Below, one piece after another: positions 1 to 50,105 of a stretch of DNA of 50,105 nt. Both the position numbers and the translations under genes were made by a program. The stretch spans positions 31,338-81,442 of the forward strand of contig JAOAHX010000012.1 in the NCBI GenBank assembly GCA_026415035.1, read 5' to 3'. The notes beneath the pieces are model-generated. The model was not told where the DNA came from. It saw nothing but the letters and a program-made list of their open reading frames with translations, and did not search any database. Positions within the stretch are counted from its first letter, which is position 1, and every line of letters starts with the position of its first letter. This DNA comes from Thermodesulfobacteriota bacterium (GTDB lineage Bacteria > Desulfobacterota > BSN033 > UBA1163).

Positions 1-119
1 TTCGACATCTCATCAATCACCCCCGTTTGAGACATCTTCCCGGCATCATGGAGACGCCGAGAAAGGATACGGTGGAAGATTTGAAGAACATGAGGGTGAT
101 CCGGAGCCTCGTGGAGTAA
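1..119 (+). CDS. nfo: Deoxyribonuclease IV (endonuclease IV), C-terminal end only
   Basis: The window opens inside this gene. 38 codons in frame from base 3 can be read before TAA at 117-119. The tail contains ETPRKDTVEDLKNMRVIRSL, which fits the C-terminal signature of AP endonuclease IV: a conserved 'ETP', then an acidic ED..N segment and a closing 'LRxL'. The Glu of ETP is a metal ligand in that family. The enzyme cuts DNA 5' of abasic sites in base-excision repair. Only the tail is visible, so the call rests on this short match and the rest of the gene lies outside the window. Confidence 0.65.
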   Translation, partial: RHLINHPRLRHLPGIMETPRKDTVEDLKNMRVIRSLVE

Positions 120-250
120 CCCTTCTCGGGAGCTGGGTCTCCAACGAAACCCCGAAAAGGCCGAAGAGCCACCTCCCTTGGGCCTTGGATCGCCCATGAA
201 AAACCCCTGCGAATAGAGACGGAAGACCCCCGGGGGGCCGGAAGATCGCG

Positions 251-1621
251 ATGCTTCCTCCCCAGATCCCTCATTACAGCGTCGGTCCTTTCATCGGCCT
301 CGTCGCCAACGCCGTGATGTCCATCCTCTGCCTCGCCATCATGGCCCTTTATTCCCATTACCGCCCCCTGAGGAGCCTCTTGCTCTTCTACCTCCTCTCC
401 ACGTGTCTGTTCCTCGGCTGGGTCATCTATGGATTTCAGGGGTCTCCCCGGACCATCCTGTTAGGATATCGGATCGACCTCGCGGCCCTCGCCCTTCTGC
501 CGGCCAGCTGGTCCTGGTTCACGGCCTCCCTCTACGGCCAGAGGCTGGGCAGGCTGCCAAAGGGTCTGGTCGTCGCGGGATCGCTTTTGGCCCTCCTCGC
601 CCTTTTCGGAAAGGGTCCCTGGTTTTTGGGACTCCCCCTCGAGCCCCATGACATGGCCACAGACATTCTAAGACCCCAATCCAAACTGCTCAGGCCTTTG
701 ATCCACCTCTTTGCCCTGAGCGCTGGGGTTTTCTACTGCCTCGCCTTTGTCAAAAAGTTTCTGAGGCGAGAGGGGCCGGGTTATCTCTATCCCTTTGCGA
801 CGGGCATGATCCTCTGGCTCATCGGCGGGGGCCACGATGCCTTGCGCTCTTCTGGCCTGGCGACCCTCTTCGATGGGCAGATCCTCTGGTTCACCTCCCT
901 CTGGCTCTCCATCTTTCTTTCCCTTTCAGTGGCCCTTCATTTCCGATCCCTCGAGAGGGCGGTGCGGGAGACGAAGGATGTTTTCGAAAAGTTCGTCCCG
1001 CCCGCTTACCTCCGGCGGATCGCCACGGCCGGCCTCGGCTCGGTTCGGCTGGGCGAGGCGGACCAGCAGACCGCGGCCATCCTCTGCTGCGATATTCGGG
1101 GATTCACCGCCTTATCGGAACGCCTCTCCCCGGTCCGATTGATTCACCTGGTCAACCAGCTCTATGAAGAGATCGCCCTTATTGTGAAGGGCCGAGCGGG
1201 CGTGATCGACAAGTTTCTCGGAGACGCCGTGCTCTGTCTCTTCGAAGGATTGGAAGCCGCACGGCGGGCCGTGGACTGTGGCATGGAGATCCTCTCCTCG
1301 GTCAAGGGCTTCAATCGAGCCCATGCGATCTCAAAGGAGGATGAAATCCAGATAGGGATCGGCCTCCACTTCGGACCGGTCATCCTGGGAACGATCGGTT
1401 CTAAGGATCGGATGGATTCCACGGTCTTAGGGCTTACGGTCAATCTGGCCAAACGTCTCGAAGAGTTGACGAAGTCTATGGGAGTGGCCATGCTCCTTTC
1501 CGAGGAGGTGGCCTCTCAGCTGCCCGGGGGATACTCCGCTCGATTGCGGGATTTCGGAGAGGTGAGGGTGAAAGGGAGTTCTTTTCCCATCCGGGTCTAT
1601 GGGGTCGATGCGGAGGATTGA
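251..1621 (+). CDS. Membrane-bound class III adenylate/guanylate cyclase
   Basis: 456 residues. The first ~230 residues hold about seven hydrophobic segments, a 7TM sensor-like module. A short helical linker (ETKDVFEKFVPPAYLRRI) leads into a class III cyclase domain (~265-456). Metal-binding Asp residues are seen in CCDIRGF (~280) and FLGD (~324). The Lys of DKFLGD and the Asp of MDSTVLG are the pair that usually selects ATP, and the Asn/Arg of VNLAKR stabilise the transition state. The domain should therefore be catalytically competent and probably makes cAMP, with ligand sensing in the membrane; the ligand is unknown. It converges on the mlaD end 25 bases away and has no evident operon partner. 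Confidence 0.88.
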   Translation: MLPPQIPHYSVGPFIGLVANAVMSILCLAIMALYSHYRPLRSLLLFYLLSTCLFLGWVIYGFQGSPRTILLGYRIDLAALALLPASWSWFTASLYGQRLGRLPKGLVVAGSLLALLALFGKGPWFLGLPLEPHDMATDILRPQSKLLRPLIHLFALSAGVFYCLAFVKKFLRREGPGYLYPFATGMILWLIGGGHDALRSSGLATLFDGQILWFTSLWLSIFLSLSVALHFRSLERAVRETKDVFEKFVPPAYLRRIATAGLGSVRLGEADQQTAAILCCDIRGFTALSERLSPVRLIHLVNQLYEEIALIVKGRAGVIDKFLGDAVLCLFEGLEAARRAVDCGMEILSSVKGFNRAHAISKEDEIQIGIGLHFGPVILGTIGSKDRMDSTVLGLTVNLAKRLEELTKSMGVAMLLSEEVASQLPGGYSARLRDFGEVRVKGSSFPIRVYGVDAED

Positions 1622-1646
1622 CATTTCAGAGGGGCCGAGCTGCCTT

Positions 1647-2804
1647 TTAGAAAAGGCTGAACTTGAGGTATCTCCTCGGGTTCGTTTTGATCTCTCTGAG
1701 GAGCTCTCTCAACTCTAAGGCTGCCCCCCGAAACTCCTCGAGCGTCCTCTCCATCTCTTTGCTCAAGGTCTGGTCTTTCAGCAAAGCCCCGGCCAACCCC
1801 TCCCCTTCATCGATCCTCTTCAAAATGGAGGAGAGATGGGCTGTGGATCGGCTCAGTTGATCGTAGAGGGAGGGGTCCTCGATCATCCGTCTCAGCGTCC
1901 CCGTCTTCTCGTTCAATCCCCGGCTGAAGACCTCGAGGTCGCGAACCAGAGGCCCTGCGTTTTTGAATACCTGCTCTGCGGCAGAGGCCGTGGCCAGGGC
2001 CTTCTCGTAGAGCGAGGGGTCCTCCAAAAGCCTTTTAAAGGTCCCCTGGCTCTCGGCGACCTTTTGGCCGATCTCTTCCACGGATTCCTTCGTCTTCTGG
2101 GTCACCTCCTCGATGGAGGAGACCGCGGATAGGACCCTCTGGTAGAGGGTTGGATCTTCGATGAGCCTCCGGAACGTCCCCTCGGAGGTCCTCACCTCTT
2201 CGAGGAGGGTCGAGAGGGTCTGGAGGCTTCGATTGAGATGGTCGTAGATGGAGGGATCCTTCAGGAACTTGGAGAGCGTCCCCCCGCCCTCGTCGATCTT
2301 CAGGATGAGGTTGTCCAATCGCTGGATCACATCGCCCACCTTCCCGATCGAGGCCCCAGCGGTCTCCATGATCTCCGAGATCTCGACCGGGACCATACCC
2401 TTGATCATGTCCCCATCCTCAAAAGGATCGGCCTTCGGAGAGCCCGTGGTGAGTTCGATATATTTGTCGCCCAGGAGGCCCATCGTCATGATGGTGGCCC
2501 GGGCATCCTTCTTGAGGAAATTCTTGAAGTCCTTTCGGAGGGAGATCGTCACCACCGCGCCGAGGTATCGATCGAGACGAATGTCCTTGACCGACCCGAC
2601 CTCGGTCCCGAAGATCCAGACGGGGGCCCCCTTCCTGAGACCCCTCACATCTTGAAATTGGGCCTTGATTTCGATCTTGGGAGAGAGGATCTTTTCGATC
2701 CCTCCGGCGAAGAAGACCGCGATCAGGAGGATGAGAAGGCCGAGCGTGACCACCACGCCCACCTTCAATTTGGACCATCGCAGCTGTTTTCGCATCTCAA
2801 ACAT
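1647..2804 (-). CDS. mlaD: MlaD-family (MCE) lipid-binding protein
   Basis: 385 residues. It has a short cytoplasmic N-terminus, one membrane anchor (~14-34), and an MCE/MlaD domain (~42-125) that in the family forms a hexameric ring for phospholipid passage. The remaining 250 residues are helical and carry five copies of a G-T-x-x-x-L-x-x-DPS-L-Y type motif, at about residues 175, 209, 254, 302 and 336 (the last degenerate). This tail is far longer than the ~180-residue E. coli MlaD. GGAGG sits about seven bases before the ATG. It is the last gene of mlaE-mlaF-mlaD, so it should be the periplasmic substrate-binding part of a phospholipid ABC transporter. Confidence 0.9.
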   Translation of the reverse strand: MFEMRKQLRWSKLKVGVVVTLGLLILLIAVFFAGGIEKILSPKIEIKAQFQDVRGLRKGAPVWIFGTEVGSVKDIRLDRYLGAVVTISLRKDFKNFLKKDARATIMTMGLLGDKYIELTTGSPKADPFEDGDMIKGMVPVEISEIMETAGASIGKVGDVIQRLDNLILKIDEGGGTLSKFLKDPSIYDHLNRSLQTLSTLLEEVRTSEGTFRRLIEDPTLYQRVLSAVSSIEEVTQKTKESVEEIGQKVAESQGTFKRLLEDPSLYEKALATASAAEQVFKNAGPLVRDLEVFSRGLNEKTGTLRRMIEDPSLYDQLSRSTAHLSSILKRIDEGEGLAGALLKDQTLSKEMERTLEEFRGAALELRELLREIKTNPRRYLKFSLF

Positions 2805-2828
2805 CGTGTCCCTCCATCGGTCGATCCG

Positions 2829-3569
2829 TCAACGGTTTCCTTCGAGGTTCAGTTCCCTTAGAAAGATTCGGATTTCAGGGAGGGTGGATCGCAACAAGGC
2901 CTCCCGGTCTCCGTCGAAGACGATCCTCCCTCCCTTCAAAAACATGAAACGCCGGGCCAGCCTGAAGGCATCGAACATCTTGTGGGTGACGAGGATGAAC
3001 CCCCCTCCCTGGTCAGCGATCTCCAGGATCAACCGGCAGATGACGTCAGCACTGATGGGGTCCAGGCCGGTCGTGGCCTCGTCGTAGAGGAACATCTTCG
3101 GTTCGAAGGCGGCCATCGCCCTCATGATGGCCACCCTCCGTTGCATCCCCCCGCTTAGTTCCTCGGGCATCTGTCCGATCGCCTCTTCCAGGCCGACCCT
3201 TTTTAGGAGGTCCCTCACCTTCCGGTCGATCTCCTCCTCGGTCATCTTCGTATATTCCCGGAGCGGAAAGGCCACGTTCTCCTTCACGCTCAAGGAGTCG
3301 AAGAGCGCCCCATCCTGAAAGACCATGCTGAATTTGGTCCGCACCCCCCGGAGTTCTTCCTCGGACTTGCCGGCAATGTCCTCGCCGTCGATGTAGATCT
3401 TCCCCGAGTCGGGCGCGAGGAGGCCGATGATGAGCTTCAGAATGGTCGTCTTTCCCTCTCCGCTCCCTCCGAGGATGGCCACCCGTTCCTCGTCATGGAT
3501 GGAGAAGTTAAGGTCTTCCAGGACGGTGCGATTCCCGTAGGCAAAGGAGACGTTCTCGAATCGGATCAT
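2829..3569 (-). CDS. mlaF: MlaF-type ABC transporter ATPase
   Basis: 246 residues starting at MIRFENVSF. A longer reading frame continues upstream, but it overlaps mlaE out of frame and lacks family similarity. Walker A is GGSGEGKTT (~35-43), the signature is LSGGMQRRVAI, and Walker B is FLYDEATTGLDP, so all ATPase motifs are intact. The start codon overlaps the mlaE stop by four bases, indicating translational coupling. It powers the MlaE permease in moving phospholipids between the membranes. The 24-base gap to mlaD supports a single transcript. Confidence 0.93.
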   Translation of the reverse strand: MIRFENVSFAYGNRTVLEDLNFSIHDEERVAILGGSGEGKTTILKLIIGLLAPDSGKIYIDGEDIAGKSEEELRGVRTKFSMVFQDGALFDSLSVKENVAFPLREYTKMTEEEIDRKVRDLLKRVGLEEAIGQMPEELSGGMQRRVAIMRAMAAFEPKMFLYDEATTGLDPISADVICRLILEIADQGGGFILVTHKMFDAFRLARRFMFLKGGRIVFDGDREALLRSTLPEIRIFLRELNLEGNR

Positions 3570-4339
3570 ACGCTGAACCCCAACAGGTAGAGGAGGATCC
3601 GGGTCAGGACGAAGTCGGCCACGATGATCGCGATGAAGGAGAGGACCACGGCCCGGGTCGTGGTCCTCCTCAGACCGGTGGCCCCTCCTCGGGTCGAGAG
3701 GCCCATGTAACAACTGATGCAGGCGATGAGATACCCGAAGATGAAGGGTTTGATGGAGCCCGCCAAGACATTTTCATAGATCAAGATATCCCGTATGGAG
3801 CTCCAGAAGAAGGTCCCGCTCTGATGGCTCACAAAGACGGCGATATAGTAGGCACCGAACAGGGAGACGGCGTCTCCGATGATCGTCAGGACGGGAAGCA
3901 TGGCGATCGAGGCCCAGAGCCTCGGCGTGACCAGTTTCTTGACGGGATCGACCCCGAAGACGCGCAACGTATCGACCTGATGGCCCAGGACCATCGAACC
4001 CAGTTCGGAAGCCATCCCCGAACCGACCCTTCCGGCGAAGATGAGGGCCGTGAGCACCGGCCCGATCTCCCGGATGATGGAGATTCCCACCACCTTGCCC
4101 GTGTACATCTTCAACCCGAGCCTGGAGAGTTCCGCAGAGAGCTGGAGGGAGAGGGCCATTCCGATGAAGAGAGAGATCAGGAGGACGATGAAGAGGGACC
4201 CCGATCCTGCATAGTCCATTTGTTCGACCAGGTCCCTCGCGTAGAAGGGTCGTCTGGCCACCCCCATCAAACCATGGTAGGAGAGGAGGTAGAAGTCCTG
4301 CAGGCCTTGGATGAGTTCTCGGAGAGGCCTCTTCCGCAT
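3566..4339 (-). CDS. mlaE: MlaE-type ABC permease
   Basis: 257 residues from the ATG at 4339. A TTG six codons upstream (4357) is possible but has no better ribosome site. It contains the MlaE/DUF140 core: hydrophobic segments around FIVLLISLFIGMALSLQL, the conserved IIREIGPVLTALIFAGRVGSG region and the ELGSM helix, and ends in further membrane segments. In the family it dimerises in the inner membrane and binds MlaF and the MlaD ring. It is the first gene of the three-gene set. mlaB and mlaC are not adjacent, which is common outside gammaproteobacteria. Confidence 0.92.
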   Translation of the reverse strand: MRKRPLRELIQGLQDFYLLSYHGLMGVARRPFYARDLVEQMDYAGSGSLFIVLLISLFIGMALSLQLSAELSRLGLKMYTGKVVGISIIREIGPVLTALIFAGRVGSGMASELGSMVLGHQVDTLRVFGVDPVKKLVTPRLWASIAMLPVLTIIGDAVSLFGAYYIAVFVSHQSGTFFWSSIRDILIYENVLAGSIKPFIFGYLIACISCYMGLSTRGGATGLRRTTTRAVVLSFIAIIVADFVLTRILLYLLGFSV

Positions 4340-4488
4340 AGGGCTATAGTTTATCAAATTTTTCTTTCATGGTTCAATGGAAAAGGCTCACCCTTCAAGC
4401 TCCTGCCGAGGCAGGTCTTTTGATGTGAGAAGAGGGGGTGAGACAAAGGAACGGGAGGTCCTTGGCGATCAGGGTCGGGGCAAACCCG

Positions 4489-5274
4489 TTACTGGATCGT
4501 CTCTCCAGGCTTCACCACCAAGACCTTCGTCTGGGGGACCTCCCTCATCAATCTTTGATATTCCTCAACGGTTCCGGTCAGGACGGGAAAGGTCCCGTAA
4601 TGGATCGGGATCACATACCTCGAACCGAGGAGTTTGGCCGCATAGGTGGCCTCCCTCGGATCCATCGTGAAGTGGCTTCCGATGGGCAGGATGGAAAGCT
4701 CCGGTCGGTAGAGCTCCCCGATGATCTTCATGTCTCCGAAGACCCCGGTGTCGCCGGCGTGATAGAGGGTGAAGCCATTCTCGAAGCGAATCACGAACCC
4801 CACCGGCTCCCCCGTGTAGATGACCTGATCGCCCTCGGTCACGCTCGAGCTGTGAATCGCATGGACCATGGTAATGGCGATCCCGTGGGAGGTGAAGGTC
4901 CCGCCCTTGTTCATCCCCGTGACATTCTTGGCGCCCTTCCGGGTCAGGTATCTTCCCAGCTCGGGCTGGACGACGATCCTCGCATTCGTCTTCTCGGCGA
5001 TCGCCAGGGTATCTCCCACATGGTCTCCATGGCCGTGGGTCACCAGGATGAGATCGGCCTTCTCCACGGTCTTGTGTTCCGGCGGGGTCTTCGGATTCTG
5101 GCTCAAAAAGGGGTCGATATAGATCACCACGCCTTTGGGCGAGACGAATTTGAAGGCGGCATGGCCGAGATAGGTGATCTTCACCTCTCGGCCGATCTCC
5201 TCGGCGTGAAGAGGAAGTAGAAGGGAAAGGAAAACGCTCGTCAACACACCTAACATGAGACTCCAGAATTTCAT
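4489..5274 (-). CDS. Exported metallo-beta-lactamase-fold metal-dependent hydrolase (UPF0173-like)
   Basis: 261 residues. Residues 1-24 form a typical signal peptide (hydrophobic core, then PLHA before EE), so the protein is likely periplasmic. The beta-lactamase fold follows, with the metal motif THGHGDHVGD at 79-88, a later metal-binding H in LYHAGDTG and a terminal IPIHYGT. This matches the YtkL/UPF0173 group, whose substrates are mostly unknown. A strong ribosome site (AGGAGGAGGT) precedes the ATG. Having a signal peptide is unusual for this group. It stands alone on its strand between mlaE and a radical SAM gene. Confidence 0.85.
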   Translation of the reverse strand: MKFWSLMLGVLTSVFLSLLLPLHAEEIGREVKITYLGHAAFKFVSPKGVVIYIDPFLSQNPKTPPEHKTVEKADLILVTHGHGDHVGDTLAIAEKTNARIVVQPELGRYLTRKGAKNVTGMNKGGTFTSHGIAITMVHAIHSSSVTEGDQVIYTGEPVGFVIRFENGFTLYHAGDTGVFGDMKIIGELYRPELSILPIGSHFTMDPREATYAAKLLGSRYVIPIHYGTFPVLTGTVEEYQRLMREVPQTKVLVVKPGETIQ

Positions 5275-5398
5275 CGCGACCTCCTCCTTTTCGTTTGGAT
5301 TTCCATCGCCCTATCTCTCCCCTTTTAGCCGTGTGGGAAGGAAAACCGAGATGGTTTTTTGGGGGTGACGACACCGTCTCCAAAGGGGAGAGGCCGGT

Positions 5399-7000
5399 TT
5401 AATCTCCGATCCCATCCATGGGGGAAGACTCCTTTTGGAAGATCCCTTTTGCCCGCCAGAAGAGGTTGGAGAGGCCGCAGAGCCTCCTCCCCCAGAAGGG
5501 GGGCGAGGACCTTCGGGCGTCGGGGTGGATGAAACAGAACTTTTTGCATTTGAGCTGAAGCAGGCGCCTTTCGAACTCCCTGCCGTTCCTCACCCCTTCG
5601 AAATAGTCAGGGATCCAGTATCCAAGGGAGGAGAAGGCGTTCTCCCTGCCGGAGTGGTAATGATAAAAATCCATGAAGTTCCAAAGCCTGGTCTTCACCC
5701 CGAACCTTTCCGGGTCGAGATGCCAGGGGGAACCGGGCTCCAGTTCGATCGTGAAGGTCCGGATGCCTCTCACGTTGGGATAGCGGCTTCGGATCTCCCT
5801 CTGGAGCCGGATCGTCTGACCGAGGTCCTCCTCTCTTTCAAAGGGGACCCCGAGGGTGAAAAAGAGGTCACAGAAAACCCCGTGGTCTTTCAGCTGGTCG
5901 AGACACCCCATCAGCTCCCGGTTCGTGTAAGGATAACCCTTGTGAATCGCCCTCAGACGGTCCGATCCGACATCGGGAGAGAGGGCGAGGAGGGACTTCG
6001 GCCCTGGGAAGGTTTCCTTGAAAGATCGGATGAAGGCGGCCGTGGGCAACCCGAAGGCTTCGAAGAAGCATTCCATCTGGATCTTCTCCTTCCGGATGCG
6101 GGAGAAGAGCTCGAGAAAATAGTCCGGTTTGCCCGGGTAGGGATCGAAGCAAATGTGGAAGGTCTCGTATCCAAAGGAGAGGGCCTCCTCGATCGACTGA
6201 AGGACCTCCTCCACGCCTCTGAATGTAACCCTCTTCCGTCCCGTGATCGTGCTCTGACAGGGGATGTTTCCGCTGCACCAGGTGCACTGGACCGGACAGC
6301 CTCGGCCCAGGGGGAGGTGGTAGACGGGCGATTTGAGAGAGTACATCCAGAAGTTCTTCTCCTTCGACACACCCTTCACATAAAAAGGTTGACCGATGAA
6401 CCGGATATAGGTGGAGTGGTTCTTGAGGAGTCGGAAGTTCGTGAAAGAGAGGCGATTCAGATCCGCTTCCGAAGCCACATAGGAGAGAGGGTTGACCAGA
6501 ATCCTCCGGTTCCTTCTCCAGGTGAGATTGGGGATCGAAAAGAACTCCCTTTCTCCTTTCAGAAGGGCGCGGGCCAGTTCGAGAAGGGGGATCTCGGCCT
6601 CACCCCGGAGGATACCATCGACCTCATCGAAATTCCTTAAGATCTCTTCGTGGAAGAGGCTGGCGGTGAAACCTCCCAGAAGGAGGTAGGCCTGAGGGAT
6701 GGACTGCTTCACCCTTTTGGCCACTTCGAGGACATCGTAACTCTGGTGGTGCCAGTGGAGGTCGAGGGCCACGATCCGAGGGTTCTTCTGACGGATATAA
6801 CGAATCAATGAGAAACGGGGGTCTTCGATCCATTCCACGCCGAGGTGGAGGACCTGGGAGGGGAAGCCGTTTCGATCAAGAAAATCGGCAAGGGCCAAGA
6901 GGCCCATGGGAAGGAAATTGATCCAGAGGAAGGAGCCGATCGGTCGATAATAATTTCTCAATTTGGGGACGTGAACGAAGAGGCAATCCACCCTTTCCAT
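5399..7000 (-). CDS. B12-binding radical SAM enzyme, paralogue 1
   Basis: 533 residues from the ATG at 7000. A TTG nine codons upstream would also be open, but the paralogue at 31608-33167 begins at the equivalent of MERVDCLFVHVPK. The N-terminal ~140 residues form a cobalamin-binding-like fold, and the radical SAM cluster motif is CPVQCTWC (CxxxCxxC). The C-terminus ends with KCKKFCFIHPD and PFWGRRLC, shared with the paralogue. Such enzymes methylate or rearrange unactivated carbons. The adjacent upstream flavoprotein and RND exporter suggest a lipid or isoprenoid substrate, but that is inference. Confidence 0.85.
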   Translation of the reverse strand: MERVDCLFVHVPKLRNYYRPIGSFLWINFLPMGLLALADFLDRNGFPSQVLHLGVEWIEDPRFSLIRYIRQKNPRIVALDLHWHHQSYDVLEVAKRVKQSIPQAYLLLGGFTASLFHEEILRNFDEVDGILRGEAEIPLLELARALLKGEREFFSIPNLTWRRNRRILVNPLSYVASEADLNRLSFTNFRLLKNHSTYIRFIGQPFYVKGVSKEKNFWMYSLKSPVYHLPLGRGCPVQCTWCSGNIPCQSTITGRKRVTFRGVEEVLQSIEEALSFGYETFHICFDPYPGKPDYFLELFSRIRKEKIQMECFFEAFGLPTAAFIRSFKETFPGPKSLLALSPDVGSDRLRAIHKGYPYTNRELMGCLDQLKDHGVFCDLFFTLGVPFEREEDLGQTIRLQREIRSRYPNVRGIRTFTIELEPGSPWHLDPERFGVKTRLWNFMDFYHYHSGRENAFSSLGYWIPDYFEGVRNGREFERRLLQLKCKKFCFIHPDARRSSPPFWGRRLCGLSNLFWRAKGIFQKESSPMDGIGD

Positions 7001-7089
7001 CGCTCGAATTGTAAGATGGATCACCAAAAGATTGCAACTTGCCTCGGCCTTCGGCTTCTATAGAGGGGCCCTCCTCCCTCACGAATCGC

Positions 7090-8607
7090 TTAGGGCCTTT
7101 TCCTCCTTTGGGATAGGGCCCTGGCCGCGAAGAGGCCAGAGAGGCTTGCGCCCACGATGCCATGGGAAGGCCGGGTGTAGTGGCCCACCTGATAGAGGCC
7201 AGGAATGGCTGTTCGATGGGAGGGGCGAAAGGGTCCGATCTGTTCGGGGGTGGAGGCCAGGCCGTACATGGCGCCCTGTTCGTTTCCAGTATAGCGCTCG
7301 AGGGTAAGGGGGGTGGCGGCTTCGTAAAAGAGGAGATGGTCGGACAGGCCGGGGATCAATTTCGATTCGAGCTGTTGGATCAGCTGTCTGCAGAAGGTCT
7401 CTTTCACTTCTCGGTATTGGGCAGGGTCCTTCCTGCCCCATGTTTCACGGTAGGCATAGGGGGCGAGGGCAAGGACCTTGAGCACGTGTTTCCCCTCCGG
7501 AGCCAAGGAGGGATCGAGGATGGTCGGTACGGTCACGATCAAGGTTGGATTCTTCGGCACCTCGCCCCTTCGCATCATCCGGTACTCCTCCTCGAGGTCC
7601 GAGATGGATCGAAGGTAGGTGAAATAGGGAACTTTCAATTCTTTAAGATTTAAATCCGTGGCCAGATAGAGGATGAAGCAGGAGAGGGAGTATTCGAACC
7701 GCCTCGCCCTTCTTTCGAAGGGCCCACGGAATTCTCGAGGAAGCCTTCGAATGAGGTGGTTTGGGTTGATGTTCGAAAGGATCAGGGGTGCGAGAAAGAC
7801 TTCTCCCCCTTTCGTCAGAAGGCCTTGGACCTTTCCGTCCTTGATGAGGATCTGATCCACCTCGTTTCTAAAAAGGATCTCTCCTCCGTAGCGGACCAAT
7901 GCCTTGACCATGGCCTCCGGAAGCCTTCCCATCCCGCCCTTCGGGTAAAAGACCCCTTCCATCAAGGCCTTGTTGAGGAGGGCGGCCACAAAGAGAAAGG
8001 AGAGGCGAGAAGGGGGTTCCGTTGCGGGGAGGGTATGGAGGGCCATCTTGATCTCCCTCGATTCGAAGAGAGGATCGAGGACCTTCTGATGGGTGGCCCG
8101 GTGAAACCGGAGGAGATATCTGAAGGAGAAGGGGAGAAGAAGCCTCTTGGCGAGGGTCGACTTGGCATAGGCCTCCATCTCCTCTCCGATCCGTTTGACC
8201 AACCGAAGGTACTTCGTCAACCCCCTCTCTTCCCCAGGAAAGAGCCTCCTCAGCTGATCGATATAAGAGGAGAATCCTCCCCTTTCGAGGCGGATCTCGA
8301 ACCCGGGATAGACATTATGAATCTCTTCGATCGGGATGAACTCGACCGCCTCGTGGGCATCGACCTCTTTCAGGATTTGGTAAAACTCGCCTCCCTCATG
8401 GCATCCTCCGACGAAGGCCCCTGTCGCATCGAAGGTGAATCCCCTTCTCCGGAAGGAGACCACATAGCCTCCGGGCTGATCCTCCTTCTCGAGGATGAGG
8501 ACCCTCCATCCTTTTTTGGCCAAAAGGGCACCGGCCGTCAGACCCCCCATGCCCGCGCCGACGACGATGGCATCGTAGCTTTTAGGAGAGGCCACGACGA
8601 CCCCCAA
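7090..8607 (-). CDS. CrtI/RetSat-like FAD-dependent oxidoreductase
   Basis: About 505 residues. The Rossmann FAD motif is VVGAGMGGLTAGALLAKKG with the downstream EKEDQPGG, and the C-terminus carries the family motif GLYQVGHYTRPSHGIVGA. This is the phytoene desaturase / carotenoid isomerase / retinol saturase superfamily, which desaturates or isomerises long polyenes. The start is uncertain: TTG at 8607 or GTG at 8595, both overlapping the end of the RND gene, so the two are translationally coupled. No phytoene synthase is in the window, so a carotenoid role is not shown. Another hydrophobic substrate is equally possible. Confidence 0.85.
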   Translation of the reverse strand: MGVVVASPKSYDAIVVGAGMGGLTAGALLAKKGWRVLILEKEDQPGGYVVSFRRRGFTFDATGAFVGGCHEGGEFYQILKEVDAHEAVEFIPIEEIHNVYPGFEIRLERGGFSSYIDQLRRLFPGEERGLTKYLRLVKRIGEEMEAYAKSTLAKRLLLPFSFRYLLRFHRATHQKVLDPLFESREIKMALHTLPATEPPSRLSFLFVAALLNKALMEGVFYPKGGMGRLPEAMVKALVRYGGEILFRNEVDQILIKDGKVQGLLTKGGEVFLAPLILSNINPNHLIRRLPREFRGPFERRARRFEYSLSCFILYLATDLNLKELKVPYFTYLRSISDLEEEYRMMRRGEVPKNPTLIVTVPTILDPSLAPEGKHVLKVLALAPYAYRETWGRKDPAQYREVKETFCRQLIQQLESKLIPGLSDHLLFYEAATPLTLERYTGNEQGAMYGLASTPEQIGPFRPSHRTAIPGLYQVGHYTRPSHGIVGASLSGLFAARALSQRRKRP

Positions 8608-11104
8608 GGAGCATGAGCATCGAGGGAAGGAGAACGAGGGAGCCGATCAAGCAGGATCCCATCCCGAGGAGCGTCACCCAGCCCATCGAGGTGAGGGCCT
8701 GGTAGCGGGCCGTGACCAAGGAACCGAATCCGAGCATCGTCGTCACCGTACACATCGTCATGGCCCTGCCCGTTGTCCTTAAAGCCTGGGCCGGGTCTTT
8801 CGCCCCCTGCTCCAGGTAACGGTGCATCAGATGGATGCTGTTGTCGATCCCCATGCCGATGATCATAGGGAGGACGACCGCGTTGACAAAGTTGATCCGG
8901 ATGCCCAGCAGGCCCATCGCCCCGAGCATCCAGGTGAGTCCGGTGGCAAGAGGGACCAAGGTCAACAGGGCCACCCTCCATTTTCGGAAATGGGAGAAGA
9001 CCAGCAAGAGGATCATCAAAAAGGAAAGGGGCGAAAGGAGGAAGAGATCTTCCCTGATGAGCCTTAGGATCTCTGCCTCCACCCTCTCGGCCCCGGTCAC
9101 CGAAACGCCCCGAAGCTCTCTCTCTAAGGCCTCGAGGGAGAGCCTCCCCCTCTGGTAGTAGATCGGCGTGGCGAGCCTGTAGGTCTCACCGGTGTGCTTG
9201 AGGAGGGGTTCGAGCCCCCTCTTGAAAGGGCTTCTTTCGAGCCGCTCGAGGAGGGCTTCGGGCTGAAAGATGGGTGCATCGCCCAGATGGATCGCTTCGA
9301 GGCTTCTTAAGAGCCCCTCGAACTCCTTTACCTCGAACCCGTTCGCCTTCAGGGCGTTCCGGAGGTCTTCCCTCACCCTCTCCCAGTCGAAAGACTCCCG
9401 AAGGGCCTTTAAGATCTTTCTCTGCCTCTCGGGGGAAGGGACGAGCGAGGCGAGGGAGACGAAGGATTCGATCTTACCTTCATTCTGATATCGATTTAGG
9501 ACGGGAATCGTCTCTTCCTCTTTGGAGAGCAGACCGGAGAGGTCCCTCCCTTCCCGAACGAGCACGGCCTCCCATCGCCTTCCGCCGAAGGCCTTTGCCA
9601 TCTGTTCGAGCGCTCCGAGGGATTGGACTCCCTTGGGTCTTAAATTTCTCAAGTCCTTTTCCACCTCGATCCGTAAGCCGTAGAAGGCCAGAAAGAGGGT
9701 TACTGCGGCGAAGCAGAGCACGACCGCCCTGGCATGGTTCCTTAGGAAGGAGGAGAGGGTTTGGTATCCGAGGCTCTGGAGAGCCGGATAGGCATGGGCC
9801 TTCTTACGGCCATCGATCCAGATGAGGAAAGAGGGGAGGACGAAGGTGATGCAGAGAAGGGCGCAGAGGAGCCCGACCGAGACGATGAAGGCCAGCTCCA
9901 TGATCCCCCTTATGCGTGAGAAAAAGAGGATGGCAAAGGCCGAGATCGTTGTGAGGGCGCCGGTCCAGATCGCTGCGCCCGTCTCCGAGAGCGTGGTCTC
10001 CATGGCCGAGGAGACCTCCTTTCCCAGAGCCCTCTCCTGTTGATAGCGGTCGTAGAGGTGGAGGCCGAAGTCGATCCCCAGCCCGACCAGAATGGCGGCG
10101 AAGGCGCTCGTCAGAATGTTCAAGCTCCCTAAGGTGAGCGAGGCGATCCCCATGGTGAGTTGGATCCCGCCGAGGAGGGGGAGGCCGACGAAGAGGAGCG
10201 TCACCCACCTCCGATAGACCAAAAGGAAGAGGAGGAGGACGAGGATCAGAGAAGTGATAAAAGAACTTTGCATATCGAACCGGAGGGTTTTCGCCTCGGC
10301 TGTGGCAATGGGGTGGGCTCCGGTAAAGAAGACCTTGATGCCTCTGGCTTCCAGGGCAGTTCCCTCAGATACGAATTCTTTAAGCTTCTTCATCAGGTTG
10401 TTCGAGAAAGAGAGAGCGCTTGCAGGCTGCAGAGGTTCTGTGATGATCAGAAGGCTGTTTCCATCTTTCGAAAGAAAGAAAGGGCTTGACGCATCGAACT
10501 CCATGCCCTTCATCCCTGCGCTCCACTTCTCCATAAAGAGCCATCGAAGTTCCAGGGGATCGATCCGGATCAAATCTTTCATCGCAAAAGAAGCTTGGCT
10601 GACCAGAACCCTCCTGTTCTTACGAATCTGTTTGGAAATCTCAGCTTCTGTCCACTTCTCTTTCAGCTTCGGGATATCCTCTTCGTCGAGAAAAAGATAG
10701 GGATGGGTGAGAAAGAGCGAGAAAACGGGCATGGCTTTTTCAAGATCCTCCAGCTCCATTTTCTGGTAACGGACATTTTTAAAAGCGGGTTTCCCGTCGA
10801 TCTCCATCTTCTTTAAACCCTCTGCCATCTCTCTGCCGAAATCGGTGAAGGGCTGATGTTCAGCTCCTTTTTCTTTCTCCAAGAGGATGAAGAGGAGATC
10901 GAACGTGCCTGCCTGTTTCAGATTCTCTAAATAGAGTTTGATCGCCCCCTTTTCCGCGGGAAAGAGTTTCAGAAAATCAGGATCGAATTGGAGCCTTCCG
11001 GTGAGGAGAAAGGCCATGGCAAACAGGCCGAGGAAGACGAGGAGGATCTTCCGATGATGAAAAAAACAGAGACGGGCGATGCCCTTGAGTATCTTCTTTC
11101 GCAT
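8582..11104 (-). CDS. RND/MMPL-family exporter (hopanoid transporter HpnN-like)
   Basis: 840 residues with the duplicated RND layout. There is one N-terminal membrane helix (~22-38), a large soluble loop, and a cluster of helices around residues 275-430 that includes AAILVGLGIDFGLHLYDRYQ. A second helix then leads into a second soluble loop, and a final cluster contains LPMIIGMGIDNSIHLMHRY. The GxGxDxxxH motifs in both halves are the proton-relay signature of MMPL/RND exporters. The family moves lipids or hydrophobic products out of the inner membrane. It overlaps the flavoprotein gene, suggesting that it exports that enzyme's product. Confidence 0.9.
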   Translation of the reverse strand: MRKKILKGIARLCFFHHRKILLVFLGLFAMAFLLTGRLQFDPDFLKLFPAEKGAIKLYLENLKQAGTFDLLFILLEKEKGAEHQPFTDFGREMAEGLKKMEIDGKPAFKNVRYQKMELEDLEKAMPVFSLFLTHPYLFLDEEDIPKLKEKWTEAEISKQIRKNRRVLVSQASFAMKDLIRIDPLELRWLFMEKWSAGMKGMEFDASSPFFLSKDGNSLLIITEPLQPASALSFSNNLMKKLKEFVSEGTALEARGIKVFFTGAHPIATAEAKTLRFDMQSSFITSLILVLLLFLLVYRRWVTLLFVGLPLLGGIQLTMGIASLTLGSLNILTSAFAAILVGLGIDFGLHLYDRYQQERALGKEVSSAMETTLSETGAAIWTGALTTISAFAILFFSRIRGIMELAFIVSVGLLCALLCITFVLPSFLIWIDGRKKAHAYPALQSLGYQTLSSFLRNHARAVVLCFAAVTLFLAFYGLRIEVEKDLRNLRPKGVQSLGALEQMAKAFGGRRWEAVLVREGRDLSGLLSKEEETIPVLNRYQNEGKIESFVSLASLVPSPERQRKILKALRESFDWERVREDLRNALKANGFEVKEFEGLLRSLEAIHLGDAPIFQPEALLERLERSPFKRGLEPLLKHTGETYRLATPIYYQRGRLSLEALERELRGVSVTGAERVEAEILRLIREDLFLLSPLSFLMILLLVFSHFRKWRVALLTLVPLATGLTWMLGAMGLLGIRINFVNAVVLPMIIGMGIDNSIHLMHRYLEQGAKDPAQALRTTGRAMTMCTVTTMLGFGSLVTARYQALTSMGWVTLLGMGSCLIGSLVLLPSMLMLLGGRRGLS

Positions 11105-11202
11105 GACGAAAAGAGAACTGTTGAAGAAAGATGAGAAGGATTATAACAGAAGCACGCCGGATATGAAAATTGGTGAGGAATTCGAGGGAATGATTGTTTT
11201 TT

Positions 11203-12429
11203 TCAGAGCAATGACCAGGGGATGGCAAATATATCTTTGCCCAGGGTCAAGGTTTCCGAGCCATTATAGACGACCAGACCTGCCTTCCAACCTGGGAGCA
11301 TCTCTCTTAAGAAAAAAAGCGATCCCGCGTCCCGGATTCCCACTTTTTTTGCATATTTTACCTCAATCGTTACAATCTTTTTGCCCATTTCGAGGATGAA
11401 ATCGACCTCTTTCTCTTTCCCTCCCTGTGTCCGAAAATAATAGAGATTTCCCCCGTGCATCGAAGAAAAAACGAGGAGGTTTAGACAGATATAAGATTCG
11501 AAAAGCATTCCCCTCATCGACTCCGTAATCTCTTCCGGGTGAGTCACACCGGTTAAAGCACAAACAAGGCCGGGATCAATAAAATAGGCTTTGGGCGATT
11601 TGATGATCCTCTTTGAAATATTAGCGCTATAAGGATTAAGTTTCACCAGGAGCCCTGTTATTTCAAGAAGATTAATATACCTACCAGCTGTAGCCTGAGA
11701 GAGTCCCGCATCCCTGGCGATTTCGCTTTGCCTTAGAATCTGACCGTTCCTCATGGCCAGAAGTCCCATCATTTTTCGAAAATCGGGAAGGTTAGTGATC
11801 CGGGTCAGGTCGCGCAGATCCCGTTCCAAATAGGTCCGGACATACCCTCTCCACCAGGAGGAGATTTCCTGGTCATCCGAGAGAAACAGAACTGGCGGAA
11901 GGGCGCCCCTGAACAACAATTCCTCAATCTTCCCGCGGTGCGGCTCCTTCAGCTGAGGAGGCTTCTTCTCTGGGAGGTTCATCATCCAGGTTGCGATGGG
12001 AGCCTCCTTTTCTTCTCTGTAAGCCATGGGGAGGAGTTCAAAATAGGTTGCCCGACCAGCCAGGCTTTCCGAAACCGACTTCATCAGGAGAAGATTGGTT
12101 GACCCGGAGAGAATAAATCGTCTATTCCGATCCCTATCCACAGCCCGTTTGACAGAGAGCAGGAAATCCGGGTTCCTTTGAACTTCATCGATGATCAAAT
12201 GGTCTGAGATGGCCAGGAGCTCCTCTGGCCGTCTTTGGGCCATGGCAAGCATATCGAGATCGTCAAGGGTGATATACTGCCATTGGGGAGGAGCGAATTC
12301 ATGCTGAAGGAGGGTGCTTTTCCCTGTTTGCCTCGCACCGCTCACCACAACGATTGGAGAAAAGGAAGTCGCTTTTTTAATCTGCTCAGCCAGCCACCGC
12401 GATTTGTAACGCCATTTCATTGCAGACAT
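11203..12429 (-). CDS. AAA ATPase with DUF4143 C-terminal domain
   Basis: 408 residues. Walker A is GARQTGKST (~31-39), Walker B is HLIIDEVQR, and sensor motif LSGSTNLLLM follows, giving an AAA_14 ATPase core. The DUF4143 part begins around residue 190 and contains a winged-helix-like stretch (SEIARDAGLSQATAGRYINLL) and a nuclease-like end (EVDFILEMGKKIVTIEVKYAK), where the E..D..EVK pattern resembles a PD-(D/E)XK core. The family is widespread and mobile, and its function is poorly defined. The gene is visibly AT-richer than its neighbours and has its own strong promoter, which suggests acquisition by transfer. Confidence 0.88.
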   Translation of the reverse strand: MSAMKWRYKSRWLAEQIKKATSFSPIVVVSGARQTGKSTLLQHEFAPPQWQYITLDDLDMLAMAQRRPEELLAISDHLIIDEVQRNPDFLLSVKRAVDRDRNRRFILSGSTNLLLMKSVSESLAGRATYFELLPMAYREEKEAPIATWMMNLPEKKPPQLKEPHRGKIEELLFRGALPPVLFLSDDQEISSWWRGYVRTYLERDLRDLTRITNLPDFRKMMGLLAMRNGQILRQSEIARDAGLSQATAGRYINLLEITGLLVKLNPYSANISKRIIKSPKAYFIDPGLVCALTGVTHPEEITESMRGMLFESYICLNLLVFSSMHGGNLYYFRTQGGKEKEVDFILEMGKKIVTIEVKYAKKVGIRDAGSLFFLREMLPGWKAGLVVYNGSETLTLGKDIFAIPWSLL

Positions 12430-12459
12430 CTATACAATATCTATTATTTGCTGATGGAA

Positions 12460-12488
12460 AATATATCATTTAATGATCTAATTGTCAA
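12460..12488 (-). promoter_or_regulatory. Sigma-70 promoter with palindrome in the spacer, upstream of the AAA ATPase
   Basis: On the minus strand TTGACA (12488-12483) and TATATT (12465-12460) are separated by exactly 17 bases. The spacer contains ATCATTTAATGAT (12465-12477), two perfect 6-base arms around one base. A dimeric regulator bound there would cover the promoter, so this is a candidate operator. Transcription would begin near 12453, about 24 bases before the ATPase start. Confidence 0.65.
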
Positions 12489-12916
12489 CAAAGCAATCCC
12501 CCGAATTAAGTTTGCCGATAGGAAAAGATTATGATAGGGCTAAAAATCCACTCCACACCTATCCATTAAGATCATGGACAAGGATTCCTCTTGGAATCAA
12601 GGTCTACATAGAGGAGAACAGAGAGCCCGGCCCCATACCCAGGGTTACAAATCCCTTTCATATTATCAAGGTGAAAAGTTATTCCTCCGTGATCTTCCAA
12701 CGGTATCAACCCGAAGGTTTCTGCCGAGAGAATGAGGATTGCGAAAAAGATGAGCGTTGTAAAAAGAGGACGGGCGATTGTGAAGGGAATGGCCTATGTA
12801 AAACGAAACCCGAGGCCTGCCTCCAGGTATATCTACCTGTCTGTGGGTGTGATGGATGTGAAACGGCATTGGCAGGCGTCTTCTTGCGCGATATAGGAAG
12901 ATGCGGAGGTCGATAA
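12482..12916 (+). pseudogene. Damaged Kazal-like cysteine-rich ORF
   Basis: An open frame of 144 codons that begins only at a TTG and has no signal peptide or convincing ribosome site. Its second half resembles bacterial secreted Kazal-type domains: spaced cysteines (FCRENEDCEKDERC), then GDCEGNGLC and PVCGCDG. In that family PVCGCDG is normally followed by K-T-Y-x-N-x-C; here it runs directly into CETALAGVF, as if about six residues had been deleted in frame. Such proteins are normally exported. I infer a truncated remnant, though a short live gene cannot be excluded. A terminator follows at 13007. Confidence 0.45.
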
Positions 12917-13006
12917 TAATGGCTATTAGGTCGTTTGAAGTGACAGGTCCGGTTATGCCCTCAAAATAGGTCACGAAAAAAGGTTCAACCTTTATCGATT
13001 CACAGG

Positions 13007-13037
13007 GGGCGATCCTCGATCGCCCTTCAATTTTTTC
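13007..13037 (+). terminator. Rho-independent terminator after the Kazal-like ORF
   Basis: A perfect 8-bp stem, GGGCGATC (13007-13014) and GATCGCCC (13018-13025), with a 3-base loop, followed by a T-rich tract including six consecutive T. It separates the Kazal-like ORF from the MFS gene. Confidence 0.65.
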
Positions 13038-13107
13038 TTGTTTCCTACAATCTCCTTCCTCATCCCTCTCTTTACAATAAGACCCTCCCCGATTACAATC
13101 CAGAGCC

Positions 13108-14283
13108 ATGAGTTTCAGGAAGATCTTCAGCCGTGAGTTTCGGCTCACATTCGTGGCCCAGCTTGCCTTCTCTTCCTCCCTCTTCATCCTCATCCCGACC
13201 CTCCCGGTCTACCTCTCCCAGTTGGGCCGAGCGGAGGCCGAAATCGGCATTCTCATCGGGACCTCGAGCGTCTCCTCGGTCCTCATGCGGCCTCTGGTGG
13301 GATGGGCCCTTTTAAGGATCCCTGAGAGGAATTTTATGTTCGGGGGCGCTTCTCTCCTCGGCCTCTGTGCCATCGCCTATATCGTCCTCCCCCCTTTCTG
13401 GCCCTTTTTGGCCATCAGGGTCGTTCATGGGTTCGCCTTTGCCCTCTTTTATACGGCCTCGACGACCTACGTCACCCGGATCAGCCCGGAAGAGCACCGG
13501 GGCCAGAGCATCAGTTATTTCTTCCTCGCCTTCAACCTTGCCTTTGCCCTGGCCCCTTCCTTCGGGATGTTCCTGCTCAACCGTTTCAATTTCACCGTCC
13601 TCTTCCTGGTCTGTGGAGCCCTCTGTCTTGCCGCCCTTTTTCTGACCACCCGGCTGGAAAGGGGAGAGAAGGCCATCTTCGATGCGACCGGAGACCGATC
13701 CCTGATCTCCACCAAGGCCCTCCCTCCTGCGGTCCTCGCCTTCTTCACCCATATCATCTGGGGGGCGTTGACCACCTTCTTTCCCCTCTATGCCCTCGAA
13801 AACGGGATGAGGAATCCGGGTCTCTTCTTTACGGCCTTTGCGGCCATGCTCATCTTGGGTCGGATGTTCGGAGGGAAGATCCTCGATCTCTATCCGAGGG
13901 AACAGGTCATCTTCCCCTGTTTGATCACCTATATCGTGGCCACCCTCATTCTCGCCTTCTCGAAAACGACGCCGATGTTTATCTTGGCCTCCCTCATCTG
14001 GGGTGCGGGAAACGCCTTGGCCTTTCCTGCCTTTGTCGCCCTGGCCATCGACCTTGCCGGTTCCTCCCGCGGTCCGGCCTTAGGGACCTTTACCGCCCTT
14101 TCCGATCTCGGGATCGGGCTGGGAGCGGTGATCATGGGCGGGGTCTTAAGGTTGACCAATTTCCAAATCATGTTCCTCTCCCTTGCCTTGACCGGCCTCA
14201 TCAATTTTCTTTTCTTCTACGGGGTCTTTGTTAAGCGAAGGCCTCGACGCTCTCCGTCAAGGGATGGGGACTGGGAGAGGTGA
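13108..14283 (+). CDS. MFS transporter
   Basis: 391 residues with about twelve hydrophobic segments in two six-helix halves, split by the hydrophilic stretch TTRLERGEKAIFDATGDRS (~190-208). The loop after helix 2 (GWALLRIPERN) is the expected position of the MFS signature, here weakly conserved. The later segments contain GRMFGGKILDLYPRE, the equivalent loop of the second half. It is a proton-linked exporter or importer of a small molecule. Nothing in the sequence or neighbours gives the substrate; it faces away from the ATPase and converges on pxpC. Confidence 0.85.
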   Translation: MSFRKIFSREFRLTFVAQLAFSSSLFILIPTLPVYLSQLGRAEAEIGILIGTSSVSSVLMRPLVGWALLRIPERNFMFGGASLLGLCAIAYIVLPPFWPFLAIRVVHGFAFALFYTASTTYVTRISPEEHRGQSISYFFLAFNLAFALAPSFGMFLLNRFNFTVLFLVCGALCLAALFLTTRLERGEKAIFDATGDRSLISTKALPPAVLAFFTHIIWGALTTFFPLYALENGMRNPGLFFTAFAAMLILGRMFGGKILDLYPREQVIFPCLITYIVATLILAFSKTTPMFILASLIWGAGNALAFPAFVALAIDLAGSSRGPALGTFTALSDLGIGLGAVIMGGVLRLTNFQIMFLSLALTGLINFLFFYGVFVKRRPRRSPSRDGDWER

Positions 14284-14316
14284 GGCCGACGGCCAGCCCC
14301 CTTTGTCCTCGGCCTC
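14282..14316. repeat. Inverted repeat between convergent MFS and pxpC genes
   Basis: GAGGCCGA (14282-14289) and TCGGCCTC (14309-14316) are perfect 8-base arms around 19 bases, overlapping an alternative pairing of CCCCTTT with AAAAGGGG. It lies just past the MFS stop, where transcripts converge, so a termination role is plausible. No clear T-run follows. Confidence 0.35.
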
Positions 14317-14364
14317 AAAAGGGGACCTAAACGCATCGCAGAGCTTCCGCAGAGGGCCTATAAT

Positions 14365-15327
14365 TTACCCGGGGAGGGAGATTCGCAGTTTCTCAAAGGG
14401 GGATTCGAACTCGCGGAGGAGGCGATGGGCCTCGTCCAACGAAACCGGCTGGAAGCGAACTCGGTCCCCGGGTTTCAACTGGGCCACCCGGGTCAGGTCA
14501 ACGGAGAGGAGGGTGGCGATCTTCGTATAGCCACCGGTGACGAGTTCGTTCAGGATGATGATCGGTCTCCCGTCTCCCGGAACCTGGATGGCACCGGGGA
14601 GGAGACCTTCGGAAATGATCGATTCTTCCACGTCGGGCCTCCGCTCGATGGAGGGCCCCAGAAGTCGAAGCCCGATCCGATCGGATTGGGGCGAGACCTC
14701 ATAGGTCGCTGTCGAAAAGGTCTCCAATCCCTTTTCCGTGAAGTGGTCTTCTTGCGGACCCCAGAGGACCCTGAGGTGGGTCTCTTTTTCGAAGGTGGGG
14801 ATCCACTCCGATGGAAATCGCAATCCCACCCGATCCATGGGAGAGGGGATGGAAGGTCGAAAGAGGATATCTCCCTTCTTTAAGGGTCTTCCTTCAAGGC
14901 CCCCGAATCTTCCCGTGAGGAAGGTCGAACGGCTCCCCATCACCTCGGGCACCAGAACCCCCCCGCGAATCGAAAGATAAGCTCGACATCCAGACCGGAC
15001 CTTCTTGAAGGCCAAGACATCCCCTTCGATGAGGAGATGGGTCCTCCACATCTCCAGGGGCTCGCCGTTGAGCGTCGGGCCGAGATCTCCTCCTGTAATG
15101 GCGATGGTGACCTCCTGGAGCGTTTTCAACTTCAGGCCCGCAAGCATCGTTTCGAGACAGGCCTCGTTCCCAAGGTTGCCCACAAGGAGGTTGGCCGCTC
15201 GGTAGGAGAAGGGATCGAGGGCGCCCGAGGGAGGCACGCCAAACTGGCCAAAGCCGAACCTGCCTCCATCTTGGATCGTGGTCAGAATCCCTGGGTCCAG
15301 GACTTCAAAGGCGGCTATCCGTTCCAT
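14365..15327 (-). CDS. pxpC: 5-oxoprolinase subunit C (biotin-dependent carboxyltransferase-like)
   Basis: 320 residues starting at MERIAAFEVLDPG (ATG at 15327); upstream codons in the same frame overlap pxpB and are not part of it. Family motifs are TTIQDGGRFGFGQFGVPPSGALD at the N-terminus, NEACLE, and RVLWGPQEDHF in the middle. In the three-part PxpABC enzyme, subunits B and C convert ATP-activated 5-oxoproline (pyroglutamate) to glutamate together with PxpA. The start overlaps pxpB by 13 bases, so they are coupled. pxpA (LamB/YcsF family) is not in the window and must be elsewhere if the enzyme works. Confidence 0.92.
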   Translation of the reverse strand: MERIAAFEVLDPGILTTIQDGGRFGFGQFGVPPSGALDPFSYRAANLLVGNLGNEACLETMLAGLKLKTLQEVTIAITGGDLGPTLNGEPLEMWRTHLLIEGDVLAFKKVRSGCRAYLSIRGGVLVPEVMGSRSTFLTGRFGGLEGRPLKKGDILFRPSIPSPMDRVGLRFPSEWIPTFEKETHLRVLWGPQEDHFTEKGLETFSTATYEVSPQSDRIGLRLLGPSIERRPDVEESIISEGLLPGAIQVPGDGRPIIILNELVTGGYTKIATLLSVDLTRVAQLKPGDRVRFQPVSLDEAHRLLREFESPFEKLRISLPG

Positions 15328-16019
15328 TCGAGGAACTCCTTCTCGCTGATGGGATAGAACTGAACCCGATCTCCCATCCGGAGGAGGGCAGGCGGGTCTC
15401 GATGAGGATCGAAGAGCTCGACCGGCGTTCGACCGATGATCTGCCATCCTCCGGGGCTTTCCATCGAGTAGATCCCGGTCTGCCTCTGGGCGATCGCCAC
15501 AGAGCCTTTGGGCACGGAGAGCCTCGGAGTCTTTAACCTCGGGGTAATCAGGGCCTCGGGAAGTTCTCCCATATAAGGGTAGCCCGGCATGAAGCCGATC
15601 ATGTAGATCAGGTAGGGTTTGCTGCAATGAAGCCGGATCACCTCTTCAGGCGTGAGGCGATGGTATTGGGCCACGAACTCGAGGTCCGGGCCATAGGGCC
15701 CTCCGTAGACGACAGGGATTTGGGTAAGCTTTGGCTCCGGAAGGACAAGCCCCTGGAGTCCCGCTTCGATCTCCCGGAGTTGCTCTTTCAAGGCATTGAG
15801 GGAGAGGATCAAGGGGTCATAGCGGATGAGAAGGGTGGTGTAAGCGGGGATGACCTCGATGATCCCGCCGAGCGATTTCGCTTGGAGGGCGAGGGCCATC
15901 CTCCTCACCCTCTCATTCACCTCGGCCGAGATCTCCTTTCCGAAATCGAGGAGGAGTCCCCGATCCCCCACGAGCCGAAACCCGATGTTGAAAGGGGGAC
16001 CCCCTTGCCATTTTAACAT
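15315..16019 (-). CDS. pxpB: 5-oxoprolinase subunit B (KipI-like)
   Basis: 234 residues, normal length for the family. It shows the conserved GDRGLLLDFG start, AYTTLLIRYDP, the IGFMPGYPYMGELP core and the SMESPGGWQIIGRTP motif with its conserved GGW. This matches PxpB/KipI, the ATP-binding-side partner of PxpC in 5-oxoproline hydrolysis; in Bacillus the homologue inhibits sporulation kinase KinA. It is the first gene of the pair, and the 500 bases upstream hold only a decayed transposase. A dedicated regulator is not visible. Confidence 0.92.
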   Translation of the reverse strand: MLKWQGGPPFNIGFRLVGDRGLLLDFGKEISAEVNERVRRMALALQAKSLGGIIEVIPAYTTLLIRYDPLILSLNALKEQLREIEAGLQGLVLPEPKLTQIPVVYGGPYGPDLEFVAQYHRLTPEEVIRLHCSKPYLIYMIGFMPGYPYMGELPEALITPRLKTPRLSVPKGSVAIAQRQTGIYSMESPGGWQIIGRTPVELFDPHRDPPALLRMGDRVQFYPISEKEFLEWNG

Positions 16020-16159
16020 TTAATATTTCCCTCCCTTCCCGTTTGCCTTCAAAATTTTTGTCCCCCCAAAGCCCGCTTCCTCACCGCCCTGTGAGTCCCA
16101 TCCTTGCTTTCACCCATCCTTTTCTGTTTTCCCGAAAAGCCGCAGGGTATAAATCCCTT

Positions 16160-16411
16160 TTGGCAAAAAGGCTGCCTCGTCCCCAAAAAGGTTGCATGAC
16201 TGCAAAAGATTGTTTTTGGGAGAAGACCTCGCCCGGTCTTATCAACGAGGGAACATGATTCCTTAGGAGAGCCCATTCGTAGCAAGGTTTGAAGGTCCTG
16301 ATAAAATGTTTCCCTTGCCAAGGTGATCACGGAAGATGGCTTTCTCTCCATCCTCCAGAGGATCACCTGACGCAAAGCTCCGGGGGGATCTAACCTTGCC
16401 TGATAGGGCAT
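16160..16411 (-). pseudogene. Remnant of a Y1 (REP-associated / IS200-like) tyrosine transposase
   Basis: The minus-strand frame from 16411 begins MPYQARLDPPGALRQVILW and ME-RK, closely resembling the start of RAYT/Y1 transposases (M-x-x-x-AR-D-x-PGALHHVI-x-x-x-ERR). After ~40 codons the match moves to another frame, which reads CYEWALLRNHVPSLIRPGE. This corresponds to the family's CYAWALMPNHFHLLLRTG, with the catalytic HxH changed to H-V-P. A frameshift plus loss of HUH residues means it is dead. No flanking palindromes are obvious. The rest of 16020-16516 shows nothing further that I can name. Confidence 0.6.
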
Positions 16412-16516
16412 GGCCTATTCATAGCATAGATTTTCATAAAAGCCAAAAACGGACGTTCCCAGGGGGAGTACAGAAAAAAGATTCCAAAAGATTCAAAAGG
16501 TTGCCAAGTGCGACAG

Positions 16517-17338
16517 TTAGGGCCAGCCGAGGAAACGTTTGATCTCCTCGGTGAGCTGGGGAAACGGCGATGGCGTGAACGAGAGAAGAAAGACGAGGAA
16601 CATGAAACCTCCCATGGCCTTTCTCCTTCCGTCGAGCGGGGTTTCATCGTCCAGGGGCCTTGGATGGCGAAAGCCGAAGAGGACCATCAGGATGAGCAGC
16701 AGGAACCACCCCGGATTCAAGAAGACCGTGATGAAGCCCATCGCGGCGATGGCGATTAGAAAGACGGCCCGGCTCTTTTGGCCGAAGATGGCGTAGGCGA
16801 TGTGGCCCCCGTCGAGCTGGCCCACGGGAAAGAGGTTGAGGGCGGTGACGAAGAGGCCCACCCATCCCGCGTAGCCGATGGGATGGAGGATCACTTCGAA
16901 CCCCTCCGGGATATCCCCGAGGACCAGTCGCTGAACCAGGGCGAAGAGGAGAGGGTCTGCTAGGTGGAGGGTCGTCCCCTCCTGAATATGCGCCCTCGGA
17001 ATTAAAGTGGAGAGCTTCAACCCGATGGCGATGGCTGGGAGGCTCAGGAGGAAACTGGTCAGGGGGCCTGCTACTCCGGTATCGAAAAGGGCCTTCCGGG
17101 AGTAGATGGGCCCCTCCATCCGGATGATCGCACCCAAGGTTCCGAACGGGGAAAGGGGAAAGGGGAGAAAAAATGGAAGGGTGGCTCTCATCCCGTGCCT
17201 CCGGGACATGAAGTAATGGCCCAATTCATGTCCCAGGAGGATGAGGATGATCGAAAGGGAGTAACCCCATCCTCCGGTCCTCCAGGTGGAGGCCACCGTG
17301 AGGAGGAAGAGGACGAGGTGGATCGTGTGGCGACGCAT
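16517..17338 (-). CDS. Site-2 protease family membrane metallopeptidase (M50)
   Basis: 273 residues with at least six hydrophobic segments. The zinc motif HELGH lies at 37-41 in a membrane segment, and the second active-site motif NLFPVGQLDGGH lies at 168-179 with the third zinc ligand Asp176. Both are intact, so the enzyme should cleave substrates within or near the membrane. It has no PDZ domain, placing it with the short EGY/FtsH-independent type. Targets are unknown. It follows the 30-residue basic protein gene by only nine bases and is probably co-transcribed with it. Confidence 0.9.
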   Translation of the reverse strand: MRRHTIHLVLFLLTVASTWRTGGWGYSLSIILILLGHELGHYFMSRRHGMRATLPFFLPFPLSPFGTLGAIIRMEGPIYSRKALFDTGVAGPLTSFLLSLPAIAIGLKLSTLIPRAHIQEGTTLHLADPLLFALVQRLVLGDIPEGFEVILHPIGYAGWVGLFVTALNLFPVGQLDGGHIAYAIFGQKSRAVFLIAIAAMGFITVFLNPGWFLLLILMVLFGFRHPRPLDDETPLDGRRKAMGGFMFLVFLLSFTPSPFPQLTEEIKRFLGWP

Positions 17339-17347
17339 GAAAAGGGT

Positions 17348-17440
17348 TTATTTCTTCTTCTTGTGCCGGTCCCGATCGAGCCTCTTCCGATGTTTGTGCT
17401 TGGCCATCTTCTTTCGCCGTTTCTTTACGACGCTTCCCAT
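17348..17440 (-). CDS. AURKAIP1/COX24-domain tiny basic protein
   Basis: 30 residues. It starts MGSVVKKRRKKMAKHKHRKR and ends in a run of lysines. This matches the short bacterial AURKAIP1/COX24 family, related to the mitochondrial small-subunit protein mS38; in bacteria it is thought to be a ribosome-associated extra protein. More than half the residues are K, R or H. A GAGGAG ribosome site lies about eight bases before the ATG. It is short enough to be missed by automatic gene calling. It sits between the RAM-domain gene and the M50 protease on the same strand. Confidence 0.8.
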   Translation of the reverse strand: MGSVVKKRRKKMAKHKHRKRLDRDRHKKKK

Positions 17441-17471
17441 CGTGTTCGCTCCTCAGAGAATTTCCGCGGTG

Positions 17472-17705
17472 TCAATCGACGATCACGTTCGTCTGCGTTC
17501 TCAAAACGCCGGACAGGCCCTGGATCTTGGTGACGATGAAGTCGCCGAGGATGTTGATGTCCGGCGCCTCGACCAGGGCGATCACATCGTAGGGACCGGT
17601 CGTCGCGTTGGCCCGCTTCACGCCTTGAATCTTCGAGGCCTCCTTCGCCACATCCCTGGCGGCCCCCGCCGTGCATTCGATGAAGACATAAGCGGAGATC
17701 GGCAT
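17472..17705 (-). CDS. Stand-alone Lrp/AsnC ligand-binding (RAM) domain protein
   Basis: 77 residues, a single RAM domain without the DNA-binding part of Lrp/AsnC regulators. Features are AYVFIECTAG, the GPYDVIALVEAPD core with its conserved G-x-YD, and a final TQTNVIVD strand. Such proteins form octamer-like rings that bind amino acids or effectors. A near-perfect ribosome site (AAAGGAGGTGATC) precedes the ATG. It lies 58 bases downstream of the TRAP large permease gene on the same strand and may be read through from it. A role in sensing a transported acid is possible but unproven. Confidence 0.85.
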   Translation of the reverse strand: MPISAYVFIECTAGAARDVAKEASKIQGVKRANATTGPYDVIALVEAPDINILGDFIVTKIQGLSGVLRTQTNVIVD

Positions 17706-17763
17706 AGGATCACCTCCTTTACGGGTTAAGTTATCCTAATCCTCTTCCAATTTCAAGTCATTT

Positions 17764-19041
17764 CTATCGCATCACCATTCGGGGAAGCCAGAGGACAAGG
17801 TCCGGGACGTAGGTGACGAGAAAGAGGACGCCTATGGCGGCGAGGAGGAAGGGAAGGATGGCCCGGACGATCTGTTCAAGGGTGATCCTGGCGATGCTGC
17901 AGGCGATGAAGAGGCAGACGCCCAAGGGAGGCGTGATCAGGCCGATGACGAGGTTGAGGACCATCACCAGCCCAAAGTGGATCGGATCGATTCCCACCTT
18001 CACCGCGAGGGGCAAGAGGATGGGCGTCAGGATGATGAGGGAGGCGGTCGTCTCCATGAAGGTTCCCACGAAGAGGAGGAAAAGGTTGATCAGAAGGAGG
18101 AGGACCCATTTGTCGGTAGTGATGGAGAGAAAGAGCTGGGCGATCGCCTGGGGGATCTGATGGTTGGCGAGGATCCAGCCAAAGATGGCCGAGTTTGCGA
18201 TGACGAACATGATGAGGGAGGTGGTCACCATGCTATCGACCAGAACCCTGGGAAGGTCTTTCCAACGAAGTTCCCGATAGATCAGGACGCTGACCAGAAA
18301 GGCATAGACCACGGCGACCACGGCGGCCTCGGTCGGCGTGAAGACGCCTCCGAGGATTCCGCCAAGGATGATGGCGGGCATGAGAAGGGCGAAGAGGGCG
18401 TCTTTGAGGCCGACAAAAAATTCCCTGAGGGACTTGGCCGGCTCTTTCGGGTAATCCCTTTTGCAGGAGATATAGTAAGCCACACCTAAAAGGGAGAACC
18501 CTACCAGGATCCCCGGGATGACGCCGGCTAGGAAGAGGGCCCCGATGGAAAGTTCTCCTACCGTCCCAAGGATGACCATGGGGATGCTGGGCGGGATGAT
18601 CGGGCCGACCGTTGAGGAGGCTGCGGTCACTGCGGCACTGAAGTCCCGGTCATATTTCTCCTTTTCCATCGCGGGAATGAGGATGGAGCCCAGGGCCGAG
18701 GTGTCGGCCACTGCCGCGCCCGTGATGCCCGCAAAGAACATGCTGGCCACGACGTTGACCAGGGCGAGGCCGCCCCTGACATATCCGATGAGGATGTTGC
18801 AAAAGTGGATGAGCCTCTTGGTGATGCCTCCGATGTTCATCAGGTTCCCGGCGAGAATGAAGAAGGGGACGGCCAGAAGGGGGAAGGAGTCGGTCCCCGA
18901 GAACATCTGTTTAGGGATGAGCAGGAGGGGGACCTCCCCAGAATAGAGGAGCCCGACGAGCGAGGTCAGCCCGAGGACAAAGGCCACAGGGATCCCCGAG
19001 GCGAGAAAGACGAGGAAACTCACGGAGAGGATCAAGATCAT
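17764..19041 (-). CDS. dctM: TRAP transporter large permease (DctM)
   Basis: 425 residues with about twelve membrane segments. Family hallmarks are the N-terminal SGIPVAFVLGL region, VVASMFFAGITGAAVADTSALG (residues in the Na+-coupled ion/substrate site), and the inverted-repeat counterpart LVIGLITPPLGVCLF. This subunit carries the substrate across the inner membrane using a sodium gradient. It starts one base after the dctQ stop. Normal length for DctM. Confidence 0.95.
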   Translation of the reverse strand: MILILSVSFLVFLASGIPVAFVLGLTSLVGLLYSGEVPLLLIPKQMFSGTDSFPLLAVPFFILAGNLMNIGGITKRLIHFCNILIGYVRGGLALVNVVASMFFAGITGAAVADTSALGSILIPAMEKEKYDRDFSAAVTAASSTVGPIIPPSIPMVILGTVGELSIGALFLAGVIPGILVGFSLLGVAYYISCKRDYPKEPAKSLREFFVGLKDALFALLMPAIILGGILGGVFTPTEAAVVAVVYAFLVSVLIYRELRWKDLPRVLVDSMVTTSLIMFVIANSAIFGWILANHQIPQAIAQLFLSITTDKWVLLLLINLFLLFVGTFMETTASLIILTPILLPLAVKVGIDPIHFGLVMVLNLVIGLITPPLGVCLFIACSIARITLEQIVRAILPFLLAAIGVLFLVTYVPDLVLWLPRMVMR

Positions 19042-19042
19042 C

Positions 19043-19567
19043 TCAGAACCCTGCGGCCACCCTTTTCTCCGCTTCGGTCTTTTCCATCGAGGCCCGGTCT
19101 TCTCCTTGTCGCCATTTCATGAGGAACTCGTTGAGGAGATGGATGGCCATGAGGAGCGAGCCGACCGGGATGGCAAGGTAGGGAAGCCCCATGGGAATTC
19201 TCATCGCAGGCGAGACCTGTCTCATGTTGAAGGAGGCCATTTGAAAGCCTTTGAGGATCACCAGGATCAGAAAGAGGAGGAGGATGGCCAGGGTGGCCAA
19301 GGAGAGAAGCCGTCTCCTCTCTCTTGGCAACCTGACCACCAAGGCCTCGACGCCGATATGGAGTCCCCTTTTGACGGCAACGGAGGCCCCTAAGAAGGAG
19401 GCCCACACGAAGGCATATCGGGAGAACTCCTCAGACCAGGGAAGGGAGTGGACGATGACGAAGCGGAAGAAGACCTGGGCGAAGGTGACCCCGGTCATGG
19501 CCAGAAGCAGGAGGAGGCAGCAGATCTCCGCCCCCCGATTGAACCAGTGACTGAGCTTAAAAAGCAT
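19043..19567 (-). CDS. dctQ: TRAP transporter small permease (DctQ)
   Basis: 174 residues with four hydrophobic segments (~15-37, 48-65, 88-110, 126-145). It shows the family motif LPWSEEFSRYAFVWASFLGASVAVKRG after the second helix. DctQ pairs with DctM in the membrane and docks the periplasmic DctP protein. The last 30 residues are charged and cytoplasmic. A GGAGGAG site sits directly before the ATG, seven bases after dctP ends. Confidence 0.92.
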   Translation of the reverse strand: MLFKLSHWFNRGAEICCLLLLLAMTGVTFAQVFFRFVIVHSLPWSEEFSRYAFVWASFLGASVAVKRGLHIGVEALVVRLPRERRRLLSLATLAILLLFLILVILKGFQMASFNMRQVSPAMRIPMGLPYLAIPVGSLLMAIHLLNEFLMKWRQGEDRASMEKTEAEKRVAAGF

Positions 19568-19574
19568 CTCCTCC

Positions 19575-20561
19575 CTATCTCGTTTGGACGATCCGGTCGA
19601 TCAACTCTTTTCCGAACCGGCCTTCATACTTCTTGTAGGTAGGCTCGGTGGCCTTCTGGAAGGCCGACTTTTCGGGAGTGGTGATCAGCATTCCAAATCC
19701 CTTCAACTCCTCGAGCCATTTGGCCTCGCTCTCCCGGTTGAACCTTCTTTCGAACTTGGCCGCCTCCCTTCCGGCCTCGACAAAGATCTTCTGAAAATCG
19801 GGCGACAGGCCTTTGAACTTTTTATCGTTCATGAGAAGGAGGGCAGGAGAGTAGACATGGCCGGTGAGGGCGAGGTGTTTGTTCACCTCGTAGATCTTGT
19901 GGGTCCGGATGATGCCGATGGGATTCTCCTGGCCATCGATCACGCCTTGCTGAAGGGCGGTATAGACCTCTCCCCAGGCCATGGGCGTCGGATCGGCACC
20001 TAAATTCCGGAAGGCCTCCATGTGGACCTCGTTCTCCATCGTCCTCAACTTCAATCCCCTGACATCCTCCGGTCGGTTGACCGGCCTCTTGTTATTGGTA
20101 AGGTTCCGGAAGCCGTTTTCCCAAAAGGCGATCCCCTTGATCCCCGCCTTTTCGAGCTCCTTCAAGAGACCTTCGCCGATGGGGCCATCGAGGACCTTGT
20201 CCACGTGGCTGTTGTCCCGGAAGAGGAAGGGAAGATCGACAACAAGCATCTGGGGGACGAAACCACCCATCGGGCCGGTGGAGGTCACGACCAGATCGAT
20301 CGTCCCGATCTGGAGGCCTTCGACCAGCTCCCTCTCCCCTTTCCCGAGCTGTCCTGCGGGAAAGATGTCAATTTTCACCGCCCCCTTGGTCCGCTCCTGG
20401 ACGAGCCGGGCAAGCTCGACGGAGCCCACATGGTAATGGGCGGAGGTGGAGACCATGTGGGCCAGCTTCAGGGTCATCGTCTGGGCCTCGACATGTCCGA
20501 TGGCGCCGAGCGCCAGGAGGCCAATGGCCAACACCATGATGGAGACGATCTTCTTTCTCAT
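19575..20561 (-). CDS. dctP: TRAP transporter periplasmic solute-binding protein (DctP)
   Basis: 328 residues. Residues 1-26 form a signal peptide ending in VEA before QTMTLKLAHM. The DctP fold follows: YHVGSVELARLVQERTKGAVKIDIFPAGQLG, then RGLKLRT with the Arg that binds the carboxylate of organic-acid ligands, and TALQQGVIDGQENP. It captures a carboxylic acid for DctQM. An AAGGAGG site lies eight bases before the ATG. The gene follows panB by 56 bases, so its ligand may be connected with the panE/panB pathway (a 2-oxo or hydroxy acid); this is inference. Confidence 0.94.
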   Translation of the reverse strand: MRKKIVSIMVLAIGLLALGAIGHVEAQTMTLKLAHMVSTSAHYHVGSVELARLVQERTKGAVKIDIFPAGQLGKGERELVEGLQIGTIDLVVTSTGPMGGFVPQMLVVDLPFLFRDNSHVDKVLDGPIGEGLLKELEKAGIKGIAFWENGFRNLTNNKRPVNRPEDVRGLKLRTMENEVHMEAFRNLGADPTPMAWGEVYTALQQGVIDGQENPIGIIRTHKIYEVNKHLALTGHVYSPALLLMNDKKFKGLSPDFQKIFVEAGREAAKFERRFNRESEAKWLEELKGFGMLITTPEKSAFQKATEPTYKKYEGRFGKELIDRIVQTR

Positions 20562-20617
20562 CTTTCTTTCCCTCCTTAAAGGTCGATTTTTGAATTCTTC
20601 TCCAATCCCTAAATAGA

Positions 20618-21457
20618 TCAGGCTTTCAGCTTCTCGAGCTCCTTTTCGTCGATGTGGAAGCTGTGCTGGTCGGTCGGAAACTTTCCTGTCAGCACTTCCT
20701 CCCGGTAGGCCTCGAAGGCCTTGAGCATCTGTTCGCTCAGGTTGACATATCGCTTGGCAAATTTGGGGGTGAAGCGGTCGAAGAGGCCGAGCATGTCATG
20801 GACGACCAGGACCTGACCGTCGCAGTGAACCCCTGCCCCGATTCCGATGACAGGGACCTTCAGCCGCTCGGTGATCTTCTGAGTGATGGCCGCGGGGATC
20901 GCCTCCACCAGGACCGAAAAGGCGCCGGCGTCCTCGAGGGAGAGGGCGTCGTCGATGATCTTCTGGGCAGCCTGGGCATCCTTTCCCTGAACCTTGAACC
21001 CTCCGAGCATGGAGATGGTCTGGGGCGTCAACCCGATGTGGCCCATGACAGGAATGCCGGCCTTCACGATGGCCCTCACGATCTCCTGGACGCTCGCCCC
21101 CCCTTCCAGCTTGACGGCGTCGGCCTTGCCTTCCTTCATAAAACGGCCCGCATTGAAGATGGCCTCTCTTTCGGAGGTGTTGTAGGACATGAAGGGCATA
21201 TCGCCGATGATGAGGGCGTATTTCGCGCCCCGGGTGACCGCTTTGGTATGGTGGATCATCTCCTCCATCGTGACGGGGATGGTATTTTCATAGCCCAAAA
21301 CCGTCATGCCGAGGGAGTCGCCCACCAGGATGATGTCGATCCCGGCCCGATCGACCAGGAGGGCTGTGGGGTAGTCATAGGCCGTGAGCATGGTGATCTT
21401 CCGACCCTCCCTCTTCATCGCCTGGATGTCCACAGGAGTCAACTTTTTTCGTTCCAT
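20618..21457 (-). CDS. panB: 3-methyl-2-oxobutanoate hydroxymethyltransferase
   Basis: 279 residues, usual length. A TIM-barrel enzyme with the magnesium-binding motifs VGDSLGM (Asp47) and GDMPFMSY (Asp86), the KLEGG segment, the GHIGLTPQ loop and the catalytic-region SVLVEAIP Glu. It transfers a hydroxymethyl group from methylene-THF to 2-oxoisovalerate, giving ketopantoate for pantothenate and CoA. A TCCGGAGGGAAGG ribosome site precedes the ATG. It lies between the panE-like gene and dctP. All active-site residues that I can check are present. Confidence 0.95.
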   Translation of the reverse strand: MERKKLTPVDIQAMKREGRKITMLTAYDYPTALLVDRAGIDIILVGDSLGMTVLGYENTIPVTMEEMIHHTKAVTRGAKYALIIGDMPFMSYNTSEREAIFNAGRFMKEGKADAVKLEGGASVQEIVRAIVKAGIPVMGHIGLTPQTISMLGGFKVQGKDAQAAQKIIDDALSLEDAGAFSVLVEAIPAAITQKITERLKVPVIGIGAGVHCDGQVLVVHDMLGLFDRFTPKFAKRYVNLSEQMLKAFEAYREEVLTGKFPTDQHSFHIDEKELEKLKA

Positions 21458-21484
21458 CCTTCCCTCCGGAAAGAAGAATCTGAA

Positions 21485-22396
21485 CTAAAATTGTTTTTCG
21501 ATCACTTTGATCAGGTCCGTGATCATCCGGTTGTAGGGGACCGATAGGCCGAGACGTTCGGCCTCCCTCACCAGGGCACCGTTGATGGCGTCGATCTCGG
21601 TCCTGCGCTTCCGGTCGAGGTCCTGGCCCATGGAGCAGCGATTCTCCCGGGTGGCCTCGAGAACGGCCTTCACCCGCTCCAGGGGGTTTCCCTCGATCCG
21701 AATCCCCTTCCTTCGGGCGACCTCTACCGCTTCGGAGACGAGGGCTTCCAGGATCCTCAGGGATTCGGGGTGATCGAGGATCTGACCGTTCTTCAACCCG
21801 GTGATGGCGGCCAGGGCATTGAGCCCCGCATTGACGAAGAGCTTCTCCCAGACGAGGTCGTGGATGCGGGGAGAGACCTCGGTCTCGATCCCTGCCTTCT
21901 GGAAGGTCCGGGCGATCCGGATGACCCGTTCCGTGATCGTCCCGTCGAGCTCTCCCACATAGGTCTTGCCCCATCCCGCATGGCGGATCCTGCCGGGTCC
22001 GATAAGCGTCGCTCCCTGACCCGTCACACCCAGGATCACCTTCTTTCGGTCGACGAATCGGCAGAGGACCTCTTCGTTTCCGAGGCCGTTCTGGAGGGTG
22101 AGAAAGAGCGTATCCTCCTTCTCGAGGACCAGGGAGTCCTTGACCGCCTGTTCGGTATGGTAGGTTTTAACGAAGTAGAGGACGAGATCGGCCTTGCCTA
22201 TGGCAGTCAGATCGGCGGTGGCCCGAACAGGGATATTCTGTATCTTGTCCCTCTCTTCGATCACGAGGCCCTGGGTGCGGATGGCTTCGATGTGTTCTTT
22301 CCAGATATCGAACAGCCATACCTCTTCGCCTTTTAAGGCCAGAAGGCCACCGAAGAGGCTTCCCATCGCGACCGCGCCGATGACGACGGTCTTCAT
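21485..22396 (-). CDS. panE: Ketopantoate reductase family protein (PanE/ApbA)
   Basis: 303 residues from the ATG at 22396; the frame runs 14 codons further upstream but the Rossmann fold begins at MKTVVIG. The nucleotide loop reads GAVAMGSLFGG where the family has GAGAMGS: the second glycine of GxGxxG is valine. The catalytic Lys lies in WEKLFVNAGLNALAAI and the substrate Glu in RRTEIDAINGALVREAERLG, so the rest of the site is intact. It should reduce ketopantoate to pantoate with NADPH, or a related 2-oxoacid. It is the first gene of the run with panB and dctPQM. Confidence 0.88.
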   Translation of the reverse strand: MKTVVIGAVAMGSLFGGLLALKGEEVWLFDIWKEHIEAIRTQGLVIEERDKIQNIPVRATADLTAIGKADLVLYFVKTYHTEQAVKDSLVLEKEDTLFLTLQNGLGNEEVLCRFVDRKKVILGVTGQGATLIGPGRIRHAGWGKTYVGELDGTITERVIRIARTFQKAGIETEVSPRIHDLVWEKLFVNAGLNALAAITGLKNGQILDHPESLRILEALVSEAVEVARRKGIRIEGNPLERVKAVLEATRENRCSMGQDLDRKRRTEIDAINGALVREAERLGLSVPYNRMITDLIKVIEKQF

Positions 22397-22526
22397 CCCG
22401 ACAACCTGCCTCCGGAAAGATAAATGAAAAGTTAACACAGCATCAAACGATATTCAATCGTCTCTTTTCCTTTTTCCCCATGGCCGCGATCACGTTTGAA
22501 TGGAAATAAAGGAAATAAAAATGTTG

Positions 22527-22555
22527 TTGTTCTCCCGAGTGAGTTATAGTATAGA
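22527..22555 (+). promoter_or_regulatory. Possible promoter of the 2-oxoacid oxidoreductase operon
   Basis: TTGTTC (22527-22532), a 17-base gap, then TATAGA (22550-22555), about 24 bases before the porG start. The overlapping TATAGT at 22545 is an alternative -10. The divergent panE-like gene starts at 22396, so the 180-base gap probably holds promoters for both directions. Confidence 0.3.
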
Positions 22556-22578
22556 TAGATGACCCCGGAGGTCTATCC

Positions 22579-23175
22579 ATGATCGAGATCCGTTTTCACG
22601 GCAGGGGGGGCCAGGGCGCGGTGGTGGCCTCCAAAGTCCTTGCGGTCGCCTTTTTCCACGAAGGGTTTTACGTCCAATCCTTTCCCGCCTTCGGGGTTGA
22701 GAGGAGAGGGGCCCCTGTGATGGCCTTTCTGAGGGTGGACCGCCAGCCCATCCTCCTGAGGACGAACATCTATCGGCCCGACCACCTCATCGTCTTGGAT
22801 CCCACCCTCATCGGAGCGGTCGATGTGACCACCGGGCTGAAACCGGACGGGTGGGTCGTCATCAATTCCCATCAATCTCCCGAGTTCTTTCATCCCTTTT
22901 TGAAAGGCTATCGGGTCGCCACGGTCGATGCCACCTCCATCGCCATTCGGAACGGTCTGGGCACCCGGACCAATCCGATCGTCAATACGGCCATTTTAGG
23001 GGCCTTCGCAAGGGTGACGGGCCTGGTGGGGATAGATTCGGTCGGCCTCTCCATCCGGGAGGAAACCCCGGGAAAGAAGGACGAGAATGCGAGGGCGGCC
23101 CGGGAGGCCTATAACGAAGTCAGATTCGAGATTGGAAATTCCAAATCCCCCGTCGGGATGTTGGATTTGCCTTAA
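22579..23175 (+). CDS. porG: 2-oxoacid:acceptor oxidoreductase, gamma subunit
   Basis: 198 residues. The family start [19 protein letters not shown] is followed by [23 protein letters not shown] and later [20 protein letters not shown], all hallmarks of the PorG/KorC domain. It is a structural and CoA-binding-side subunit of the TPP-dependent ferredoxin oxidoreductase that decarboxylates pyruvate or another 2-oxoacid to the acyl-CoA. A CGGAGGT ribosome site precedes the ATG. It begins a four-gene operon in the order gamma, flavoprotein-delta, alpha, beta. Confidence 0.93.
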
Positions 23176-23209
23176 GGGTCGTCCCTCGATTCCAAGTGGA
23201 AGGGCAACG

Positions 23210-24955
23210 ATGAGCAATCCTATAACTTTCAAAGAGGCTTCCGAGATGCCGATGGTCGCGGTCTCCTGCGGGGACATGGCGTGGAACAGGACCGGCGCCT
23301 GGAGGGCCCAGCGTCCCTTTTACGAGGACAAGACCCCTCCCTGCAGTGCTGCCTGTCCTGCAGGAAATGACATCGTCGGCTTCATCCAGAAGGTGGCCGA
23401 GGAAGACTTCGAAGGGGCCTTCCGGATCCTCACCGAGGAGAATCCCTTTCCAGGGGTCTGCGGCCGGGTCTGTTTCCATCCCTGTGAGACGAAGTGTAAC
23501 AGGGGTTCCTTCGACGAACCGATCGCCATCCATGCCTTGGAGCGGTTCGTGGCGGAGGTCGCCTCCCTCTCCGGCAGGCCGGTCGAAAGGGTCGGTGAGA
23601 AGAAAAAGGAGAAGGTCGCCATCGTCGGCTCAGGGCCGGCAGGGATGAGCTGTGCCTACCATCTTGCGAGGCTCGGTTACGACGTCACCGTCTTCGAATC
23701 CTTCTCCAAGGCCGGCGGTCTCTTGAGGATGGCCATCCCCTCCTACCGGTTGCCCAGGGACGTCTTGGATAGGGAACTTTCCCGGATCGAGGCCCTCGGC
23801 GTCCAAATCCGGACAGGCGTCCACATGGGTCAGGATTTGAGCTTCGAGGATCTGAAAGAATATCAGGCCACCTTCATCGCCACCGGCGCTCACAGGGCCA
23901 GGGAGCTTCAGATCCAGGGCGAGAAAGGAAGGGGTGTCCTGAGGGGCCTCGATTTTCTCAGGAGGCTCAGCCAGAAGAGAAAAGTGGCACTGGGCGAACG
24001 GATCGCCGTCATCGGCGGCGGAAATACGGCCGTCGACGTGGCCCGCTCATTGGTTCGCCTCGGAAAGAGGGCGACCATCCTCTATCGCCGCTCGAGAGAG
24101 GAGATGCCAGCCTTCGAGGAGGAGGTCCTCGAGGCGCTCGAGGAGGGGGTGAAGATTCGCTACCTCGTCCAGCCCGTCCGGATCGGCGACAAGGACGGCC
24201 TCAAGCGGATCGAATGTCTCCGAATGGAACTGGGAGAGCCCGACGAGAGCGGTCGGAGGAGGCCCGTTCCCGTTCCTCACTCCACGGTCCGCATCGATGT
24301 CGATCAGGTGATCGTTGCGACAGGCGAGGAGATCGAGGCCTCCTTTTTGCCGGAGGGGCTCGAAAGGCGAGAGGGGATCGTCCTCACCCGGCGAGACGGA
24401 AGCACCGGCATCAGGGGCGTCTTTGCCGGAGGAGACCTCACCTCCAACCAGCGCACCGTGGCCCACGCCATCGGCTCCGGAAAGAGGGCGGCGATGGCGA
24501 TCGATGCCTTTCTTTCCGGTCGGGATCCCGAGAAGGTGATCGAAGGGCACCTCATCGGAGGAGGTCCTTCGGTGTCGATTTCCCGCTATCTCCATCCGGG
24601 GGAGCGTCCGAGAAATCCTCACGTGGTCTCCTTCGAGGAGTTGAACCTGGACTATTTCGAGCCTGCCAGGAGGCAGAAAGAGGCGAAGCGGTCGGTCAGC
24701 GACCGGATCAAAGGGTTCGAAGAGATCACCTCCACCCTTCCGAAAGGAGCGGCACTGGAGGAGGCGGAGCGCTGCTTCAACTGCGGCACCTGCAACGGCT
24801 GCGAGATCTGCTATGTCTTCTGCCCCGATCTCTCGATCTTGAAATCGGCAGGGACGATCTCCCGCCAGATCGATTACGACTACTGCAAGGGATGCGGGAT
24901 CTGCTTCACCGAATGTCCAAGGGGAGCCATCTCGCTGAAAGAGGAGGCCAAATGA
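23210..24955 (+). CDS. NAD(P)H-type flavoprotein fused to a 2[4Fe-4S] ferredoxin (delta) domain
   Basis: 581 residues from the ATG at 23210. The N-terminal Fer4_20-type iron-sulfur domain holds TPPCSAACPAGNDI and GVCGRVCFHPCETKC (~40-100). The middle is a GltD-like pyridine nucleotide-disulfide fold with an FAD motif (AIVGSGPAGMSCAYHLARLG) and an NAD(P) motif (AVIGGGNTAVDVARSLVRLG). The C-terminal 60 residues form a PorD-like ferredoxin (CFNCGTCNGCEICYVFCP; CKGCGICFTECP). This should pass electrons from the oxidoreductase to NAD(P)+, or the reverse. The arrangement resembles phenylglyoxylate:NAD+ oxidoreductase, with delta and reductase subunits joined. Its stop overlaps the alpha start (ATGA). 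Confidence 0.9.
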   Translation: MSNPITFKEASEMPMVAVSCGDMAWNRTGAWRAQRPFYEDKTPPCSAACPAGNDIVGFIQKVAEEDFEGAFRILTEENPFPGVCGRVCFHPCETKCNRGSFDEPIAIHALERFVAEVASLSGRPVERVGEKKKEKVAIVGSGPAGMSCAYHLARLGYDVTVFESFSKAGGLLRMAIPSYRLPRDVLDRELSRIEALGVQIRTGVHMGQDLSFEDLKEYQATFIATGAHRARELQIQGEKGRGVLRGLDFLRRLSQKRKVALGERIAVIGGGNTAVDVARSLVRLGKRATILYRRSREEMPAFEEEVLEALEEGVKIRYLVQPVRIGDKDGLKRIECLRMELGEPDESGRRRPVPVPHSTVRIDVDQVIVATGEEIEASFLPEGLERREGIVLTRRDGSTGIRGVFAGGDLTSNQRTVAHAIGSGKRAAMAIDAFLSGRDPEKVIEGHLIGGGPSVSISRYLHPGERPRNPHVVSFEELNLDYFEPARRQKEAKRSVSDRIKGFEEITSTLPKGAALEEAERCFNCGTCNGCEICYVFCPDLSILKSAGTISRQIDYDYCKGCGICFTECPRGAISLKEEAK

Positions 24956-26106
24956 AGAGGGTCATCACGGGAAATCAGGCCGTGGCCTATGGAGTCATCT
25001 TGAGCCGGGTCGATGTGGTCTCGGCCTATCCCATCACCCCTCAGACGACGATCGTGGAGGAGCTTTCGGAGTTGATCGCAAGCGGCCGCCTCAGGACGAG
25101 GTTTCTCAAGGTGGAGTCCGAACACTCCGCCATGGCCGCCCTCATCGGGGCCTCCACCGGCGGCGTGAGGTGTTTTACGGCTACCTCTTCCCACGGGCTC
25201 GCCTACATGCACGAGATGCTCCACTGGGCCTCAGGGGCCAGGCTCCCCATCGTGATGGTCAACGTGAACCGCGCCATCGGCCCTCCCTGGAACATCTGGG
25301 GAGATCAGAGCGATTCTATCTCCCAGAGGGACACCGGCTGGATCCAGCTCTACTGCGAAAACAATCAGGAGGTCCTCGATACGATCATCCAGGCCTACCG
25401 GATCGCCGAGACCGTGAGGCTTCCCGTGATGGTCGTCCTCGACGCCTTCGTCCTCTCCCACACGGCCGAGCCGGTCGAGGTGCCGAGCATCGAGGAGGTG
25501 GATGCCTTTCTTCCACCCTTCTGTCCCGATTTTCCCATCGACCCTGAGGAGCCGAGGGCCTATTCGGTGATCACCACGCCCGACTATTTCATGGAGTTTC
25601 GATACAAGATCCAGAGGGCCATGGAAGAGGTTCCCCAGGTCATGAGGAAGGTCGACGAGGAGTTCAAATCCCGATTCGGCCGGGGCTATGGCTCGATCGA
25701 ACGATACGGAAGGGAGGGGGCCGAGTTGGTGCTCGTCACCTCAAGCACCGTGACGAGCACCTCGAGGATGGTGGTTCAGAGGCTTGCCGAAGAAGGGATG
25801 AGCGTGGCCGGCCTGAAGGTCAAGAGGTTTCGGCCCTTCCCCGGAGAGGAGATCAGCCAGGCGATCGAGGGCGCAAGGAAGATCGCCGTCATCGACCGTA
25901 ACCTCTCGGCCGGCGTGGGAGGCGTCTTCGCCCAGGAATTGAGGGCCGCCCTCTACTCGAGGGAGGAGAGACCGGTGGTCTTCGGCTTCGTCGCAGGGCT
26001 GGGCGGAAGGGATATCACGCCCGAACGGATCGAGGAGGCGATCCATTACACGAGGGAGCACGATCGGCCCGATGGCGATATCGTGTGGCTCGGTTTGAAA
26101 GGATAG
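24952..26106 (+). CDS. porA: 2-oxoacid:acceptor oxidoreductase, alpha subunit
   Basis: 384 residues starting at MKRVITGNQAVAYGVIL, overlapping the preceding stop by four bases. The N-terminal pyrimidine-binding domain contains DVVSAYPITPQTTIVEEL, and VESEHSAMAALIGASTGGVR carries the Glu/His pair near TPP. The C-terminal transketolase-like part includes VGGVFAQELRAALY. It forms the catalytic core with PorB. Which 2-oxoacid is used cannot be told from sequence alone. The nearby panB/panE-like genes make a branched 2-oxoacid worth considering. Confidence 0.93.
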   Translation: MKRVITGNQAVAYGVILSRVDVVSAYPITPQTTIVEELSELIASGRLRTRFLKVESEHSAMAALIGASTGGVRCFTATSSHGLAYMHEMLHWASGARLPIVMVNVNRAIGPPWNIWGDQSDSISQRDTGWIQLYCENNQEVLDTIIQAYRIAETVRLPVMVVLDAFVLSHTAEPVEVPSIEEVDAFLPPFCPDFPIDPEEPRAYSVITTPDYFMEFRYKIQRAMEEVPQVMRKVDEEFKSRFGRGYGSIERYGREGAELVLVTSSTVTSTSRMVVQRLAEEGMSVAGLKVKRFRPFPGEEISQAIEGARKIAVIDRNLSAGVGGVFAQELRAALYSREERPVVFGFVAGLGGRDITPERIEEAIHYTREHDRPDGDIVWLGLKG

Positions 26107-26146
26107 GTTTTAGTTTTGGATCGATCTAAGGATGGAGGAAGGGAGG

Positions 26147-27025
26147 ATGAAGCGATTCGACATCCCCATCGATGAAAACCTCGGCCACGGACACCTCGCC
26201 TGTGCCGGCTGCGGCGCGGCCGTCGCCATGCGACTCGTCCTGAAGGCCTTGGGCGAGAGGACGGTCATGGTCTTTCCAGCCTCTTGTTGGTCGATCGTCC
26301 CGGGTTTCTGGCCTTACTCTGCCTATAAGATCACCGCGGTCCATGCGGGGTTCGTGACCGCGGCGGCAACCGCCTCGGGCATCCGGGCCGCCCTGGATGT
26401 CAGGGGAGATCGGGAGACCCTGGTCGCGGTCTGGGCCGGAGACGGCGGGACGTTCGATATCGGGCTTCAGGCCCTTTCGGGCGCTGCCGAGAGGAACGAG
26501 GACATCCTCTACATCTGCAACGACAACGAAGGGTATATGAACACGGGGACCCAGCGGAGCTCGGCCACCCCCTTTCTCGCCTGGACCACCACCACCCCGA
26601 CGATGCAACCCAAGGAGAACCCCAAGAAGGACATCATGGCCATCATGGCGGACCATCACATCCCCTATGCTGCAACGGCCACGATCGCCTATCCGGATGA
26701 CCTCATCCGAAAGTTGGAGAAGGCAAAGGCCATCCGGGGCACCCGCTTCATCCACCTCTTCTCGCCTTGCACACCGGGTTGGAAGATCGCCTCAGAAAAC
26801 ACGATCAAGGTTTCGAGGCTTGCCGTCCGATCGAGGGTCTTTCCCCTCTACGAGATCGAAAACGGGAGGGAGTACACCATTCAAGAGGAGTCCCGGGTCG
26901 TGCCCGTCAGGGAGTACCTGAAGCTCCAAGGCCGCTTCAGCCATCTCACCGAGGAGGAGATCGAGACGACCCAGAGGATGGTGGATGAGGCCTGGGAGCG
27001 CCTCCTCCGCAGGGCCCGCTGCTGA
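26147..27025 (+). CDS. porB: 2-oxoacid:acceptor oxidoreductase, beta subunit (TPP-binding)
   Basis: 292 residues from the ATG at 26147, chosen because a GGAGGAAGGGAGG ribosome site lies just before it; an ATG five codons upstream (26132) has none. Iron-sulfur and TPP features: HLACAGCGAAVAMR (two of the cluster Cys), a third Cys in PASCWSI, and the TPP/Mg motif GDGGTFDIGLQALSGAAERN followed by NDNEGYMNTG. A fourth cluster Cys is in SPCTPGW. It binds TPP and passes electrons onward. Last gene of the operon, with a hairpin 54 bases after it. Confidence 0.93.
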   Translation: MKRFDIPIDENLGHGHLACAGCGAAVAMRLVLKALGERTVMVFPASCWSIVPGFWPYSAYKITAVHAGFVTAAATASGIRAALDVRGDRETLVAVWAGDGGTFDIGLQALSGAAERNEDILYICNDNEGYMNTGTQRSSATPFLAWTTTTPTMQPKENPKKDIMAIMADHHIPYAATATIAYPDDLIRKLEKAKAIRGTRFIHLFSPCTPGWKIASENTIKVSRLAVRSRVFPLYEIENGREYTIQEESRVVPVREYLKLQGRFSHLTEEEIETTQRMVDEAWERLLRRARC

Positions 27026-27078
27026 TCCTTCCTCGGAGGACCTGTCGGTGCCCTTTTCTCAACCCATGACGAAGCCAA

Positions 27079-27107
27079 GCTGCCTCCAGGGAGGTGGCAT
27101 TATTTTG
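27079..27107 (+). terminator. Likely terminator of the 2-oxoacid oxidoreductase operon
   Basis: GCTGCCTCC (27079-27087) pairs with GGAGGTGGC (27090-27098) over nine positions including two G-U pairs, followed by ATTATTTT. It ends five bases before the lexA -35 box, so the oxidoreductase and lexA transcripts are probably separate. Confidence 0.45.
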
Positions 27108-27111
27108 GGAC

Positions 27112-27140
27112 TTGACAACTAAACAAATGTATAGTATCAT
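27112..27140 (+). promoter_or_regulatory. lexA promoter with candidate LexA operator in the spacer
   Basis: TTGACA (27112-27117) and TATCAT (27135-27140) are spaced by exactly 17 bases. The spacer, plus the first -10 base, is the imperfect palindrome ACTAAACAAATGTATAGT (27118-27135), in which 7 of 9 positions in each arm are complementary. A dimer bound here would block RNA polymerase, as expected for LexA self-repression. It is not the E. coli CTGT-N8-ACAG box nor the Gram-positive GAAC-N4-GTTC box. That fits the unusual recognition helix of this LexA. Confidence 0.6.
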
Positions 27141-27191
27141 GAGGCGGAAATGTCGATCGATCCCGTCCATCATTCAAAACAGGAGGAGAGG

Positions 27192-27818
27192 ATGGAGCTT
27201 ACGGAGCGGCAGAGGGAAGTCCTCGGTTTCATCCAGGGCTTTATTAGGGAGAGGGGTTATCCGCCCTCGATCCGGGAGATCGGGGAGTATTTCCACATCT
27301 ATCCCAGGGCGGTCTTCGATCACCTGAAGGCCCTGGAGAGGAAGGGCTATCTGAGACGGCAGGGTTCGATGTCGAGGGGGATGGAGCTTCGCATCTTTCA
27401 GGGAGAGAGGCTTCGTGGAAGGGAGGAGAGACCGTCCGTCAGGGAGATTCCCATCTTGGGAAGGGTTGCCGCAGGAAAGCCCACCCTGGCCGTGGAGAAC
27501 GTGGAGGGATCGATTCCCCTGCCCACGGAATGGGTCGAAGGAACGGAGACCTTCCTTCTGAAGGTCAAGGGCGACAGCATGTCGCCCTTCATCCTTCCTG
27601 GCGATTATGTGATCGTTCGCTCCCAGCCCTCGGCCGAAAACGGGGAGGTCGTGGTCACCTTGATGGGCGAGGAGGCGACCGTGAAGCGGTTCTTCAAAAG
27701 GGAGGGAAGAATCGAGCTGAAGCCGGATAACGAGAACTGGGAGACGATCCAGGTGGAGGAGGGTTCCGGAGAGGTCCGGATCGTCGGGAAGGTGATCGGG
27801 GTGTTTCGGAGGATTTAA
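27192..27818 (+). CDS. lexA: LexA repressor (SOS regulator, S24 autoprotease)
   Basis: 208 residues from the ATG at 27192, preceded by AGGAGGAGAGG; the frame extends 14 codons upstream without family similarity. N-terminal winged helix: ELTERQREVLGFI and GYPPSIREIGEYF, then HIYPRAVFDHLKALERKGYL. Autocleavage site Ala94-Gly95 in GRVAAGKPT, nucleophile Ser129 in GDSM and general base Lys165 in ATVKR are all present. The recognition helix has Y-P-R where most LexA proteins have S-P-N, predicting a different operator. It heads a co-directional set with a RecA-like gene, a small gene and a family B polymerase. Confidence 0.94.
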   Translation: MELTERQREVLGFIQGFIRERGYPPSIREIGEYFHIYPRAVFDHLKALERKGYLRRQGSMSRGMELRIFQGERLRGREERPSVREIPILGRVAAGKPTLAVENVEGSIPLPTEWVEGTETFLLKVKGDSMSPFILPGDYVIVRSQPSAENGEVVVTLMGEEATVKRFFKREGRIELKPDNENWETIQVEEGSGEVRIVGKVIGVFRRI

Positions 27819-27875
27819 ATCCCATTCGAAGCGGTGGGTTCGGAGCGGGAGACTTTAAGCGGAGAGAGGAGATTT

Positions 27876-28619
27876 ATGGAGGAAGGGAGATTTGATTTTG
27901 GAAATTTGAAGCTCTATCCGAAGGCGTTCGAGACCTCTTCCGCCCTGTCCGTCCGGGAAGCGGACCGGCTCCGAACGGCCTCCCCCCTGGACGAGATCCT
28001 GGTCCGGTTGACTCCGGAGGCGCTCCTTTCGACGGCAAGAAGAATCCTCTTTCACGGAGAAGGGGCAGGAGGGATCGCCTCCTATGCGGCGGGGTGGATG
28101 GCGGGCAGGGGGATGGAGGTCGTCGTCCTCGACGGCGCCAACCGCTTCGATCCCTATCTCGCCTCCTCCCCTGCCCGAAAGGCCTCGATCTCTCCGGAAG
28201 AGCTCCTCAGGCGGATTCGGATCGCTAGGGCCTTTACCTGCTACCAGATGGCCACGCTGGTGGGAGAACGGCTTTCTGCCTTCCTCAGCGAGGAGGGAGA
28301 CGATGGAGAGGGCAAGAGGCCCTGGGTGATCCTCTTGGGGCCGATTGCGACCTTCCTGGATGAGGATGTGCCGGAGAGGGAGGCCGGGCATCTCTTCGAG
28401 AGGACCCTGAGAAAGGTCGATGGAATGGCTGCAGAGGGGATACCCTTCTTTCTGTTTCAGCCCCCTCTCCCTCCGGGTTCCAGGAGGCTCTCTCTCATGA
28501 GGAGGCTCTTCCAATCTTCCGATCTGATCTGGAGGATTGCCCTGGAGGATGAGGGGCCCAGGATGATCCTGGAGAAGAAGAGAGGAGAGGAGCGAGGCCG
28601 TCTCTCTCGCTCCTTCTGA
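27876..28619 (+). CDS. RecA/RadA-fold protein with inactivated ATP-binding site
   Basis: 247 residues from the ATG at 27876 (GGAGAGAGGAG before it), 57 bases after lexA. The segment HGEGAGGIASYAAGWMAGRG (60-79) sits where RecA-type ATPases carry Walker A, but GKT/S is replaced by G-I-A. The next strand and linker (EVVVLDGANRFDPYLA) and the helix RIRIARAFTCYQMATLV (114-130) resemble RadA/RadB-like proteins. The Walker B-like strand WVILLGPI lacks an acidic end. It thus looks like a non-hydrolysing RecA paralogue, comparable in principle to ImuA/SulA. Its position suggests a polymerase adaptor; that is inference. Confidence 0.65.
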   Translation: MEEGRFDFGNLKLYPKAFETSSALSVREADRLRTASPLDEILVRLTPEALLSTARRILFHGEGAGGIASYAAGWMAGRGMEVVVLDGANRFDPYLASSPARKASISPEELLRRIRIARAFTCYQMATLVGERLSAFLSEEGDDGEGKRPWVILLGPIATFLDEDVPEREAGHLFERTLRKVDGMAAEGIPFFLFQPPLPPGSRRLSLMRRLFQSSDLIWRIALEDEGPRMILEKKRGEERGRLSRSF

Positions 28620-28695
28620 TATCGTTCCTTTAGTCAATCGTCCAAACGAATAGTTCAATTTTCGATATTCGGTTTTCGGATTCAAGGGGTTCACG

Positions 28696-28974
28696 ATGGG
28701 ACGGACCGTTTTGCCTTTCAGCCAGGTCCTGGAGCAGGAGATCCAGCAGTGGCGGAAATTCCGACGGGGCCTGCGCAAGGAGGATCAGCAGTTTCTCGAC
28801 CGCCTCTTCGAGAAGGCGAGGCTCCATGTCCAGGCAGGGGTCTACGCCTCGAGGCCATGGCCGTTTGAGACGATCCTGATCTCCATGCTTTTGGAACACG
28901 AGAAGGCGCTCACGGAGTTGAGGGCGGTCCTCTCCGAACTTCGAACGCATCCGCCCGAGCCCGCTTCTGAGTGA
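28696..28974 (+). CDS. Small conserved 'MGRT' protein between RecA-like and polymerase genes
   Basis: 92 residues, predicted almost entirely helical. It begins MGRTVLPFSQVLEQEIQQW and continues with FRRGLRKEDQQFLDRLFEKA and a PFETILISMLLEHEKAL helix. From memory, the MGRT start plus the R-x-LR-x-ED-x-x-x-x-x-LF and ML-x-EHEK elements match a small uncharacterised family seen in archaea (DUF8156-like in haloarchaea), but I cannot confirm this. It ends four bases before the polymerase start, so it is very likely translated with it. A role as a polymerase subunit is plausible. Confidence 0.7.
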   Translation: MGRTVLPFSQVLEQEIQQWRKFRRGLRKEDQQFLDRLFEKARLHVQAGVYASRPWPFETILISMLLEHEKALTELRAVLSELRTHPPEPASE

Positions 28975-28978
28975 ACCG

Positions 28979-31222
28979 GTGCAACTGCGCGGGTGGCTCT
29001 TCGATCTCTACCCCCTCGGCGCCTCGATGATCCTCTGGATCAAAGGCGAGGAGGGGTCGATGCATCGATTGGAAGATCCCTTCCGGCCCCGATTCTATGC
29101 GCAGGGGAAGAGGAAGGACGCCGTGGCCCTCTTCGACTTCCTCCAGAGACGCCGAGAAGCTACCGGCTACCGATGGGTCAGGAAGAGGGAGTTCTGGAGC
29201 GGAGAGGAGATCGAGGTGATGGAGATCGAGATGGTCGATCCGGAACATTACGCTCACCTTCCGAGGATTCTCTCCCCCTGGGAGGAGAGGCTCACCCTTT
29301 ACAACTGCGACCTCCCTGTCCCGCAAGCCTACCTTTACGAGAAGGGCCTCTTTCCCACAGGCCGATGCCTTGCCGAGGTCGAGGGAGGCCGGATCTTCAA
29401 GATCGAGGCCGACCCGTCGGAATCGTTGTGGACGGACGAGGGAGACCTGCCCGACCTCAGGGCGATGACCCTGAGCCAGGAGGGCTCGGGAAGGGGGAAG
29501 GCGCTCCTGTTGGAGTGCGAGGGATATCGGGTAGAGATGGAGGAGGTGGATCTGGCCGAGCTCGGAAGGTTCCTTCACCGGTTCGATCCCGATGTGGTCC
29601 TGAGCGACGGCGGCGACGGCCTGCTTCTGCCCTTTCTCTTCTCGTTGGAGAGGCGGGCGAAGATCCGCCTTCCCTGGGATCGGGAGCATCGGCTCGTGCC
29701 GAGGCCGGTCGATCCGAAAGGCTACTCCTACTTCTCCTATGGCCGGACCTATTACCGGGCCGCAGGCCACCTCCTCTTCGGAAGGTGGCATATCGATCGC
29801 CGAAACTCCTTCCTCTACGGAGAGTCGGGCCTGGAGGGGGTGATCGAGCTTGCGCGGTTGGGAAGGATTCCGGTTCAACGGATGGCGCGGACCTCTCCGG
29901 GAACGGCCATCACCTCCGTGCAGATGAACCAGGCCTATCAGGAGGGGATCCTCATCCCCTGGAGGAAGGGCGAGCCCGAGAGGTTCAAGACGGCCTTAGA
30001 CCTTCTCGTTTCGGACAAGGGCGGCCTCGTCTTCCAGCCGAAGTTGGGGATCTTCGAAGGGGTGGCCGAGATCGACTTCGCCTCGATGTATCCCACCATC
30101 ATGGCCATCCACAACATCTCTGCGGAGACCGTGCTCTGCCGGTGTTGCGAGAACCGCCAGGTCCCGGAGGCCGGCTACACGATCTGCGAGAGGCGGGAGG
30201 GGATCGTTCCCAAGACCCTCAAGCCGATCCTGGCGAGGAGGGCGTGGCTGAAGGAGAGGATGAAACGTCTCGAAGGAGGTGGCCCCGCAGAGGGGGCAAG
30301 AAAGCGGGAGGTTTACGACCGAAGGCAGACGGCGTTGAAGTGGATGCTGGTCACCTGTTTCGGCTATTTAGGCTACCGGAACGCCCGCTTCGGGAGGATC
30401 GAGGCGCACGAGGCGGTGACGGCCTTCGGCCGGGAGAAGCTCCTTCAGGCGAAGGAGATCTGCGAGGCCGAGGGGTTCGAACTTCTCCACGCCATCACCG
30501 ACTCGCTCTGGATCCGGAAGGAGGGGGTGACCGAAGAGGAGGTCCTCGGCCTCTGCGAAAGGATCAGCGAGGCCACCGGCGTGAGGATGAGCCTGGAGGG
30601 GATCTACCGGTGGATCGCCTTTCTCCCCTCGAAGGTCAACCGGGTAAGCCCTGTGGCCAACCGCTATTTCGGTCTTTTCAAGAACGGGAAGGTGAAGGCG
30701 AGGGGATTGGCCTTCCGGCGGGGCGATACGCCCCCTCTCGTCCAGGAGGCCCAGGCCCGGATGATCGAGCTCCTGAAACATACCGGGGATGTGGGTGAGT
30801 ACCGGTTAAAGATTCCGGAGATTTTAGACCTCTTCCTCGAATATGGCCTCCGCTTGACAGAGGGCCGGGCGAGACAGGAGGATTTGATCATCGCGAAGAG
30901 GATCTCCCGGGAGCCGCAGGCCTACAGGGTGGATAGCCTCACCGCCCTGGCAGCCCAGCAACTGGAGGATACGGGCCTTTCGATCCACCCCGGAGAGAAG
31001 GTGAGGTATGTGATCAAGGAGGCCCTCTCGAAGGACAAGTCGGAGCGGGTGAGGCCCTATCCGCTCGCGGGGCCGGACGACCTTTACGATGTCAAAAAGT
31101 ATCAGGAGATGCTCGCCAAGGCGACCGAGGAGCTCCTCGTCCATTTCGGCTACGATGCGAAGGGGCTTCTCACCCTGCTCGAAGCCAAACCCGCCGGCTT
31201 TGGCCCTGATGGAGTGAATTGA
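28979..31222 (+). CDS. Family B DNA polymerase, PolB2-like, with altered active-site motifs
   Basis: 747 residues from a GTG four bases after the small gene. The N-terminal exonuclease-like domain (~100-300) lacks the DxE of Exo I and has SDGGDGLLLPF in the Exo II place, so proofreading is probably lost. Polymerase motif A is DFASMYPTIM (Asp366). Motif B keeps Lys454 and Gly462, but the usual NS is V-T. Motif C reads H-A-I-T-D-S (504-509), keeping the second Asp (508) but not the first. The KARGLAFRRGD element is present, and a CRCC...C group (~387-403) may bind metal. This pattern fits the PolB2/Dpo2 group linked to damage tolerance in archaea. Location after lexA suggests inducible translesion synthesis. 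Confidence 0.85.
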   Translation: MQLRGWLFDLYPLGASMILWIKGEEGSMHRLEDPFRPRFYAQGKRKDAVALFDFLQRRREATGYRWVRKREFWSGEEIEVMEIEMVDPEHYAHLPRILSPWEERLTLYNCDLPVPQAYLYEKGLFPTGRCLAEVEGGRIFKIEADPSESLWTDEGDLPDLRAMTLSQEGSGRGKALLLECEGYRVEMEEVDLAELGRFLHRFDPDVVLSDGGDGLLLPFLFSLERRAKIRLPWDREHRLVPRPVDPKGYSYFSYGRTYYRAAGHLLFGRWHIDRRNSFLYGESGLEGVIELARLGRIPVQRMARTSPGTAITSVQMNQAYQEGILIPWRKGEPERFKTALDLLVSDKGGLVFQPKLGIFEGVAEIDFASMYPTIMAIHNISAETVLCRCCENRQVPEAGYTICERREGIVPKTLKPILARRAWLKERMKRLEGGGPAEGARKREVYDRRQTALKWMLVTCFGYLGYRNARFGRIEAHEAVTAFGREKLLQAKEICEAEGFELLHAITDSLWIRKEGVTEEEVLGLCERISEATGVRMSLEGIYRWIAFLPSKVNRVSPVANRYFGLFKNGKVKARGLAFRRGDTPPLVQEAQARMIELLKHTGDVGEYRLKIPEILDLFLEYGLRLTEGRARQEDLIIAKRISREPQAYRVDSLTALAAQQLEDTGLSIHPGEKVRYVIKEALSKDKSERVRPYPLAGPDDLYDVKKYQEMLAKATEELLVHFGYDAKGLLTLLEAKPAGFGPDGVN

Positions 31223-31295
31223 CATCTCCCGTTTTTGTGCTATTTTTAAACAGAGGGTGGTTCGAGACCTGTCCATACGGTCCTGGAGGTTTGCC

Positions 31296-31481
31296 ATGAA
31301 CAAAGAGGAACGGCTGAAGGAATTGAGAGCGAAACTGGAGGAGTTGAGGAAGAGGGATCCCTCCCACTGCTCCGGCACGGAGACCTTCATCGGCCACACC
31401 GGGCATTCGATGTCTCCGGAGCTCTTTCAGCAGATCGAGGCCCTGGAGGAAGAGATCAAGAAGTTGGAGAAGGGATCCTGA
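31296..31481 (+). CDS. Small coiled-coil protein of unknown function
   Basis: 61 residues from the ATG at 31296 with GGAGGT six bases before it. Two charged helices (KEERLKELRAKLEELRKR and FQQIEALEEEIKKLEKGS) flank a conserved-looking centre, CSGTETFIGHTGHSMSPE, containing Cys, two His and several polar residues. The helices would pair as a hairpin or dimeric coiled coil. I do not recognise the family. It lies 73 bases after the polymerase gene and may or may not belong to that transcript. Confidence 0.65.
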   Translation: MNKEERLKELRAKLEELRKRDPSHCSGTETFIGHTGHSMSPELFQQIEALEEEIKKLEKGS

Positions 31482-31607
31482 TCTTCCTACCGGGTCGGTT
31501 CCTCGCCTCTTCCCAATTCCATTTTTTGCATTTCAGCGGAATGCCCCGCCTCGTTCTCTACCCTCTTTTAAGAGAGGGGTGGTGACCGTTTTTTATCTCA
31601 TGAGGCC

Positions 31608-33167
31608 ATGAATCCCCTCGACCTCCTCTTCATCCATGTCCCGAAGTTTTCCAATTATTATAAGCCCTTTGGCGAGTATATGACCGTCAACCTCATCCCC
31701 ATGGGGACCTTCGGACTGGCCGATCTCCTCCATCGAGAAGGATACCGGACCGAGATTCTCCACCTCGGCCTGGAGTGGATCGAGAGGAGAAGCTTTTCAC
31801 CCCTTCCTTTCCTAAAAGACAAGAGAGCAGAGGCCGTTGCCCTTCCGCTCCATTTCCATTCCCAGGCCTATGAGGTGATAAGGGTTGCAGGGGAATTGAA
31901 ACAGGATCGGCCCGAGACCTTCGTCCTCCTGGGAGGATACACCGCGAGCTACTTTCACCAGGAGATCCTCGCCCACTTTCCCCAGGTCGATGCGGTCATC
32001 CGCGGGGATGCCGAGCTTCCCCTCCTCCAACTTCTCAAGGCCAGGAAGGAGAGGAGAGGGTTCGAAGAGATTCCGAACCTGACCTATCGCGAGGGAGGGA
32101 AGATCAGGGTCAATCCCCTTACCTACGTCGCCTCCGAAAAGGATCTCGATCGGCTCTCCTTCACCAACCTCTCCCTGCTTCACGATCGCCAGACCTATCT
32201 CCGCTATATGGGCCTCCCTTTCGTCTGGGCGAAGAAGCTGACAAAAGAGGAGAACAGGAGACGCTTCCACCTCGGATATTCTGTCTTCCCCCTCAATATC
32301 GGCAGGGGGTGCCCTGGCAACTGCACCTGGTGCGGCGGAGGGGGCCTTGCCCAGCAGCTTGTCAATGGAAGGAGGGGGGTGAGCTTCCGCTCTCCTGAAT
32401 CGGTCGCTCAAAGCGTGGCAGAGGCCCTTGAAATGGGATACGAGATGGTCCACATCGCCTTCGATCCCGGACCCGAAGGGGAGCGGTATTATCGGGAGCT
32501 CTTCCCGATCCTCAGAGATCGAAACCTTCGCACGAGGGTCTATTTCGAGGCCTTCTCTCTTCCTTCGGAGAATTTTCTTGAGGACTTCGGCCGGACGTTC
32601 GTCCTCGAAGGTTCCACCCTCGCCCTCTCCCCGGAGTCTGGGGTCGAGCGAATCAGGAACAGGAACAAGACCTTCTCCTATTCCAATGACGCCCTGATGA
32701 GGACGATCTCTGCGGCGGAACGGCTGGGGATTCGGGTCGATCTCTTCTTCTCCCTGGGCATCCCGGGAGAACGATACGAGGATTTGGCCGCGACAGCCTC
32801 CCTCCGGAGAGAGATCAAACGGAGGTTCAAGAGGGTCGGAAGGATCTGGTCAGGTCCCATCTCGCTCGAGCCGGCCTCTCCATGGCATCTCCATCCCGAG
32901 GCCTTCGGGATCGTCTCCACGAGGAGGACCTTTTTAGATTTTTATGAGGCCAGTTCACCCGAAGGAGGGGGGCTGGGTTACTTCATCCCTGATTATCGAA
33001 CAGGAGGGAACGATTTGGACGAGAAAGGTTTCGGGAAACTCCTGGGGGAGGCAAAGTGCAGGGACTTCTGTTCCCTCCATCCCGATCCGACCCGGGCGAG
33101 CCATCCCTTCTGGGGGAGGCTCTTCTGCCGATATCTGAGCTGGAGAATGAAGGGCAGAGATGGATGA
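31608..33167 (+). CDS. B12-binding radical SAM enzyme, paralogue 2
   Basis: 519 residues. The N-terminus LLFIHVPKFSNYYKPFGEY and the cobalamin-like domain, the cluster motif CPGNCTWCGGGG (CxxxCxxC), ALSPESGVERIRN and the end KCRDFCSLHPDPT plus PFWGRLFC all align with the paralogue at 5399-7000. It overlaps the next gene (homocitrate synthase-like) by eight bases, so it heads the LuxCE-containing operon. Such enzymes typically add methyl groups to, or rearrange, unreactive carbons. Its substrate is probably an intermediate of that pathway (inference). Confidence 0.88.
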   Translation: MNPLDLLFIHVPKFSNYYKPFGEYMTVNLIPMGTFGLADLLHREGYRTEILHLGLEWIERRSFSPLPFLKDKRAEAVALPLHFHSQAYEVIRVAGELKQDRPETFVLLGGYTASYFHQEILAHFPQVDAVIRGDAELPLLQLLKARKERRGFEEIPNLTYREGGKIRVNPLTYVASEKDLDRLSFTNLSLLHDRQTYLRYMGLPFVWAKKLTKEENRRRFHLGYSVFPLNIGRGCPGNCTWCGGGGLAQQLVNGRRGVSFRSPESVAQSVAEALEMGYEMVHIAFDPGPEGERYYRELFPILRDRNLRTRVYFEAFSLPSENFLEDFGRTFVLEGSTLALSPESGVERIRNRNKTFSYSNDALMRTISAAERLGIRVDLFFSLGIPGERYEDLAATASLRREIKRRFKRVGRIWSGPISLEPASPWHLHPEAFGIVSTRRTFLDFYEASSPEGGGLGYFIPDYRTGGNDLDEKGFGKLLGEAKCRDFCSLHPDPTRASHPFWGRLFCRYLSWRMKGRDG

Positions 33168-34377
33168 GATTTTGATCGTGGATGGGACACTGAGAGAGGG
33201 TGAACAATCCCCGGGCGTTTTCTTTACCAAGGATGAGAAGGTCGAGATCGCCCTTGCCCTGGACCGGGCAGGCGTCCCCCTCCTCGACGTGGGAATGCCC
33301 TCCATTTCAGAGGAGGAGAGGGAGGCCATCAAAGCCATTGCCCAATTGGGGCTTCGTGCGTCCGTCGGGGTCTCGATCCGATTGAGAAAGGAAGAGGTCG
33401 ACCAGGCGTCCCTGTGCGGCGTGAAGGAGGTCTTCGTCATCTGTCCGGTCAGCGCCCTTCACCTCCGGTCGAGACTCGGCACGGATGAAAGCGGGGTGAG
33501 GGCCCTTCTTAAAGGGGTCATCGAATATGCGATGACCAAGGGCCTACTGGTCAATTTGGTCGCCGAGGATGCCACGAGAGGGGATCTGCATTTTTTGAAC
33601 GATTTGACGACCCAAGCTTACCGGTGGGGCGCCCGCAGGGTCTTCCTCTGCGATACCGTAGGGGTGATGGAGCCCTTCAAGATGAAGGAGTTCGTGAAGG
33701 GGGTGAGGGAGGCCATCCCGGAGGAGATGGCCATAGGGGTCCACTGCCACAATGACTTCGGCCTTGCCACCGCCAATACCCTCGCGGCCATTGAGGCCGG
33801 AGCGACCTTTCCATCGGTCACGGTCAACGGGATCGGAGAACGGGCGGGCAATCCCCCTCTCCATGAAGTCGTCCTCGCCTTAGAGAGGATCTATCGTCGG
33901 CCCCATCGCATCGATCTGAAACAACTCTACGGCCTCTCCCGTCTGGTGGAGCGGGCCTCAGGACTCTTTATCCCTCCCCATACCCCGGTGGTGGGCTTCA
34001 ATGCCTTCCGTCACGAATCGGGGATCCATGTGGACGGCCTTCTGAAGAATCACCAGACCTACAAGGCGATCGAGCCAGAGGACCTGGGAAGGGACTCCTC
34101 TTTCGTCTTGGGGAAACATACGGGAGCCCAGGCCGTCCTGCACCTCCTTAAAGAGAGGGGGTACGAGGCGAGCGAAGGCGAGGTCAGGGAGATCCTCCGG
34201 CAAGTGAAGGCGAGAAAGACCTCGGAGGAAAAGAGGGGGATCGGTGAGATGGCCAAAGCGTTGGAGAGATATTATCAGGAGCATCTCGACTTCCCGCTTG
34301 AGAAATTCTATGAGATCGTCGAAGGGGTTTTAGGAAGGAGAGGGGTTAACGAGGGTGGCCCAGGGAATCACGGGTGA
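33160..34377 (+). CDS. Homocitrate / 2-isopropylmalate synthase family enzyme
   Basis: 405 residues. DRE-TIM barrel signatures: IVDGTLREGEQSPGVFF at the start, GVHCHNDFGLATANTLAA with the metal His pair, and VNGIGERAGNPPLHEVVLAL. Another conserved motif is HESGIHVDGLLK. It condenses acetyl-CoA with a 2-oxoacid. At ~400 residues it lacks the ~130-residue regulatory domain of LeuA and is closer in length to NifV/homocitrate or methanogen-type synthases. Neighbouring aconitase-like subunits fit an alpha-keto-acid extension cycle. No nif genes are in the window, and the true 2-oxoacid is unknown. Confidence 0.87.
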   Translation: MDEILIVDGTLREGEQSPGVFFTKDEKVEIALALDRAGVPLLDVGMPSISEEEREAIKAIAQLGLRASVGVSIRLRKEEVDQASLCGVKEVFVICPVSALHLRSRLGTDESGVRALLKGVIEYAMTKGLLVNLVAEDATRGDLHFLNDLTTQAYRWGARRVFLCDTVGVMEPFKMKEFVKGVREAIPEEMAIGVHCHNDFGLATANTLAAIEAGATFPSVTVNGIGERAGNPPLHEVVLALERIYRRPHRIDLKQLYGLSRLVERASGLFIPPHTPVVGFNAFRHESGIHVDGLLKNHQTYKAIEPEDLGRDSSFVLGKHTGAQAVLHLLKERGYEASEGEVREILRQVKARKTSEEKRGIGEMAKALERYYQEHLDFPLEKFYEIVEGVLGRRGVNEGGPGNHG

Positions 34378-35605
34378 GATCATCGAGAGGCATGCCGACG
34401 GGCAGAGAGAAGGAGCCTACCTCTCCGTTCAGGTGGACTTCATCCTTCTACATGACCCCACATTTGCCCTGCTCCTTCCCGAATTGAAGGCATCCGGAGA
34501 GGAGATCTGGAACAGGGAGAGGGTGCTTCTGACCGTGGACCACTTCGCCCCTCCCTCCACGGTAGAAAGGGCCAACCTCGTAAGAGACGTGCTCTCCTAT
34601 GCAAGGGAGAAGGGGCTGCCGAATCTTTCGATTTATCAAGGGATCTGCCATCAACTCCTGGTGGAGGGGCCCTGGTTGAGGCCAGGGATGTTGGTGTTGG
34701 GGGCCGATTCTCACACCGTGACCGCGGGTGCGCTGGGGTGCCTGGCGACGGGTTTGGGATCGACCGATATCCTCTATAGCCTGATCACCGGCCGAACCTG
34801 GCTCAGGCCGCCCGAAGCGGTCAGGATCGATCTCAAAGGGGAACTTCCCGCCTATGCGATGGGAAAGGATGTCATCTTGAACCTCCTGGGAAGATACGGA
34901 GAGGGAGGGTTTCTTCGGAAGGCGTTGGAGTTTTATGACCTAAAAGGGAAGATCTCCATGGACGACCGCCTGGCCATCTGCAACATGGTCGTCGAGGCAG
35001 GGGCCGAAAACGGGCTCTTCCGACCCGATCGGGTCACCGAGGAGTATCTCGTCGAGCGAGATGGGGGGTGGTCTTCCGGGTTCGCATTTTTCGGAGAAGA
35101 GCCGCAATACGCCGAAACCATCGAGCTCGACCTCTCAGAACTGCGACCCCAGGTGGCCCTTCCCCACAGCCCTGCCCGGGTGGTCGATGCCGAAGAGGCC
35201 GAGGGAGAAGGCATCGATTCCGTCTTCATCGGCTCCTGCACAGGAGGGAGGCTTAGGGATCTCGAGGTGGCCGCAGAGGTCCTCAAGGGGAGGAGGATCG
35301 CCCGAGGGTTGTGCCTCCTCGTCTGTCCGGCCTCACAGAGGATCTACCGTCAGGCCATGGAGAAAGGATATCTCTCTGCGATCGCCGATGCAGGAGGCGT
35401 GATCCTCAACCCGAGTTGCGGCCCATGCGGAGGCATCGACAAGGGGATTCTCGGAAAAGAGGAGAGGTGCTTGAGCACCTCGAACAGGAATTTCATGGGG
35501 AGGATGGGCGATCCCACCTCGAAGGTCTATCTCGCCTCTCCGCTCACTGCGGCCGCTTCCGCCCTCGCAGGCAGGATCACCGATCCGAGGAGGGTGAAGG
35601 GATGA
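34355..35605 (+). CDS. Aconitase-superfamily isomerase, large subunit (LeuC/HacA-like), divergent
   Basis: 416 residues from a GTG that overlaps the preceding gene by 23 bases. Family motifs: VDHFAPP, LVLGADSHTVTAGALGCLATGLGSTDI, IGSCTGGRLRDL and NPSCGPCGG. The last two supply three Cys for the [4Fe-4S] cluster. Two usual elements differ: SCTNGR is SCTGGR, and the DSHTCTH loop is DSHTVTA. It should dehydrate and rehydrate a 2-alkylmalate-type acid with the small subunit that follows, but the changed loop suggests a different substrate from isopropylmalate or homocitrate. Confidence 0.87.
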   Translation: MAQGITGEIIERHADGQREGAYLSVQVDFILLHDPTFALLLPELKASGEEIWNRERVLLTVDHFAPPSTVERANLVRDVLSYAREKGLPNLSIYQGICHQLLVEGPWLRPGMLVLGADSHTVTAGALGCLATGLGSTDILYSLITGRTWLRPPEAVRIDLKGELPAYAMGKDVILNLLGRYGEGGFLRKALEFYDLKGKISMDDRLAICNMVVEAGAENGLFRPDRVTEEYLVERDGGWSSGFAFFGEEPQYAETIELDLSELRPQVALPHSPARVVDAEEAEGEGIDSVFIGSCTGGRLRDLEVAAEVLKGRRIARGLCLLVCPASQRIYRQAMEKGYLSAIADAGGVILNPSCGPCGGIDKGILGKEERCLSTSNRNFMGRMGDPTSKVYLASPLTAAASALAGRITDPRRVKG

Positions 35606-36117
35606 CCTTGCCGGAGTTCCTCGCGGGCCGTGTCTGGAAGTTGGGAGACCATGTGAATACGGATCTCCTCCATCCTCCCTCTCACTTTACCACGGAGGAA
35701 GGGAGGTTGAGGGACGGAATCGAGGCAGGGATGGAGAGGATGGCCAGCGTGATCGAGGGGGATTCTTCCGAGGAGGGCTGGATCATCGTGGCCGGCGAAA
35801 ACTTCGGATGCGGCTCGAGCAGGGAGAGTTCCGTAAGGGGGCTTAAGGCCTATGGCATCAGAGGGGTGGTCGCTTCTTCCATCGCGAGGATCTTCATGCG
35901 AAGTCTCGTCAACCTCGGCATCCCTGTCTTCGAATGCAGGGAGATCCAGAAGCACGTGGAGAACGGAGACCGGATTAAGATCTCCGTCTCGGGAGGGTGG
36001 ATCGAGACCTCCGGCTCAAAACGATTTCCCTTCTCAACGATGGATCCCCATCTCAGGAGGATTCTCGAGGCAGGCGGGCTCATGGGTTATCTCCGGAGGG
36101 AGAGGGATGGAATATGA
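35602..36117 (+). CDS. Aconitase-superfamily isomerase, small subunit (LeuD/HacB-like)
   Basis: 171 residues starting within the stop of the large subunit (ATGA overlap). The swivel domain motifs are GRVWKLGDHVNTDLLHPPSHF near the N-terminus and AGENFGCGSSRESSVRGLKAYG in the middle. The usual PAR in the N-terminal motif is PPS here, another sign of altered substrate. Together with the large subunit it should catalyse the isomerisation step of a chain-extension pathway. The next gene starts 11 bases before its stop. Confidence 0.88.
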   Translation: MTLPEFLAGRVWKLGDHVNTDLLHPPSHFTTEEGRLRDGIEAGMERMASVIEGDSSEEGWIIVAGENFGCGSSRESSVRGLKAYGIRGVVASSIARIFMRSLVNLGIPVFECREIQKHVENGDRIKISVSGGWIETSGSKRFPFSTMDPHLRRILEAGGLMGYLRRERDGI

Positions 36118-37324
36118 CTATGACGTGATCGTGGTTGGAGGAGGGCCAGCCGGGCTCTGCGCGGCCATCCGGACGAGGTGGGTCAAAAGGTACAAAGCCG
36201 TTCCCTGCAGCACCCTGCTCATCGAGGGCTCCTATCTGGGCGGATTGGCCTCCTGGCAGGGCTGCCTCTTCACAGGACCCTCCTGGCGGATGGACAGGAA
36301 AGAGATTGTGAGTCACCTTTTGAGGGATGTGGAGCAGTTGAGGATCGATTATCATCAGGCCAGGGCGGTCCGGATCGAAACCGGAGGAGAGGTCAAGAGG
36401 GTCTGGACCTCGGACAAAAGGGTCTTTCGGGCTCTTACGGTGATCCTGGCTACGGGGATCAAATTTCTCGTCAACGAACGGGACTACTTGGGAAGGGGCC
36501 TCGAGGTGACGAGCATGGGATATGAAGCGATCGTCCACCATCTGAAAGGGCTCCTTCGGAAAAGATGGGAACCTCGTCTGATCGTCATCGGAAGCGAGAA
36601 GCTCCAAAATCTCATCCCCTTGATCCGGAAACTGAATGAGGGGCGTTCGGTCCTGACCATCGTCATGGAGGGCGATGGAGAACCTCCGGAAGAGGGCGTC
36701 CTCAGGGGATGGGTCGAACGATATTGGGGGGAGGGGAGGCTTGAAGGCATAACGGTCCGGACCGCCGGGGGAGTCAGGCGAATCCGGTGTGGCATGGCCC
36801 TTCTCGATTTCAACTCCTACGAACTGATGCCCTCGTGGAGAATGGAGATCGACGGGGACGGCCTCGGCTCGCCTTTCTTACGCGTCAACCTGGACATGGA
36901 GACCGCGATCCCCGGGATCTTTGCGGCGGGCGATGTGACTTCAGGAGGATACAACTCCTTTTCGAGGGCGGTCGCCCAAGGGATCGCTGCCGGGCTGAGT
37001 GCCTATCGATATGTCTTTCGGAAGAAATTTGGGGATGAGCCCCCCCTGTTTGCCTACCGGCCGAGCGACTTTCCCCTCCCGATCGAATTCGGAGAGCTTC
37101 CTCCCTTGAGGCCGAATCTTCGGCCAAAATCCTTAGTTCCAAAAGAGGAGCTCCAAAAGGCCCTTGGCCGGGATTGGCCGGGATTATCAAGGATCCTCGA
37201 TGGAAAGATCACCCTTGAGGAGATCGTCAGGAAGAAGAGGGTTTCCATGGAGGATCTGAACGAGGTGCTGACCCGATTGGTAGAGGAGAAGAAGATTACC
37301 TTTCACGTCGAGGTAGAGGGATGA
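36107..37324 (+). CDS. FAD-dependent NAD(P)-disulfide-type oxidoreductase
   Basis: 405 residues from the ATG at 36107, overlapping the small subunit by 11 bases. The FAD motif is VIVVGGGPAGLCAAI near the start, and IPGIFAAGDVTSGGYNSFSRAVAQGIAAG closes the fold as in thioredoxin-reductase-like proteins. The redox CxxC of that family is not seen. About 85 C-terminal residues are extra and helical. In an alpha-keto-acid extension pathway a dehydrogenase is needed after the isomerase; no LeuB-type enzyme is present, so this flavoprotein may take that or another oxidation step (inference). Confidence 0.82.
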   Translation: MEYDYDVIVVGGGPAGLCAAIRTRWVKRYKAVPCSTLLIEGSYLGGLASWQGCLFTGPSWRMDRKEIVSHLLRDVEQLRIDYHQARAVRIETGGEVKRVWTSDKRVFRALTVILATGIKFLVNERDYLGRGLEVTSMGYEAIVHHLKGLLRKRWEPRLIVIGSEKLQNLIPLIRKLNEGRSVLTIVMEGDGEPPEEGVLRGWVERYWGEGRLEGITVRTAGGVRRIRCGMALLDFNSYELMPSWRMEIDGDGLGSPFLRVNLDMETAIPGIFAAGDVTSGGYNSFSRAVAQGIAAGLSAYRYVFRKKFGDEPPLFAYRPSDFPLPIEFGELPPLRPNLRPKSLVPKEELQKALGRDWPGLSRILDGKITLEEIVRKKRVSMEDLNEVLTRLVEEKKITFHVEVEG

Positions 37325-38445
37325 GTTCTTTGCCGCCGGAGGTCATTGAGCTTGACCGGAAGATCATCGACTTTATCCGCCGGGGAGTAGACCACTGGGA
37401 CGAGGAGGGGTTTAACCGCCTGGCCCTCGAGATCTTCGAACTCCAGTTCAGGACAATCCCCCTCTACCGGCGCTTCTGTGAGAGGAGAGGGGTGACCCCC
37501 GATACGATCGCCTCCTGGAAAGAGGTCCCCGCCCTTCCCACAGATGTCTTTAAAGTCGCCGAGCTTTCCACCTTTCCCTCCCATGTCGTTCGGACCTTCA
37601 TGACAAGCGGGACGACCCGCTCGGACGAAAGAGGAAAGGTCGGCTACGATGAAGGGGGGTTGAGGCTGATGGATGAGACGATCAAAGAGGAAGCCGCCTC
37701 CTTCCTCTTTCCCGACGGTGTGAGGACGAAGATGTTGATCCTCGCCCCTCCGCCCGAGATCGCTCCCCATATGGTCATGGCTTACGGGATGGGTCGGCTG
37801 AAAGACACCTTTGGACTTCCTAAGAGTCGATTCCTCTTAGGCCCGGAGGGTTTTGAGGTGGGACCCCTCATCCAGGAACTCCGTGCTTCGGAGGAGGAGG
37901 GGATACCCGTCACCCTGTGCGGCGGGTCGTTTGGCTTTGTCAATTTTTTCGACTATTGCCGGGAAAAAGGTCTCCGGTTCAGCCTGCCGCCAGGCTCCCG
38001 TACCCTCGATGCAGGGGGGTTCAAAGGCCGAAGCAGGGAGGTGACGCGGGAGGCCTTTGTGACCGACTGTGAGGAGCTCCTCGGGATCCGGAAGGAGTAT
38101 TCCGTGAATCTCCTCGGGATGACGGAGATTGCCTCGCAATTTTATGACAATACCCTTCGCAATCTCCATCGAGGGGTTCTGGCCCCCGCGGCCAAAGTCA
38201 ATCCCCCGTGGACGAGGACGGTTGTGGTCGATCCCGAGACCCTTGACCCCCTCGGGGAGGGAGAAGTGGGCCTGCTCAAACACGTCGACCTGGCCAACCG
38301 GGGCCACCTCTTGAGCGTCCAGACCGATGATATTGGCAAGAGGACCGGAGAGGGATTTGAGGTCTTCGGAAGGGCGAAGGGGGATTCGAGCCGAGGCTGT
38401 TCTCTGACCATCGACGAGTGGACCCGCATCTTAAAGGAGAGATGA
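37321..38445 (+). CDS. luxE: LuxE-like acyl-protein synthetase (carboxylate-activating)
   Basis: 374 residues, usual LuxE length, coupled to both neighbours by four-base overlaps. The adenylate-forming motif FMTSGTTRSDERG is present, followed by LPTDVFKVAE before it, CGGSFGFVNFFDYCREKG, and HVDLANRGHLLSVQTDDIGKR. A cysteine 15 residues from the C-terminus (RGCSLTIDEW) is where LuxE carries the acyl group. It activates a carboxylic acid with ATP and passes it to LuxC. No luciferase genes are nearby, so this pair serves a pathway other than bioluminescence. Confidence 0.87.
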   Translation: MSSLPPEVIELDRKIIDFIRRGVDHWDEEGFNRLALEIFELQFRTIPLYRRFCERRGVTPDTIASWKEVPALPTDVFKVAELSTFPSHVVRTFMTSGTTRSDERGKVGYDEGGLRLMDETIKEEAASFLFPDGVRTKMLILAPPPEIAPHMVMAYGMGRLKDTFGLPKSRFLLGPEGFEVGPLIQELRASEEEGIPVTLCGGSFGFVNFFDYCREKGLRFSLPPGSRTLDAGGFKGRSREVTREAFVTDCEELLGIRKEYSVNLLGMTEIASQFYDNTLRNLHRGVLAPAAKVNPPWTRTVVVDPETLDPLGEGEVGLLKHVDLANRGHLLSVQTDDIGKRTGEGFEVFGRAKGDSSRGCSLTIDEWTRILKER

Positions 38446-39884
38446 TGGAAGAACTGGAACTGGAGGCCTACCGCCTCCCTCCCAACTGGAGAGGAGAGGT
38501 CGAATCCTTTCGCCGGGTGGTCTTCGAAGATGGGGCCACCCGGATCTTCTTGAAGATCCCTTCGATCCGTCAAGAGGCGATTCGGTCCCTCACGCGGCAT
38601 CTCAAGGAGAGGCGGGAGGAGTATCTCGCCGACCTTCCCATCGAAAGGATTGTCGAGGTCCTGGACGAGGCCTCCCGGAGATGGCTCGACCGAAGATATC
38701 CCTTGAGACGCCTGGCCCTCGATGCGATTCCGCTCCTCACCGGTCTCTCCCGGGAAGGGGTCGAGGCGAGCATCGATGCGGAGATGGAGAGCTCCTGCAG
38801 GGACGACATCTGGCGTGCCCTCTGTCTCGAGATCGGAAATCCCCTCTATTTGAACGATTTTCAATACAATCCCCATCTGGGCGGTTACAGCCGTTGCTTC
38901 GGCCCCGAGTTGATTCTGGCGATCTTTTCGGAGAATATTCCCGCCCTCCCCCATCTCCTTTTCATGAGGGCGGCCCTGGTCAAATCAGCCTGTATTGGGA
39001 AAGTGGCAAGCGGAGAGCCCATCTTTGCCCCGCTCTACCTGAGGACGATCGAGGAGATCGATCCTGAGATGGCCGAATGCATGGCCGTTCTCTACTGGCC
39101 GGGGGGGACGGAGGAGATCGAGTCCTCCCTCTTTGGTCAAGTCGATGCGGTCATCCTGTTCGGTGGGGTTGAAACCTGCCGATCCCTCCTCGAAAAGATC
39201 CCCAGGAGGGTGAAGGCCATCGTCCACGGCCACCGATTGGGGTTTGGGGTGATCGGTCGCCAGAAGCTGAGGCGGGAGGGCCTGGAGAGGCTTGCGGAGG
39301 ACGTGGCCCTGGACTGTTCCATGTTCGACCAGCAGGCCTGCCTCTCCCCGCATGTTTATTACGTCGAAGAGGGAGGGGAGGTTTCGCCCAAAGCCTTCGC
39401 CCGAGCCGTGGCCGAAGCCATGGAGAGGGTAGGACGTAGGATGTCGAGGGGGAGGGTTTCTGTCTCTGCTGCGGCCTCGATTCACCAACTGAGGGGGAGC
39501 TATGAATTGAGAGAGTTGAACCGAGAAGAGGTTCTGCTTCTGACCTCTCCCAAAGGCACGGATTGGACCGTCGTCTATGAGAAGGACCCCGGGGTCTTTT
39601 TGCCCTCTCCGTTGAATCGTTTTCTAAGGATCTTCGGGGTCGAGGACATTTTCAAGATCCCTGCGGCCCTGGAGCCCGTTCGGGACTTCCTACAGAACGC
39701 GGCGGTGGCCATCGGAGATAAACGGGAGCGGGAATTTATTAACCTCCTCGGGGCGTTGGGAGTGAGCCGGATCACCTCGCCCGGGAAGATGGCCTTCCCT
39801 TCGATGATGTGGCATCACGACGGGATCTCACCCCTTGCCTCCCTCCTCCGGTGGTGCGATGTGGAGAAGAAAGAGGGCTCCTGA
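38442..39884 (+). CDS. luxC: LuxC-like acyl reductase
   Basis: 480 residues. Features are FGPELILAIFSENIPALPHLL, which corresponds to the aldehyde-dehydrogenase-like nucleotide domain, IVHGHRLGFGVIG, and the active-site region CSMFDQQACLSPH with the candidate nucleophile Cys300. It would accept the acyl group from LuxE and reduce it with NADPH to an aldehyde. The start overlaps the luxE stop (ATGA). LuxC without LuxD or LuxAB has been seen in non-luminous biosynthetic clusters. The natural acid here may come from the extension enzymes encoded just upstream. Confidence 0.88.
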   Translation: MMEELELEAYRLPPNWRGEVESFRRVVFEDGATRIFLKIPSIRQEAIRSLTRHLKERREEYLADLPIERIVEVLDEASRRWLDRRYPLRRLALDAIPLLTGLSREGVEASIDAEMESSCRDDIWRALCLEIGNPLYLNDFQYNPHLGGYSRCFGPELILAIFSENIPALPHLLFMRAALVKSACIGKVASGEPIFAPLYLRTIEEIDPEMAECMAVLYWPGGTEEIESSLFGQVDAVILFGGVETCRSLLEKIPRRVKAIVHGHRLGFGVIGRQKLRREGLERLAEDVALDCSMFDQQACLSPHVYYVEEGGEVSPKAFARAVAEAMERVGRRMSRGRVSVSAAASIHQLRGSYELRELNREEVLLLTSPKGTDWTVVYEKDPGVFLPSPLNRFLRIFGVEDIFKIPAALEPVRDFLQNAAVAIGDKREREFINLLGALGVSRITSPGKMAFPSMMWHHDGISPLASLLRWCDVEKKEGS

Positions 39885-39898
39885 AGGGGAGAAAAAAC

Positions 39899-41077
39899 AT
39901 GAAATATTCGATTGCCACCAACTGGGACTTGGCATTGCTTGATCGACTGGAGGGGACTGAGGTCGAAAGCCTTTACGGTCAGATCTGGGGGGATCCCTTG
40001 GGTGGAGGACGGATGGCCCTCTTCATCCCAAAGGTAGATCGGGGGGCTGCCTCCACCTTCATTCGGGAAGCGAGGCGAAGGGGTCTGGGATTCAACTATC
40101 TGATGAACGGGACCTGTCTTGATAACTTGGAATTTACGAAGAAGGGCTACGGAACCCTTGTGGAGCATATCGAATGGGTCGCCTCGACCGGCGCCGATAT
40201 GGTGACGGTCACTCTTCCCTTCCTGCTGGAGGTCGTCAAGAGGGAGGTTCCCCCTCTGAAGGTGGCGGTCTCTTCCTTTGCCCGGGTGGTGAGTGTTCAG
40301 CAGGCAAGGGCCTGGAGGGAGATGGGGGCGGACAAGATCATCCTGCCCGAATCGGTGAACAGGGATTTTCGAACTCTCCAACGGATCCGGGAGGCGGTCG
40401 ATTGCGAGCTGGAACTGATCGCCAATCACTGCTGCCTCTTCCAGTGTTTCCTCGACCTCCATCACCGGAACATGGTCTCCCACGGCTCTCAGGCCGGCCA
40501 CCCCTGCGGAGGGTTTGCGCCGGATTACTGCAAACTGGCCTGCCAGCGGCTGAAACTCTTGAGGCCGGAGGAGCTGATCAAATCGACCTGGATCCGTCCC
40601 GAGGACGTCCCCTCTTATGAGGAGATCGGAATCGATTGTCTGAAGCTCGTGGAACGCTTCAGGGGGACCGAGAGTCTCCTTCAAATCGTCCATGCCTATG
40701 AGCGCCAGAGGTTCGAGGGAAACCTGGTAGACCTTCTCAGCCTCCCCCAAGCCGGGGCCTTCCTTTCTCCCAATTTGGAGATCCTCGCCAGGACCGATCT
40801 CGTCGAGCCCGAGAAGATGGAGGCGGTGATGGCTGTGCTCCGGGAACCTTTTTCGGGAAGGGTGCATATCGACAATAAGAGGCTCGATGGCTTCCTGGAC
40901 TTTTTCAAGGAGAAGGATTGCCTCCGGATGGATTGTGAGCGGTGTGGGTACTGTAAAGGGGTGGCCCGGAGGGTGATCCGCATCGACGAAGCCTGGCGCG
41001 GACAGATGGTTGCGAGATTCGAACGGGCCATGACGATGTTAACCACGGGAGAGGTGGCGGGTTTTCTCAAGGTTTGA
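39899..41077 (+). CDS. U32 peptidase-family protein (UbiU/YhbU-like)
   Basis: 392 residues from the ATG at 39899, with AGGGGAG ahead of it, 14 bases after luxC. The U32 TIM-barrel part includes LMNGTCLDNLEF, STGADMVTVTLPFLL and the motif GADKIILPESVNRDF. A cysteine group NHCCLFQCFL...HPCGGF...CKLAC (~180-215) fits the iron-sulfur site of the UbiU/UbiV/RlhA branch, and a second group, CERCGYC, lies near the end. Members hydroxylate rings or tRNA/rRNA bases using prephenate instead of oxygen. It may perform an anaerobic hydroxylation in this pathway (inference). Confidence 0.82.
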   Translation: MKYSIATNWDLALLDRLEGTEVESLYGQIWGDPLGGGRMALFIPKVDRGAASTFIREARRRGLGFNYLMNGTCLDNLEFTKKGYGTLVEHIEWVASTGADMVTVTLPFLLEVVKREVPPLKVAVSSFARVVSVQQARAWREMGADKIILPESVNRDFRTLQRIREAVDCELELIANHCCLFQCFLDLHHRNMVSHGSQAGHPCGGFAPDYCKLACQRLKLLRPEELIKSTWIRPEDVPSYEEIGIDCLKLVERFRGTESLLQIVHAYERQRFEGNLVDLLSLPQAGAFLSPNLEILARTDLVEPEKMEAVMAVLREPFSGRVHIDNKRLDGFLDFFKEKDCLRMDCERCGYCKGVARRVIRIDEAWRGQMVARFERAMTMLTTGEVAGFLKV

Positions 41078-41080
41078 ACC

Positions 41081-41770
41081 TTGACGGAACCTCGGCAGAG
41101 GGTTAAGAAGGAATCAGGGGAGGCCTTTCTGTTCGCAAACCTTACCCAATGGATCTTGGAGTTGATGAGGGCCCATGGACAGCTCTCGGTCTTCATCGGC
41201 GTGATGATCGAACAGGTGATCGTTCCCATCCCCTCGCCGATGATCGTCATGGGAGCCGGGGCCATCTTGATCCCTCCAGATCTTTCCGTGCCCAACGGCC
41301 TTCTCCAGATCCTCTGGGTCATTGTCCTGCCCGGGACGATCGCTTCGACCTTAGGGTCTTTCATCGGCTACACGATCAGCTATTATGGGGGGAAGACGCT
41401 GGTCATTCGCCTGGAGAGATTTTTAGGGGTCGATTGGGACGAGATCGAAAGGCTGGAGCGGCGTTTCCAGGGGAAAAAGGTGGCCTTAAGCCTCCTTCTT
41501 TCGAGAGCCATTCCCGCTTTCCCCCTTTCACTGGTCTCGGTCTTTGCGGGCCTTCTCCGTATTCCCGTCCGGCCCTTCACCCTTTATACCTTTATCGGTT
41601 CGATCTTCCGTATTCTCTTTCTCGGTTTTCTCGGGTGGTGGGTGGGAGCGACCTACGAAAAGATAGCCACTCAATTCGATACATTGGAAACGATCGTTTC
41701 GGTCCTGATGCTGATCGCCATGGGAGGCGCGCTTGGATATTTTTATTACAAATTCCGAAGGAAGGGCTGA
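41081..41770 (+). CDS. DedA/SNARE-associated family membrane protein
   Basis: 229 residues from a TTG three bases after the U32 gene; the exact start is uncertain, since no ATG occurs until residue 29. Hydrophobic segments with the DedA pattern: FIGVMIEQVIVPIPSPMIVM, LGSFIGYTISYYGGKTLVIR, and SRAIPAFPLSLVSVFAGLLR with the conserved R and P residues. The family flips undecaprenyl phosphate or phospholipids and is needed for membrane energetics. It is co-directional with the LuxCE cluster and may simply be at its end. Confidence 0.85.
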   Translation: MTEPRQRVKKESGEAFLFANLTQWILELMRAHGQLSVFIGVMIEQVIVPIPSPMIVMGAGAILIPPDLSVPNGLLQILWVIVLPGTIASTLGSFIGYTISYYGGKTLVIRLERFLGVDWDEIERLERRFQGKKVALSLLLSRAIPAFPLSLVSVFAGLLRIPVRPFTLYTFIGSIFRILFLGFLGWWVGATYEKIATQFDTLETIVSVLMLIAMGGALGYFYYKFRRKG

Positions 41771-41831
41771 AATCCTTCCTCAGGGGGGTATTGGACATGG
41801 GGGGAATCTACTTTGGAAAGGAGGTCAGGGA

Positions 41832-42020
41832 ATGAAAGTAACGGTGGATGAGGAGACCTGCATCGGGTGCGAGGCGTGCGTCGATATCTGTCCGGAGGTT
41901 TTCGAGATGTCGGGCGACAAGGCCGTCGTGAAGGTCAATGAAGTGCCTCAAGACCTGGTCGCCTCTTGCAAGGAGGCGGCCGAAAACTGTCCCGTGGAAG
42001 CCATTCAAATCGAAGATTGA
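41832..42020 (+). CDS. Single-cluster [4Fe-4S] ferredoxin
   Basis: 62 residues from the ATG at 41832 (AAAGGAGGTCAGGGA before it). Cys10, Cys13, Cys16 and Cys53 are the expected cluster ligands. Cys20 and Cys46 sit where D. gigas-type ferredoxins have a disulfide. The remaining half-cluster positions are absent, so it should hold one cluster. It could serve the radical SAM enzymes or the flavoprotein upstream. A strong bidirectional hairpin follows at once. Confidence 0.92.
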   Translation: MKVTVDEETCIGCEACVDICPEVFEMSGDKAVVKVNEVPQDLVASCKEAAENCPVEAIQIED

Positions 42021-42029
42021 CTCTCAGAA

Positions 42030-42066
42030 AAAAAGGGGCATCCCGTCTTTCGGAATGCCCCTTTCC
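42030..42066. terminator. Bidirectional terminator between ferredoxin and sigma-factor genes
   Basis: AAAGGGGCAT and CCG pair with CGG and ATGCCCCTTT over a 14-position stem (42032-42064) with one mismatch and a 5-base loop. On the minus strand seven T follow, so it ends the sigma-factor transcript efficiently. On the plus strand the T-run is shorter but sufficient to separate the ferredoxin gene. Confidence 0.85.
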
Positions 42067-42093
42067 TCTCCATTCCCCTCCAGCTGGGCTGGA

Positions 42094-43401
42094 TCAATCG
42101 AAATACTCTTTGATCTCCTTATAGCGGCTCGGGTCCCGCAGCCGTTCGAGGGCTTTGGCCTCGATCTGACGGATCCTCTCCCGGCTGAGGCCGAACTGCC
42201 TGCCGATCTCTTCGAGGGTACACTCACCGTCCTCCCCGATGCCAAAACGGAGTCTGAGGATCTTCTCCTCCCTCGGGGATAGACCTGACAGGAGCTTGCT
42301 CACCTGATGGACCAGATCCTTCTCGAGGAGCGAATCGGCAGGGGAGAGGCTCTTTTCGTCAGGGATCAGGTCTTCGAGGGTGCTGTCCTCTTCCCCGATG
42401 GGCATATCGAGAGAGATCGGTTCCTCGATGAGGTTGAGGATCTTTTCGACATCGTTGAGAGGGATGCCACTGTCTTTCGAGAGCTCCTGAGAGGTCGGTT
42501 CCCTGCCCAGTTTCTTGACCTGGTCCTTGAAAGATTTCATCATCTTTCCTTTTATTTCGAAGAGGTAGTTCGGGATCCGAATCGTCCTCGACTTTTCCGC
42601 GAAGGCCCTCAAGATGGCCGCCCGGATCCACCAGGAGGCATAGGTGCTGAACTTGTAACCCTTGGTGTAGTCGAACTTGGCCATCGCCTGCATCAGACCG
42701 AGGTTCCCCTCCTGGATGAGGTCGAGAAAGGAGAGGCCCCGATTGGCGTACCGTTTAGCGATGCTGACCACCAAACGGAGGTTGGCCTCGATGAGCTCGT
42801 TCTTCGCCTGCTGGGTCTCGAGGACGGCCTGCTGATAGCGGCTCAATAACTCTTTATACTTTTTAGTCTTCTCCCTTCTTTCGGCAGGAGACAACTTCTT
42901 TTTTCCGTTCTTGGCCTTCGTTTTGTTCGAGCGTGAGCCTCCATTGGTGGACTTCTTCCCGTTCTTCTGGGCTTGAGAGGGATAAAGTTCTGCCTTGAGG
43001 CGATTGGTCTTTATCTCGAGGGCTTTGACCAGCTCCTCGCCTTCCTTTATCCTCTTGGCCAGGTCCACCTCCTGTTCCGGGGTGAGCAGAGAGATCTTTT
43101 CGAGGCTTTTTAGGTATTCGAGAGTGATATCGTTGGAGAAGTAGTAGGGTTCATCCTGAAGCCCGTGGTTAGGATGTAAATCCTCATGCTCCTCGCCGAT
43201 CATCTCTTCCCCTGGCTGGAGCTCAAAGTCGTCGAGCGTGGCCTCATCCAATTCGTTTACGTTGTACATCGGGGGGTCGACCGGAGCTAAATTTGGTACT
43301 GCGTCCTCGATTCCGGAGGGAGAAGAGATATCTTCGGCCACGAGTCTCATCGCCAAGGATTCCTCTTCTCGCTTCTTGCCATTTGTTCTGCCCTGTTTCA
43401 A
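42094..43401 (-). CDS. Sigma-70 family sigma factor (group 2-like)
   Basis: 435 residues from a TTG; AAAGGAG lies seven bases before it, which supports this non-ATG start. Region 1.2 is near 90-130, then a Lys/Asn/Ser-rich insert (~145-175), region 2 (LRLVVSIAKRYANRGLSFLD, DYTKGYKFSTYASWW), region 3 and region 4 (CTLEEIGRQFGLSRERIRQIEAKAL). There is no region 1.1, so it is shorter than RpoD (~600). Region 4.2 is canonical, predicting TTGACA-type -35 boxes. Region 2.4 reads WWIRAAILR in place of WWIRQAITR, changing the two residues (Gln437, Thr440 in E. coli) that read the -10 box. Confidence 0.88.
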   Translation of the reverse strand: MKQGRTNGKKREEESLAMRLVAEDISSPSGIEDAVPNLAPVDPPMYNVNELDEATLDDFELQPGEEMIGEEHEDLHPNHGLQDEPYYFSNDITLEYLKSLEKISLLTPEQEVDLAKRIKEGEELVKALEIKTNRLKAELYPSQAQKNGKKSTNGGSRSNKTKAKNGKKKLSPAERREKTKKYKELLSRYQQAVLETQQAKNELIEANLRLVVSIAKRYANRGLSFLDLIQEGNLGLMQAMAKFDYTKGYKFSTYASWWIRAAILRAFAEKSRTIRIPNYLFEIKGKMMKSFKDQVKKLGREPTSQELSKDSGIPLNDVEKILNLIEEPISLDMPIGEEDSTLEDLIPDEKSLSPADSLLEKDLVHQVSKLLSGLSPREEKILRLRFGIGEDGECTLEEIGRQFGLSRERIRQIEAKALERLRDPSRYKEIKEYFD

Positions 43402-43431
43402 TTTTAACTCCTTTCTATTATATATATAAAT

Positions 43432-43469
43432 AAAAAACCCCTTCCAACCGGACCTCTATTTGGAAAGGG
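43432..43469 (-). terminator. Terminator-like hairpin in the sigma-factor leader
   Basis: Read on the minus strand, CCC-TTTCCAA (43469-43460) pairs with TTGGAAGGGG (43447-43438) over nine base pairs with one bulged base and a 12-base loop, followed directly by six T. It lies between the promoter at 43593-43565 and the sigma-factor start codon at 43401. It could stop transcripts early (attenuation) or release a ~120-base leader RNA. Confidence 0.6.
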
Positions 43470-43564
43470 TGAACCACCCGATATTCAATACCTTTGCTTT
43501 TATTTATGCCTTTTTCACTATCTCATTTACAGCCTCGGCTCGGATGACCCATCCTCCCACCTCT

Positions 43565-43593
43565 AATATATTAAAATAAACCCCGTTTGTCAA
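43565..43593 (-). promoter_or_regulatory. Sigma-70 promoter of the sigma-factor gene
   Basis: On the minus strand TTGACA (43593-43588), a 17-base spacer and TATATT (43570-43565). The start of transcription would be near 43558, giving a leader of about 155 bases before the TTG start codon. Confidence 0.75.
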
Positions 43594-43739
43594 GGATTAT
43601 TTTTTAAGATAATTATTCTTTGATTACAATGAGTTAAAAATTTTTTCGAAAATTTTCCCATTTCATATAGGATTTGTTCTAAACCTCCTCACCCATTCGT
43701 CTGATAGAGGCTTTCATTTTACAATCGGATGGTTCTGAG

Positions 43740-43768
43740 TTGACTTTAAATAGCCCTTCTTTTATATA
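43740..43768 (+). promoter_or_regulatory. Promoter of the PHP-domain gene
   Basis: TTGACT (43740-43745), 17 bases, then TATATA (43763-43768). Transcription would start near 43775, which leaves about 25 bases before the ATG at 43800 and argues against the earlier TTG at 43785 as the start codon. Confidence 0.6.
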
Positions 43769-43799
43769 GTTTCTTATCTCTCATTTGGCCATTTCGAAG

Positions 43800-44690
43800 A
43801 TGAACAAAATAGAACAAAATTATTTGATTTCAAATGGTTATGTTGATCTTCACCTCCATACCACCGCCTCTGACGGGGTAAAGACCCCTTCCGAACTGGT
43901 CTGTTATTCAAAATCTAAGGGTCTTCGGGCAATATCCATCACTGACCATGACACGATCGATGGGTTGGAGGAGGGATTGGCCGAAGGGGCGAGGATCGAT
44001 TTCGAGGTGATCCCCGGGGTGGAGATCAGTGTCGAGCATTCTCCAGGGTCAATGCACCTGCTCGGTTATTATATCGACATTGACTACCCCCCCTTGACCG
44101 CCAAGCTGGCCTACCTACAGAAAGCGAGGGCGGAGAGAAATCCCAAGATGATCGAAAGACTGAATCGATTGGGGATCAGGATCACCTATGAGGAGGTGAT
44201 CAAGGCCTCCGGCGGAGGGCAGGTGGGGCGCCCGCACTTTGCCCAAGTTTTATTAGAAAAAGGGTATGTCAAGAGCTTTCAAGAGGCCTTCGACCGTTTT
44301 CTCAAAAAGGGGGCTCCGGCTTATGTAGATAAAGAGAGGTTTACCCCCCCGGAGGCCATTCGCTTTATCATCGAAGCGAAGGGGGTTGCCGTCCTGGCCC
44401 ATCCGAACACCCTCGGCCTGAACGGCCATGCCGAGCTGGAAGGCCTGATCTTGAACCTGGTCCGGGCAGGGCTTAAGGGGATAGAAGTCTATTATCCCGA
44501 GCATTCCCCAGAGGAAATCCTACGTTATAAAGGCCTGGCCGAGAAGTATGGTCTGGTCATGACCGGGGGTACGGATTATCACGGTATCGACCGAGAAGGG
44601 CTTGATGTCGGGGTGGGAAAGGGAGAGATGAGGCTCCCCTATGCGATGGTCGAGGCCCTGAGATCGGTAAGGAACCGGTCAAATTTGTAA
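43800..44690 (+). CDS. PHP-domain phosphoesterase (YciV/TrpH, RNase AM-like)
   Basis: 296 residues from the ATG at 43800. Metal-binding motifs of the PHP fold are complete: DLHLHTTASDG, ITDHDTIDG, GVEIS, then GRPHFAQ, VLAHPNT and GGTDYHG. This matches the TrpH/YciV group, which removes the 3' phosphate from nucleoside 3',5'-bisphosphates and, in E. coli, trims ribosomal RNA 5' ends. It has its own promoter and is followed after 14 bases by the EamA gene. Length is typical. Confidence 0.9.
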   Translation: MNKIEQNYLISNGYVDLHLHTTASDGVKTPSELVCYSKSKGLRAISITDHDTIDGLEEGLAEGARIDFEVIPGVEISVEHSPGSMHLLGYYIDIDYPPLTAKLAYLQKARAERNPKMIERLNRLGIRITYEEVIKASGGGQVGRPHFAQVLLEKGYVKSFQEAFDRFLKKGAPAYVDKERFTPPEAIRFIIEAKGVAVLAHPNTLGLNGHAELEGLILNLVRAGLKGIEVYYPEHSPEEILRYKGLAEKYGLVMTGGTDYHGIDREGLDVGVGKGEMRLPYAMVEALRSVRNRSNL

Positions 44691-44704
44691 AGGGAGAGGC
44701 GAAG

Positions 44705-45118
44705 GTGGTCATCCTTCTCCTTGCGGTCACAACATTATTATGGGGAGCGACCCCCATCCTCGAAAAGATGGGTCTGACGAAGGTGGACCCCCTGGTTGGG
44801 GTAACCCTGCGCAGTTCGATCGTCACCGCCGGGCTTCTCTTCCTTACGGTGGTTATGGGGAAGGGAAAGGACTTGATCTCGGTGGACGGTAAAAGCCTTC
44901 TCCTTTTCGGGGCAAGCGGGTTGATGGCCGGGCTTTTCGGGATGTGGACCTATTATATGGCCCTCAAACTGGAACCCACCTCCAAAATTGTCCCGATTGC
45001 AGCGAGCTACCCCCTGATCACCGCCCTCCTAAGCGTCCTGGTCCTGAACGAAGGATTGAGCCTTCCAAGGGTGATCGGAACGGCCCTGATCGTCTCGGGG
45101 CTCTGGTTGGTCAAATAA
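44705..45118 (+). CDS. Half-size EamA/DMT-family transporter
   Basis: 137 residues from a GTG 14 bases after the PHP gene. It contains a single EamA unit with four or five hydrophobic helices, including LLAVTTLLWGATPILEKMG at the start and KIVPIAASYPLITALLSVLVLNEGLSLPRVIGTALI at the end, where the Glu/NEGL motif is typical. Full-size members have two units, so this one must dimerise, as SMR-type proteins do. Substrate unknown. Confidence 0.85.
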   Translation: MVILLLAVTTLLWGATPILEKMGLTKVDPLVGVTLRSSIVTAGLLFLTVVMGKGKDLISVDGKSLLLFGASGLMAGLFGMWTYYMALKLEPTSKIVPIAASYPLITALLSVLVLNEGLSLPRVIGTALIVSGLWLVK

Positions 45119-45142
45119 GTCAACGGAGTTGCGGAGAAAACG

Positions 45143-45247
45143 ATGAGGAAACGGAACAAGACGAATCGCCTAAAAGCGGCTTTGAAGAGAAAGAATGTGA
45201 AAAGGTCTTTAAGAAAATCGAAGGGTGAGCGAAAGTACCCCTCTTAA
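45143..45247 (+). CDS. Possible 34-residue very basic protein
   Basis: A short ORF starting MRKRNKTNRLKAALKRKN; about half of its residues are Lys or Arg. CGGAG lies about eight bases before the ATG. It fills the gap between the EamA and radical SAM genes on the same strand. The composition suggests binding to RNA or ribosomes, but I do not recognise a family and it may be chance. Confidence 0.35.
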   Translation: MRKRNKTNRLKAALKRKNVKRSLRKSKGERKYPS

Positions 45248-45274
45248 GCCTTTCCGGACTGGGGTCAGAAGAAC

Positions 45275-46567
45275 GTGGTTCAAGGCTCCATCCCAAGACT
45301 CGTGTTTTCGGACTCCAAAGGGAAGATCTACGACCATCCCCATCTCAAGCTGGCAGGCCGTTCCGGAAACCAGTATCTCCGACCCGAACCTTCCGAGCTG
45401 GTGCCCCTTCCAAAGGGGAGTCAATTATTTATCCTTCCCGGAAGGGTTCCTGTTGGATGGGATGAGAAGGTCGAGGCCTTCGTTCCCATGGAGGGGGTAA
45501 AAGGCCCTCGAGGGGCCTCCCCTCATGCGGTCGCGGCCTTTCTGCCTCCGGGCTATGTCCGCACCCTTCTGCCGGCAACCGAGCTCAGAGAGAACGCCCC
45601 CATCCTCCCCCTCTGGGCCTACAGTGCTGTCGGGTGGAGCGCGGGGAAATTCTGGGCCACAGGAATCCTCATCGATCCAAATCCTCACTGGGACCCGAAA
45701 TATTTTGGAAACGACCGTCTGCTTCAGAGAAAGGTCGGTGTCTCTTTAAAAAAGAGCCCCAAGAATCGCCTTCTGAAGCAGCTCGCCCGATGCGCCCTCG
45801 AATATCATTGCTTCGCCGCGAAGAACGTCTTCTTCCAGAGGTGGGAATGTCCCCTTCCCACCTCCCCGACGTGCAACGCCTCCTGCTTGGGATGCATCTC
45901 CCTTCAGCCTTCGGAGTGCTGTCCGGCCTCGATGGAGAGGATCGAGTTCGTGCCAACGCCGGAGGAGGTCGCAGAGGTGGCTGTCCCGCATCTGAAGGAG
46001 GCGGAGGATGCGATCGTCAGTTTCGGCCAGGGCTGTGAGGGAGAACCCTTGCTCCAGTGGCGACTTCTCGAAAGGGCGATCCGGATCTTCCGGGAGGAGA
46101 CCGATCGGGGGACGATCAACCTCAACACGAACGGGAGCTATCCCGAGCGGGTGAGAAGGCTTTGCGAGGCCGGCCTCGATAGCCTCCGGGTGACCCTAAA
46201 CAGTCCCAATCCGAAATCGTATCATCATTACCATAAGCCGAGGGGATATCGGTTTGAGAAGGTGGTGGAATCCCTCCTCGTGGCCAAAGAGAAAGGGATC
46301 TATACGGCGATCAACCTCCTGGTCTTTCCCGGATTCACCGACCGGGAGGAGGAGCTGGAAGGACTGATCCAACTGGTCAGAAAGACCGATCTCGATCTCA
46401 TCCAGTTGCGCAATCTGAATATCGACCCCGACCTCTACCTTCGGGCGATGGGAGAGGGAACGGGCATCGGGATCCCGAAGATGGTTAAGGTTCTCAAAAG
46501 GGAGTTTCCCCGCCTCCGGTTCGGCTATTTCAACCGGACCAAGGAACGATTCGATACCCCTCCTTAA
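45275..46567 (+). CDS. Radical SAM protein of unknown function
   Basis: 430 residues from a GTG. An unusual N-terminal region of ~190 residues (beta-rich, with LPKGSQLFILPGR and AAFLPPGYVRTLLPA) precedes the cluster motif PTCNASCLGC (CxxxCxxC) near residue 200. The SAM-binding GGE-type element reads SFGQGCEGEPLL, and LNTNGSYPERV and LDSLRVTLNSP follow as in the family barrel. I do not recognise its pathway. The stop overlaps the convergent methyltransferase gene by four bases. Confidence 0.83.
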   Translation: MVQGSIPRLVFSDSKGKIYDHPHLKLAGRSGNQYLRPEPSELVPLPKGSQLFILPGRVPVGWDEKVEAFVPMEGVKGPRGASPHAVAAFLPPGYVRTLLPATELRENAPILPLWAYSAVGWSAGKFWATGILIDPNPHWDPKYFGNDRLLQRKVGVSLKKSPKNRLLKQLARCALEYHCFAAKNVFFQRWECPLPTSPTCNASCLGCISLQPSECCPASMERIEFVPTPEEVAEVAVPHLKEAEDAIVSFGQGCEGEPLLQWRLLERAIRIFREETDRGTINLNTNGSYPERVRRLCEAGLDSLRVTLNSPNPKSYHHYHKPRGYRFEKVVESLLVAKEKGIYTAINLLVFPGFTDREEELEGLIQLVRKTDLDLIQLRNLNIDPDLYLRAMGEGTGIGIPKMVKVLKREFPRLRFGYFNRTKERFDTPP

Positions 46568-47142
46568 GGTTTCTCCGCGATCAGACTGGCGACGGCCTTC
46601 TTTCTCCCGCCCTCCTTAAAGATTCCCTCACGGTAATAGAGGATGCGGAAGTCCGTGAAAAGCCGGAGCAGTTCGTTGGGCTTGAGGAAGTACCGTAGCT
46701 GTTTTGGGCCTGCGGTGCCGATCTTTCTCTGTTCGAGGAGGTAGGTCTCGAAGATGACCCGACCGCCCTTTTTCAGCCCCTTTTTGATCCTCGGGATGAG
46801 CCTCCGGTTGAGGAAATAGAAGTTGGCGATGAGGTCGTAGCCTTCTTTTTCGATCGGATAGACGTTTAGGTCCGCGCACGTGGTGTGGATTTTCACCCCC
46901 GCCTCTTTTGCAAGCCTTCTCGCCTTCTTTAAACCGACCTCGGAGATATCCACCGCCTCCACCTCAAAACCCTTCTTTGCCAAAAAGACGGCGTTTCTTC
47001 CCTCTCCGGAGGCGAGGTCAAGGGCTCTGCCTCCTTTGGGGAGGTAGCGAAGGTGCCTCTTCAAGAAAGGGTTTGGGGCTTTTCCGAAGGCGTAACCTTT
47101 CTTAGAAAACCTTTCGTCCCAGCGCCTCAGGTCTGATTTCAT
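46564..47142 (-). CDS. SAM-dependent methyltransferase (TehB-like)
   Basis: 192 residues, class I Rossmann fold. Motif I is ALDLASGEGRNAVFLAKKG (~40-58), VEAVDISEVGLKKAR is motif post-I, and the strand after GYDLIANFYFLNR fits motif II. This pattern matches small TehB/thiol or tellurite-type methyltransferases. The start has no strong ribosome site. It is isolated, convergent with the radical SAM gene and divergent from the kinase. Confidence 0.85.
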   Translation of the reverse strand: MKSDLRRWDERFSKKGYAFGKAPNPFLKRHLRYLPKGGRALDLASGEGRNAVFLAKKGFEVEAVDISEVGLKKARRLAKEAGVKIHTTCADLNVYPIEKEGYDLIANFYFLNRRLIPRIKKGLKKGGRVIFETYLLEQRKIGTAGPKQLRYFLKPNELLRLFTDFRILYYREGIFKEGGRKKAVASLIAEKP

Positions 47143-47217
47143 CAGGAACCTCCCTCAAACCCTACCATGGAATTTCCGGAGGGTCAAATCGCCCTGACCT
47201 TCCCCTTTTCGTCCATG

Positions 47218-47246
47218 TTGACGCTTACCACATTAAGTGATAGGGT
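47218..47246 (+). promoter_or_regulatory. Possible promoter of the hybrid kinase gene
   Basis: TTGACG (47218-47223), 17 bases, then TAGGGT (47241-47246), about 95 bases before the kinase start. The -10 box is a poor match, so this is tentative. Confidence 0.35.
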
Positions 47247-47341
47247 TAAAGGGGAAGGCGGGCCGTAAGAGATAGGGGATCAAAGGGAATGAGTTAGTTA
47301 GACCTCGAAATCAGAGGAAAGAGAAAGGGGGGATTTCAAAG

Positions 47342-50105
47342 ATGGGGGAGAAAGAAGGAACCCGGGGGCTTCAACTTCGATTGATCGAGGCCATCACGCG
47401 GGCACAGGCCAATTTCATCACCGGCGTTGACTTCCGCGAGGTTTCCGAATCCCTCCTTTCCGATATTCTCGATTTGACCGAGAGTGAATACGGTTTCATC
47501 GGCGAGGTCCTTTATACCACCGAGGGAAAACCTTTCCTCAAGGTTCACGCCATCACTAATATCAGCTGGGATGAAAAAACCCGGACCTTTTATGAGCAAA
47601 AGGCCCCCGGGGGGATGGAGTTCTTTAATCTCAAGACCCTTTTTGGCGAAGTGATCACAACCGGTGAACCGGTCATCTCCAACGACCCTGCCGCAGACCC
47701 AAGGCGAGGAGGCACCCCCGAAGGACATCCTACCCTAAGGGCATTTTTAGGCCTTCCCATCGAGGTGGGGAAGAGGCTTGTCGGGGTGGCCGGCGTTGCC
47801 AACCGCCCAGGTGGGTACGACCTGAAGATCGTCCATTTTTTACAGCCCTTATTGAATACCATCGGACAGCTCATCGAAGCGAAGCGCAGCAGCATCGAGC
47901 GGACGAAGATCGAGGGGGATCTTCGAAGGGCGTTGGCCGAGCTGTCGGCCATCCATCAGAATGCCCCCATCCTGATGTTGGTGGTCGATCCGGAGCGACG
48001 GGTGCGAAAGGTCAACGGCGCTGTCTCCCTCTTTACAGGGCTTGGAGAAGAGGAGATGATCGATCGTCGTGAGGGAGAGGCCTTGCGCTGCCTTCACCAC
48101 CTCGACGATCCCCAGGGATGCGGCTTCGGGCCTGAATGTACCACCTGTGGGATCCGCCTGGCCATCGAAGAGACCTTTTCAACGGGAAGAAGTTTGAGAA
48201 ATGTGGAGGTATGGATCCCTTATGCCAGGGGCGAGGAGGTGGGGAGGGCGTGTTTTCTGGTCAACACGGCCCATTTGAAGGTGGACCCCGACGAAAGGGT
48301 GCTGATCTGCCTTCAGGACATCTCGGATCTTAAACGGACCGAGGCCGAACTCAGACTTTCTGAAGAGAAGGCGTTCAAGGCCTTTCAAGCAAGCCCTGCC
48401 TGGCTGGTCATCAGCTCCCTCGAAGAGGGGCGCTATCTCGAGGTCAACGAGGCCTTCCTCAGAAGCACAGGGTTCACCCGCGAAGAGGTCATCGGTCGGT
48501 CTGCCCTTGAACTTAATATATGGGCCGATCCCGGAGAACGGGCAGGTCTCGTCTCTGAATTGAAGGAAAGAGGGTCGGTGAGAGGCAGGGAGGTGACCCT
48601 TCGAAGAAAGTCCGGGGAACCCATAAATGTCCTTCTCTCGGCCGAGATCATCGAGATCGGCGGGGTGAAGTATATGCTATCGGCCTCCCTCGACATCACG
48701 GAGCGCAGGAGACAGGAAGAGGCGCCGAGGAGGTCGGAGGAGAGATATCGGACCCTGGTAGAAGGATCCATAGATGCCATCGCCCTCTTGGATCCGGAGA
48801 GACGGATCCTCTCCTGCAATCAGGCCTTCTGTCAGCTCTTTGGTTATGAACGGCAAGAGGTGGAGGGGAGGTCGATCCGGATCGTCCATCGATCCGATGA
48901 GAGCTTTCGTTCTTTCGGCGAACTGGCTTACCCTGTTATTAAAGAAAAGGGGAGTTTCAGAGGAGAGTGGACCTTTGTGCGGAAGGATGGGGCGGAGATC
49001 GAAGCGGAGGTGGTTTTATCCACTCTTCGATCTCCAGAGGGTTCCATCGCCGGATATGTCAGCATTTCGAGAGACATGACCGAGCGAAAACGAGCCGAGC
49101 AGGAGAGGGCAATCCTCCAAGAACAGCTCCGCCAGTCGCAGAAGATGGAGGCCATCGGGAGGCTCGCGGGCGGGATCGCCCACGATTTTAACAATATCCT
49201 CACGGTCATCAAAGGGTCCTGTCAGCTCTCCCTTCTCGGACTCCATGAAAAGGATCCTCTTTATGTTCACCTCAAAGAGATCGAACAATCAGCCGACAGG
49301 GCTGCGGATCTCATCCGCCAGCTCCTGGCCTTCAGCCGAAAACAGGTCTTGGAGCCCCGGGTGCTGGACCTCAACGGGATCGTTAAAAACCTTGAGAAGA
49401 TGCTCCGCCGGATCCTCGGAGAGGATATCGAGCTGGTCACTTTTCTTGGAGAGGAGATCGGCCGGGTGAAGGTCGATCCTGGACAGATGGAACAGGCGAT
49501 CATCAATCTCGCGGTGAACGCAAGGGATGCGATGCCGAAGGGGGGAAAGCTGACGATCGAGACGGCAGATATCGAGCTGGATGAGGATTATGCCAAAAGG
49601 CATGTCGGGGTGATACCGGGAGCCTACGTGATGTTGTCGATCAGCGATACAGGGATCGGGATGACGCCCGAGATTCAGGAGAGGATCTTTGAGCCTTTCT
49701 TTACTACGAAGGAGAGGGGCAAGGGGACGGGATTGGGGCTTTCCACGGTCTATGGCATCGTGAAGCAGAGCGGGGGCAACATCTGGGTCTATAGCGAGCC
49801 TGGACGGGGAACGACGTTCAAGATCTATCTCCCTCGTGTGGAAGGCCCCCTGGAGGAGAGGAGAGAGGAAGCGAGCTCGGAGGTTTCCCGGGGAAGTGAG
49901 ACCATCCTGGTGATCGAGGACGAGGAGATCGTTCGGAAGCTGGCCGTCCGTTTGCTCAAAAGACAGGGGTACAACGTCCTGGAGGCGCCCGATGGGGGAA
50001 AGGCGTTTATGCTCTGTGAGAGTTACCGGGAGCCGATCCACCTCATTTTAAGCGACGTGGTCATGCCCGGGGTGAGCGGTCGAGAGCTGGTGGAGCGTCT
50101 CCAGA
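47342..50105 (+). CDS. GAF-PAS hybrid sensor histidine kinase, 3' end cut by window
   Basis: 921 residues are readable from the ATG at 47342 and the frame stays open to the window end. Order: GAF domain (~15-190); a PAS-like domain with a cysteine cluster (CLHHLDDPQGCGFGPECTTC, ~249-268); two further PAS domains (~340-455 and ~470-585); HisKA with GGIAHDFNNILTVIKG (phospho-His ~614); HATPase (VNARDAMPKGG, SDTGIGM, GTGLGLSTVYGIV); and a receiver domain starting ETILVIEDEEIVRK with LSDVVMPG (phospho-Asp) just before the end. No membrane segment is seen, so it senses in the cytoplasm. The Cys-rich PAS may bind metal or sense redox. Output beyond the receiver is outside the window. Confidence 0.93.
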   Translation, partial: MGEKEGTRGLQLRLIEAITRAQANFITGVDFREVSESLLSDILDLTESEYGFIGEVLYTTEGKPFLKVHAITNISWDEKTRTFYEQKAPGGMEFFNLKTLFGEVITTGEPVISNDPAADPRRGGTPEGHPTLRAFLGLPIEVGKRLVGVAGVANRPGGYDLKIVHFLQPLLNTIGQLIEAKRSSIERTKIEGDLRRALAELSAIHQNAPILMLVVDPERRVRKVNGAVSLFTGLGEEEMIDRREGEALRCLHHLDDPQGCGFGPECTTCGIRLAIEETFSTGRSLRNVEVWIPYARGEEVGRACFLVNTAHLKVDPDERVLICLQDISDLKRTEAELRLSEEKAFKAFQASPAWLVISSLEEGRYLEVNEAFLRSTGFTREEVIGRSALELNIWADPGERAGLVSELKERGSVRGREVTLRRKSGEPINVLLSAEIIEIGGVKYMLSASLDITERRRQEEAPRRSEERYRTLVEGSIDAIALLDPERRILSCNQAFCQLFGYERQEVEGRSIRIVHRSDESFRSFGELAYPVIKEKGSFRGEWTFVRKDGAEIEAEVVLSTLRSPEGSIAGYVSISRDMTERKRAEQERAILQEQLRQSQKMEAIGRLAGGIAHDFNNILTVIKGSCQLSLLGLHEKDPLYVHLKEIEQSADRAADLIRQLLAFSRKQVLEPRVLDLNGIVKNLEKMLRRILGEDIELVTFLGEEIGRVKVDPGQMEQAIINLAVNARDAMPKGGKLTIETADIELDEDYAKRHVGVIPGAYVMLSISDTGIGMTPEIQERIFEPFFTTKERGKGTGLGLSTVYGIVKQSGGNIWVYSEPGRGTTFKIYLPRVEGPLEERREEASSEVSRGSETILVIEDEEIVRKLAVRLLKRQGYNVLEAPDGGKAFMLCESYREPIHLILSDVVMPGVSGRELVERLQ

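Follow-up and report, generated by a model that had tools for sequence, protein, structure and literature searches.

Three bodies of published work describe the systems closest to the locus examined here. Makarova, Krupovic and Koonin reported in 2014 that the family B DNA polymerase PolB2 is linked to an inactivated RadA and to arCOG07300, joined in some bacteria by lexA, with LFML04_0990-0993 of Leptospirillum ferriphilum as a four-gene example (PMC4104785). Timinskas et al. in 2025 renamed arCOG07300 as PPB2 and modelled a PolB2-iRadA-3xPPB2 assembly, the 'PolB2 mutasome', for which an MGRT arm, a D(K/R) motif and beta-clamp motifs were described, the clamp-binding motif lying near the iRadA or PolB2 C-terminus in only some members; lexA was also noted to be enriched near bacterial polB2 (PMC11791011). 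The archaeal relative Dpo2 is damage-induced and required for targeted mutagenesis (PMC7390963, PMC11791011). Sulfolobus Dpo2 is an active polymerase despite the same kind of DxD change as in the bacterial proteins and extends mismatches without exonuclease activity, and its authors suggested that the bacterial PolB2 clade may also be extenders (PMC8764526). In the available text of these papers, bacterial PolB2 mutasomes are known from genomes and models only.

The window analysed here, a 50,105-nt stretch (G000:C12:31338-81442) of a 3.06-Mb, 97%-complete assembly, carries lexA, iRadA, PPB2 and polB2 at 27192-31222, and is a clear new example of the published system, not a new system. As in the L. 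ferriphilum locus, a single predicted operon unites these four gene families (PMC4104785), whereas the organism differs, the assembly being of deltaproteobacterial type, and the operator described below was not found in the available text of that paper. The iRadA-PPB2-PolB2 order, MGRT, D(K/R), altered DxD, lost exonuclease and dead Walker A are common to the window and the modelled PolB2 mutasome (PMC11791011); in contrast, inspection of the window proteins by eye found no clear clamp-binding motif. Sulfolobus Dpo2 belongs to the orthologous polymerase group, has likewise replaced the first DxD Asp and is damage-linked (PMC7390963, PMC8764526), but is archaeal and operates without LexA. The imuA-imuB-dnaE2 and umuDC cassettes also combine a LexA-linked polymerase with a RecA/SulA-type partner, yet their polymerase families are unrelated to PolB2 and the window cassette is not a member. 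The initial annotation had proposed an SOS mutasome built on a B-family enzyme, to which the products of the two middle genes would belong as accessory subunits. The modelled PolB2 mutasome supports this architecture (PMC11791011), and the interpretation as a whole finds support, although it had already been published in 2014 and 2025 (PMC4104785, PMC11791011). Its statement that archaeal Dpo2/PolB2 is damage-induced agrees with the available text of PMC7390963, whereas its comparison with low-fidelity polymerases needs correction: biochemistry of the archaeal relative suggests a mismatch extender that lacks proofreading rather than an enzyme of generally low fidelity (PMC8764526). What the present analysis adds, as judged against the available text of PMC4104785, PMC11791011, PMC7390963 and PMC8764526, is the operator and its uniqueness in the genome, a copy of that operator in a phage-like element, the joint loss of three cassette genes in a sister genome (G192) and the lack of any further recognisable translesion polymerase.

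All four genes lie on the + strand, separated by gaps of 57, 76 and 4 bases; this arrangement, as well as the single promoter with a LexA-type dyad ahead of it, had been claimed in the initial annotation and was reproduced by the ORF calls and a promoter scan extending to the end of polB2. A terminator-like hairpin (27079..27098, +), assigned to the 2-oxoacid oxidoreductase-type genes that lie upstream, is followed by a sigma-70-type promoter (27112..27140, +), whose hexamers TTGACA (27112-27117) and TATCAT (27135-27140) match at 11/12 positions and flank a 17-nt spacer. The spacer is filled by ACTAAACAAATGTATAGT, a LexA-type operator (27118..27135, +) consisting of an 18 bp dyad that pairs at 14/18 positions. 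An AGGAGG sequence at 27181-27186 lies 5' of lexA (27192..27818, +), the only lexA of the genome, which encodes a 208 aa protein matching TIGR00498 at 201 bits (cut-off 111) in addition to PF01726 and PF00717. Its helix-turn-helix and S24 protease residues are present, including the Ala-Gly cleavage site (VAAG), the Ser (GDSM) and the Lys (TVKRF). Besides the lexA promoter, the scan detected no sigma-70-like site between 27140 and 31219; a terminator-like site was not found in the gap between lexA and iRadA, and an Rfam search of 26000-32000 returned no match. The next promoter-like site, at the polB2 end (31219..31246, +), likely serves the following small gene and probably marks the end of the cassette's own control. 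A lone strong promoter-like site 5' of lexA, with the next at 31219-31246, thus fits one predicted transcription unit running from lexA to polB2.

Conservation of the operator was counted over family loci with DNA reaching far enough upstream, and in each of these TTGACANCTAWACANATGTATAGTAT was present in exactly one copy, with TTGACA also retained. The operator was identical ahead of the lexA-polB2 operons across the family, with one base different in locus L037, while its distance to the lexA start and its flanks differed between species; this family-wide conservation, together with the linkage reported in PMC4104785, backs the association with lexA put forward in the initial annotation. One member of the genus (G395) had no match to the operator. 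In five distant relatives (L049, L052, L055, L061 and L092), related dyads around ATAC-N4-GTAT were found at the same promoter position. The number of chance matches expected in the window was 0, and throughout its own 3.06-Mb genome the lexA operator was the sole match with fewer than two mismatches. Sites within 2 mismatches, counted per strand, numbered 17, fewer than the 54 obtained with a reversed control pattern, and the weaker operator-like sites inspected (15/16) were mostly intragenic, with an SOS-type gene behind none of them. A wider LexA regulon in this genome was therefore rejected and these sites treated as chance. The recA locus (3.96 kb, including ~1.5 kb upstream) contained no operator-like site within 6 mismatches. 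A sister genome (G396) carried a second exact copy of the operator, without lexA, in a phage-like stretch. A ParB-like gene starts ~23 bp downstream of this copy, and its neighbourhood includes an HTH protein resembling phage repressors as well as weak matches to replication and endolysin proteins. A chance 18-mer match in this position is very unlikely, which supports a trans-acting operator that is also used by a mobile element; an exact operator ahead of the parB-like gene in the absence of lexA is as expected of such a site. From its position and symmetry and from autoregulatory logic, LexA is the predicted binder of the 27118-27135 dyad.

The second gene (27876..28619, +; 247 aa), for which an in-frame GTG at 27834 provides an alternative start, encodes a protein without a match in Pfam. 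Sequence searches of Pfam and the PDB produced only weak RadA matches (E 0.1), and a structure model was therefore made. The AlphaFold2 model, built from an alignment with 48 relatives (mean pLDDT 83.7, pTM 0.79), had RadA, Rad51 and DMC1 as its best solved matches (Foldseek, E ~6e-10). The Walker A motif of RadA is GExGSGKTQ; the corresponding position here reads GEGAGGIAS, the catalytic Lys and Thr being gone, and the protein can thus be regarded as an inactive RadA (iRadA), in line with the RecA-fold protein with a lost Walker A recognized in the initial annotation. The iRadA C-terminus is RGRLSRSF, and inspection by eye of the iRadA and PolB2 C-termini found no QLxLF beta-clamp motif. The third gene, PPB2 of the arCOG07300 type (28696..28974, +; 92 aa), was also without a Pfam match and aligned with homologues adjoining polB2 in bacteria and archaea. 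Its N-terminus is MGRT; MGR was invariant among 59 aligned PPB2 sequences, which displayed the variants MGRT, MGRS and MGRN. The PPB2 model was helical, and its top PDB match was the SigE N-terminal domain (E 4.3, not significant alone), a resemblance also reported for PPB2 in PMC11791011.

PolB2 homologues were collected by polymerase similarity alone and their neighbours searched with profiles built here. Where bacterial loci offered 1.9 kb or more of upstream DNA, iRadA and PPB2 were located beside polB2 in 35/35; where they offered 3.3 kb or more, lexA was linked in 14/33, so that the co-occurrence of RecA-like, MGRT and PolB2 genes with or without lexA, proposed as a check in the initial annotation, was observed. 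The lexA-linked loci comprised all 13 of deltaproteobacterial type and one from Poribacteria, with linkage in 0/19 loci of Ignavibacteria, Bacteroidota, Chlorobi and Acidobacteria; as lexA was unlinked in 19/33 bacterial loci, control by a linked LexA is not a general feature. Close same-strand gene order was maintained across the family. Four genomes of the phylum displayed other arrangements: lexA and polB2 together with PPB2 and iRadA ~5.6 kb off on the opposite strand (G064), cassette genes separated by ~10 kb (G142), cassette genes split between contigs (G047), and polB2 divergent from lexA-iRadA-PPB2 (G247). The trio of iRadA, PPB2 and polB2 co-occurred in the genome in all four. In sister genome G192, iRadA was truncated and PPB2 and polB2 were gone, with lexA, the operator and flanking genes remaining, and such a joint loss of the trio is what a functional unit would be expected to show.

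Gene identities, linkage, active-site residues and the conservation of promoter and operator, as observed above and below, point to a LexA-controlled bacterial PolB2 mutasome operon, a reading that we consider highly probable. LexA bound to the dyad that separates the -35 hexamer from the -10 hexamer would block transcription of lexA, iRadA, PPB2 and PolB2, and upon DNA damage RecA filaments would stimulate LexA self-cleavage, such that the whole operon would be expressed. PolB2 would be without a working proofreading domain, its polymerase site altered yet usable. iRadA may partner PolB2 in the manner of an adjacent subunit of a RadA filament, and PPB2 may join as a trimer whose MGRT arm would reach near the active site. 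The resulting complex would extend primer ends past lesions, leading to damage tolerance and mutagenesis.

The operator might instead serve LexA autoregulation only, with iRadA, PPB2 and PolB2 transcribed separately and always on. Such an arrangement would be in keeping with G192, where lexA and its operator survive alone after loss of the rest, and the iRadA start 57 bp behind lexA makes an internal promoter possible. We nonetheless regard it as unlikely, given that neither a promoter-like site within 27140-31219 nor a terminator-like site between lexA and iRadA was evident, that family members retain the genes in close order on one strand, and that both Leptospirillum (PMC4104785) and Poribacteria also have lexA linked to the trio.

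The other two alternatives concern the polymerase itself (28979..31222, +; 747 aa, GTG start), which matched PF00136 at 114 bits and, as its best NCBIfam match, the archaeal-type PRK05761 at 411 bits, below the equivalog cut-off of 516. It groups within the bacterial PolB2 set; archaeal PolB2 proteins were mostly 31-36% identical to it, in a comparison covering archaea outside Sulfolobus itself. In an alignment of 88 PolB2 sequences, Asp was universal (88/88) in the D(K/R) motif known from PolB2 (D273-R274; 29795..29800, +). A CxCC motif of bacterial-type PolB2 is formed by Cys387, 389 and 390 (30137..30148, +). That PolB2 is catalytically dead and has a structural or regulatory role, as first proposed for the family, would accord with motif C (Ile506-Thr-Asp508; 30494..30502, +), where the first DxD position is Ile here, hydrophobic in nearly all relatives and Asp in 0/88, and with the loss of exonuclease residues: alignment to the P. 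abyssi polymerase showed decay of DIE to DPS and of NGDNF to GGDGL, and these positions were variable across the PolB2 family. This proposal nevertheless appears decidedly improbable, because the motif A catalytic Asp (Asp366; 30074..30076, +) and the second DxD Asp were kept in 88/88, as expected under selection for catalysis, and because Sulfolobus Dpo2 is an active polymerase with the same kind of change (PMC8764526). Judged by its residues, the polymerase shows the PolB2 pattern of an altered DxD, kept Asp366 and Asp508 and lost proofreading residues. Misreading of a classical SOS cassette, either imuA-imuB-dnaE2 or umuDC, would explain the similar layout, with lexA first, a small RecA-like protein second and the polymerase last, but the chance of this is negligible; the identity is already refuted by sequence, as the polymerase belongs to family B and the genome, which contains one lexA, one RecA and one DnaE, had no match to a Y-family polymerase (PF00817).

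Returning to the LexA-controlled PolB2 mutasome, a further family B polymerase was not found in the genome either, and by sequence searches PolB2 is its only recognisable translesion polymerase in an assembly that is 97% complete. This does not extend to a replacement of Y-family polymerases by PolB2 throughout the phylum, a possibility that was considered and rejected: the Y-family was absent in 17/50 PolB2 genomes versus 84/345 others (Fisher p = 0.17), and the two are not mutually exclusive across the phylum. Eight weak B-family matches (E 1e-38 to 1e-44, polymerase half only) were left out of the 50 and are probably other B-family polymerases.

Tentatively, the LexA of this lineage may be an almost private switch, whose one strong operator would control nothing beyond the operon it precedes, with recA outside and the PolB2 mutasome as the only translesion polymerase. 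We consider this possible but rather doubtful; if true, SOS in this lineage would consist of turning on one mutasome. The family represents a compact test case, in which a conserved operator predicts LexA control, one genome is free of any Y-family polymerase that could mask a phenotype, and a sister genome (G192) has kept lexA after losing the trio. It would thereby allow a direct test of whether SOS mutagenesis in bacteria can be the work of a B-family mutasome.

In the sister genome G192 (locus L150, contig C68), lexA and its operator are retained, but PPB2 and polB2 are gone and iRadA has lost its 3' part, with synteny of the flanks intact around the loss. Immediately 3' of the lexA-iRadA-PPB2-polB2 cassette lies a gene for a small protein conserved in the genus (MNKEERLKEL...GHTGHSMSPE; window 31296-31481), which is kept even at L150, where the mutasome is missing (L150:3548-3874); a family search with this protein gave no matches over the cut-offs. 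The literature describes a single bacterial gene order, from which L154 (G247:C108) departs: here polB2 is divergent from lexA-iRadA-PPB2, the two being separated by the strong palindrome TATGTATGTTAGCATACATA. Outside the cassette, a ParB-like gene within a phage-like stretch of G396:C12 is preceded, at a distance of about 23 bp, by an exact copy of the LexA-type operator (L138; L174:3345).

Even among close relatives (L036-L046), iRadA and PPB2 end in wildly different C-terminal tails that resemble dispersed repeats read as protein; L037, for instance, has PCLPAGRRAPAFAEAASRRQ. Bacterial PolB2 genes (L036-L058, L062, L088 and L092) tolerate in-frame inserts at two fixed loops. One is the tip of the fingers, at about residues 428-445 of the window protein, and the other is the CxCC loop, at about residues 391-395. 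The inserts reach about 147 residues; examples are L041:5964-6150, L052:7186-7357 and L092:5235-6060. The insert DNA matches repeats dispersed in other loci as well as in intergenic DNA. The CxCC-loop site is also the break point of several Desulfobacca-type contigs.

The CxCC...C motif itself lies between motif A and the fingers (window 30137-30148). It is absent from 18 Methanoregula/Archaeoglobus-type PolB2 sequences, but all 70 bacterial PolB2 proteins have it, as do two from archaea, L090 (Undinarchaeales) and L100. The motif possibly serves as a metal site.
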